DNA of 40,218 bases from Clostridiales bacterium (GTDB lineage: Bacteria; Bacillota_A; Clostridia; Oscillospirales; Oscillospiraceae): positions 1 to 40,218 of the forward strand of contig JAAVHY010000012.1 in the NCBI GenBank assembly GCA_014799485.1. Reading direction: 5' to 3'. Both the position numbers and the translations under genes were made by a program. Positions 1-40,218 of the stretch are shown here, in pieces (the stretch's first letter is position 1; the number at the start of each line of letters is the position of its first letter). The notes under the pieces are model-generated. The model ran no database searches, was not told where the DNA came from, and saw only the letters and a program-made list of their open reading frames with translations.

Positions 1-689
1 GCCTCAAAGCCGAATTCCTCCATCAGCTCGTCAATGGTGATGGAACGGCCGATGACCACGTTGGTCTCGATCTTCACGCCCAGCTCCTTGAGGCCGTCCA
101 CTTCCTTCTGCACGATGGACTTGGGCAGACGGAACTCGGGGATGCCGTACACCAGCACGCCGCCCGCCAGATGCAGGGCCTCGAACACGGTGACCTCATA
201 GCCCTTCTTGGCCAGGTCGCCGGCGCAGGTCAGGCCCGCCGGGCCGGAGCCGATCACGGCCACCTTGTGCCCGTTGGAGGCGGGGGGGACGGCCTTCTCG
301 GTGGCGTTGGCGTTGTGCCAGTCGGCCACGAAGCGCTCCAGACGGCCAATGCCCACGGGCTCGGCCTTGATGCCGCGGACACACTTGGCCTCGCACTGGC
401 TCTCCTGGGGGCACACCCGGCCGCACACGGCGGGCAGGGCGCTGTCCTTGGAGATGATCTGGTAGGCCGCCTCGAAGTCGCCCTCGGCGACTTTGGCGAT
501 GAACTCGGGGATGTTGATCTGCACCGGGCAGCCGGACACGCAGGGGCGGTGCTTGCAGTTCAGGCACCGCTGGGCCTCGTCGATGGCCTGCTCCTTGGTG
601 TAGCCCAGGGCCACCTCGTTGAAGTTGCACGCCCGGACCTGGGGGTCCTGGTGGGGCATGGGGTTCTTATCTGGTCTCATATTCGGCAT
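1..689 (-). CDS. nfnB: NADPH-dependent glutamate synthase-like / NfnB large subunit (5' part, cut by window edge)
   Basis: This is the N-terminal part of a flavoprotein with two [4Fe-4S] clusters. The first cysteine set is CLNCKHRPCVSGCP near residue 41, and the second is CGRVCPQESQCEAKC near residue 88. A Rossmann FAD motif, VIGSGPAGL, follows. Such proteins are often annotated gltA (glutamate synthase small chain). Here the gene lies directly after an NfnA-like gene, with one base between that gene's stop and this ATG. That pairing is the known NfnAB arrangement, which couples reduced ferredoxin and NADH to NADP+ reduction. The ATG at 689 follows the GGAGG that ends the upstream gene. The C-terminal half lies beyond base 1, so the NADPH-binding part cannot be checked. 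Function as NfnB rather than a GltD homologue is inferred from context. Confidence 0.88.
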   Translation of the reverse strand, partial: MPNMRPDKNPMPHQDPQVRACNFNEVALGYTKEQAIDEAQRCLNCKHRPCVSGCPVQINIPEFIAKVAEGDFEAAYQIISKDSALPAVCGRVCPQESQCEAKCVRGIKAEPVGIGRLERFVADWHNANATEKAVPPASNGHKVAVIGSGPAGLTCAGDLAKKGYEVTVFEALHLAGGVLVYGIPEFRLPKSIVQKEVDGLKELGVKIETNVVIGRSITIDELMEEFGFE

Positions 690-690
690 C

Positions 691-1533
691 TTACTTTACC
701 TCCTGCTTGAACAGGTTGCAGGCCGCCTCGTGGGCGTGCCGCTCGAAATCCTTGTACATGGCGCCGCGGGCCATGGCCTCGTCGAAGTCCACCTTGTGGC
801 CGTCGAACTCCGGGCCGTCCACGCAGGCGAACTTGGTCTCGCCGCCCACGGACAGGCGGCAGCCGCCGCACATGCCGGTGCCGTCGATCATGATGGGGTT
901 CATGGACACCACGGTGGGGATGTCGTACTGCTTGGTGAGCTGGCAGACGAACTTCATCATAATCACCGGGCCGATGGTGATGACCCGGTCGTACTTGGCC
1001 CCCGCCTCGATCTGCTCTTTCAGCAGGTCGGTGACCAGGGCCTTCTTGCCGTAGGAGCCGTCGTCGGTGCCGATGATCAGGTTGGTGGAGGCGGCCTTGA
1101 ACTCGTCCTCCAGGATCACCAGATCCTTGTTGCGGAAGCCCACGATGAGATCCACATGGCAGCCCACGTCGTGGAGCTTCTTGGCCACGGGGTAGGCGAT
1201 GGCGGTGCCCACGCCGCCGCCCACCACCGCGACCCGCTTGAGGCCCTCGGTCTCGGTGGCGCGGCCCAGGGGGCCCACGAAGTCCTGGAGGGACTCGCCC
1301 TCCTCCTTGTGGTTGAGCTTCTCGGTGGTGGCCCCCACCACCTGGTAGATGATGGTGACGGTGCCGGCCTCGCGGTCGAAGTCGGCGATAGTCAGGGGGA
1401 TGCGCTCACCCTCCTCGTCCACCCGGAGGATGATGAACTGGCCGGGCTCCGCCTTGCGGGCCACGGCGGGGGCCTCGATCTCCATCAGGGACACGGTGGG
1501 ATTGAGCACCCGTTTTTTCACGATCCGATACAT
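691..1533 (-). CDS. nfnA: NfnA-like ferredoxin-NADP reductase small subunit (sulfide/dihydroorotate dehydrogenase-like FAD/NAD-binding)
   Basis: The 280-residue protein has the ferredoxin-reductase fold of the PyrK/SudB/NfnA family. An N-terminal FAD barrel carries RIPLTIAD near residue 44. A nucleotide-binding loop VAVVGGGVGTA lies near residue 101. A C-terminal [2Fe-2S] site is formed by Cys222, Cys225 and Cys237 (MCGGC plus FAC). The ATG at 1533 is chosen because AGGAGAAGCT precedes it and it starts the conserved MYRIVKKR sequence. An upstream in-frame codon at 1620 would add unrelated residues. With nfnB it forms a cytosolic electron-bifurcating enzyme in clostridia. The alternative is a SudB-like sulfide dehydrogenase subunit, which is the same family. 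Confidence 0.9.
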   Translation of the reverse strand: MYRIVKKRVLNPTVSLMEIEAPAVARKAEPGQFIILRVDEEGERIPLTIADFDREAGTVTIIYQVVGATTEKLNHKEEGESLQDFVGPLGRATETEGLKRVAVVGGGVGTAIAYPVAKKLHDVGCHVDLIVGFRNKDLVILEDEFKAASTNLIIGTDDGSYGKKALVTDLLKEQIEAGAKYDRVITIGPVIMMKFVCQLTKQYDIPTVVSMNPIMIDGTGMCGGCRLSVGGETKFACVDGPEFDGHKVDFDEAMARGAMYKDFERHAHEAACNLFKQEVK

Positions 1534-1625
1534 AGCTTCTCCTCTTTCCTGTGGTTTCGGGTTATACCAAATATCAGCGCCCCGGCCCGCGGGAAAGCCG
1601 GCACGCCATAGGCCAATCATTTAAG

Positions 1626-1654
1626 ATTATAACACGCCGTTTCCCGTCCGTCAA
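1626..1654 (-). promoter_or_regulatory. Sigma-A promoter of nfnAB
   Basis: On the minus strand TTGACG (1649-1654) and TATAAT (1626-1631) are separated by exactly 17 bases. They lie about 95 bases upstream of the nfnA ATG, leaving a short GC-rich leader. Confidence 0.75.
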
Positions 1655-1694
1655 TTTGATTTGGCTGGAAAATTGCCCGCGCGGCCGGAATAAA

Positions 1695-1745
1695 CCAGAA
1701 AAAGCGCCCCCAGGCGGGCTCTTACGGCCTGTCAGGGGGCGTTTA
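1695..1745 (-). terminator. Rho-independent terminator after the HIT gene
   Basis: Read on the minus strand, CGCCCCC...AGGC pairs with GCCT...GGGGGCG and is followed by CTTTTTCTGG. It lies just after the HIT gene stop and ends the YcxB-MFS-HIT operon. Confidence 0.75.
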
Positions 1746-1753
1746 TCCGTATG

Positions 1754-2182
1754 CTACAGCTCCGCGCGGATCTTCTCGATCATCTCCGCGTATCCCTCGG
1801 GCGGGAGCGTTTCCCGCTTGGGGTCCATCTGGAACACGCCGCCCCACTCGAACCCGTCCCGGTACTTGGGCACCAGGTGGAAATGGAGGTGGCGGCCCGT
1901 ATCGCCGTACGCGCCGTAGTTCACCTTGTCCGGGTGGAAGGCGGCATGGATGGCCCTCGCCGCCCGGGCCACGTCGGCAAAGAACGCGCCGCGCTCTTCA
2001 TCGGTCAGGTCCACCAGCTCACCCACGTGATCCTTATAGGCCACGACGCACCGGCCTGGGTGGCTCTGCTCTTTGAAGAGGATGAGGCTGCTGACGCTCA
2101 GCTCGCAAATGAAAATGCCGAAGGCGTCCAGCAGTTCGCCCCGCTCCTCCCGCATACAGTAGGCGCAATTCTGATCTTTCAT
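1754..2182 (-). CDS. HIT family nucleotide hydrolase/transferase
   Basis: This 142-residue protein has the histidine-triad signature HLHFHLVPK with His98, His100 and His102. An N-terminal CAYC pair may be a half zinc site. HIT proteins hydrolyse or transfer nucleotide phosphate groups, for example AMP-lysine or Ap4A substrates. The exact substrate cannot be read from sequence. Its ATG overlaps the stop of the MFS gene by four bases (ATGA), so the two are translationally coupled. A terminator follows immediately. The length is normal for the family. Confidence 0.9.
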   Translation of the reverse strand: MKDQNCAYCMREERGELLDAFGIFICELSVSSLILFKEQSHPGRCVVAYKDHVGELVDLTDEERGAFFADVARAARAIHAAFHPDKVNYGAYGDTGRHLHFHLVPKYRDGFEWGGVFQMDPKRETLPPEGYAEMIEKIRAEL

Positions 2183-3378
2183 TCCGATACGCTCCTTTTC
2201 TTCGTGATGTTGACGCTGGCCACGCTGAGGATGATGCTTGCCAGCAGCAGGGCGGTGAGGGCGGCCACTACGCCCATGCCCGCGCGGATGCCCGCCCGCT
2301 CGGCCACCTGGCCCACCAGGAACGGGGTGACGATGCCGCCCACGCTGCCGGTGAAGATCATGACGCTGCACCCCAGGTCGTTGCCCCGGATGCAGTCGCT
2401 GCCGAAGGCGAACGCGGTGGGGTAGATGGTGGCCATGAACAGCCCCACCCCCACCAGCCCAAGGATGATGGGCACCGGGGTCCGGCTGAGGAACATGATC
2501 AGGAAGCAGACGAAGAAGCCCGCCCCGTCCACCAGCAGCAGCTTGTTCCGGGGCACCTTCCCGGTGATGGCCGCGCCGATCATCCGCCCGATGAACATGA
2601 CCAGCCAGAACAGGCTGTTCATCAGCTGGGACCAGGTGGCGTCCAGAATGCCCATGTCCTGGAAGTAGGTCACCAGCCAGCCCACAATGGCATACTCCGC
2701 CGAGATGTAGAAAAACAGCATAGCCGCGCCCAGCCAGAACTGCTTCACCTTCAAAAAGCTCCGGTCCGCGGTCGCCACGCCCTTTTGGGGCGGCTCGGCG
2801 GGCAGGGGCATTTTGAGGAAGACCACGAACTGGCTCAGGCACAGCACACACAACAGGCCCGCCATCACCCGCCAGCCGGTCTGGGGCCATTTGCCGGCCA
2901 GCAGCACCAGCAGGATGGGGGAGAGCAGCGCGCCCACCGCGAAGCAGCCGTGCTGGAGGTTATATCCCCGGGCGGCCTTGTCGCCGGGAAGGGTAGAGAT
3001 CATGGTGCTGGTGAAGTTGGAGTTGCCGCCCCGGGCGATGCCTGTCATCAGGAAGGCGGCGATGAGCACCGGGGTGGCCCCCAGTCCGGCGGCGAAAATG
3101 ACATAGGCCACCATCATCCAGACGGAGGTGACCAGAATGCCCCGGCGGCGGCCCAGCCACAGGGGCAGGAACCCCGCCAGCAGCACGGAGATCAGGTTGC
3201 CCACCGACTGGCAGGACAGCAGTACGCCGGACAGGTCGTAGCGGAAGCCGTAGGTCTCCCGCAGGAAGGGGATGAACGACCCCAGGGGCTGGGAGGCGGC
3301 CCCGCTGACAAAAAAGGTGAACAGCACGCAGTACAGCAGCTGGCTTTGCCGCCGCTCCGCCGGGGTATGCTCTTGCAT
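2179..3378 (-). CDS. Major facilitator superfamily transporter
   Basis: The 399-residue protein is strongly hydrophobic, with a pattern of about twelve membrane helices. The loop after helix 2 carries LWLGRRRGIL, a degenerate form of the MFS loop motif with GRRRG. The N-terminus is short and cytoplasmic. I see no motif that identifies the substrate. The gene begins 25 bases after the YcxB-like gene and overlaps the HIT gene by four bases, so the three form one operon. The ATG at 3378 has only a weak ribosome binding site (AGAGC). Confidence 0.88.
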   Translation of the reverse strand: MQEHTPAERRQSQLLYCVLFTFFVSGAASQPLGSFIPFLRETYGFRYDLSGVLLSCQSVGNLISVLLAGFLPLWLGRRRGILVTSVWMMVAYVIFAAGLGATPVLIAAFLMTGIARGGNSNFTSTMISTLPGDKAARGYNLQHGCFAVGALLSPILLVLLAGKWPQTGWRVMAGLLCVLCLSQFVVFLKMPLPAEPPQKGVATADRSFLKVKQFWLGAAMLFFYISAEYAIVGWLVTYFQDMGILDATWSQLMNSLFWLVMFIGRMIGAAITGKVPRNKLLLVDGAGFFVCFLIMFLSRTPVPIILGLVGVGLFMATIYPTAFAFGSDCIRGNDLGCSVMIFTGSVGGIVTPFLVGQVAERAGIRAGMGVVAALTALLLASIILSVASVNITKKRSVSE

Positions 3379-3403
3379 GGATATCAGCTCTTTCTTCCTT
3401 ATT

Positions 3404-3949
3404 TTAAGATGGCTTCGCGGCCCCTTCGCCCCGAAGGTCGAACACCTTTTCTTTCGGCAGATTGTCCCGGATCACCGGCCAGGCCCGCTCGCCGCCGCAG
3501 GCGTCCGGCAAGAGGAACGCCCGCCGCTCCGCCGCGTACAGGTACACGCAGCCCTTCGCCCGGTAGGCGCACAGCAGCTCCCCCCAGGGGAAGTCCGCCT
3601 GCTCCTTCCCCGCCGTCACCCGCACGCGCTCCCCGTCCAGCCGGACGGTGTAAGCCGGCTGGCCCCGGTTGGCGTCCAGCGCCTTGGCCCGGGCCCGGAG
3701 GGAGAGCCAGTAGCTGAGGAAATAGGCCCCGGGCAGGCCCAGCGCCACCACCAGGAGCACAGCCCCCAGCAGCACGGCCCCCCGGCGTTCATGGAGCGCG
3801 AAGCAGACCACCGACGACGCGCCCAAGATCGCGGCGAACAGGGCGGGCCTGCGCCAACCCTGTTTGCGGATGAAGGTATCGAACAGGGCAAACCGCTGGA
3901 AGGTCTTCCCGTCCAGCTCCGCCCGGACGGTGACGCTTTTCTGGTCCAA
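3404..3949 (-). CDS. YcxB-like membrane protein, probable TTG start
   Basis: The protein has a short N-terminal segment (VTVRAELDGKTFQRFALFD), two membrane helices at about residues 33-75, and a C-terminal soluble domain of the YcxB type. That domain has YTVRLDGERV, an FPWGELL segment and YLYAAERRAFLLP. Its function is unknown. I prefer the TTG at 3949 because AAAGGGGTG lies at the right distance before it. The longer ATG reading at 3997 lacks a ribosome binding site and would overlap a possible -10 box. The gene heads an operon with MFS and HIT genes and diverges from the TRAP/uxu operon. Confidence 0.7.
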   Translation of the reverse strand: MDQKSVTVRAELDGKTFQRFALFDTFIRKQGWRRPALFAAILGASSVVCFALHERRGAVLLGAVLLVVALGLPGAYFLSYWLSLRARAKALDANRGQPAYTVRLDGERVRVTAGKEQADFPWGELLCAYRAKGCVYLYAAERRAFLLPDACGGERAWPVIRDNLPKEKVFDLRGEGAAKPS

Positions 3950-3987
3950 TTCAGACGCACCCCTTTTCTTGTGAGAACGGTCACAAC

Positions 3988-4003
3988 TGTTATACATTTA
4001 ACA
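3988..4003. promoter_or_regulatory. Imperfect palindrome between divergent operons, candidate GntR operator
   Basis: TGTTATACATTTAACA has five-base inverted arms (TGTTA/TAACA) and lies between the divergent YcxB-like and TRAP/uxu operons. Symmetric sites of this size are typical for GntR/FCD regulators. The regulator encoded at 10062 is a plausible partner, but this is inference. Confidence 0.35.
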
Positions 4004-4115
4004 ATTTGTGAGGAAAAAGTCAATATCATCGGGCCGTTTTTGGAGTCTTGCACAAAAAACGGCCGCGCTTTTTATCTAATAAACTAATAGACAAGTATGT
4101 CACATTGTGCTATCT

Positions 4116-4121
4116 TATAAT
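4116..4121 (+). promoter_or_regulatory. -10 box of the TRAP/uxu operon promoter
   Basis: A perfect TATAAT lies 67 bases before the dctP start codon. There is no good -35 at 16-18 bases, and the nearest TAGACA is 22 bases away. This suggests a weak or activator-dependent promoter. Confidence 0.45.
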
Positions 4122-4188
4122 ATGTCTTATGTGCGGGGCGTCCCGTATCCCGCAAGCTTCAACAATTTTGCAAGGAGGATCTGATAAC

Positions 4189-5226
4189 ATGAAAAAGCTG
4201 GTTTCCCTGCTCCTGGCGTCCATGATGCTGTTCAGCCTGGCCGCCTGCGGAAGCAAAAACGATGACAAGCAGCCCAACGCCGGCTCCGGCGACGTGGCCA
4301 GCGACCCCAAGGTGACCCTGGTCTACGCCGAGGTCAACCCCGAGGACACCATCGTCGGCCAGACCGCCACCGAGTTCAAGCGCCTGGTGGAGGAGAAGTC
4401 CGGCGGCTCCATCACCATCGACGTGCGCTACAGCGGCGTGCTGGGCTCTGAGAACGACGTGCTGGACGCCATCATCGGCGGCGACGACTCCATCGACATG
4501 AGCCGTATCTCCGCTTTCGCCCTGACCAGCTACGGCGCCAAGAAGTCCATGCTGCTGTCCATCCCCTTCACCTTCGTCAGCCGTGAGCACTGGTGGAACT
4601 TCGCCAACAGCGACCTGGCCTCCGAGTTCCTCAACGAGCCCCAGGAGATCGGCCTGCCCCTGCGCGGCGTGTTCTACGGCGAGGAGGGCTTCCGTCATTT
4701 CTTTGCCAACAAGGCCATCAACAGCATCGACGACCTGCAGGGCATGAAGATCCGCGTGTCCAACGACCCCGTCATGAACGGCATGGTGGAGGGCCTGGGC
4801 GGTTCCCCCACGGTGGTGTCCTTCGGTGAGCTGTACTCCGCCCTGAACACCGGCGTGTGCGACGCCGCCGAGCAGCCTATCGCCAACTACAAGTCCAACG
4901 CCTTCAACGAGGTGGCCAATAACCTGATCCTGGACGGCCACACCCTGGGCGCCATCCAGTGCGTCATCACCGACACCGCCTGGGGCAAGCTGACCGCCGC
5001 CCAGCAGGCAGTTATCATGGAGGCCGGCAAGGAAGTCCAGAAGTTCAACCAGAACCTGTCCCAGGGCGCTGAGGACGAGGTGCTGGAGCAGCTGAAGGCC
5101 GAGGGCTGCAACGTGGTGGACGTCCCCGACAAGAAGCCCTGGCAGGACGCCTGCGCCAAGGTCATCAGCGAGAACACCTCCGACCAGGCCGACCTGTACC
5201 AGCAGCTGCTGGACATGGCTCCCTAA
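4189..5226 (+). CDS. dctP: TRAP transporter solute-binding lipoprotein (DctP family), predicted hexuronate
   Basis: The 345-residue protein starts at 4189 after CAAGGAGG. It has a lipoprotein signal with lipobox SLAAC at about residues 18-22. The mature part follows the DctP fold: an early YAEVNPEDTIVGQTATEFKR segment, the GVLGSENDVLDAI segment, then LQGMKIRVSN with the conserved substrate-carboxylate arginine in that stretch. Lipid-anchored binding proteins of this type deliver acidic sugars to the QM permease. Co-transcription with uxuA and uxuB points to glucuronate, galacturonate or a related hexuronate as ligand, which is inferred from context. A perfect hairpin follows the stop codon. 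Confidence 0.9.
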   Translation: MKKLVSLLLASMMLFSLAACGSKNDDKQPNAGSGDVASDPKVTLVYAEVNPEDTIVGQTATEFKRLVEEKSGGSITIDVRYSGVLGSENDVLDAIIGGDDSIDMSRISAFALTSYGAKKSMLLSIPFTFVSREHWWNFANSDLASEFLNEPQEIGLPLRGVFYGEEGFRHFFANKAINSIDDLQGMKIRVSNDPVMNGMVEGLGGSPTVVSFGELYSALNTGVCDAAEQPIANYKSNAFNEVANNLILDGHTLGAIQCVITDTAWGKLTAAQQAVIMEAGKEVQKFNQNLSQGAEDEVLEQLKAEGCNVVDVPDKKPWQDACAKVISENTSDQADLYQQLLDMAP

Positions 5227-5261
5227 TCACAGCAACCAAATACACATCGTCCATTCAAAGC

Positions 5262-5288
5262 GGGGGCACGGGTCAGTCCCGTGCCCCC
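5262..5288 (+). other. Intercistronic hairpin between dctP and dctQ
   Basis: An 11-base perfect stem (GGGGGCACGGG / CCCGTGCCCCC) with a TCAGT loop sits between binding-protein and permease genes. The next bases are TGCATTTTATC, so the U-tract is poor. It may act as a partial terminator or 3' stabiliser that raises the binding protein over the permease. Confidence 0.7.
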
Positions 5289-5317
5289 TGCATTTTATCT
5301 GAGAGGGAGGGAAATAT

Positions 5318-5890
5318 ATGCCCAAAATTTTTACGACCTTGGACAAGATCCGCCCCGCCTATGACATCACCTATAAGATCGTCATGTTCATCTGCAAGAT
5401 CCTGCTCATTGGCGACATCGCCATCACATCCTACGCGGTGCTGGGCCGTTTCTGCCAGCAGTGGTCCAACGATTATCCCAATATACTCGGCTGGCTGAGC
5501 ATCATCAAGGACCCGGCCTGGACCGAGCAGGTGGTGCTGACCCTCATGTCCTACATGGCCGTGCTGTCCGCCGCCCTGGCCATCCGCACCGGGGCCCACA
5601 TCAGGATGACCGCGTTCGACGCCTATCTGCCCAAGCCCGTGATCAAGGCGCTGGACATCCTGGCCGACGCGGCCGTGATGGTTCTGGGCGTCATCATGGT
5701 GGTGGTGGGCTGGACGTACGCCTCCACCCTGGGCTCCTCCGGCTTCTATGAGTCCATCCCCTGGCTGAGCCGTTTCTGGATGTACTTCCCAGTACCCCTG
5801 GCCGGCATCGCCATGATCGTCTTTGAGCTGGAAGCGGTCTATAACCACATCAAATCGTTCTTTGTGGAAGAAAAGGAGGCGGCGGCATAA
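5318..5890 (+). CDS. dctQ: TRAP transporter small permease DctQ
   Basis: The 190-residue protein has four predicted membrane helices, the normal DctQ layout, starting after GAGAGGGAGGG. Helices are visible at about residues 22-45, 63-85, 105-130 and 145-165. DctQ pairs with DctM in the membrane and supports docking of the binding protein. Its TAA shares a base with the dctM ATG (TAATG), so the two subunits are translationally coupled. The C-terminus ends in a charged EEKEAAA tail. Confidence 0.88.
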   Translation: MPKIFTTLDKIRPAYDITYKIVMFICKILLIGDIAITSYAVLGRFCQQWSNDYPNILGWLSIIKDPAWTEQVVLTLMSYMAVLSAALAIRTGAHIRMTAFDAYLPKPVIKALDILADAAVMVLGVIMVVVGWTYASTLGSSGFYESIPWLSRFWMYFPVPLAGIAMIVFELEAVYNHIKSFFVEEKEAAA

Positions 5891-7230
5891 TGGATGTTCA
5901 AACTCTCGCTATCATCGTCCTGCTGGGCACCTTTGCCCTTATGATCCTGCTGCGCTTCCCCATCGCCTACGCCGTGGGCCTGTCCTCCGTGCTCTGCCTG
6001 CTGACCATGGGCAACAGCCTCAGCGCCGTCTGCCGTCTGATGGTAAAGGGCATCAGCTCCTTCTCCCTGATGGCGGTGCCCTTCTTCATCACCATGGGCG
6101 TGCTCATGGGCAAGGGCGGCATCTCCGACAAGCTCATCGCCCTGGCCAACGCCTGCGTCGGCTGGATGCGGGGCGGCCTGGCCATGGTGAACATCGTGGC
6201 CTCCTACTTCTTCGGCGGCATCTCCGGCTCCGCCTCGGCGGACACCGCCTCCATCGGCTCCATCATGATCCCCATGATGGTGGACCAGGGGTACGACGCC
6301 GACTTCTCCACCGCCGTCACCATCACCTCCTCCTGCGAGGGCCTGCTGGTGCCTCCCAGCCATAACATGGTCATCTACGCCACCACGGCGGGCGGTATCT
6401 CCGTAGGCTCCCTGTTCCTGGCGGGCTACCTGCCCGGGGCCCTGCTGGCCCTGTCGCTGATGATCGGCTCCTACATCATCTCCGTCAAGCGCAACTACCC
6501 CAAGGGCGAGCCCTTCCACCCCATGAACTTCATCCGGCAGCTGGGCACCTCCATCTGGGCCCTGGCCGCCATCGTCATCGTGGTATACGGCGTGGTCGCC
6601 GGCGCCTTCACCGCCACTGAGTCCGCCGCCATCGCGGTCCTCTACTCCCTGGTCGTCTCCGTCTTCGTGTACAAGGGCGTGGACTGGAAGGGCGTGTGGA
6701 AGGCCCTGGACGAGTGCGTCAACACCCTGGCCATCGTGCTCATCCTCATCGCCACCTCCGCCGTGTTCGGCGACTGCCTCACCAAGCTCCACGTCCCCGA
6801 CCTGGCCGCCCAGGCCATCGTGGGCCTCACCGACAACCGGTATATCCTCATCATCCTGCTCAATGTCATCCTGCTGGTGCTGGGCATGATCATGGACATG
6901 GCCCCCATCATCCTCATCGCCACCCCCATCCTGCTGCCGGTAGCCACCCAGTACTGCGGGCTGGACCCCATCCAGTTCGGCATCATGGTGGTGCTCAACT
7001 GCGGCATCGGCCTGCTGACCCCGCCCGTGGGCGCGGTGCTGTTCATCGGCTCCGCCGTGGCCAAGCGGCCCATGGAAAAAGTGGTCAAGGCCACCCTGCC
7101 CTTCTATGTGTGTATGCTCATCACGCTGCTGCTGGTGTCCTATTGGCAGGACGTGACTCTGATCGTCCCCAAGCTGCTGGGCGGCTACAAGCCCGTTGCG
7201 GCCGGTCTGGCCAATGTTCTGTTGAGATAG
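5890..7230 (+). CDS. dctM: TRAP transporter large permease DctM
   Basis: The 446-residue protein has about twelve hydrophobic helices and classic DctM blocks: RFPIAYAVGLSS at the N-terminus, FFGGISGSASADTASIGSIM near residue 110, and GLLTPPVGAVLF near residue 375. It is the sodium-coupled translocating subunit. Its start overlaps the dctQ stop. A 12-base hairpin follows the gene before uxuA. Confidence 0.93.
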   Translation: MDVQTLAIIVLLGTFALMILLRFPIAYAVGLSSVLCLLTMGNSLSAVCRLMVKGISSFSLMAVPFFITMGVLMGKGGISDKLIALANACVGWMRGGLAMVNIVASYFFGGISGSASADTASIGSIMIPMMVDQGYDADFSTAVTITSSCEGLLVPPSHNMVIYATTAGGISVGSLFLAGYLPGALLALSLMIGSYIISVKRNYPKGEPFHPMNFIRQLGTSIWALAAIVIVVYGVVAGAFTATESAAIAVLYSLVVSVFVYKGVDWKGVWKALDECVNTLAIVLILIATSAVFGDCLTKLHVPDLAAQAIVGLTDNRYILIILLNVILLVLGMIMDMAPIILIATPILLPVATQYCGLDPIQFGIMVVLNCGIGLLTPPVGAVLFIGSAVAKRPMEKVVKATLPFYVCMLITLLLVSYWQDVTLIVPKLLGGYKPVAAGLANVLLR

Positions 7231-7241
7231 CGTGAAACAGC

Positions 7242-7276
7242 AGGGCGCGCCGCTTGGTAAAACAGCGGCGCGCCCT
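7242..7276 (+). other. Intercistronic hairpin between dctM and uxuA
   Basis: A perfect 12-base stem (AGGGCGCGCCGC / GCGGCGCGCCCT) with an 11-base loop. There is no U-tract after it, so it is unlikely to be a full terminator. It could block 3' decay or mark an mRNA processing point. Confidence 0.65.
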
Positions 7277-7302
7277 ATCCACTAAAACAGGAGGAACGCG
7301 CG

Positions 7303-8379
7303 ATGAAAATGACATTCCGCTGGTACGGCTCCAACAGCGACAGCGTCACCCTGAGCCAGATCAAGCAGATCCCCGGCATGACCGGCCTGATGGGCTTCCT
7401 GGACTACAAGGCCGCCGGTGAGGTATGGACCGAGGAGGAGATCAAATCCTACATCGACGAGGTCCACGCCGCCGGCCTGGAGTGCGAGGTCATTGAGTCC
7501 GTCAACGTCCACGAGGACATCAAGATGGGCCTGCCCACCCGGGACCAGTATATCGAAAACTACCGCGTCACCATCCGCAACCTGGCCAAATACGGCGTGA
7601 AGGTCATCGTCTACAACTTCATGCCCGTGTTCGACTGGCTGCGCACCGACCTGGCCCGGCTCATCCCGGAGGACGGCTCCAACAGCCTGTACTACGACGA
7701 GGCGGAGCTGGGGGACATGACCCCGGTGGACCTGGTACGCAACACCATCGACAACTGCAACGGCTTCACCCTCCCCGGCTGGGAGCCGGAGCGGCTGGCG
7801 GAGCTGGAGACCACCCTGGAGCGGTACAAATCCATCTCCCCCGACGACCTGCGCGCCAACTACAAATACTTCCTGGACGGCATCATCCCCACCTGCGAGG
7901 AGTGCGGCGTGGTGATGGCCTGCCACCCGGACGATCCCGCCTGGCCCATCTTCGGCCTGCCCCGAATCGCCCACAGCCAGGACGATTTTGACAAGATCGT
8001 CAAGCTCCACGACTCCCCCTCCAACACCGTCTGCCTGTGCACCGGCTCCCTGGGCTCCAACCCCGACAACGACATCCCCGCCATCATCCGCCACTTCGGC
8101 GAGATGGGCCGCATCGGCTGCCTCCACGTCCGCAACGTGAAGCACCTGGGCCACCGCAAGTTCCGGGAGGCGGCCCACCTCAGCTCCACCGGCGACCTGG
8201 ACCTGTTCGCCATCATGAAGGCCGTGTACGACACCTGCCCCGACACCTACATCCGGCCCGACCACGGCCGCATGATCTGGGGAGAGGTGGGCCGCCCCGG
8301 CTACGGCCTGTATGACCGGGCCCTGGGGGCCACTTACCTCAACGGCCTGTGGGAAGCCATCGAAAAAACGGCCAAGTAA
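7303..8379 (+). CDS. uxuA: Mannonate dehydratase
   Basis: The 358-residue protein starts [17 protein letters not shown], typical of UxuA, after AGGAGGAACGCGCG. It catalyses dehydration of D-mannonate to 2-keto-3-deoxygluconate in glucuronate catabolism. Conserved metal and substrate blocks are present: [16 protein letters not shown] near residue 207, [14 protein letters not shown] near residue 244, HVRNVKHLG near residue 270 and [11 protein letters not shown] near residue 317. The length matches the family. It lies between the TRAP transporter and uxuB, which fits uptake and breakdown of hexuronates. Confidence 0.94.
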
Positions 8380-8392
8380 GGGGGATGCCGCT

Positions 8393-10012
8393 GTGAAATT
8401 GTGTTATGAGGGTCTGAAGGCCCGCTCCGCCTGGGAACAGGCAAACGTCAAGCCGCCCGCTTTCGACTGGGAGGAGATGCGCGCCCAGACGGAGAAGGCC
8501 CCCACCTGGGTCCACTTCGGCGCCGGCAATATCTTCCGGGGCTTTGTCGCCAAGCTCCAGCAGGACCTGCTGGAGCAGGGGCTGGTGAAGGGCGGCATCG
8601 TGGCCGCGGACACCTTCGACTATGACATCATCGACAAGATCTACACCCCCTTCGACTCCATGACCCTGATGGTGTCCCTGCTGCCCGACGGCTCCATGGA
8701 GCAGGAGGTCATCGCCTCCGTCGCCCGGGGGCTTCGGGCCGGCGCGGCCTATCCCAGGGACATGGAAGCGCTGAAGGCCATTTTCCGCAATCCCTCCCTC
8801 CAGATGGTGAGCTACACCATCACCGAGAAGGGCTACGCCCTCACCAACATCGCCGGGGAATTCTTCCCCTTCGTCCAGGCGGACTTCGAAAAGGGCCCGG
8901 AGGGCTGCTCCCACGCCATGAGCATGACCGCCGCCCTGCTGCTGGAGCGCTTCAACGCCGGCGGCGCCCCCCTGGCCGTGGTGAGCATGGACAACTGCTC
9001 CCACAACGGGGAAAAGCTGCGCTCCAGCGTCATGACCGTGGTGGAAAAATGGCTGGAAAAGGGCCACGTCACCCAGGCCTTCGCCGACTGGGTGGGCGAC
9101 GAGTCCAAGGTCTCCTTCCCCTGGTCCATGATCGACAAGATCACCCCCCGCCCCGCCAAGGTGGTGGAGGACGCCCTCACCGCCGCCGGCATCGAGGACA
9201 TGGCCCCTATCGTCACCTCCAAGAACACCTTCATCGCCCCCTTCGTCAACGCGGAGCGGCCCCAGTACCTGGTGGTGGAGGACCGCTTCCCCAACGGCAG
9301 GCCGCCGCTGGAAAAAGCGGGCGTATACATGACCGACCGGGATACGGTGAACAATACCGAGAAGATGAAGGTGACCACCTGCCTCAACCCGCTGCACACC
9401 GCCCTGGCGGTGTACGGCTGCCTGCTGGGCTATGAGTCCATCGCCGCCGAGATGAAGGACCCCCAGCTCAAGGCCCTGGTGGAGAAGATCGGCTATGCCG
9501 AGGGCATCCCCGTGGTGGTGGACCCCAAGATCCTCAGCCCCATGGACTTTATCCACGAGGTCATTGACCAGCGCCTGCCCAACCCCTTCATCCCCGACGC
9601 CCCCCAGCGCATCGCCACCGACACCAGCCAGAAGGTGCCCATCCGCTTTGGCGAGACCATCAAGAGCTATATCGCCCGGCCCGACCTGGAGGTCACGGAG
9701 CTGACCTATATTCCCCTGGCCATCGCCGGGTGGCTGCGCTACCTGCTGGCGGTGGACGACAAGGGCGATCCCATGGCGTGCAGCGCCGACCCCATGCTGG
9801 ACACCCTGCAGAAGCAGCTTTCCGCCGTCAAGCCGGGGGATCCGGCCAGCGCGTCCGACGAAGTGCTGGCCCCCGTCCTGTCCAACAAAGCCCTGTTCGC
9901 CGTGGATCTGTGCGAGGCCGGCCTTGCGGGCAAGGTGACCGGGATGCTGCGGGAGATGCTGGCGGGCCCCGGCGCGGTGCGGGCCACGCTGGAAAAATAT
10001 CTGGCAGAGTGA
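8393..10012 (+). CDS. uxuB: Fructuronate reductase / mannitol dehydrogenase family oxidoreductase
   Basis: The protein of 539 residues belongs to the long-chain mannitol dehydrogenase family. An N-terminal Rossmann part carries WVHFGAGNIFRGF near residue 38. The catalytic region reads KVTTCLNPLHTALA, with Lys326, Asn332 and His335. In the pathway it reduces D-fructuronate to D-mannonate with NADH, feeding UxuA. I chose the GTG at 8393 because TAAGGGGG lies at the right distance before it, and an upstream reading overlaps uxuA out of frame. Tagaturonate reductase activity is an alternative. Confidence 0.85.
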   Translation: MKLCYEGLKARSAWEQANVKPPAFDWEEMRAQTEKAPTWVHFGAGNIFRGFVAKLQQDLLEQGLVKGGIVAADTFDYDIIDKIYTPFDSMTLMVSLLPDGSMEQEVIASVARGLRAGAAYPRDMEALKAIFRNPSLQMVSYTITEKGYALTNIAGEFFPFVQADFEKGPEGCSHAMSMTAALLLERFNAGGAPLAVVSMDNCSHNGEKLRSSVMTVVEKWLEKGHVTQAFADWVGDESKVSFPWSMIDKITPRPAKVVEDALTAAGIEDMAPIVTSKNTFIAPFVNAERPQYLVVEDRFPNGRPPLEKAGVYMTDRDTVNNTEKMKVTTCLNPLHTALAVYGCLLGYESIAAEMKDPQLKALVEKIGYAEGIPVVVDPKILSPMDFIHEVIDQRLPNPFIPDAPQRIATDTSQKVPIRFGETIKSYIARPDLEVTELTYIPLAIAGWLRYLLAVDDKGDPMACSADPMLDTLQKQLSAVKPGDPASASDEVLAPVLSNKALFAVDLCEAGLAGKVTGMLREMLAGPGAVRATLEKYLAE

Positions 10013-10061
10013 GCCGCGGGACGGGCCGCCCCGCGTATGCTTTCAAACAGGAGGCAGGCAT

Positions 10062-10733
10062 ATGCTGATTTTTGAGCGCAGGCCGCAGGAGACTGCCCGG
10101 GAATACGCGCTGCGTACCATTAAAGAGAACATCGTCCGCCTGGAGCTGCCGCCGGGAAGCCAGGTGGGGGAAAACGAGCTTGCCACCCAGCTGGGCCTGT
10201 CCCGGACGCCGGTGCGGGAGGCCCTGATGGAGCTGGCCAAGGTAAAGATCGTGGACATCCAGCCCCAGAAAAAGGGCGTCGTGGCCCCCATCGACATGAA
10301 GCTGGTCGAGGAGGCCCGGTTTACCCGCAGCGTGATGGAGTGCTCTGTGGTGGAGCTGGTATGCTCCATGGCCACGGAGGAGCAGCTGCTGGCGCTGGAT
10401 GAAAACGTCAAGCTCCAGCAATTCTACCTGGAAAACCATATGCCCGACCGGCTTCAGGAGATGGACGACCGCTTTCATGCCAGCCTGTTCGCCATCGCGG
10501 AAAAGGCCCTTACCCACACCATGATGCAGAACATGGCCATCCACTTCGACCGGCTGCGGGAGATGTCGCTGTACAGCGTGAAGGAGCTGAAGATCGTCCA
10601 GGATCACGCCCAGATCGTGGAAGCCGTCCGCAAGGGGGATCCCGCGGAAGCGCGCAGGCTGATGGATTTCCATCTGCGCCGCACCCATGTGGATCTTGAG
10701 GCCATCAAGGCCGCCTACCCACAATATTTTTAA
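10062..10733 (+). CDS. GntR family (FCD/FadR type) transcriptional regulator
   Basis: The 223-residue protein has an N-terminal winged helix. GENELATQLGLSRTPVREALMEL, at about residues 37-59, is the GntR recognition region. A C-terminal all-helical FCD domain shows likely metal ligands in DDRFH (near 137) and in the late histidines of DFHLRRTH. FCD regulators often sense sugar acids such as mannonate or fructuronate. It starts after CAGGAGGCAGGCAT and is transcribed with the uxu genes, suggesting autoregulation of the operon. The effector is not known from sequence. Confidence 0.88.
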   Translation: MLIFERRPQETAREYALRTIKENIVRLELPPGSQVGENELATQLGLSRTPVREALMELAKVKIVDIQPQKKGVVAPIDMKLVEEARFTRSVMECSVVELVCSMATEEQLLALDENVKLQQFYLENHMPDRLQEMDDRFHASLFAIAEKALTHTMMQNMAIHFDRLREMSLYSVKELKIVQDHAQIVEAVRKGDPAEARRLMDFHLRRTHVDLEAIKAAYPQYF

Positions 10734-10780
10734 GCGGGCCGCCGGCATACCGGCTGTCCCGGCGCATAGGAGGTCATGCT

Positions 10781-11134
10781 TTGTTTACCAAACAGGATCA
10801 GCGGTGGGTCTACCACCAGGATGCCCTGCCCCAGAGCGGCGGCCCGGGCGTCACCCGCCGGGTGCTGGCCTACAACAGCCAGCTCATGTGTGTGGAGAAT
10901 CAGTTCGAACAGGGGGCGGTGGGGGCGCTCCACAGCCACCCCCACACCCAGATCACCTACGTGGTCAGCGGACGGTTTTCCTTTACCATTGACGGGGAGA
11001 CCCACGAGGTAGGCCCGGGGGACACACTGCTGAAAACCGACGGCGTGGTCCACGGCTGCACCTGCCTGGAGGCGGGGACCCTGCTGGACATTTTCAACCC
11101 CATGCGGGAGGACTTCCTGCCGGGGCAAAAGTAA
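10781..11134 (+). CDS. Cupin domain protein, KdgF-like
   Basis: The 117-residue single-domain cupin starts at TTG 10781, placed by AGGAGG six bases before it. Metal-binding histidines lie in LHSHPHTQITYVVSGRF and in VVHGC. The C-terminus LLDIFNPMREDFLP resembles KdgF, which promotes ring opening of 4,5-unsaturated uronates released by pectin or alginate lyases. The location as last gene of a hexuronate operon supports this, but other small cupins look similar, so the call is tentative. A terminator follows 31 bases later. Confidence 0.7.
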   Translation: MFTKQDQRWVYHQDALPQSGGPGVTRRVLAYNSQLMCVENQFEQGAVGALHSHPHTQITYVVSGRFSFTIDGETHEVGPGDTLLKTDGVVHGCTCLEAGTLLDIFNPMREDFLPGQK

Positions 11135-11165
11135 CTGGCAGATTTTTGAGCCATTGCGTCAGAGT

Positions 11166-11197
11166 GCGGCCCCCGCCAAACCGGCGGGGGCCGCTTT
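11166..11197 (+). terminator. Rho-independent terminator of the TRAP/uxu operon
   Basis: A perfect 12-base GC-rich stem (GCGGCCCCCGCC / GGCGGGGGCCGC) with a five-base loop is followed by TTTATTAT. It closes the operon that begins at 4189. Confidence 0.85.
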
Positions 11198-11339
11198 ATT
11201 ATCCCCTATTTGAAAATTAGAGATTGAAAAAAGCGTTGAAGTGTGCGAAAATAGGCGTACGAAACACTATTGCGGCAGAGGCAAAGCCAGGCCGCCGAAG
11301 AACCTCCGTGATATATATTGTCAGATAGGAGTGCTGAAT

Positions 11340-12011
11340 ATGAGAAGATATTTGCTTGTGGTCGCCCATCCGGACGACGAACTGCTCGGTGCCGGAGCAA
11401 CCATGTGCAAAGCCGTGGAAAACGGGGATGAAGTGTATGTCTGCACACTTAGCCAGGACAGCGCCACCCGGGAGGACAACCTGGTCTCCCCCATGGTCTC
11501 CGGCTACCAGTCCATTGGCGTAAAGGACTACATGATCGGGAACTTCAAGTGCATCGGCTTCGGGAATGAAGACCACCAGGCCATGGTGGCGTTTATCGAA
11601 ACCGCTATCCGGAAGTTCCGCCCCACTGATGTCATTACGCACCACCCGGCCGACGTAAACTATGACCACTACATGACCTCCGCTGTCTGCCAGGAAGCCG
11701 TCAGGCTCCCCCAGCGGCAAATTGGCTACGATGAGAAGATCAAACGGTTCAGCTTCATGGAGGTGCTGAGCTCCACCAGCTTCTACCTCAATCCCTCCTG
11801 GCGGCCGTTTATGCCGAACTTTTACGTCTCCGTCAGCGATTCCCACCTCCAGAAGAAAATCGCCGCCCTTTCCTTGTATCAGGCGGTACTCCGGCCCGCC
11901 CCCTTCCCCCGGTGTGAACGGACCATCAAGGCCCTGGCAGCCGTCCGGGGGAGTGAGAGCGGCTTCGAGTACGCCGAAGCCTTCCAGACTGTTTTCTGCA
12001 TTGAGGAGTAA
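11340..12011 (+). CDS. PIG-L family deacetylase
   Basis: The 223-residue protein begins MRRYLLVVAHPDDE, and AHPDDE at residues 9-14 is the zinc/catalytic motif of the GlcNAc-PI de-N-acetylase family (LmbE-like). A second metal-ligand block, THHPADVNYDHY, lies near residue 99. Such enzymes remove N-acetyl groups from sugars or sugar conjugates, and the substrate here is unknown. ATG 11340 follows TAGGAGTGCTGAAT. The gene stands alone between two operons, and I see no convincing promoter or terminator of its own. It is somewhat less GC-rich than its neighbours at the 5' end. Confidence 0.88.
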   Translation: MRRYLLVVAHPDDELLGAGATMCKAVENGDEVYVCTLSQDSATREDNLVSPMVSGYQSIGVKDYMIGNFKCIGFGNEDHQAMVAFIETAIRKFRPTDVITHHPADVNYDHYMTSAVCQEAVRLPQRQIGYDEKIKRFSFMEVLSSTSFYLNPSWRPFMPNFYVSVSDSHLQKKIAALSLYQAVLRPAPFPRCERTIKALAAVRGSESGFEYAEAFQTVFCIEE

Positions 12012-12105
12012 CGGGCAAGCGGAGGCTGAAAATGTACTTACTCCCCTTGTTGATGAAGACGCCGGACGGTCTGTCTGCCCGGTGAGAAACAAATTGAAAA
12101 ACTGC

Positions 12106-12134
12106 TTGCAATTTATAAGCCGTCAAGGTATACT
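12106..12134 (+). promoter_or_regulatory. Sigma-A promoter of the phosphorelay operon
   Basis: TTGCAA (12106-12111) and TATACT (12129-12134) are separated by 17 bases. Transcription would begin near 12141, leaving a leader of about 220 bases before the kinase gene. Confidence 0.65.
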
Positions 12135-12186
12135 GGAAATAAGTGCATTAGGGGGATTTTGTCACTATGCCCGCAGCAGTATGGCG

Positions 12187-12257
12187 CGGCACCATACTTA
12201 CTATATAAAAATGGTGCCGATATTTTTTAGGGGCAAGGCGCGCACCGGGCCCCTTTT
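12187..12257 (+). promoter_or_regulatory. Leader with two terminator-like hairpins
   Basis: The first hairpin pairs CGGCACCAT (12187-12195) with ATGGTGCCG (12211-12219) and is followed by ATATTTTTT. The second pairs GGGGC (12230-12234) with GCCCC (12249-12253) and is followed by TTTT. Both lie inside the untranslated leader of the kinase operon, so they could form an attenuator. I recognise no known riboswitch consensus. The rest of 12012-12362 shows only the promoter. Confidence 0.5.
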
Positions 12258-12362
12258 GCATCGCTTCCCCAGAAAACGGCATGGGATATCACTCCCTTGG
12301 CAGAGGCTCGTGAACGCACCTTTGCCGGTGTCCGCGAATTTGGATGTATGAGGGCGATTGGA

Positions 12363-15344
12363 ATGGCAGGGAAGGTCAAGAAAAATCAACGGGCATGGCT
12401 GGTGCTTCTCATTGTGGCATGTCTGGGCGCGATCCTGATCGGCGGGATCTATTATGTCACGGCGCTGCGCGGCGGCCTGGCCGACCAGGCCGTCCAGAAC
12501 GTCCTGACCGTGACCCTCCAGCAGCAGCAGGCCTTTGACAATTTCATTTCCCAGGATCAGGAGCGTCTGCACAGCTTTGCCGAGTTTTTTTCCCGCAACG
12601 AGCACGGGGGCGCGGAGGAGGTCTGCCGGCAGCTGACGATATTTGATGAGGTGGACGCGATCTATTCGGTGATCTGCCTGGATGAAGGCTGGTTCTGCAG
12701 CAACGCGTCCGATAAGATCCGTCAGCTGGACGAGGAAAACCTGGCGTTTTATAACTCTTTAAGCGGCAGCGGCGTCCGGGATACCTATATCGGGCTGTTC
12801 ACCGGCGATCCAAAGTTCGGTTATTACGAAACCTTCAACTTCGCCAACGGGCATCGGGGCCTGATCCAGAAGAGCTATAACCGCACCAAAGTATCCGAGA
12901 CCTTTTCCCTCTCCTTTTACAACGACCAGGGGTTTGCCTATGTCGTGAATGGGGATGGGGACATCCTGCTCCGATCGGCGGGCATGATCGGCGACCATTT
13001 ATATGACAACATCCTCGATGTGCTCACCGGGACCCACGGCAAGCAGGAGGATGCGGACATCCTGACGGCGGCGCTGGCCACCGACCAGGTGGGCAGCCAT
13101 GTGTTCACCGGGAATATGGGCTCTTTCGTCTATACTTACGTCCCCGTGGAGAATGTGGAAGAGTGGTTCCTGGTCTCCATCGTGCCCATGTCCGCCATTA
13201 CGGAGGAGGCGGACGAGATCCTCCTGGACTCCCAGGTGGCGCTGCTGCTTTTGACCGCGATCCTGGCGGTGTGCGCCGTGTTCATGATGCTGATCTGGCG
13301 CACCAATAAGGACCTGGCGGAAAAGGACCGCGCCATTGAATACCGGGAGCGGCTTTTTGACATCCTGTCCACCCACCTGTCCAGCAACACGGACGACGTG
13401 TACATGATGGTGGACGCCCTGGACGGCAAGGCAGAATACGTCAGCCCCAATGTGGAGCGCGTACTGGGCATTTCGGAACAGAGCATCACGGCCTCCTTAA
13501 GCGCCCTCGGGACCCCCCTGCAATCCTCCGGCGATCCGGTGGATTACCAGACACTGCGGGAAATGACGCCGGGCGAGGCGCTGGAGAGCATCCAGACCGA
13601 GCGGGTCAACCCCAAAACCGGGGAGCACAAATGGTTCCAGGAGCGCCTGTACTGCACTCTGATGCAGGACCGGCGCAAGATCATCGTCTACATCTCCGAC
13701 CGCACGGAGGACCTGCAGACCCGCAACACCCTGACCGAAGCGCTGCAAATGGCCCAGGTGGCCAACGAGGCGAAAAGCTCCTTCCTGAGCAGCGTCAGCC
13801 ACGACATCCGCACCCCCATGAACGCCATCATCGGGTTTGTCTCCCTGCTCAAGGCGGACGCGGGCGACCCGGAGCTGGTACTGGAGTACACCCAGCGGAT
13901 CGACGCCGCCAGCCAGCACCTGCTGGGGCTGATCAACGACGTGCTGGACATGAATAAAATCGAGAGCGGGAACACCACGCTGAACATCGCCAACGTTGAC
14001 CTGGCCGATATCATCGATGAGATCAACACCATCATCCGCCCCCAGGCCAAGGCGAAGGACCAGACGTTTGACATCACCGTCTCCTCGCTGGTTTACGAAC
14101 ACCTCATGGGGGATAAGCTGCGTCTCAACCAGATCCTGATCAACCTGCTGTCCAACGCGGTGAAATACACCCAGGAGGGCGGCCGGATCGAGTTCCGGAT
14201 CGAGGAGCTCCCCCAGGTCGTGAAGGACTACAGCCGGGTCCGCTTCATCGTCAGCGACAACGGCCTGGGCATGAGCGAGGAATACCTGAAGGTCATCTTC
14301 GACCCCTTTACCCGGGAGGACAGCGCGTCCACCCGCCAGATCCAGGGCACCGGCCTGGGCATGGCCATCACCAAGAGTCTGGTGGATCTCATGGGCGGAA
14401 CCATCCGGGTGGACAGCGCGCTGGACAAGGGGAGCACCTTCACGGTGGAGCTGGAGCTGCGCATCCAGGAGCGGGAGGACGTGGATCCCAAGTTCTGGGC
14501 GGAGCACCACGTGGGCAGGATGATCGTGGCCGACGACGACGAGGACGCCTGCCGGAACGTGGTCCGGGCCATGAGGGATACCGGGGTCATGACGGATTAC
14601 TCCACCGATGGGGCCACGGCCATCCAAATGATGCGGGAGGCCCGGGAGGCGGGACGGCCCTACGACCTGATCCTGCTGGACTGGAAGATGCCGAACCTGG
14701 ACGGGTTGGAGACCGCCCGGCTTATCCGGAAGAATTACCCCGAAAAGATCCCCATCCTGCTGGTCACCGCCTACGATTGGGGGGACATCGAGCAGGAGGC
14801 CATCGAGATCGGCGTGAGCCACTTCATGCCGAAGCCCTTCTTTATGAGCACCTTCAAAGACGCCATCCGGCGGGTCATGGGCCGGACGGCCCAGCAGGTC
14901 GTTGAAAAGACCAGCATCGTGAAGGGGAAACAGATCCTGGTGGTGGATGATATCGAGGTCAACCAGATCATCCTGGTCAAGATCCTCACCAGCCTGGGGG
15001 CCGCCTGCGACGTAGCGGGGAACGGACAGCTGGCGGCGGAGAAATTCGAAAGCGCCCCGCCGGGGACCTATGATCTGATCCTGATGGACGTGCAGATGCC
15101 GGTGATGGACGGCTATGAGGCCACCCGGACCATCCGGGCCGGCAGCCACCCCGAGGCGCGGACCATCCCCATCATCGCCATGACCGCCAACGCTTTCGTG
15201 GACGATGTGCGGGACGCCATCAGCTCCGGGATGGACGCCCACGTGGCCAAGCCGGTGCAGGTCGACAAGCTGGAAGCCGCCATCCGGCAGGTTCTTCAGA
15301 GCCGGAAGGAAAAGGAACTGACAGCCGGACAAGAAAGGAGTTAA
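12363..15344 (+). CDS. Membrane-bound hybrid histidine kinase with tandem receiver domains
   Basis: The protein has about 993 residues. Membrane helix 1 (about 11-33) and helix 2 (about 291-312) flank a large extracellular sensor of the Cache type. A PAS-like domain follows (about 335-450). HisKA carries SVSHDIRTPMNAI with phospho-His480. The ATPase domain has NAVKYTQEGG, DNGLGMS and GTGLGMAI. Two receivers have acceptor Asp773 (LLDWKMP) and Asp909 (LMDVQMP). The protein probably senses an extracellular ligand and passes phosphate to the neighbouring HPt and receiver proteins. ATG 12363 is preferred (GAGGGCGATTGGA before it), and ATG 12348 is also possible. From the PAS domain onward it is clearly paralogous to the kinase at 17993. 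Confidence 0.92.
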   Translation: MAGKVKKNQRAWLVLLIVACLGAILIGGIYYVTALRGGLADQAVQNVLTVTLQQQQAFDNFISQDQERLHSFAEFFSRNEHGGAEEVCRQLTIFDEVDAIYSVICLDEGWFCSNASDKIRQLDEENLAFYNSLSGSGVRDTYIGLFTGDPKFGYYETFNFANGHRGLIQKSYNRTKVSETFSLSFYNDQGFAYVVNGDGDILLRSAGMIGDHLYDNILDVLTGTHGKQEDADILTAALATDQVGSHVFTGNMGSFVYTYVPVENVEEWFLVSIVPMSAITEEADEILLDSQVALLLLTAILAVCAVFMMLIWRTNKDLAEKDRAIEYRERLFDILSTHLSSNTDDVYMMVDALDGKAEYVSPNVERVLGISEQSITASLSALGTPLQSSGDPVDYQTLREMTPGEALESIQTERVNPKTGEHKWFQERLYCTLMQDRRKIIVYISDRTEDLQTRNTLTEALQMAQVANEAKSSFLSSVSHDIRTPMNAIIGFVSLLKADAGDPELVLEYTQRIDAASQHLLGLINDVLDMNKIESGNTTLNIANVDLADIIDEINTIIRPQAKAKDQTFDITVSSLVYEHLMGDKLRLNQILINLLSNAVKYTQEGGRIEFRIEELPQVVKDYSRVRFIVSDNGLGMSEEYLKVIFDPFTREDSASTRQIQGTGLGMAITKSLVDLMGGTIRVDSALDKGSTFTVELELRIQEREDVDPKFWAEHHVGRMIVADDDEDACRNVVRAMRDTGVMTDYSTDGATAIQMMREAREAGRPYDLILLDWKMPNLDGLETARLIRKNYPEKIPILLVTAYDWGDIEQEAIEIGVSHFMPKPFFMSTFKDAIRRVMGRTAQQVVEKTSIVKGKQILVVDDIEVNQIILVKILTSLGAACDVAGNGQLAAEKFESAPPGTYDLILMDVQMPVMDGYEATRTIRAGSHPEARTIPIIAMTANAFVDDVRDAISSGMDAHVAKPVQVDKLEAAIRQVLQSRKEKELTAGQERS

Positions 15345-15349
15345 AAGGC

Positions 15350-15709
15350 ATGAACTTATTGGAAGCTCTGAACGATTTGGGCGTTGATGTGAGCGACGGT
15401 CTGGATCGGGTGATGGGGGATACTTCCCTGTACGAAATGATGCTGGGGATGTTCGTGGACGCCGTGCGGGACAACCCGATCGCCCCGGAGGATTTTGACG
15501 GGAACGACCTCGACGACCTCATCAAGCGGATCCATACCCTCAAGGGCGTCACGGGGAACCTGAGCCTCACGCCGCTGTTCAAGGGGTATAACCAGGCGCT
15601 GGTCCTGCTGCGGGAGGGGAGCGCCGCCCCCGCCAAGGCGGAATTTGAGCGGATACTGCCGACCCAGGCGAAGGTCATCGACTGCATCAAGCAGCACCAG
15701 GGCGCGTAA
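15350..15709 (+). CDS. HPt phosphotransfer protein
   Basis: The 119-residue protein is a stand-alone histidine phosphotransfer domain. The motif IHTLKGVTGNLSL places the phospho-histidine at residue 62, and the whole chain is predicted helical. It starts six bases after the kinase stop, with AAAGGAG inside the end of the kinase gene, so the two are co-translated. It probably shuttles phosphate between the receivers of the two hybrid kinases and the two response regulators downstream. Confidence 0.88.
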   Translation: MNLLEALNDLGVDVSDGLDRVMGDTSLYEMMLGMFVDAVRDNPIAPEDFDGNDLDDLIKRIHTLKGVTGNLSLTPLFKGYNQALVLLREGSAAPAKAEFERILPTQAKVIDCIKQHQGA

Positions 15710-15744
15710 AAGCGCGCGCGGGCGGAAGGTTATGAGGTGAGATT

Positions 15745-16782
15745 ATGGCCCAGGAACGAAAGCACCTGTTGATCGTGGACGATGTGGAAATCGACCGGAT
15801 CATCTTAAAAAGCATCCTTTGCCGGGACTTCAACGTCGCGGAGGCCAGCAGCGGCAATATGGCGTTTGAGTACCTCACCACCAAAAGCGACCAGCTGGAC
15901 GCCATCCTGCTGGATATCGCCATGCCCCATATCGACGGGTTCGATGTGTTGAAGTTCATGGAGGACAAGGGCCTGTCTCATATCCCCGTGTTCCTTGTCA
16001 CAGCGGAGCCCACCAGGGACAACGTAGAACGGGCGATGCAGTACCACGTCGCGGAATTTATCGGCAAACCCTTTGACCGGGAGGACGTCCTGCGCAGGCT
16101 GCGCTCACGCCTTGGCATAACTCCGGCTTACGACCTCAAAAACGAGGACCTGAAGGCCACCTGGGATTATGTATCCGAATTGGAGGCCCTCTACAAGCGA
16201 TACCTGTCCAATTTCGGCAAAGACGATACCCACTACGCCATCATGGTGGACCTGATGCGCATCCTGCTGACATATTACAACAAATATCTGCGGGACGACA
16301 AGCTCACCCCGGACGGCATCGAGCTGGTCAGCAAGGCCGCCTATTTCTGCGACATCGGGGAGATGCTCATACCGGACAAACGGCTTCAGATCATGTCGGG
16401 CAGCACTACCCCCCAGGAGCTGGTCCAGTCCCACACCCAGCTGGGCTCCGCCCTGATCCGGCTGAACCGCTCCAAAAGCTGCGAGTATTTCGTGGAGGTC
16501 TGCTCCAGTATGTGCCTGCACCACCATGAGCGGTTCGACGGCCAGGGCTACCCGGACGGGCTTGCGGGCGACAATATTTCCATGTTCAATCAAATGTGCC
16601 GGCTGGTAGACGAATTTGAGCAGATGCGCTCTAAATTTTACGGTGATAAGGCCAGGCCGGTGAAGTTTGTGGTGAAGCGGCTGGTCAATGACGACGCGGG
16701 CATGGTCAGCCCGAAAGTCGCCGCTCTGCTGGAGGATTGCGAGCCGCAGATCTACGATTATTTCACGAAGAAAAACATCTGA
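15745..16782 (+). CDS. Response regulator with degenerate HD-GYP domain
   Basis: The 345-residue protein has an N-terminal receiver (acidic pocket VDDVE at 11-15, acceptor Asp57 in LLDIAMP, Lys108 in GKPF). The C-terminal domain aligns with HD-GYP phosphodiesterases. It keeps HHHERFDGQGYPDGL (259-273), but the metal-binding HDVGK is replaced by CDIGE (202-206), so the first metal histidine is lost. The helix that normally reads ADVYDAL is here VDEFEQM. It is therefore probably not a normal c-di-GMP phosphodiesterase, and may act as a binding or regulatory partner of the intact HD-GYP protein encoded next. Confidence 0.82.
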   Translation: MAQERKHLLIVDDVEIDRIILKSILCRDFNVAEASSGNMAFEYLTTKSDQLDAILLDIAMPHIDGFDVLKFMEDKGLSHIPVFLVTAEPTRDNVERAMQYHVAEFIGKPFDREDVLRRLRSRLGITPAYDLKNEDLKATWDYVSELEALYKRYLSNFGKDDTHYAIMVDLMRILLTYYNKYLRDDKLTPDGIELVSKAAYFCDIGEMLIPDKRLQIMSGSTTPQELVQSHTQLGSALIRLNRSKSCEYFVEVCSSMCLHHHERFDGQGYPDGLAGDNISMFNQMCRLVDEFEQMRSKFYGDKARPVKFVVKRLVNDDAGMVSPKVAALLEDCEPQIYDYFTKKNI

Positions 16783-16823
16783 TGGTGTACAGCGCCGTGT
16801 GCAGGGGAAAGGATGTTATCCCA

Positions 16824-17930
16824 ATGGAAAATAACAAACAATATCCCACCAGTCATAACGAGTCCGGCACGATCCTCATCGTGGACGACGACCCTATCAA
16901 CCGGAAGGTCCTGGGGAAACTGTTCTCCGAGTACTACGCCATCGAGGAGGCGGAGAACGGGCGCGAGGGGCTGTCCCGGATCCTGGATCCGGCCAACCAG
17001 TTCTGCGCCATCCTGCTGGACGTGATGATGCCGGGGATAAACGGGATCGAGGTTTTGATGCAGCTCAAGAACCAGAACCTGACGGAGAAGATCCCCGTGT
17101 TCCTCATCACCTCGGAGACCGGCCTGAGCGTCGTGCAGGGCGCCTATGAGCTGGGGGTCATGGACGTGATCCGCAAGCCGGTGGTGCCCTATGTGGTGCT
17201 CCGGCGTGTGCGCTCCGTCATCGAGCTGTTCGAGGCGCGCAAGCACCTGAGCCGCGTGGTGGAGAGCCAGAACATCGAGCTTCTGGAGCAGCAGGAGAAG
17301 ATCATCCGCCTTAACCAAGGCATGATCGAGGCGCTGGCCACCGCCATCGAGTTCCGCAACGAGGAGTCCGGCGGCCACGTCCAGCGCATCAGCACCATCA
17401 CCCGGGTGATCCTGGAGAACACCACCTTCGGGGCGGAGCTGAGCGAGGAGGAGATCGACAACATCGCACTGGCCTCCATCATGCACGACGTGGGCAAGAT
17501 CACCATCCCGGACGCCGTGCTGTGCAAGCCCGGAAAGCTGACGGATGAGGAATTTGAGATCATGAAGAGCCACACCACAAAGGGTGTGGACATCCTGGAG
17601 CGCATCCCGCAGCTGCGGGACAGCGGGATCTATGACTACGCCCGCGACATTGCCCGGCACCATCATGAGCGCTGGGACGGCAAGGGTTATCCTGACGGGC
17701 TGGCAGGGGACGAGATCTCCCCTTGGGCCCAGGTGGTCTCTTTGGCCGACGTGTATGACGCGCTGAGCTGCGACCGGGTCTACAAGCCCGCCTTCCCCCG
17801 GGCGAAGGTGATCGAGATGATCCTGACGGGCCAGTGCGGTCAGTTCAACCCGGACCTGCTGGAAAGCTTTTTTGACGTAGAGGAACAGCTTTTCCAGCTG
17901 TACAAAAAACAGGAAGCGTTAGCCACTTAA
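16824..17930 (+). CDS. Response regulator with intact HD-GYP domain (predicted c-di-GMP phosphodiesterase)
   Basis: From ATG 16824 the protein has 368 residues. The receiver has acidic DDD at 21-23, acceptor Asp66 in LLDVMMP and Lys118. A coiled linker follows. The HD-GYP domain has HDVGK at 221-225, HTTKG at 250, HHHERWDGKGYPDGL at about 279-293 and ADVYDAL at 308-314. The family hydrolyses cyclic di-GMP, and phosphorylation of the receiver should control this. An earlier ATG at 16782 overlaps the previous stop. I prefer 16824 since AAAGGA precedes it and it matches a typical receiver N-terminus. Confidence 0.9.
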   Translation: MENNKQYPTSHNESGTILIVDDDPINRKVLGKLFSEYYAIEEAENGREGLSRILDPANQFCAILLDVMMPGINGIEVLMQLKNQNLTEKIPVFLITSETGLSVVQGAYELGVMDVIRKPVVPYVVLRRVRSVIELFEARKHLSRVVESQNIELLEQQEKIIRLNQGMIEALATAIEFRNEESGGHVQRISTITRVILENTTFGAELSEEEIDNIALASIMHDVGKITIPDAVLCKPGKLTDEEFEIMKSHTTKGVDILERIPQLRDSGIYDYARDIARHHHERWDGKGYPDGLAGDEISPWAQVVSLADVYDALSCDRVYKPAFPRAKVIEMILTGQCGQFNPDLLESFFDVEEQLFQLYKKQEALAT

Positions 17931-17992
17931 CGGGAACGCTTTTGCGTGACAGAGCAGCGTTTAAAACCCAGTTGTGATAGGTGGCGTCCGAT

Positions 17993-20900
17993 ATGTACCA
18001 TTGCCATATTCAAATTTATCTGGTCAACGTCCAGCGGGGCATTTGTGAGCTTCTCAAAGCAATGCCGCCGCTGGCGCATTTCACCCACGATTTCCTGGAG
18101 AGCGAGCGGCCGGAGAAGGCGCTTTTGGCACAGGCCGATGTGATCCTGGCCGGCTTGCAGGGCACAGACGCGGGGGAACTGCCGCGCCTGCTGTCCGAAG
18201 GGAAAAAGGCGGGCGCGGAGCTCATTTTGCTCGCCGGACGGGAGCAGGTCCGCGCGGCGCTGGACGCCGCGCCGGAGGCCCGGGATATCTGGCCGCTGCC
18301 CATGGAAGAGGAGGAACTCCGTTTCCGCTTCCTGCGGTGGCAACAGGGCTGCCGGCTGGGCCGCGACCACTGGCAGGCCAACCAGTTTTTGAATGCCGTC
18401 ATAGACAGTTCCCCCAACCTTATCTGGTTTAAGGATAAGGACGGCATCCATGAAAAGGTGAACGACAGCTTCTGCAGGACGGTCAACAAATCCAAGGAAC
18501 AGGTGCAGGGCCGCAGGCATGGCTATATCTGGGACGTGGAGGAGGAGGGCTCGGTCTGTGTCGAGTCGGAGTTCGAGGTGATGGACCGGCGGGAGACCTG
18601 CGTTTTCCATGAAACCATCCAAACCGGCGACGGCGAGCGGCTGCTGACCACCTATAAGTCCCCGCTGTACGACCTGGACGGGAGCGTTATGGGCACGGTG
18701 GGCGTAGCCGTCGATGTGACCCGTGAGCGGGCGTATGAGCGGGAGCTCCTGGAGAAGAACCGGGCGCTGGAGATGCTGTTCTCCACCACGGACTGCGGCG
18801 TGATGTGCCATTCCCTGGACGGGACACAGATCATCAGCATCAACCACGCGGCCCTGGCGCTGCTGGGCTACAGCTCCCTGGAGGAGCTGGTGGATGACGG
18901 GTTCAAGCTGGTGGCGCAGTCTGTGCTGGATGAGGACAAGCCAAAGCTTCGGGAATGCATCGCCTCCCTGAAAAAAGAGGGGGACAGCCTCAGTACGGAA
19001 TACCGGGTGCGGCACAAGGATGGGGTAATACGGAACATCCTGGGGAACATCAAGCTGGTAGAGCGGAATGGGGAGCTGTTTTGCCAGCGGTTCCTGCTGG
19101 ACATCACCGACCAGAAGCAGGAGGAAGAAGAGCGCTGGGCGGAAAAGGACCGGGAGCTGCGGTATCAGGAGCAGCTGTTCGATATTTTTTCCACCTTCTT
19201 GTCGGACAACGTCGACGATATCTACATGATGATGGACGGGACGGGGCACAACGTGGAGTTTGTCAGCCCTAATATCGAGCGCGTCCTGGGCGTTTCCGTC
19301 AAGGCCCTTTTGAACGACGCGTGGGCGATCGGCCACGCCGAATACATCACCGGGTATGAGGTGGGCAGTGAGGGCCTGTCGGCCCTGGAACCGGGGATGG
19401 CCCTGGAGCCTATGGAGACCAAGCGCGTCCATCAAAAAACCGGGGAAGAAAAATGGTTCCATGAGAGCGTATACTGCGTATCGGTGCAGGGGGCCAAAAA
19501 GATCATCGTATATATCTCGGACCGGACCCAGGAGCGGACGACCCAAAACGCTTTGAGCGAGGCGCTGAAGATGGCCCAGGCCGCCAACAAGGCCAAGAGC
19601 GCCTTCCTCAGCAACGTCAGCCACGATATCCGCACCCCCATGAACGCCATCATGGGCTTCATCACCCTGCTGCGGGAGGAGGCGGATGACCCGAAGTGCG
19701 TGCGGGAGTACACCAAAAAACTCTCCGCCGCAAGCCAGCATCTGCTGGGCCTGATCAGCGATGTGCTGGACATGACCAAGCTCGAGAGCGGCAGCGCGGT
19801 GCTCAATATCTCTGATCTGAACATTGCGGAAATCATTGAAGAACTCAATGTCATCATCCGGCCCCAGGCCCGGGCAAAGGGACAGACCTTTGATATCGTT
19901 ACCGCCTCCCTCACCCGTGAGCATCTGCTGGGCGACAGGATGAGGATCAACCAAATCCTCATCAATATCCTGTCCAACGCGGTAAAGTACACCCAGGACG
20001 GCGGAAAGATCCGTCTGAGCGTGGAGGAGCTGCCCCAGGTAGATCCAAGCTACAGCCGGCTGCGTTTTACCATCAGCGACAACGGCCAGGGGATGAGCAA
20101 AGAATACCAGCAGATCCTCTTTGAGCCCTTTACCCGGGAGCAGAGCACGGCCTGGAACCAGCTCCAGAGCACCGGCCTGGGCATGGCCATCACCAAAAGC
20201 CTGGTGGACATCATGAACGGCACCATCAAGGTGGACAGCACGCTGGGCGAGGGAAGTACGTTCGTAGTGGAGCTGGAGCTGCGCGTGCAGGCGCAGGAGG
20301 ACGACCCGGAATTTTGGAAGCAGTGCGGCATCGGACGCATGCTGATCACGGACGACGACGAGGATATCTGCCGCGAGGTAGTGAAAAAAATGTCCGGGAC
20401 GGGGGTCCTCACAGAGTACGCCACCAACGGCGCCCAGACCATTGAGCTGCTCCAGAACGCCCGGGAGGCGGGGCGGCCCTATGACCTGATCCTGCTGGAC
20501 TGGAAAATGCCCGACCTGGACGGGCTGGCCACTGCCCGGTTGATTCGGCGCAACGACCCAGACGCCATCCCCATCCTGCTGTTTACGGCCTACGACTGGT
20601 CGGACGTTGAGTCGGCGGCAGCGGAGGTCGGGGTCAACCAGTTCCTGTCCAAACCGTTTTTCCTCAGCAATTTCAAGGAAGTCATCCAGCGGATGAAGGA
20701 CTTGGAGCGGCAAAAGGCCTCCGCCAACAAGTGGGACGGCATCGTGGATGGGAAGCGCGTCCTGGTGGTGGACGACATCGACGTCAACCGGATGATCCTG
20801 ACAAAGATTCTGGGCACCATGGGGGCGGTATGCGACACGGCGGTGGACGGGCAGGAGGCGTTGGAAAAATTCCAGCGCTCCGATCCCGGCGAGTATGACC

Positions 20901-21142
20901 TGATCATAATGGACATCCAGATGCCTCGGCTGGATGGGCACCAGGCCGCCCGCGCCATCCGGGCCAGCGCCCACCCATCGGCCCAGACGATCCCTATCAT
21001 CGCCATGACGGCCAACGCCTATGTGGACGATATCCGGGACGCCTTGGACGCGGGGATGGACGCGCATCTTCCAAAGCCCATCGTGCTGGATCAGCTGAAG
21101 CGCACCATCCAGGAAGTGATGGAACGCAGGGGCGTCCGCTGA
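17993..21142 (+). CDS. Cytosolic multi-PAS hybrid histidine kinase with tandem receivers
   Basis: The protein has about 1049 residues and no membrane helix. The first 105 residues look like a receiver-like fold without an acceptor aspartate (ADVILAGL). Three PAS-type domains follow at about 130-245, 255-375 and 395-515. HisKA carries NVSHDIRTPMNAI with His544. The ATPase domain has DNGQGMS and STGLGMAI. Receivers have Asp836 (LLDWKMP) and Asp974 (IMDIQMP). ATG 17993 is chosen because AGGTGG lies eight bases before it, and a GTG at 17981 has no such site. From the third PAS domain on it parallels the kinase at 12363, so one arose by duplication. It ends the signalling operon. Confidence 0.9.
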   Translation: MYHCHIQIYLVNVQRGICELLKAMPPLAHFTHDFLESERPEKALLAQADVILAGLQGTDAGELPRLLSEGKKAGAELILLAGREQVRAALDAAPEARDIWPLPMEEEELRFRFLRWQQGCRLGRDHWQANQFLNAVIDSSPNLIWFKDKDGIHEKVNDSFCRTVNKSKEQVQGRRHGYIWDVEEEGSVCVESEFEVMDRRETCVFHETIQTGDGERLLTTYKSPLYDLDGSVMGTVGVAVDVTRERAYERELLEKNRALEMLFSTTDCGVMCHSLDGTQIISINHAALALLGYSSLEELVDDGFKLVAQSVLDEDKPKLRECIASLKKEGDSLSTEYRVRHKDGVIRNILGNIKLVERNGELFCQRFLLDITDQKQEEEERWAEKDRELRYQEQLFDIFSTFLSDNVDDIYMMMDGTGHNVEFVSPNIERVLGVSVKALLNDAWAIGHAEYITGYEVGSEGLSALEPGMALEPMETKRVHQKTGEEKWFHESVYCVSVQGAKKIIVYISDRTQERTTQNALSEALKMAQAANKAKSAFLSNVSHDIRTPMNAIMGFITLLREEADDPKCVREYTKKLSAASQHLLGLISDVLDMTKLESGSAVLNISDLNIAEIIEELNVIIRPQARAKGQTFDIVTASLTREHLLGDRMRINQILINILSNAVKYTQDGGKIRLSVEELPQVDPSYSRLRFTISDNGQGMSKEYQQILFEPFTREQSTAWNQLQSTGLGMAITKSLVDIMNGTIKVDSTLGEGSTFVVELELRVQAQEDDPEFWKQCGIGRMLITDDDEDICREVVKKMSGTGVLTEYATNGAQTIELLQNAREAGRPYDLILLDWKMPDLDGLATARLIRRNDPDAIPILLFTAYDWSDVESAAAEVGVNQFLSKPFFLSNFKEVIQRMKDLERQKASANKWDGIVDGKRVLVVDDIDVNRMILTKILGTMGAVCDTAVDGQEALEKFQRSDPGEYDLIIMDIQMPRLDGHQAARAIRASAHPSAQTIPIIAMTANAYVDDIRDALDAGMDAHLPKPIVLDQLKRTIQEVMERRGVR

Positions 21143-21181
21143 CTTTAGGCCCTTTCGGACGGCAGTAACCGCGATAAACGC

Positions 21182-21218
21182 AAAAGAAGCACCCCACAGT
21201 ATGTGGGGTGCTTCTTTT
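21182..21218. terminator. Bidirectional terminator between kinase and helicase genes
   Basis: A perfect 15-base stem (AAAAGAAGCACCCCA / TGGGGTGCTTCTTTT) with a seven-base loop has T-rich ends on both strands. It can end both the plus-strand kinase operon and the minus-strand helicase operon. The remaining bases to 21423 show no gene. Confidence 0.85.
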
Positions 21219-21423
21219 GTGCTTTTGATGGGCATTCTCGGACAAAAAGCGGGCATACCGTAATATTTCGCGGCGATAGAGGACATTCCGATATCCTCAG
21301 GCCCGTATCTCAGCAAAAAATAGTCCAATCTGGATTTCACCCACTTGGTCAAAATAGTTCCACTCTAAGCCGCCCGGGCCCGACAAGCGCCCAAAAATAT
21401 GGAACGATCCAGCACTATATAAG

Positions 21424-23664
21424 TCACGGCAGCACGGCGGCTTCCCAGCTCAAAACCGTTTCCCGAAGCCCGTCCAGATCCAGCACGCCGTAGGCGAAGC
21501 CCTTCTTCACCAGCTCGTCCGGGAGGAATTCGTCGTACTTGTCGAACAGGGGCAGCTCCTTGGCGTAGACCAGCTCCAGCGGGTCGATGGGCTTGCGGAT
21601 CTCCTCGGATACCACCTGGAAAAACGTCCGCTCGTCCGCCTTCATGGTGAACTGCATATAGTAGGGCCGGGCGGAGTCGAAATTCCGCATCCCCAGGCGG
21701 TCAGCGCATTTGACCTTCAAAAACCGCTCCAGGGCGAGAAAGGCGTAGGTCCCCACCCAGGGCAGCAGGCACCACATATTGCCCCCCAGGTTGAGCAGGG
21801 GCTTTTCGACGGTGCCGGAGCGGCTGGCCGTGAACCGGGCGTTTTCCAGGCGGGCCACCGCGTTTTTCATCAGGTAGGGGTACTGCTTTTCCTCCCGCAA
21901 AACCTGCCGCATCTTTTGCAGGATTTTCGTATGCAGGTCCCCGGGGCACAGCCCGAAATAGGCCGGGATGCTGCCCTTTACCTGCTCGCAGTACACCAGA
22001 TGGCGCTTGCGGTCGATGTCCAGCACCACCCAGACGTGGCCCGCGATGGCCAGCTTCTCCCCCACCGGGGGCGGCAGCACCACCGTGCCCAGCTCCTGGG
22101 CCTCGCTGCGGACGGTGTACTCCTCGTTCTCCTGGAACACGCCGTAGAACTTGTAGGAGTTTACCACCCGCTCCCCGGCCAGGCCCACGATCAGGCCGCC
22201 CTGCTCGGTACGCTGGATGTGGTCGGTTTGGATGAGGTGGCGCAGCAGCGCCTTGTAGTCCTCCTGAGAGATGCGGTGGAAATAGCGCAGCCGCAGCACC
22301 TGGTCCGCCAGGGCGCGGGGGGACAGCTCCCCGCAGGAGGCCAGGGTGGACATGGTCTGGTGGTACAGCAGGCTGTAGGGCAGGCGGTCCAGCCGGGGGG
22401 GCTCCACCCAGCGCTCCTCCAAATAGAGCTGCACCAGCGCGATGCCCTGGATCAACGTCCAGGGGATAGTGGCGGGCAGCATGGCCCGGGCCTCCGGCTC
22501 GTCCTCCCGCATGACGAACCACATCTCCGGCGGCAGCTCCCGCCGCCCGGTGCGGCCCATGCGCTGGAGGAAGGAGGACACCGTCCAGGGCGCGTCGATC
22601 TGGAACGCCCGCTCCAGCCGCCCGATGTCGATGCCCAGCTCCAAGGTGGCGGTGGTAACGGTGGACATCCGCTGGGACTCGTCCTTCATCACCTCCTCCG
22701 CCGTCTCCCGGTAGGAGGCGGACAGGTTGCCGTGGTGAATGAGGAAGCGGTCCGGCTCATGGGCCCGCTCGCAGTACTGCCGCAGGGTGGTGGTGACCGT
22801 CTCGCACTCCTCCCGGGAGTTGACGAACACCAGGCACTTCTTGCCCCGGGTGTGCTCGAAAATATAGCCCAGGCCGGGGTCGGCGTTGTCGGGGGCCTGG
22901 TCGGTTTTTTCGTCCAGCACCGGCAGGGCGTCGATGTCCGTCCGTCCCTCCCCGGCCTGTACGTCCTTCACATAGAAGTGCTCCATGCTTAGCCGCCATT
23001 TGGCCCCCTTGGCCTCGATTTTGGGGATGATGGTGCCCCGCCCGGTATCCAGGGCCAGGAACTCCCCTGTCTTTTCCGGCTCGCCCATGGTGGCGGACAG
23101 GCCGATGCGCCGGGGGGTGACCCCCGCCAGCCGGGACAGCCGCTCGATGAGGCACAGGGTCTGCCCGCCCCGGTCCCCACGCAGGAGGGAGTGGACCTCG
23201 TCGATGACCACAAACCGCAGGTCGCCGAACAGGTGGGGGATGGCCGCGTGCTTGTGGAGCAGCATGGCTTCCAGCGATTCCGGGGTGATCTGGAGGATGC
23301 CGGAGGGGTGCTTCATCAGCCTGTCCTTGTGGCTTTGGGCCACGTCGCCGTGCCAGTGCCAGACGTGGATATCCGCCTCTTCGCACAGGTCATTGAGCCG
23401 GGAAAACTGGTCGTTGATAAGGGCCTTCAGCGGGCCGATGTAGAGACAGCCCACCGAGGACGGCGGGTTTTCGGAAAACAGGGTGATGATGGGGAAGAAC
23501 GCCGCCTCCGTCTTGCCGGAGGCGGTGGAGGCCGTCAGCAGTACGTGCTCGTCCGTATTGAAAATGGCCTGGGCGGCGGCCACCTGGATGGCACGCAGGC
23601 TTTCCCAGCCGTTGCGGTAGATGTACTCCTGCACGAAGGGGGCGTAGCGGTCAAAGATGCTCAT
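21424..23664 (-). CDS. DEAD/DEAH-box helicase of a Shango-like defence cassette
   Basis: The 746-residue SF2 helicase has motif I TASTASGKTEAAF (44-56), motif II DEVH (155-158), motif III SATM (190-193) and motif VI QRMGRTGR. The long C-terminal part is as in Lhr/BrxHI-like helicases. ATG 23664 follows AAGGAGG, and an ATG six codons upstream lies before that site and is rejected. Together with the TerB and ATPase genes it matches the composition of the Shango anti-phage system (TerB, ATPase, helicase). It presumably acts on invading DNA. It ends at a bidirectional terminator. An unrelated VOC gene separates it from the ATPase gene. Confidence 0.9.
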   Translation of the reverse strand: MSIFDRYAPFVQEYIYRNGWESLRAIQVAAAQAIFNTDEHVLLTASTASGKTEAAFFPIITLFSENPPSSVGCLYIGPLKALINDQFSRLNDLCEEADIHVWHWHGDVAQSHKDRLMKHPSGILQITPESLEAMLLHKHAAIPHLFGDLRFVVIDEVHSLLRGDRGGQTLCLIERLSRLAGVTPRRIGLSATMGEPEKTGEFLALDTGRGTIIPKIEAKGAKWRLSMEHFYVKDVQAGEGRTDIDALPVLDEKTDQAPDNADPGLGYIFEHTRGKKCLVFVNSREECETVTTTLRQYCERAHEPDRFLIHHGNLSASYRETAEEVMKDESQRMSTVTTATLELGIDIGRLERAFQIDAPWTVSSFLQRMGRTGRRELPPEMWFVMREDEPEARAMLPATIPWTLIQGIALVQLYLEERWVEPPRLDRLPYSLLYHQTMSTLASCGELSPRALADQVLRLRYFHRISQEDYKALLRHLIQTDHIQRTEQGGLIVGLAGERVVNSYKFYGVFQENEEYTVRSEAQELGTVVLPPPVGEKLAIAGHVWVVLDIDRKRHLVYCEQVKGSIPAYFGLCPGDLHTKILQKMRQVLREEKQYPYLMKNAVARLENARFTASRSGTVEKPLLNLGGNMWCLLPWVGTYAFLALERFLKVKCADRLGMRNFDSARPYYMQFTMKADERTFFQVVSEEIRKPIDPLELVYAKELPLFDKYDEFLPDELVKKGFAYGVLDLDGLRETVLSWEAAVLP

Positions 23665-23703
23665 GGGGCGCCTCCTTAACATAATCTTTCGATAAGTTGA
23701 TAT

Positions 23704-24126
23704 TTACCGCTCTGTCTGCTCTGTCATAATTCCCCAGCGAATCCCAAATTTATCAACAAAAACGACTCGGCAGGAACTATACGGCGTCGCTCCTATTTCA
23801 TATATTGTCTTGCTTCCTTCCTTCATGATTTCATATGCCCGTTGGACTTCCTCTTTCGTATCGAGCATAACGGTAAGGAAGTTAGAATAACACGTTTGAA
23901 ATTCAATATCCACATGGTCGCTCATAATAATTCTTTGGCCGGCCAACACAAGCTCCGAATGATATATATACCCTTTTTGATTTTCTTTGAGCAATGGATT
24001 ATATTCGGGGTCATCTGCTTCCCCATATGTGATGAGACAGCTGATTTTTCCATGAAATGCCTTTTCATACAGATGAATTGCTTCCCGGCAATTTCCTCCA
24101 AAATTTAGCGTAGGCACAATTTGCAC
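23704..24126 (-). CDS. VOC family protein, PhnB-like (insert in the TerB-ATPase-helicase operon)
   Basis: The 140-residue protein begins with IVPTLNFGGNCREAIHLYEKAF, the hallmark of PhnB-like members of the glyoxalase/VOC superfamily, and ends with DKFGIRWGIM. Catalytic function is unknown, and such proteins are often annotated as glyoxalase or resistance proteins. It starts at GTG 24126 behind AAAGGAGG. By hand count it is only about 41% G+C, far below its neighbours. The gap before it is AT-rich too, suggesting later insertion into the operon. It is complete, with its own ribosome binding site. Confidence 0.87.
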   Translation of the reverse strand: MQIVPTLNFGGNCREAIHLYEKAFHGKISCLITYGEADDPEYNPLLKENQKGYIYHSELVLAGQRIIMSDHVDIEFQTCYSNFLTVMLDTKEEVQRAYEIMKEGSKTIYEIGATPYSSCRVVFVDKFGIRWGIMTEQTER

Positions 24127-24172
24127 TTTTGATCCTCCTTTCCGCCAATTAAAATTTTTCCCTCTGTGCTAC

Positions 24173-25486
24173 TCACAGCTCAAATTCCGCGAACTGCTCC
24201 TGGGTGGACGCCTCCTGCACCGCGTTTTGGGCGTAGGTAAAGTCCTCGCTGCCCAGCAGCTCCCGCACCTTCACGTCCGGGTTTTGGTACACGATGTCCA
24301 GCACCTCAATAAAGTCCCGGATGACCTCCCGGGGGGTGATGTGGGCGTCCGCGCCGATGCGGCCAAACTCGATCTCGATGAAGTCCGCCATGTCCTGCTG
24401 GGTGACGATCTGGGGGTACTCGTACAGCCCCGCGTGGATGTCCGCCAGCTTTTCCACCAGGATCAGCATCTCCTCCGGGGTGAGGGGCTGGAGCCGGATC
24501 ACCGGGGACAGCAGGTCCTTGTGCGTCCCGGAAAAGCGCCCCTCCGCCAGCCGGGAGCGCAGGGCCTCATAGCTGTAGACCCCCCGGCGGGGGTCCTCCA
24601 TGCACTGGGGCGTGCCGCACAGAATAATACCCAGGTGCTGGGCCTTGCCTTGCATGGTGTCATTGTACATGGTGAGGATTTTTTCGTAGTTATACTGCCG
24701 GGTGATGGCGTTGGGGATCTTGTAGATGTTCACCAGCTCGTCAATGAGGATGAGCATACCGGCGTAATTCGCCTGCTTTAAGAAACAGGCGAAGAGCTTG
24801 AGATATTCGTACCAGTCGTCGTCGGTGATGACGATATTGACCCCCAGCTCCTGCCGGGCCTCGGTCTTGGTGGCGTATTCCCCCCGGAACCATTTCAGCA
24901 CCTTGGCCTTCGTCTCGTCGTCCCCGGAGAGGTGGGCCCGGTAGTAAAGGGTGAGCAGACGGGCGAAGTCAAAGCCGTGGACCATCTCGCTTAGCGAGCC
25001 GATGACGGCGGAAATCTCTTTCTCCACCAGCGGGGCCAGCCCCGGGTCGGTGATACCCAGGCCGGAGGAGGCCACGACCTCCTGCTGCACGCCGCTGATC
25101 CAGCGGTCCAGGATCAGGGACAGCGCGCCGCCCTCGGGCTTTGTCTTGGTGGACATGTTGCGGATGAGCTCCTTGTAGGTGGCCAGCCCCTGGCCCCGGG
25201 TGCCCTGGAGCCGGCGCTCCGGGGAGAGGTCGGCGTCCACCACCACGAAATCCTTGGCCATCACGTAATTTCGGATGGTCTGGAGCAAAAAGCTCTTGCC
25301 GCTGCCGTACTTGCCCACGATGAAGCGGAAGGACGCGCCGCCGTCGGCGATGATGTCCACATCGTGGAGCAGGGCGTCGATCTCGGCCTTCCGGCCCACG
25401 GTGACATAGGGCAGGCCAACCCGGGGCACAACGCCGCCCTTCAGGGAGTTCATCAATGTCTGGGCGATCCGTCTGGGTATTTTCAT
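24173..25486 (-). CDS. P-loop ATPase (BrxC/BrxD/DUF2791-like) of a Shango-like defence cassette
   Basis: The 437-residue protein has Walker A GKYGSGKS at 58-65 and Walker B LILIDE at 245-250. PRRIAQTLMNSLKGGVVPR at the N-terminus is typical of ATP-binding proteins of BREX-like and TerB-linked loci. It also has an ILCGTPQ sensor-like strand near residue 307. It overlaps the TerB gene by four bases (ATGA), so the two are translationally coupled and probably form a complex. The presence of a helicase gene in the same operon supports a DNA-directed role. Its exact activity is not known from sequence. Confidence 0.88.
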   Translation of the reverse strand: MKIPRRIAQTLMNSLKGGVVPRVGLPYVTVGRKAEIDALLHDVDIIADGGASFRFIVGKYGSGKSFLLQTIRNYVMAKDFVVVDADLSPERRLQGTRGQGLATYKELIRNMSTKTKPEGGALSLILDRWISGVQQEVVASSGLGITDPGLAPLVEKEISAVIGSLSEMVHGFDFARLLTLYYRAHLSGDDETKAKVLKWFRGEYATKTEARQELGVNIVITDDDWYEYLKLFACFLKQANYAGMLILIDELVNIYKIPNAITRQYNYEKILTMYNDTMQGKAQHLGIILCGTPQCMEDPRRGVYSYEALRSRLAEGRFSGTHKDLLSPVIRLQPLTPEEMLILVEKLADIHAGLYEYPQIVTQQDMADFIEIEFGRIGADAHITPREVIRDFIEVLDIVYQNPDVKVRELLGSEDFTYAQNAVQEASTQEQFAEFEL

Positions 25487-26976
25487 GGGTACACCATCTC
25501 TTTCAAATCATCGATATAGTCCTCAATCAGCCGGGGCGTATCGTCCAGGACGCAGTCCAGGAAAGTGTCGTACAGCTTTTCGTTGACGCCGTCCACCAGG
25601 ACGGACAGCAGATGCCCCTCCGCCTGCACCCAGCCGGTGTCCCCGCCGTACAGCAGGCATTGCAGCAGGCGGTATTCCGGGGGGCTCAGGGGGGTGTCGC
25701 CCTCCTGGCCGGCAGACGGCGCGGCCGGGGCGGGCGCCTCCTGGGGCGGGGCCAGCAGGGAAAACTGCTCCGGCTCCTGTTCCTGGGGGGTGGGCTCTTC
25801 CGGAACGTCCATCTCCTCGTCCACAATCAGCTTTTCCCGGGTAATGGCGGCGTCCTGGCGGATTTTGGTGAGCTGTCCGTAGTCGATGGTAACCTTCTTC
25901 TCTTCGGCGGCCTTTTTCTCCGCCAAAAGCCCCAGGACTTCCTCCTGGATGAGCCGCAGGGTCCACTTGGTGTCCACCTCTGCCTTGACCGGGTGGCGGT
26001 AGCCCCATTCCTGGCGCATGACGGAATCAACGGTTTTCAGCAGTCCGTCCAGCTTGGCGCTGGGGCTTTGGGAGCCGGCGCGCTTCCAGACGGACCAGAG
26101 GCCGTTTTCGCAGGAGTAGATATACTGCTCGTCCACCACGTACTCGTAATTTTTTCGTTTCAGCGGGTTGCAAAAGACGGCGGATTCAAACGGGCGGGCC
26201 GGGCACCGGCCGAGGCCGCCAAAATACTGCTCCACCATGGTCTTTTTGCACCGGGCGGCATAGTGGGCCGACGCCCGCCGCAGTACCCGGACGATCACCG
26301 TGTCCATGTCCTGCCGGTACGCCGCGTAGAACTTGGAGCGCCCCAGCCATTTGGAGACCTGCCGTACCGCGCCCACCACCGTGGCCTCGTCCCGCTCCTG
26401 GACGTGTTCCAGCACGGCGGCGCTCCGGCCGAGGACCACCTGGGAGTCGCCGGCCAAAAGCGCCCGGTCCAGCCCGTAATAGACCACGTAATCCGTGAGC
26501 CATTGGCCCAGGTACGAAAGGATGCCGCGGTCGATCGGGCCGTAGGCGTCCCGGAACTCAACCAGCCGGCGGTATCCGTCCATGGGGTCTACCACGCCGA
26601 TCTGGTTGATGAGCTCGTAAATATAGAGGAACGCGAAGGACAGCGAGGTCTCGCGGACGTCCCCGTGGCGCAGCTTTGTCCGCCAGGAGAAGTAGCCGCG
26701 CAGCTGCCGGTCCGTCAGGGACTGGTAGGTGGGATAGTAGCAGGTGACGCTGCCGCGGTAGTCGTAATCGTCCTCGTAGCCTGCCAACAGCTTCCCCTGC
26801 TTCATAAAGACAACTTCCCGGGACTGCCATCTCTGATGGGCCCCGTTTTCCAGGGAACGGGCGGCACGGATGACCGAGGGGACGCGCTCGGCAGCTTGGG
26901 CGGCCCTTGGCCGGATCGCCTCCTCCCGGAACACGGTGCCGCGGAGCCATTCCGCGGCGGCTTTCCTCGGGTCCAT
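25483..26976 (-). CDS. TerB-N/TerB-C domain protein of a Shango-like defence cassette
   Basis: The 497-residue protein fits the TerB N-terminal plus TerB C-terminal architecture. The N-terminal region has YYPTYQSLTDRQLRGYFSWR and ETSLSFAFLYIYELINQIGV. A central region holds RCPARPFESAVFCNP. A proline- and glutamate-rich linker lies near residue 380, and a C-terminal helical domain ends DDLKEMVYP. ATG 26976 follows GAGGGGGTGG, and a longer upstream reading would run through the promoter. TerB-like proteins are linked to stress response and phage defence. This gene heads the operon and is probably the sensing or scaffold part. Confidence 0.85.
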   Translation of the reverse strand: MDPRKAAAEWLRGTVFREEAIRPRAAQAAERVPSVIRAARSLENGAHQRWQSREVVFMKQGKLLAGYEDDYDYRGSVTCYYPTYQSLTDRQLRGYFSWRTKLRHGDVRETSLSFAFLYIYELINQIGVVDPMDGYRRLVEFRDAYGPIDRGILSYLGQWLTDYVVYYGLDRALLAGDSQVVLGRSAAVLEHVQERDEATVVGAVRQVSKWLGRSKFYAAYRQDMDTVIVRVLRRASAHYAARCKKTMVEQYFGGLGRCPARPFESAVFCNPLKRKNYEYVVDEQYIYSCENGLWSVWKRAGSQSPSAKLDGLLKTVDSVMRQEWGYRHPVKAEVDTKWTLRLIQEEVLGLLAEKKAAEEKKVTIDYGQLTKIRQDAAITREKLIVDEEMDVPEEPTPQEQEPEQFSLLAPPQEAPAPAAPSAGQEGDTPLSPPEYRLLQCLLYGGDTGWVQAEGHLLSVLVDGVNEKLYDTFLDCVLDDTPRLIEDYIDDLKEMVYP

Positions 26977-27015
26977 ATCCGTTCCACCCCCTCTTTCGTT
27001 CAAATGTTCGGTATC

Positions 27016-27044
27016 ATTATAGAGCATTGGGAACCGGCAGTCAA
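27016..27044 (-). promoter_or_regulatory. Sigma-A promoter of the TerB-ATPase-VOC-helicase operon
   Basis: On the minus strand TTGACT (27039-27044) and TATAAT (27016-27021) are spaced by 17 bases and lie 40 bases before the TerB ATG. It is a strong consensus-like promoter, so the cassette is probably expressed constitutively. Confidence 0.8.
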
Positions 27045-27058
27045 GGGAACAAAACGGG

Positions 27059-27106
27059 AAAGCATCGAGGTCAGGGCCCCAGGGGCGCCCTGACCTCGAT
27101 GCTTTT
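27059..27106. terminator. Long-stem terminator between the flavoprotein gene and the TerB operon
   Basis: A 19-base perfect stem (27059-27077 with 27087-27105) is flanked by T6 on the plus side and CTTTCCCGTTTT on the minus side. It ends the minus-strand TRAP operon and insulates the TerB promoter. Confidence 0.8.
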
Positions 27107-27137
27107 TTCTCTACTGTATCGCGTGCCCTTTCATCGG

Positions 27138-27785
27138 TCAAACCTTGTAATAAGACGGCTTTTCCGCTTCCCGGACGAAGCTTGTGCGGGTCCGGTTGGC
27201 ATATTGCGGGGCGGGGATGTTGGAGGCGTCAATGCACTTCAGCATCCACGCCATATTTTTGCCCAGAACGCCCAAGACCTCAAGGCCCTCTTTATCCTCC
27301 TGCTGCTCCTCAGGGACAAACCCGTGGAGCATGGGCCAGTAGCTGGAGGAGACGATGTGCATCATGGTGTTGGTGAAATACAGGTTCAGCCGGTTGAGCG
27401 TGGCGGTGGCCCCCGCCCGGCGCAGGGTAGTGACCGAGGCGCCCAGTTTGTGGTGGAGCTTTTCGTTGATGGGGTAAAAGGCCCGGTCCAGGAAGGCGGT
27501 GAAGGCGCCGTTCGGCCCGCCAAAGTAGCAGGGCGCGCCCAAGATGACCCCGTCGGCGGCCAAAAGCTTTTCACTGCACTCGCTCACCCGGTCTTTGATC
27601 ACGCAGGGGCTTCCCGGGTGGGTTTTGCAGTACATACATCCGGTACAGCCCTGAACAGGGCCGGAACCGATGTGAAAGATCTCCGTTTCGATCCCCTCTT
27701 CGATCAGCGCGTCTTCCACGATACGCAGCGCGTGAAAGGTGCTGCCGTTTTTATGGGGGCTGCCGTTGATGAGCAAAACTTTCAT
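27138..27785 (-). CDS. Iron-sulfur flavoprotein-like NAD(P)H/FMN oxidoreductase
   Basis: The 215-residue protein has the flavodoxin-like start VLLINGSPHKNGST, which forms the FMN phosphate loop. A compact cysteine motif CTGCMYCKTHPGSPC (CX2CX2CX7C, about residues 47-61) resembles the [4Fe-4S] site of archaeal and clostridial Isf proteins. GAPCYFGGPNGAFTAFLDR near residue 83 binds the flavin. It sits at the end of the Gfo/Idh-TRAP operon, 15 bases after dctP. The electron partner is unknown. TAGGAGCGGG precedes its ATG. Confidence 0.85.
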   Translation of the reverse strand: MKVLLINGSPHKNGSTFHALRIVEDALIEEGIETEIFHIGSGPVQGCTGCMYCKTHPGSPCVIKDRVSECSEKLLAADGVILGAPCYFGGPNGAFTAFLDRAFYPINEKLHHKLGASVTTLRRAGATATLNRLNLYFTNTMMHIVSSSYWPMLHGFVPEEQQEDKEGLEVLGVLGKNMAWMLKCIDASNIPAPQYANRTRTSFVREAEKPSYYKV

Positions 27786-27800
27786 GTTGACCCGCTCCTA

Positions 27801-28865
27801 TTATTGAATGCTGTCGATCTCTTCCTGGGTGGTCACAGTCCAGGTGGACTGGAAGAATTTCTCGCGCACCGACACCGACTTCTCCTGGAACTCCTTCAGG
27901 TCAAAGTCGCTGAAGGTGACGCCGGCGGCCTTCATGTCGGAGATCATCTGCGCCTCGCTGGCCTTGTTCAGCTCGGTGCCGTAGTCCGCGGCCTCCGCGA
28001 CGGCCTCGTCCACCATGGTCTTGTAAGCGTCGGGAAGCCCCTGGTAGAGATCCTCCCGCATGCTCCACAAGAGGGTGGTGTAGAAATGGTTGGTGTTGGC
28101 CACATACTTGGCCACCTCGTAGAACTTGAAGGTGTTCATCTGCTCCACAGTGGCGGTGGTGGAATTGACGGCGCCGGTCTGGAGCGCGGTAAAGACCTCG
28201 GACATCGCCATGGGGGCGGTGGTGGCCCCGGCGGCGGCGAAGGACTCCAGATAGGGCGCGGAGGAAGGCATACGGATCGTCAGGCTGGGGAAGTCGGCCA
28301 CAGACTGGACGGGGATGGTGGAAATCACACAGCGGTAACCGATCTCAATGATGTCCATCTGCCGGATGTTCGCTTTTTTCAGCTCCGCGCGGGCGCCGTC
28401 GCCGATCTCGCTCTCCAGCACGGCGATATAGTGGTCCTTATCCCTGTAGAGGAAGGGGGCGTCAAAGAAGGAGTAAGCGGGCGCGTATGTGGGGATGAGC
28501 ACGATGCCGGTGACGGCCATATCCACATCGCCGATCTCCATCAGCTCACCCAGGTCCCCGTCGCTCCCCAGAGCGCCGTCCGTATATAGCTCTACCTTAA
28601 ATTTCCCGCCGGATTTTTCCGCCATGATCTCCTTGAACCGCTCCATGGCTTTGGCCACACTGCTGCCCTGGGCATAGGTGGTGGCGAACTTGATCGTGAA
28701 CTCTTCCAGGTCCGCGGCGGGGTCGACGGCCGGGGCGGAACCATCCGCCGAAGGCTGAGAAGACGGCTCCTGGCTGGGCTTGGCGGCGCTTTGGCAGGCG
28801 GCAAGAGAGAACAGGAGCAGCAGGGCCAGGACCAGGGCTGTGATTTTTTTCGTTTTCATCTTCAT
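27801..28865 (-). CDS. dctP: TRAP transporter solute-binding lipoprotein (DctP family), ligand unknown
   Basis: The 354-residue protein has a lipoprotein signal with lipobox SLAAC (about residues 20-24), then a low-complexity serine/proline linker. The DctP fold follows: EFTIKFATTYAQGSSV, DGALGSDGDLGELM and SLTIRMPSS with the substrate-binding arginine in that stretch. ATG 28865 follows AAAAGGAG. Only modest similarity is seen to the DctP at 4189, so the two systems should have different ligands. It is downstream of its permease genes, unlike the first TRAP operon, where the binding protein comes first. Confidence 0.9.
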   Translation of the reverse strand: MKMKTKKITALVLALLLLFSLAACQSAAKPSQEPSSQPSADGSAPAVDPAADLEEFTIKFATTYAQGSSVAKAMERFKEIMAEKSGGKFKVELYTDGALGSDGDLGELMEIGDVDMAVTGIVLIPTYAPAYSFFDAPFLYRDKDHYIAVLESEIGDGARAELKKANIRQMDIIEIGYRCVISTIPVQSVADFPSLTIRMPSSAPYLESFAAAGATTAPMAMSEVFTALQTGAVNSTTATVEQMNTFKFYEVAKYVANTNHFYTTLLWSMREDLYQGLPDAYKTMVDEAVAEAADYGTELNKASEAQMISDMKAAGVTFSDFDLKEFQEKSVSVREKFFQSTWTVTTQEEIDSIQ

Positions 28866-28901
28866 TTTCTCCTTTTCTTTTCAATTTCCTGCGACATGGC
28901 G

Positions 28902-30188
28902 TTAACTCAGCAGGCGCGCCAGGCTGGGCAGCCATGTGACAAGCGGCGGGAAGATCAGAATGATGACATCTACGATAAGCAGGGGCAGAATAAAGGGCAG
29001 GCACGACTTGATGATATAGGCCATCGGCCGCTTGGTGTGGCGCTGCATGATGAACAGCACCATGCCGAACGGGGGAGTCATCACGCCGATCATCAGGGTC
29101 AGGACCATGATGATGCCAAAGTGGAGCGGATCGATGGAGGACTGCTCCAGGATGGGGAGCAGCGTACTGCCCAGGACCATGATCGCGGCGTTGCAATCCA
29201 TAAAGCAGCCCACGATCAGCAGGAACACGATCAGGATCAGGCCCACGATGACCGGGTCCCTGGAGATCGTCCCGATCATGGCGGCAATGTTGGTGGCGAT
29301 GTTGGCCCGGGTGATCAGGTAGCCATACACCGTGGCCATGCCGGCGACCAGAAGGATGGCGCCGGAATCCTCCACGGTCTCTTTCATGATCCCCTTAAAA
29401 GAATCCCAGGTCAGCTCCCCCATACACACCGTGAGGATGGTGGAGTAAACCGCCGCCGCGGCCGCGGCCTCGGTAGGGGTGAAGACGCCGGACATGATCC
29501 CGCCCAGAATGATGACCGGGGTCAGCAGGGAGAAAAAGGACCGGCGCAGTTCTTTCCAGGCGAGCCTTATGGAGAACCGCCCCGTCTTTTGCATACCGTG
29601 GCGGCGGGCATAGATCTCCACATAGAGCATCATGGCCAGGACCATCAAGACGCCGGGTATGATCCCGCCGATGAGGAGCCCGCCAATGGACGCGCCTGTT
29701 ATCATTCCATAGAGGACCAGGGGAAGGCTGGGCGGGATGATGGGCCCCAGGGTGGAAGACGCCGCGGTGATGCCGATGGAAAAGTCGTCCGGGTATCCGC
29801 CCTCCTTCATGGCGGCCAATTCGATGGAGCCGAGCCCGGCCGCGTCAGAGGCGGCAGTGCCGGACATCCCCGCGAATATGGCGCTGGACACCACGTTTAC
29901 ATGGCCCAATCCGCCGCGAAACCCGCCCACCAAAGAACTGGCGAAGCTGAAGATGCGGTTGGAGATGCTGCCTACGTTCATCACCTTCCCCACATAGAGG
30001 AACAGGGGTACGGAAAGCAGCAGGAAGTTGTCCAGGCCCGCGCTGAGCCGCTGTACCAGAAATGTGGCGGAAAAGTCAGAACCGCGCTCAATAAAAGAAA
30101 GAAGGATGGAGGTCCCGCCAATGCCGAAGCCCACAGGGATCGCCAGGACCAGGAACGCGATCAGCAAGAGCAAATATATGGCAGTCAC
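28902..30188 (-). CDS. dctM: TRAP transporter large permease DctM
   Basis: The 428-residue protein has twelve predicted helices and DctM signature blocks: AIPVGFGIGGTS, AIFAGMSGTAASDAAGLGSIE, GPIIPPSLPLVLYG and GVMTPPFGMVLF. It overlaps the dctQ stop by four bases (ATGA). It forms the membrane part of the second TRAP system, with dctQ upstream and the binding protein 36 bases downstream. Confidence 0.92.
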   Translation of the reverse strand: MTAIYLLLLIAFLVLAIPVGFGIGGTSILLSFIERGSDFSATFLVQRLSAGLDNFLLLSVPLFLYVGKVMNVGSISNRIFSFASSLVGGFRGGLGHVNVVSSAIFAGMSGTAASDAAGLGSIELAAMKEGGYPDDFSIGITAASSTLGPIIPPSLPLVLYGMITGASIGGLLIGGIIPGVLMVLAMMLYVEIYARRHGMQKTGRFSIRLAWKELRRSFFSLLTPVIILGGIMSGVFTPTEAAAAAAVYSTILTVCMGELTWDSFKGIMKETVEDSGAILLVAGMATVYGYLITRANIATNIAAMIGTISRDPVIVGLILIVFLLIVGCFMDCNAAIMVLGSTLLPILEQSSIDPLHFGIIMVLTLMIGVMTPPFGMVLFIMQRHTKRPMAYIIKSCLPFILPLLIVDVIILIFPPLVTWLPSLARLLS

Positions 30189-30667
30189 AGCGCTTTCCCC
30201 TCCTCCCCGGCGGCGCTATCGCGCCCAAACAGCGAACGGAACACACGAAAAACGGTAAACAGGGCGGACAGGCCGAAGCTGATCAGGGGCGCGGCATATT
30301 TCCAGCCCATGCTGATGGGCAACGTGGCGTAGCTCTTCGCCATGGAAACTTTCAGCATGGAGAAGGAGCCAAGCAAAAAGACGATCTGCACGGACAGGCA
30401 CACCAAATCGATCCCTATCTCAAAGATTTTCCGCCAGATGCCGGTGGTTTTGACAAGTATCGTGTCAATGGCCAGGTGGGAGCTGTTGTTGGTGGCAATG
30501 GCGGCGCCGATGAATACCACGTACATAAAACACAATCTGCCCGCCTCTTCCGTCCAGGAAACGCTGATCTTGGTGCTGCGGGCCACGATTTGAACCACCA
30601 TGACCACCAGCATGAGGATGAAAAAAACACTGCCGATCGCGTACAGGATCTTATTAACCTTTTTCAT
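30185..30667 (-). CDS. dctQ: TRAP transporter small permease DctQ
   Basis: The 160-residue protein has four hydrophobic helices. The family motif is SVSWTEEAGRLCFMYVVFIGAA, at about residues 35-56, with the conserved W-TEE-R pattern. It lies 11 bases after the Gfo/Idh dehydrogenase gene and overlaps dctM by four bases. The C-terminus ends in a charged tail. Confidence 0.88.
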   Translation of the reverse strand: MKKVNKILYAIGSVFFILMLVVMVVQIVARSTKISVSWTEEAGRLCFMYVVFIGAAIATNNSSHLAIDTILVKTTGIWRKIFEIGIDLVCLSVQIVFLLGSFSMLKVSMAKSYATLPISMGWKYAAPLISFGLSALFTVFRVFRSLFGRDSAAGEEGKAL

Positions 30668-30678
30668 TGGCCCCTCCT

Positions 30679-31800
30679 TTACAGCGTCTCATCGCGCAGG
30701 TCGGGGACCTCTACCCATTCGCCGTCGCCAAAGGCGGACATCTGCGCGCAGATACCGGCGGCGGTGATATCGGCGGAGCGGTACACATCTACCGCCGGCT
30801 CCCTGTCCTCCAAAATCGCGGAGATGAATTCGTGGCACAGGTGGGGGTGGGAGCCGCCGTGGCCGGAGCCCTGGATGAAGGAGGGCTGAGAGGGGTCGTT
30901 GATCAGCTGGCGGCGGGTGAACTTGCGGATCTCCGGCGGGAGAAGCGCCTCGCTGTCCGGCGCGTGGAGTTTGGTATAGTCGTCGATGCCGTGAAAGAGG
31001 GTATGGCCTTCATCAACGGTGGGCTCCCACTCGAAGGAGAGCTTATCCCCGTACACGTCGAAGCACTCCCGGACCTGCCGGATGGTCTCAAACAGGCAGC
31101 GGTGGGCCTCGGCCACCACGTCAGAGTCCTTCATTCGGAAGGTCGCGGTCTCCACCGCGTACTTGCAGCCGTACTTTTCCGCCTTGTCCCGCGCGACCCG
31201 CCCGGAACCGAGGCACCGCACCGCCTCCACACGGGTGTCCAGCAAACCCAGGATGGGAGCCAGCACGTGGGTCCCGTAGTAAAACGGGGGAAATCCCCGC
31301 CAGTAGTCCCCCCAGCCATCCAGAGACATATTTTGCATGTGGTCTCCCTTGATATACTGGATCCTGCCCAGCTCGCCGCTGTCCACCAGGCCCTTGACGT
31401 AGAGATATTCCCTGGTGTAGAGGGAGGTCTCCATCATCATGTAGTATTTCCCACTGGCCTTTTTGGCGGCGATGATCTTCCGCAGGTCCTCCAGGCTGGT
31501 GGCCATAGGCACGGTGCAGGCGGTGTGCTTCCCCGCCTGGAGGGCCTTCAGGGTTTGGGAGGTGTGCTCGGCGATGGGGGTGACGATGTGGATCGCGTCC
31601 AGCTCCTTGCACGCGGCCATGTCGTCGTAATTTTGAAAGCGAAGAGCCTGCGGGATGGCAAACTCATCGCCGACCTGCCTGAGCGTATCCGGGTTCCGGG
31701 TGCAGATCGCGATCTCTCCCACATTGGGATGCTCCTTATAGATGGCCAGGAACTCCTTCCCAAACCCCAGCCCGGCAATGCCGATGTTGACCTTCTTCAT
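30679..31800 (-). CDS. Gfo/Idh/MocA family oxidoreductase, EKP lysine replaced
   Basis: The 373-residue protein has an N-terminal Rossmann fold with GIAGLGFGKEF (7-17) and a C-terminal Gfo/Idh domain. The family usually has an EKP motif whose lysine takes part in catalysis. Here the matching stretch is CTVPMA (95-100), so the lysine is absent. It does contain HGGSHPHLCHEF near residue 333, which could hold substrate. It is first gene of the operon with the TRAP transporter, so it probably oxidises the imported sugar or polyol, or acts on an intermediate. ATG 31800 follows GGAGTGACTTGA. Confidence 0.85.
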   Translation of the reverse strand: MKKVNIGIAGLGFGKEFLAIYKEHPNVGEIAICTRNPDTLRQVGDEFAIPQALRFQNYDDMAACKELDAIHIVTPIAEHTSQTLKALQAGKHTACTVPMATSLEDLRKIIAAKKASGKYYMMMETSLYTREYLYVKGLVDSGELGRIQYIKGDHMQNMSLDGWGDYWRGFPPFYYGTHVLAPILGLLDTRVEAVRCLGSGRVARDKAEKYGCKYAVETATFRMKDSDVVAEAHRCLFETIRQVRECFDVYGDKLSFEWEPTVDEGHTLFHGIDDYTKLHAPDSEALLPPEIRKFTRRQLINDPSQPSFIQGSGHGGSHPHLCHEFISAILEDREPAVDVYRSADITAAGICAQMSAFGDGEWVEVPDLRDETL

Positions 31801-31860
31801 TCAAGTCACTCCTTTTCTGTGTCGTGTGTCGCTGCCTCGAGGTGCCGGCCCGCCGATTTG

Positions 31861-31878
31861 TTTGACCGATTTTGACCG
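31861..31878. promoter_or_regulatory. Tandem TTTGACCG repeats, candidate operator of the divergent sugar locus
   Basis: TTTGACCG occurs at 31861-31868 and 31871-31878, a 10-base period. It lies just past the -10 box of the minus-strand promoter. A related TTCGACTG lies at 31934-31941, upstream of the plus-strand promoter. The DeoR regulator encoded at 33700 is the likely partner, by inference. Confidence 0.5.
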
Positions 31879-31879
31879 T

Positions 31880-31908
31880 ATTATACCAGACGATTTTTGT
31901 TTTGTCCA
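31880..31908 (-). promoter_or_regulatory. Sigma-A promoter of the Gfo/Idh-TRAP operon
   Basis: On the minus strand TGGACA (31903-31908) and TATAAT (31880-31885) are spaced by 17 bases, about 80 bases before the Gfo/Idh start. Confidence 0.8.
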
Positions 31909-31956
31909 GTAGTTTTCACAAAAATATCTTTAGTTCGACTGTTTTTTTATTTTCTC

Positions 31957-31985
31957 TTGCAATCCAAAAATAAATGTGGTAATAT
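31957..31985 (+). promoter_or_regulatory. Sigma-A promoter of the PfkB-aldolase genes
   Basis: TTGCAA (31957-31962) and TAATAT (31980-31985) are spaced by 17 bases, 45 bases before the PfkB start. It is back to back with the promoter at 31880-31908. Confidence 0.7.
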
Positions 31986-32030
31986 ACGGGCATAAACGGA
32001 ACTAAACAAGTGAGAAGGAGGCAACTGCTC

Positions 32031-32969
32031 ATGGTTAATACCCTTACGCTGAATCCGGCAATGGATAAAATCTTATACATCGACCGGTTTCAGCGGGACA
32101 TCACAAACCGGGCCAAACGCCAGCTGCTGACGGTGGGGGGCAAAGGGACCCACGTGTCCATAACGCTTCAAAAGCTGGGGATACGGAACCGGGCATTCGG
32201 CTTTGGATACGGCAGGACCGGGCAGACCATCATCCGGGCGCTGGAGGAACAGGGGATCGAGACCAGGTTTTTCTACTCGGATCAGGACGACCGGGAAAGC
32301 CGCACCAACTATGTCATCATTGAGGAGGCCCACGGCAGCAGCACCACGGTTGCCGAGCGCGGGGTAGAGCCGACGGCCCGGGAAGTGGAGTGGCTGCTCG
32401 ACAGTCTGGAACGGGACACCGCCCCAAGCGACGCCCTGGTTTTGGCGGGCGACGCGTCCAATTTTCAGGACCCGCTGATTTATTGCCGCATCATGCGCCG
32501 GCTCAAGGAAAAAAAGGCGCGGGTATTCCTGGACGCCAGCGGGCCGTCTTTGAAACGGTCGCTGGAAGAGGGGCCCTATCTGATCAAGCCCAACCGGGAC
32601 GAGCTGGCCGAGCTGTGCGGACTCGCCATCCAGACGGACCGGGATGTGCTGAACGCTTTAAAGAAATTGGAGCGGTATGACATCCCGGTCATCGCGGTGT
32701 CCCTGGGCGGGGACGGCTCCGTGGTAAAAATGGGCGGGGAGATCTATCGGGTAAAGCCGCCCAAGATCGACGCGGTAAACACCGCCGGGTGCGGCGACAG
32801 CTTCCTTTCCGGCATCCTGTACGGGCTGGAAAAGGGGCTGGCAACGGAAGAGACGCTGGATTACGCCACTGCGGTTTCTGCGGCGGCGGCGGCCTGGTCC
32901 CTGTCCATCGGGTTTGACGAGGCCCTTCGGGACTCGCTGCTGCATAAAGCCAAGATCGTAAAATTGTGA
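32031..32969 (+). CDS. 1-phosphofructokinase-family (PfkB) hexose kinase
   Basis: The 312-residue protein starts MVNTLTLNPAMDKILYIDRF, the N-terminus of FruK/LacC-type kinases, after AGAAGGAGG. The second PfkB signature, NTAGCGDSFLSGILYG near residue 250, contains the catalytic Asp of GCGDS. In this cluster it may phosphorylate a ketose phosphate or the sugar released upstream, such as tagatose-6-P or fructose-1-P. The substrate cannot be told from sequence. It diverges from the Gfo/Idh-TRAP operon and is followed 18 bases later by an aldolase gene. Confidence 0.88.
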   Translation: MVNTLTLNPAMDKILYIDRFQRDITNRAKRQLLTVGGKGTHVSITLQKLGIRNRAFGFGYGRTGQTIIRALEEQGIETRFFYSDQDDRESRTNYVIIEEAHGSSTTVAERGVEPTAREVEWLLDSLERDTAPSDALVLAGDASNFQDPLIYCRIMRRLKEKKARVFLDASGPSLKRSLEEGPYLIKPNRDELAELCGLAIQTDRDVLNALKKLERYDIPVIAVSLGGDGSVVKMGGEIYRVKPPKIDAVNTAGCGDSFLSGILYGLEKGLATEETLDYATAVSAAAAAWSLSIGFDEALRDSLLHKAKIVKL

Positions 32970-32987
32970 GAAAGGAAGGATCATGCA

Positions 32988-33620
32988 ATGAGTTTATCTT
33001 ACCCAGAGATCCGCGAGGAAATGTGCAATGTAGCCCGCCTGATGTGGGAACGGCGCCTGACCAATGCCGCGGGGGGGAACATGGCCGTACAGGTCGCGGA
33101 GGACAGGATGCTGGTGACGCCAAGCCTGATGAGCGAGCGGAAGCACTGCCAGCTGGAGCCAAAGGATCTGCTGCTGGTGGACTGGCAGGAGCACATCTAC
33201 GAGGGGGAGGGCAAGCTGTCCCGGGAGACCGGGATGCACATCAACCTGCTGAAAAACTTTTCCCACATCGGCGCCTCCATCCACGCCCATCCCTTCTGGT
33301 GCATGCCCTTTGTCAGCGCGGGGAAGATGATCCCCAATGTCACGGAGGCCACGATGGGCCGCGGCGCGGTGGGCTGTATCGAGTACACCAAGGCGTATAC
33401 CGATGACCTGGCAAAAAATGTCTACGACTATTTTGAGCGGCGCCATGAACTGGCGGAGCGAAAGCCCCTCGGGGTGATCCTCCCGCTCCACGGCGTAGTG
33501 GTAACGGGGGAGACCATCTTCAACGCCTACAGTATGCTGGAGCGCATCGAGTGCGACGCGCTGTGCAGCCTGACCCGGGGGCTGGTGGACGCGGTGCCGG
33601 AGGGCTCTCCGCTGGGGTAA
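32988..33620 (+). CDS. Class II aldolase/adducin family protein (sugar-phosphate aldolase)
   Basis: The 210-residue protein fits the zinc-dependent FucA/AraD family. It has LTNAAGGNMAVQV near residue 24, then metal histidines in HAHPFWCMPF near residue 99 and a third in PLHGVVVTG near residue 164. Family members cleave or epimerise sugar phosphates such as fuculose-1-P, rhamnulose-1-P or ribulose-5-P. With a rhamnulokinase-like kinase nearby, cleavage of a ketose-1-phosphate is likely. ATG 32988 follows AAAGGAAGGA. Confidence 0.87.
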   Translation: MSLSYPEIREEMCNVARLMWERRLTNAAGGNMAVQVAEDRMLVTPSLMSERKHCQLEPKDLLLVDWQEHIYEGEGKLSRETGMHINLLKNFSHIGASIHAHPFWCMPFVSAGKMIPNVTEATMGRGAVGCIEYTKAYTDDLAKNVYDYFERRHELAERKPLGVILPLHGVVVTGETIFNAYSMLERIECDALCSLTRGLVDAVPEGSPLG

Positions 33621-33627
33621 TTCCTCA

Positions 33628-33656
33628 TTGTAGGGATGGAAAAAGTATGCTATAAT
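33628..33656 (+). promoter_or_regulatory. Promoter of the DeoR regulator and FGGY kinase genes
   Basis: TTGTAG (33628-33633) and TATAAT (33651-33656) are spaced by 17 bases, with TG at the extended -10 position (TGCTATAAT). It lies just after the aldolase stop. Confidence 0.65.
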
Positions 33657-33699
33657 CGTAGGCGCCACAAAAAATAAGAGAATGGATGGAGCTGCCGTT

Positions 33700-34479
33700 A
33701 TGAGTAATTTCCGCCGCAAAGAGTCGATCATCAATTTGATAGAGCGGGATAAGGAAGTAAGCGTCAACGAACTTTCCGAGCTGCTCGGCGCTTCCAAGGA
33801 GACCATCCGCCGGGATCTGGCGGATCTGGAGCAGAAGGGCTTTTTGGTCCGCGTCCATGGGGGAGCCGTATATAACCGGGAAGCGGACAACTCCCTGGAC
33901 GAGTACCCCATGCTCATCCGCGGCATCCAGCGGCACGAGGAAAAGAACCAGATCTGCGCGTATGCGGCGGCCTTGATCGAGGACGGAGATACTATTTTCA
34001 TTGACAACAGCTCCACTGTGGTTTACCTGCTGAAATGCATCCCTGAGCATATCCATCTGACGGTCATCACCAACTCCGTGCAGATCCTTTTGGAGGCCGC
34101 GCGGGTCAAATCTTCCAACATCCAGTGTTTTTGCCTGGGCGGGAGCTTTAAGGCGGCCAACCTCTCCATCTATGGCGGGACCGCGCTCAAGGAAGCGGAG
34201 GAGTACTATCCCAACAAGATGTTTTTGAGCTGCGCCGGCATCCGCGCCGACGGGCTGGTCACCGACAGCAGTATGCAGGAGGCGGAGATCAAGCGCCTGA
34301 TGCTCAACAACAGCAGCAAAGTGTACTATCTCGTGGACCACACGAAATTTCACACCATTGGCCAGGTCCGCCTGGATCATATTTCCGCGAACAGCACCAT
34401 CATTACGGACAGCAGCGTGAACCCCGCCTTTTTAGAGCCGATTCGGAAATTGGGGGCCGAGGTGCTTATCGCGAAGTAA
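33700..34479 (+). CDS. DeoR family transcriptional regulator
   Basis: The 259-residue protein starts MSNFRRKESIINLIERDKEVSVNELSELL. The DeoR helix-turn-helix is SVNELSELLGASKETIRRDLADLEQ (about 24-48), followed by VRVHGGAV. The C-terminal sugar-phosphate sensor carries DGDTIFIDNSST and DHTKF near residue 218. DeoR proteins repress sugar genes until a phosphorylated sugar binds. It has its own promoter and is placed between the aldolase and FGGY kinase genes. The TTYGACYG repeats in the divergent region are a candidate operator. Confidence 0.92.
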   Translation: MSNFRRKESIINLIERDKEVSVNELSELLGASKETIRRDLADLEQKGFLVRVHGGAVYNREADNSLDEYPMLIRGIQRHEEKNQICAYAAALIEDGDTIFIDNSSTVVYLLKCIPEHIHLTVITNSVQILLEAARVKSSNIQCFCLGGSFKAANLSIYGGTALKEAEEYYPNKMFLSCAGIRADGLVTDSSMQEAEIKRLMLNNSSKVYYLVDHTKFHTIGQVRLDHISANSTIITDSSVNPAFLEPIRKLGAEVLIAK

Positions 34480-34500
34480 TGAAGAAAGTGAATATTGCCT

Positions 34501-35970
34501 ATGTATTGTACGGCTTTGGATGTGGGCGCCAGCGGCGGGAAGCTGTTTTGCGGGCGCTTTGACGGAGACAGGCTTTCCCTGGAAACGATCCATCGGTTTC
34601 CCCATGGGCCCGTCTCCCTTCAGGGAAATCTCTATTGGGATTTTCTGTTCCTCTATCAGCAAATGCTGCAGGGCCTTCAAAAAGCGGCGGTACGGACTGG
34701 GAAAGAGGCGCGGAGCTTTGGCGTCGATACATTTTCCAACGATTTTTCCTTTGTCGATCCCGCCGGAAGGCTGCTGTCCCCGGTGTTTTGCTATCGTGAC
34801 AGGCGTACACAGCTCCGCCAGGCGGAGATTTTCTCCCGGATCGGCCCCAAAGAGCTGTACTTCTCCTCCGGGAATCAAGTGGCATTGTTCAACACGGCCA
34901 TGCAGCTGGGCGCCATGGCGGCGGAGGGTTCGCCCCTGCTCAGCCCCGGCCCTCACCGGCTGCTCCTTTTGCCTGATCTGCTGTGCTATTACCTCACAGG
35001 TGAGATGGCAGGGGAGTATACCGTGTGCTCGGTATCCCAGCTGTTGGATTTTTCCACCCGGGATTGGCATGGGGGGATATTAGACCGGCTCTCCATCCCT
35101 CGGGAATTACTGCCGGACATCGTAGAACCAGGGACGCCAAGAGGGAAGATATCAAAAATGGTCCGCTCGAAAACGGCCCTGCCCGACATGGATGTGATCT
35201 CTGTCTGTGAACACGACACAGCCAGCGCTTTCCTGGCCAGCGTGGCGGGGGAGCCCGCGATCCTCATCAGCAGCGGCACCTGGGCCCTGGTGGGGCTGGA
35301 GACGGACGGGCCGGTGATCAATGAATTGGGCTATCGCTATAATGTGGCCAATGAGGGCAGCTGTCCGGGGCATCACCGGGTTTTAAAAAACGTGATGGGC
35401 AACTGGCTCTTTCAGCAGCTCAAGGCGGAATACCACAGCCGAGGCGAGGAATATGACTATCCTGATTTGGAGCGCCTGGCGGCCCAGGCCCCCCCGTGCC
35501 GTATGCTGGTGGATGTGGATCACCCTGATTTCTTCACACCGGGGGATGTGATCGGCAAACTCCGCCAAAGGGCCGTGTATCCGGGCCAGGAGCCGCCGGA
35601 CGATGCGGGGACTTACGCCCGCTGCGTTTACGACAGTTTGGCGCTGAAGTACCGCTGGTGCGTTGAAAAGCTGGAAGAGGTGACCGGGCTCCATCGGAAC
35701 GTGATCAATGTGATGGGCGGCGGCGCGCGGGACGCGCTGTCCTGTCAGCTTACGGCCAACGCCTGCGCCCGGCGGGTGATCGCCGGGCCATATGAGGCCA
35801 CAGCCTTGGGCAACGTGATGCTACAGCTCATTTCGCGGGGAGAGCTTCGGGATGTCGCCCAGGGACGGTCTCTGCTCCGGGCCAGCTTCGGTGCCGAAGA
35901 ATACTCGCCGGAGGATCCTCGCTTTTGGGATGAGCAATACCAGTATTTCTGCGAGGCTTTTTCTCTGTGA
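34501..35970 (+). CDS. FGGY family carbohydrate kinase, rhamnulokinase-like
   Basis: The 489-residue protein starts MYCTALDVGASGGKLFCGRFDG, the first phosphate loop of FGGY kinases. FGVDTFSNDFSFVD near residue 78 is the substrate-binding block of rhamnulokinases. SSGTWALVG near residue 259 and GGGARDALSCQLTANAC near residue 407 bind ATP. It phosphorylates a ketose, probably rhamnulose, fuculose or a related sugar. ATG 34501 is used, and a TTG two codons earlier is also possible. There is a 21-base gap after the DeoR stop and only a weak ribosome binding site (AAGAAAGTG). Confidence 0.87.
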   Translation: MYCTALDVGASGGKLFCGRFDGDRLSLETIHRFPHGPVSLQGNLYWDFLFLYQQMLQGLQKAAVRTGKEARSFGVDTFSNDFSFVDPAGRLLSPVFCYRDRRTQLRQAEIFSRIGPKELYFSSGNQVALFNTAMQLGAMAAEGSPLLSPGPHRLLLLPDLLCYYLTGEMAGEYTVCSVSQLLDFSTRDWHGGILDRLSIPRELLPDIVEPGTPRGKISKMVRSKTALPDMDVISVCEHDTASAFLASVAGEPAILISSGTWALVGLETDGPVINELGYRYNVANEGSCPGHHRVLKNVMGNWLFQQLKAEYHSRGEEYDYPDLERLAAQAPPCRMLVDVDHPDFFTPGDVIGKLRQRAVYPGQEPPDDAGTYARCVYDSLALKYRWCVEKLEEVTGLHRNVINVMGGGARDALSCQLTANACARRVIAGPYEATALGNVMLQLISRGELRDVAQGRSLLRASFGAEEYSPEDPRFWDEQYQYFCEAFSL

Positions 35971-36013
35971 ACCCGCAAAGCATCTGCCTGTAGAACCCAG
36001 AGCGCAAAAATGG

Positions 36014-36056
36014 AGGAGCTGGTCAGCTTATCAACAGCTGACCAGCTCCTTTTTTG
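36014..36056 (+). terminator. Terminator after the FGGY kinase gene
   Basis: A perfect 15-base stem (AGGAGCTGGTCAGCT / AGCTGACCAGCTCCT) with a seven-base loop is followed by TTTTTT. It closes the plus-strand sugar genes and may also serve the minus strand (ATTTTTGC on that side). Confidence 0.88.
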
Positions 36057-36203
36057 GTTTGGCTTTTCATAAGAAACACATACGACTGACAGCAGCCAGT
36101 CCAATTCCAAATCCAGCTTCGCCAACTCCACGTCCGGCTTCACCTTTTCCCCGTGGAAGTCGCTGCCGCCGGTGCGATGCAGGCCGTACTTTTCCGCCAA
36201 CAA
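36054..36203 (-). pseudogene. Remnant of a PHP-domain phosphoesterase (C-terminal piece)
   Basis: A minus-strand reading gives LLAEKYGLHRTGGSDFHGEK, then VKPDVELAKLDLELDWLL. The GLxxTGGSDFHG...KP stretch is the typical C-terminal metal-binding block of PHP phosphoesterases. No start codon or N-terminal PHP part precedes it, because the YesL-like gene ends immediately upstream. The reading then runs into the kinase terminator and coding region. It is best explained as a gene lost by deletion, leaving its tail behind. Confidence 0.7.
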
Positions 36204-36205
36204 TG

Positions 36206-36967
36206 TTAGTTTCCAGCGGAGTCTTTTGCAAAGAGCTCTTCAATCAGGAAATCTTCGTCCATCTGCTGATAGATCAAGAGCTGTGACAAAAATAAGGGAT
36301 ACCAGATGCCGGTGACAGACGCCAAGAGCACCGTCCACGGTGCCAGAAGTACCAGTATGGACAGATAGGCCAGCTGAAGCAGCGCGATGCCCAGTACACG
36401 CCAGAAATGCTTGATGCAAAACAGAATGGTGTTGCGCAGCCGGATGAGGGGAGACTGCTCAAACAGCACCAGCTGTGGCCAGTACAGACTGCTCAGCACC
36501 AGCAGGAGCAGCAAGGAAAACAGATACAGCCCCACAGTGCCCAGACTGGGCATCCGCTCCGCCCACCAGAACAGCATGGCCATAAAGGCGTACAGCCCGG
36601 CCATCAGCCCAGTCAGCGCACCGGGGACGAGACTGCCCCGCCAGTTCTGCCGCCACGCGCGGGCCCAGGCCTGCTTCCAGGGGAGTGGGTCGTCCCGCAG
36701 CCCGCGCAGGACTGCATCGTACATACCCGCCAGAAAGGGCCCGGCGAAGGCACCGCCCAGGATGGAGCAGGGGATCAGCACCAGCACACTGGACACAGCG
36801 ATAGAATAGATGATCCCGGCGGCCAGGGGGACAAGACCGGCTAAAGTAAGCATACCGACTCTCCACCACGGGCCGAAGCGGAGCGAGAGAAGCTGCTTGT
36901 AACGGTTGAAGCCGGTTTGGCGGATGTTCTCGTTGTAGCCGGGGTCCTCGCGCACAAAAAGTCCCAT
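36206..36967 (-). CDS. YesL family (DUF624) membrane protein
   Basis: The 253-residue protein has about six hydrophobic helices and the YesL-type start FNRYKQLLSLRFGPWWRVGML. YesL-like proteins are common beside YesM/LplB/YtcP sugar-transport loci in Firmicutes, but their role is unknown. ATG 36967 follows AAGGAGGACAACAT. It is last in the LacI-headed operon. Just past its stop lies a PHP remnant, so the downstream border is a likely deletion point. Confidence 0.8.
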   Translation of the reverse strand: MGLFVREDPGYNENIRQTGFNRYKQLLSLRFGPWWRVGMLTLAGLVPLAAGIIYSIAVSSVLVLIPCSILGGAFAGPFLAGMYDAVLRGLRDDPLPWKQAWARAWRQNWRGSLVPGALTGLMAGLYAFMAMLFWWAERMPSLGTVGLYLFSLLLLLVLSSLYWPQLVLFEQSPLIRLRNTILFCIKHFWRVLGIALLQLAYLSILVLLAPWTVLLASVTGIWYPLFLSQLLIYQQMDEDFLIEELFAKDSAGN

Positions 36968-36982
36968 GATATGTTGTCCTCC

Positions 36983-37579
36983 TTATGGGGCGGCGTAGTG
37001 GCAGCTGTCTAAAAAGCCGGTCAAAAGCTGGGCGGCGTCGCTGTCAAACTCCCCTCGGCAGGCCAGCTCCACGTTGATGGCGCAGCTCCGATACAGCCCA
37101 AACGCGGAGGCCCCCCGGGCATAGGGATTGGCATCGGAGTCAAAGGTATAGGTGATGACAGTGAACTCCTGACCGCCGCAGACCTGGGTGTAAGTTTCCT
37201 CAATGACATATCGGTCCTTGGCCAGCTCCCGCCACTGTGCCAGCGTGTTCTCCGCCTCCTGCCCGGACTTGGCGGAGCTTAGCAGGAGGTAGACCTGGAC
37301 GTCATAGACCTGGGCTTCGTCCCCGTCCTCGTTGACGCAGGGCACCCCTTCGCCCATAGACCAGGTGGCGTAGTACATCCCATTGGCCGCCAAAGCCTCA
37401 TTGTTCTCCTGGGGCTCCATGCCCTCCGGGGTATCCACTCCCAGCACACCGCCTACCGTCACCCAGTCCTCGCTCCAATCGGTTCCATCCGCCGCTTTTT
37501 CCGGGGCTGGGGCAGCCGCGCAGCCCGCCAGAGCCAGACACAGGACTCCCGCCGCCAGACAGACAGCCATCTTTTTCAT
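36983..37579 (-). CDS. Putative lipoprotein of unknown function
   Basis: The 198-residue protein has a lipoprotein signal peptide ending in LALAGC at about residues 15-20, then a low-complexity AAPAPEKAADGTDW linker. I do not recognise the mature domain. It has mixed alpha-beta character with a YVIEETYTQVCGGQEFTVITYTF stretch. Its ATG at 37579 overlaps the stop of the upstream gene by four bases (ATGA), so the two are co-translated. It may act outside the cell with the membrane protein encoded before it. Confidence 0.75.
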   Translation of the reverse strand: MKKMAVCLAAGVLCLALAGCAAAPAPEKAADGTDWSEDWVTVGGVLGVDTPEGMEPQENNEALAANGMYYATWSMGEGVPCVNEDGDEAQVYDVQVYLLLSSAKSGQEAENTLAQWRELAKDRYVIEETYTQVCGGQEFTVITYTFDSDANPYARGASAFGLYRSCAINVELACRGEFDSDAAQLLTGFLDSCHYAAP

Positions 37580-38289
37580 GAAATCGCACCTTCCGTCAAT
37601 TTGTTCCACAGCGCCTCGCACCCCTCTGGGTACGGGGCGTTTTTTTCTGTCCAAAAGCCCCGGCGGGCCAGGGAAAGCCCGGACACCAGCTCGTCGCTGC
37701 TTCCAGTCACTGTTTCGCCCAGGAGCTGGTAAGAATAGCTGCCAAGATCCGTCCCGGCCAGGGTGGGACAGTCAGTCCATGGCAGATATGTCCTGTCAGC
37801 GGAATAGCTGTCCTCCTCCGGCAGGGAGCCGTCCAGCAGGCACAGGACCTCGTAGCTGGCCTGGAACCAGGCCGGGTCCTCCAGCAGGAAGAAGTAGCTC
37901 TCACACTCCATCAAGTCGGCCATGAGGGTCACCTGGCCGGAGGCGGCCATTTCAGGGTCTTCACCGCTGAATGGATACTGACGGAGCCGCACAATTATCT
38001 GCCCATCTCCGTTCAGATCCTCACCCAAAGAGGCAAAGAGGCTTTCAACGGCGGTGACGGTATCGTCAGGCAGGGCATTTTCGCCCACATAGGCCACCTG
38101 ATAGTCCGGCTCGGTTCGTCCCAAGGCATACCAAACCAGGTTTGCGCATATGCCGGCCAGCACTACGGCAGTCGCCACATGCCATTTGTGATAGTGCCAC
38201 CAGTTTTTCCGCTTTTCCGACCGGGTCAGCTCCCGCTGCTCCTCGCGTTTTTCATTTCGATATTTCCACTTCAAATATTCGCTGGCCAT
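37576..38289 (-). CDS. Single-span membrane protein of unknown function
   Basis: The 237-residue protein has a basic N-terminus rich in Lys/Arg/Glu (residues 1-30) and one membrane helix (about 36-56, ATAVVLAGICANLVWYAL). An acidic extracellular domain has DLNGDGQIIVRLRQYPF, DxDGxG-like and possibly calcium-related. I do not recognise the family. ATG 38289 is used, and GTG 38295 is also possible. It starts seven bases after the LacI stop, with GAGTGAGG overlapping that stop. Confidence 0.7.
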   Translation of the reverse strand: MASEYLKWKYRNEKREEQRELTRSEKRKNWWHYHKWHVATAVVLAGICANLVWYALGRTEPDYQVAYVGENALPDDTVTAVESLFASLGEDLNGDGQIIVRLRQYPFSGEDPEMAASGQVTLMADLMECESYFFLLEDPAWFQASYEVLCLLDGSLPEEDSYSADRTYLPWTDCPTLAGTDLGSYSYQLLGETVTGSSDELVSGLSLARRGFWTEKNAPYPEGCEALWNKLTEGAIS

Positions 38290-38296
38290 AGGCACC

Positions 38297-39286
38297 TCAC
38301 TCCCGGGTGGTGCCGCCGGGGGCGTAGCTCACCGGGAGGCACACCAGGCTGGGCAGATTGCTCCTGTCCTCCCGGAGAAGGAGGTCCACGCTGGTCTCCG
38401 CCAGCCGCTGGACGGGCTGGACGATGGTGGAACAGTAGAAGCCCCCCTCGGCGAAGCGGGGGACGCCGTCGAAGCCGATCAGCTGCACGTCCTCCGGCGC
38501 CCGCACGCCCAGCGTCCCCAGCATGGATCGGACGCGGACGGCCAGGGCGTCCGTGACGCAGAAGATGCCGTCGAAGTCCAGCCGGCCCTTGTCCATGTGG
38601 GCAGCCAGGAACTCCCCAATGGGCCCCTCGCCCTCCTCGTCGGTCAGCCGCAGGGCGGCGCAGTTCATCCCCCGCTGGCGAAACACGGACTCAAAGCCGT
38701 CCCCCCGCTTGTCCGACTCGCCGGGGACCGCGGATCCGACGCGCAGGAACAGCGGCCGGGTGCAGCCCAGCTCCAGCAGCTTTTCCGCCGCCAGCTGCCC
38801 GCCGGCGAAGTTGTCCGAGGCCACGCAGGGCACGGCGGGGCTGAAATACCGATCAATGCTCACGTAGGGCAGGTCTGGGTCCACCTTTAGGTCCGGGGTG
38901 TAGGTCAGGCCGATGATGCCGTCCACTTTGTTCTGCTGGACCATCTGGATGCACCGCTGCTCCGCCTCCGGGTCGAAGGCGGTGAGGGCCAGCACGGTCT
39001 TGTACCGCCGGGCCGCCAGGGCCTGGCAGACAGCCTGGGCCAGGGCGGAGAAAAAGGGAGTGGTGATGTCGGGCAGGATCAGGGCGGCAGTACAGGTCTT
39101 GTTGGTCTTCAGCCCCCGGGCGTAGCTGTTCACCTGGTAGCCCAGCCGCCGGGCGGCATCCTCCACCCGTTTGCGGTAGTCCTCGCCCACGGGAATGTCA
39201 TTGAACACCTTGGACACCGTGCCCAGGGCCACCCCGGCCTCCCGGGCCACATCCTTCATGGTGGGGGCGTTTTGGTTTTGCTTCAT
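38297..39286 (-). CDS. LacI family transcriptional regulator
   Basis: The 329-residue protein has the LacI helix-turn-helix TMKDVAREAGVALGTVSKVFND (residues 9-30), the hinge helix RKRVEDAARRLGYQVNSYARGL, and a periplasmic-binding-protein sensor domain. That domain has GLTYTPDLKVDPDLPYVSIDR and ends with a typical GFDGVPRF block. ATG 39286 follows GGAGGTGGATCCC. It is divergent from the LplB-like ABC permease gene. Palindromic sites overlapping both promoters suggest that it represses itself and the ABC operon until a sugar binds. Confidence 0.92.
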   Translation of the reverse strand: MKQNQNAPTMKDVAREAGVALGTVSKVFNDIPVGEDYRKRVEDAARRLGYQVNSYARGLKTNKTCTAALILPDITTPFFSALAQAVCQALAARRYKTVLALTAFDPEAEQRCIQMVQQNKVDGIIGLTYTPDLKVDPDLPYVSIDRYFSPAVPCVASDNFAGGQLAAEKLLELGCTRPLFLRVGSAVPGESDKRGDGFESVFRQRGMNCAALRLTDEEGEGPIGEFLAAHMDKGRLDFDGIFCVTDALAVRVRSMLGTLGVRAPEDVQLIGFDGVPRFAEGGFYCSTIVQPVQRLAETSVDLLLREDRSNLPSLVCLPVSYAPGGTTRE

Positions 39287-39306
39287 GGGATCCACCTCCG
39301 CGCACG

Positions 39307-39318
39307 TGAAATGTTTCA
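39307..39318. promoter_or_regulatory. LacI-type operator candidate 1
   Basis: TGAAATGTTTCA is an almost perfect palindrome (TGAAA/TTTCA). It lies in the leader of the LacI gene, just downstream of its -10 box. Confidence 0.55.
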
Positions 39319-39329
39319 TGGATAATTTC

Positions 39330-39357
39330 ATTATATTCATGAAACGTTATTTTGCAA
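39330..39357 (-). promoter_or_regulatory. Promoter of the LacI regulator operon with embedded operator
   Basis: On the minus strand TTGCAA (39352-39357) and TATAAT (39330-39335) are spaced by 16 bases. The 10-mer ATGAAACGTT (39339-39348, plus strand) sits between them, so repressor binding there would block transcription. Confidence 0.75.
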
Positions 39358-39456
39358 TAGTTTTTTGAAAATTCTAATTAAATAGTCCGATTGCACAAAT
39401 TGACGGGGCCCTTTTTGTCAAAAAGTGAAAAATGGATTTTAGCCCCAAAATATCAC

Positions 39457-39485
39457 TTGACATTTCAATATCCCTTGATTATCAT
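39457..39485 (+). promoter_or_regulatory. Promoter of the LplB-like ABC operon
   Basis: A perfect TTGACA (39457-39462) and TATCAT (39480-39485) are spaced by 17 bases, about 60 bases before the ATG at 39548. Confidence 0.75.
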
Positions 39486-39502
39486 AAAAGTGCGGCTCGT
39501 GT

Positions 39503-39512
39503 AACGTTTCAT
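39503..39512. promoter_or_regulatory. LacI-type operator candidate downstream of the ABC promoter
   Basis: AACGTTTCAT is the exact reverse complement of the 10-mer at 39339-39348. It lies about 12 bases past the predicted transcription start. Confidence 0.6.
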
Positions 39513-39547
39513 ATTGCGAGCATCAAATGAAATAGGGAGTGAGTTGT

Positions 39548-40218
39548 ATGGCAAACAGAGGATCTGAAACGGCGGTCCCCGCCGTTTCTGCCCGTACGGG
39601 CAGAAACCTCGGCCAGCGCATTTTGGACAACTGGCAGCTTTACCTGCTGCTGCTGATCCCCGTGGTGCTGACGGTGGTGTATAAGTACATCCCCATGTAC
39701 GGCATCCAGATCGCCTTCCGGGACTTCAAGGCCAGCCAAGGCTACATGGGCAGCAAATTTGTGGGCATGTACTGGTTCCAGCGCTTCTTCAGCGCCCCCA
39801 CCTTCAGCCGGATGATCGTGAACACGGTGCTCATCAGCTTGTTCAGCCTGCTGTGGAGCTTCCCCATCCCCATCATCCTGTCCCTGATGATCAACCAGCT
39901 GGGCAACGCCCGATTCAAGCGGGTGGTGCAGACCGTGCTCTACGCCCCCCACTTCATCTCCGTGATGGTCATCTGCGGTATGATCCGCATCTTCCTCAGC
40001 CCGTCCGGCGGCCTCATCAACCTGATCTTGGGCACCAGTGTGGACTTCCTGACGGAATCCTCCGCCTTCCGCACCATTTACATCGCCTCCGGTATCTGGC
40101 AGGACGCGGGTTGGGGCTGCATCATTTACCTGGCCACCCTGGCCAACGTGGATCCCGGCCTTTATGAGGCGGCCAAGGTGGACGGCGCCTCCGTGTTCCA
40201 GCGCATCCGGAATATCGA
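39548..40218 (+). CDS. LplB-like sugar ABC transporter permease (3' end cut by window edge)
   Basis: The visible 223 residues begin MANRGSETAVPAVS and include helix 1 (about 29-48, LYLLLLIPVVLTVVYKYIPM). GIQIAFRDFKASQGYMGSKF and GMYWFQRFF follow, both typical of LplB/YtcP/YesP-type carbohydrate permeases. The EAA loop GLYEAAKVDGASVFQRIRNI at the end is the site that contacts the ATPase. ATG 39548 follows GGGAGTGAG. The first codons carry two overlapping hairpins. With a divergent LacI regulator it probably belongs to an oligosaccharide uptake operon that continues beyond the window. Confidence 0.9.
   Translation, partial: MANRGSETAVPAVSARTGRNLGQRILDNWQLYLLLLIPVVLTVVYKYIPMYGIQIAFRDFKASQGYMGSKFVGMYWFQRFFSAPTFSRMIVNTVLISLFSLLWSFPIPIILSLMINQLGNARFKRVVQTVLYAPHFISVMVICGMIRIFLSPSGGLINLILGTSVDFLTESSAFRTIYIASGIWQDAGWGCIIYLATLANVDPGLYEAAKVDGASVFQRIRNI
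39566..39607 (+). repeat. Two overlapping inverted repeats at the start of the permease gene
   Basis: GAAACGGCGG (39566-39575) pairs with CCGCCGTTTC (39579-39588) around a three-base loop. A perfect 24-base palindrome covers 39584-39607. They share GTTTC at 39584-39588, so only one can form fully at a time in mRNA. Confidence 0.65.

Follow-up and report, generated by a model that had tools for sequence, protein, structure and literature searches.

We consider it probable that the operon at positions 21424..26976 of the window (the whole 40,218-nt stretch of Clostridiales DNA that was analysed) is a genuine Shango anti-phage system whose sngB–sngC junction serves as a slot for cargo that homologous recombination may exchange. 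By sequence, the operon is a complete Shango, matched by the PADLOC protein models for all three components (3/3). In the window the junction holds a foreign gene of the VOC family; in the closest relatives the same gap holds other, unrelated small genes, so that the operon may also serve as a site where passenger genes are exchanged.

The operon and its genes

The three proteins gave strong matches to the Shango models over nearly their full length, in agreement with the identity put forward in the original prediction: residues 29–494 of SngA aligned with positions 64–526 of the 528-position SngA profile, and the matches of SngB and SngC covered positions 5–439 of 439 and 5–716 of 720, respectively. 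The TerB-type protein, P-loop ATPase and SF2 helicase that had been claimed are all borne out, TerB_N (1.7e-29) and TerB_C (2.7e-17) scoring above the Pfam cut-offs in SngA, and every quoted motif is present, namely GKYGSGKS (aa 58) and LILIDE (aa 245) in SngB, and ASGKT (aa 48), DEVH (aa 155), SATM (aa 190) and QRMGRTGR (aa 367) in SngC. The four-base overlap attributed to the TerB and ATPase genes was likewise found, sngA and sngB sharing the nucleotides ATGA. For sngC, we preferred the start at 23664 over that at 23682 because the start of the printed homologues corresponds to the former. The genes lie on the minus strand in the order A-B-C. As to the prediction of an operon made up of the trio, the gene content holds (3/3), but contiguity does not: an overlooked, co-directional VOC/PhnB gene at 23704–24126 splits sngB from sngC. 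The features are as follows.

27016..27044 (read 27044-27016), minus strand: sngA promoter, TTGACT-17-TATAAT, matching 11/12 consensus positions
25483..26976, minus strand: sngA, TerB_N/TerB_C protein, 497 aa (PADLOC SngA 2.5e-62; Pfam TerB_N and TerB_C)
24173..25486, minus strand: sngB, BrxC/BrxD-type ATPase, 437 aa (PADLOC SngB 1.2e-191; Pfam BrxC_BrxD 4.3e-172)
23665..24172, minus strand: variable cargo slot, from the sngB stop to the sngC start (flank alignments; unaligned block in 10/10 pairs among five relatives)
23704..24126, minus strand: cargo gene, VOC/PhnB family (YjdN-like), 140 aa, GTG start (PF06983 5e-8)
21424..23664, minus strand: sngC, DEAD/DEAH (BrxHI-like) SF2 helicase, 746 aa (PADLOC SngC 5.8e-278; Pfam DEAD and Helicase_C)

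The strong promoter that had been proposed upstream of sngA was corroborated by its consensus match and by the retention of its boxes in the printed relatives (n=12), with TTGAC in 12/12 and TATAAT in 11/12, the remaining one (L011) having TATGAT; among the closest relatives, DNA similarity between genomes stops at about this promoter. The terminators claimed on both sides fared poorly, since the terminator scan of 21100–27400 returned no minus-strand terminator outside genes. A 20-pair hairpin at 21179–21221 is listed on the plus strand, and the four terminator-like sites of the region are no excess over the shuffle mean of 6.2. A palindrome at about 27060–27111, upstream of the sngA promoter, did not score as a terminator in the scan and was not seen in the 12 printed relatives. 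The promoter scan gave no minus-strand promoter-like site inside the sngB–sngC slot.

The window's cargo gene matches the NCBIfam YjdN model at 2.9e-10, under that model's cut-off, and differs in GC3 (0.40 vs 0.84–0.91). Its family is under purifying selection (dN/dS 0.05–0.07, at dS >1). There were 641 homologues at E<=1e-20, and close homologues also occur away from Shango; among family-level genomes, 4/200 had a match, at 32–40% identity only.

Slot contents in relatives

Our comparison rests on the best 80 of 455 relatives, and locus counts of 78 to 80 refer to these. Among them, the gap between sngB and sngC exceeds 150 nt in 19/78 loci, that between sngA and sngB in 1/80. The slot loci, which comprise MAG contigs, one further genome and the window, do not form one clade (four changes on the tree, at least three of them forced). 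Eleven belong to the window clade (the window, L001–L006, L008, L009, L013 and L106), with inserts of GC 0.40–0.50 vs 0.60–0.66 for sngB and sngC. The occupants in the closest relatives, all low in GC, are GNATs, a PNPOx, an immunity-like fold and a four-gene array. Pairwise comparison of the 13 intact cargo genes (10 window-clade loci) detected no DNA similarity and, at the protein level, a single match, of 34%, between the fourth cargo of L005 and that of L006. The slot flanks can be recognised as similar in the majority of the 11 window-clade loci, exceptions being the 5' flank of L004 and the last 3' flank of L005. Unrelated cargos are seen directly between alignable sngB and sngC. In G001, G002, G003, G004 and G212, which appear to share one genomic site, the slot is unaligned in 10/10 pairs, with sngB and sngC segments at 89–94%. 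By eye, repeat-like DNA is present in the sngB–sngC gap of L023, L027, L030 and L054.

Could the VOC gene have inserted just once, by chance, and could the variety in relatives reflect ordinary indels or misassembled MAGs? Slot-bearing loci are mostly MAG contigs, and the four repeat-like gaps would be in line with this. We nevertheless regard it as quite improbable: G002 and G212 align over roughly 17.5 kb with just two unaligned blocks of at least 60 nt, the slot and an 84-nt indel; the flanks of most of the 11 window-clade slots resemble one another; and the sngA–sngB junction is almost free of inserts (>150 nt in 1/80 loci, best 80 of 455 relatives). For L005, whose cargo junctions carry remnants of the operon (see below), a simple assembly chimera is unlikely because divergence separates the remnants from their intact counterparts.

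A different reading is that the cargo genes belong to Shango as accessory modules, interchangeable with one another, that change its specificity, toxicity or counter-defence. As read, every intact cargo has the orientation of the operon (13/13), the VOC family is under purifying selection, and the predicted structure of the L002 cargo resembles a DddA immunity protein (Foldseek probability 1.00, E 3.8e-3); the moderate-confidence model of the L001 cargo had no meaningful PDB match. Embedding of defences in defence operons is, moreover, a trend described in PMC12629846. On the other hand, PADLOC matched neither the window VOC protein nor any of 10 cargos (nine from the window clade's relatives, one from L058), the cargo families, where known, are common ones (GNAT, NUDIX, VOC, PNPOx), close homologues of the window VOC gene do without Shango next to them, and the sngB–sngC gap measures no more than 30 nt in 55/78 loci (best 80 of 455 relatives). 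We hold this reading to be unlikely.

Possible exchange of cargo and mobility of the operon

The evidence for homologous recombination as the route of swapping is mixed. Over the 200 nt at the start of sngC, L106 and L001 differ at 19 positions vs 5.9 expected (P 1.5e-5), with further excesses for L003–L004 (P 0.006) and L106–L002 (P 0.01) and no signal for L001–L002 (P 0.14), the window and L004 (P 0.13) or L008–L013 (P 0.98), these six pairs having been picked post hoc. When slot-side divergence was regressed on far divergence (all 45 pairs), the slot-side 200 nt of sngC did not stand out, their slope of 0.72 lying within the range of the other 200-nt sngC segments (0.51–1.58); the last 200 nt of sngB had the lowest slope (0.47).

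In L005, two cargo junctions consist of the start of sngC fused to the end of sngB. They count in favour of swapping between Shango copies, although such fused remnants were seen in 1/80 loci (best 80 of 455; pattern scan that misses diverged sites). By eye both have the same breakpoint, as repeated integration of a circle would leave, which brings up a dedicated site-specific cassette system in which circular single-gene cassettes with an attachment site are moved by a recombinase, as in integrons. Similar flanks around different cargos, a large serine recombinase after sngB in L007 (sngC was not found up to the contig end) and the opposite order of two cargos in L058 and L074, a second lineage, would be compatible with such a system, as would a 17-nt stretch that the slot flank of L008 shares with the sequence 5' of the L131 VOC gene, which lies outside Shango, a match that may be due to chance. 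However, a recombinase was seen in the slot at one locus only. The integron integrase TIGR02249 scored above cut-off in 0/11 relatives' genomes, matches below it occurring in 11/11 and in 13/14 control genomes. The spacings in the L058 and L074 arrays between sngB and sngC, −13 to 75 nt, are short for attC sites. The integron version is not supported, given the lack of an integrase above cut-off in these 11 genomes and the short spacings, and a dedicated site-specific system seems to us an unlikely account. Two candidate signatures were discarded: terminal inverted repeats around the cargo, for which pairwise checks gave only matches that were short or interrupted by gaps (best score 19, in L013), and a genome-wide recombination motif, as the 3'-flank motif had eight sites in nine genomes, five at Shango and three elsewhere, against three for the reversed control pattern.

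A bolder form of the slot reading, which we put forward tentatively and as the less likely one, is that the junction is a selected cassette dock where single-gene modules are exchanged at a fixed position, possibly via circular intermediates carrying a fused sngC-start/sngB-end site as in L005; the operon would then carry adaptive or immunity genes around without need of an integrase, or would retune itself by swapping cargo.

The operon as a whole appears to change places. The closest relatives share DNA only from the promoter to the end of sngC, as a promoter-sngA-sngB block and a sngC block. When ten window neighbours were searched by tblastn (E<=1e-20) in the 80 loci (best 80 of 455), which extend at least 1.5 kb beyond Shango on at least one side in 75 cases and on both sides in 48, only two signalling proteins were matched, a histidine kinase and a similar multidomain protein, at 28–44% in four loci. 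What had been named at the outset as refuting the reading was an absence of hits to the Shango models, combined with a conserved core-genome position unconnected with defence islands; this did not come about, as all three models matched strongly and the operon's position is not conserved across the best 80 of 455 relatives. The window neighbours are sugar-metabolism, TRAP-transport and signalling genes. A defence island around the operon is not supported: of 20 further window proteins (ten per side), PADLOC recognised none clearly as a defence protein, and its two weak matches (E 3.1e-7 and 4.4e-6) both lie on the same side. No relatives of Shango or of the VOC gene were found in viral contigs and no SngB in phage records, and all plasmid matches were below 60% identity. 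Searches for a clean empty site, at the window locus and the G001-type locus, returned none: for the former, 400 family genomes held no close relative of the window neighbours (best 64% over about 1 kb), and for the latter, the upstream gene occurs at 71–73% in four genomes with no SngB match, the downstream block not lying beside it in the stretches examined.

Proposed mechanism and comparison with known systems

We envisage that Shango moves among gut Oscillospiraceae and their relatives as a self-contained segment of about 5.6 kb, and that in this lineage the sngB–sngC junction became a slot for small, low-GC genes in the operon's orientation, probably co-transcribed from the sngA promoter. 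A series of replacements would have exchanged these genes with sngB and sngC left undisturbed; after capture, homologous recombination between Shango copies may swap the cargo, with sngB, sngC and the slot flanks as presumable arms. By analogy with BrxD-BrxHI of BREX, SngB, an AAA+ ATPase, might load or activate the SngC helicase on invading DNA, and SngA might act as sensor or adaptor.

The literature searched, which covered few subscription papers or preprints, contained no mechanistic study of Shango and no description of such a slot in it. A lineage that tolerates gene replacement between ATPase and helicase shows which Shango junction is free, and its slot variants are natural material for asking whether linked genes modulate the system. 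Our findings suggest more generally that a slot for cargo exchange can exist in a defence operon in the absence of an integron integrase, and small genes with adaptive or immunity functions might spread through gut bacteria in this way.

Integron gene cassettes are small, low-GC, co-directional genes found singly or in arrays at one site, and the slot cargos (GNAT, NUDIX, VOC) resemble them in all of this; they differ in the lack of an integrase above cut-off (11 genomes), in the short spacings and in a site inside a defence operon. Embedded defence genes are already known from other systems, such as PrrC in type I R-M (PMC12629846, citing Payne et al. 2024), and share with our operon a variable gene between core genes; here the host system is Shango, and PADLOC does not recognise the window VOC or the 10 other cargos analysed as defence genes. 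A likeness to BREX type 2 lies in the next-best PADLOC models, BrxD for SngB (4.1e-48; 163 bits, cut-off 350) and BrxHI for SngC (1.8e-123). BrxD-BrxHI is described as a linked ATPase-helicase dyad in passages of PMC12839542 that underlie the loader model. Unlike BREX type 2, the window lacks BrxC, PglX, PglZ and PglW among 24 proteins analysed with PADLOC and has a TerB protein instead, its dyad being split by cargo. Closest is the Shango of P. aeruginosa PA14, which, according to PMC10250203, has the same gene order and in PAO1 changed the efficiency of plating 10- to 100-fold for many, not all, phages. The window operon differs in being a lone unit among metabolic, transport and signalling genes rather than part of a defence hotspot, and a foreign gene splits its sngB from sngC.

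Gene content and control region of the operon

The original prediction had read the TerB-type, ATPase and helicase genes as the gene content of Shango, an anti-phage system, and this is borne out by all three Shango models of PADLOC (defence-gene profiles), which match the three window genes (3/3) nearly end to end. Judged by sequence, every feature of Shango membership examined was found, and the motifs and the 4-nt gene overlap named before are present in the window sequence. The three-gene operon stands, but a fourth gene between sngB and sngC had been overlooked:

27044-27016, minus strand: sngA promoter, 11/12 consensus positions
25483-26976, minus strand: sngA (PADLOC SngA 2.5e-62; Pfam TerB_N/TerB_C)
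24173-25486, minus strand: sngB (PADLOC SngB 1.2e-191; Pfam BrxC_BrxD)
23704-24126, between sngB and sngC: VOC/PhnB-family gene, 140 aa (PF06983 5e-8; YjdN model 2.9e-10, below its cut-off)
21424-23664, minus strand: sngC (PADLOC SngC 5.8e-278; Pfam DEAD/Helicase_C)

The strong promoter postulated at 27016-27044 holds up as well, with TTGAC kept in 12/12 and TATAAT in 11/12 of the relatives printed. The terminators noted earlier on both sides are less clear: a scan of the non-genic parts of 21100-27400 gave none upstream and one 20-pair hairpin at 21179-21221, albeit listed on the plus strand. The leader from the -10 box to sngA (CCGAACATTTGAACGAAAG; window 26976-27044 and relatives) is unusually conserved and contains a GAAC-N4-GAAC direct repeat, which may be an operator.

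Because of its low GC3 (0.40, where the sng genes have 0.84-0.91 and three neighbours 0.79-0.84) and its low dN/dS (0.05 and 0.07 to two relatives at dS >1, a third comparison being saturated), the sequence of the VOC gene suggests that it was recently acquired and is functional. A search at E<=1e-20 gave 641 homologues, with 76-90% identity among the 120 matches listed. Close relatives occur in 2/391 class-level genomes, where similarity to the window is confined to about the gene itself and no Shango gene was recognised by eye among the neighbouring ORFs. At L131, where a VOC gene lies apart from Shango, a 17-nt stretch of its 5' flank (5' of 9115, minus strand), AATAAATCGGGATTTAC, also occurs in a slot flank of another locus (L008:10312-10360), a match that may be due to chance.

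A cargo slot between sngB and sngC

Scanning GTDB genome contigs for SngB gave 455 relatives, the best 80 of which were kept. In the 78 loci with both genes (L007 and L029 were left out, sngC being absent from the analysed DNA), the sngB-sngC gap measured <=30 nt in 55 and 31-150 nt in 4, and was longer than 150 nt in 19; the sngA-sngB gap exceeded 150 nt in 1/80 loci. The long gap contains repeat-like or other DNA in L021, L023, L027, L030 and L054, and spans 8.4 kb in L033. By eye, L054:4247-4441 is a short MITE-like element with matching inverted ends.

In the window clade, inserts of GC 0.40-0.50 lie within genes of GC 0.60-0.66 at eleven loci (the MAG contigs L001-L006, L008, L009 and L013, together with L106 and the window). 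Most of them lie between recognisably similar flanks, one following the sngB stop and one preceding the ribosome-binding site of sngC; the L004 5' flank and the last L005 3' flank could not be recognised. L009 retains a remnant only, and the other ten loci hold 13 intact cargo genes, all in operon direction (in L001 a longer antisense ORF is also present, the sense ORF having 171 homologues). Pfam assigns GNAT to the cargos of L004, L006, L013 and L005 (cargo 4), Peptidase_S51 and NUDIX to L005 and PNPOx to L106, with no match for L001, L002, L003, L008 and L005 cargo 2. No DNA similarity was detectable between any two of the 13, and at the protein level one pair is similar (34%). The L002 cargo, modelled with AlphaFold (pLDDT 93), is similar in predicted fold to the DddA immunity protein (6u08; Foldseek probability 1.00, E 3.8e-3, TM 0.73 by target), a likeness that is only suggestive since no Foldseek match reached E 0.001. 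PADLOC matched neither the window VOC gene nor any of the 10 cargos run (L005 cargos 1, 3 and 4 left out). By default we regard the cargos as passengers; an accessory role is also possible.

Proposed exchange of cargos and genomic setting

A SngB+SngC tree was built from 36 rows, 10 of them slot loci; among the 26 others, several have different inserts (e.g., L021, L023, L027 and L030). On this tree the slot label is clustered (0/500 shuffles as low), yet needs 4 changes, at least 3 of them forced by well-supported branches; therefore, slots were lost, gained by recombination, or both.

Five genomes compared at what appears to be one common site (G001-G004 and G212) align in all 10 pairs at 89-94% on either side of the slot, the slot itself (377-677 nt) remaining unaligned. 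Other blocks also fail to align: in four pairs a downstream stretch of 3603 nt faces one of 1483 or 1647 nt, and there are indels of 66-115 nt. The upstream side is common to G001, G002 and G212, and further-downstream sequence to G002, G003, G004 and G212; the G003 and G004 contigs start within sngA, and G001 has no alignment past a Zn-ribbon gene in the stretch compared. This gene, which follows sngC (L001:9877-10323), was found in exactly these 5/42 genus genomes, all with Shango at this site, and may travel with it. SngB occurs in 6/42, the sixth being G006.

Between L106 and L001, sngC shows 39/1400 far-site differences, and 19 differences in its first 200 nt vs 5.9 expected (P 1.5e-5). 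L003-L004 (P 0.006) and L106-L002 (P 0.01) point in the same direction; L001-L002 (P 0.14), window-L004 (P 0.13) and L008-L013 (P 0.98) show no slot-side excess. The six pairs were picked post hoc and P values are uncorrected, although that of L106-L001 multiplied by the 45 possible pairs stays <0.001. As these pair tests are mixed and a regression over all 45 pairs did not set the slot side of sngC apart, the sequences support import of cargo together with adjacent sngC in just one or a few lineages.

L005 carries four cargos and two junctions (6190-6360, 6985-7130) in which ~30 nt of sngC start are fused to ~27 nt of sngB end, in diverged form and with breakpoints matching by eye; a pattern scan found this in 1/80 loci. 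Circle integration or tandem duplication would leave such junctions, and an integron is an unlikely basis of the slot. Small-gene arrays between sngB and sngC also occur in a second, more distant Shango lineage:

L058:10371-14766: small-gene array
L074:10360-11860: small-gene array

Two cargos stand in opposite order in these two loci, L058 alone has several further genes, and sngC is followed by a VOC gene similar to that of the window (79% over 66 aa, 85% over 96 aa) and truncated at the contig end. L007:11088-12629 encodes a large serine recombinase (Resolvase, Recombinase, Zn_ribbon_recom) in the slot, directly after sngB; its sngC was not found as far as the contig end (L108).

The closest relatives resemble the window in DNA sequence over the promoter-sngA-sngB block and sngC, up to limits at about 27045-27061 on one side and about 21444 on the other (L003 and L004 sequences start within sngA); L007 has additional ~70% matches to the window histidine-kinase region. 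The synteny check proposed earlier found window neighbours not conserved beside Shango: of ten, two signalling proteins alone had matches (28-44%, 4/80 loci), with >=1.5 kb of sequence beyond Shango on one side in 75/80 and on both in 48/80. Genes near Shango in the window serve sugar metabolism, TRAP transport and signalling; PADLOC gave two weak matches among 10 proteins to the left and none among 10 to the right. Plasmid records with a SngB-like ATPase (<60% identity) number 690 (Klebsiella 449, Salmonella 144; predicted conjugative 542).

Comparison with known defence systems

PA14 Shango in PAO1 is described as reducing plating modestly, 10-100-fold, for many phages, not all (PMC10250203). 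The next-best PADLOC relatives of SngB and SngC are BrxD and BrxHI, a BREX pair whose ATPase is proposed, as outlined in PMC12839542, to load or activate the helicase. An analogous mechanism for Shango would have SngB load or activate the SngC helicase on invading DNA, and SngA act as sensor or adaptor. What is new here is the Shango cargo slot, a variant of a theme known from PMC12629846, namely genes embedded in defence operons.
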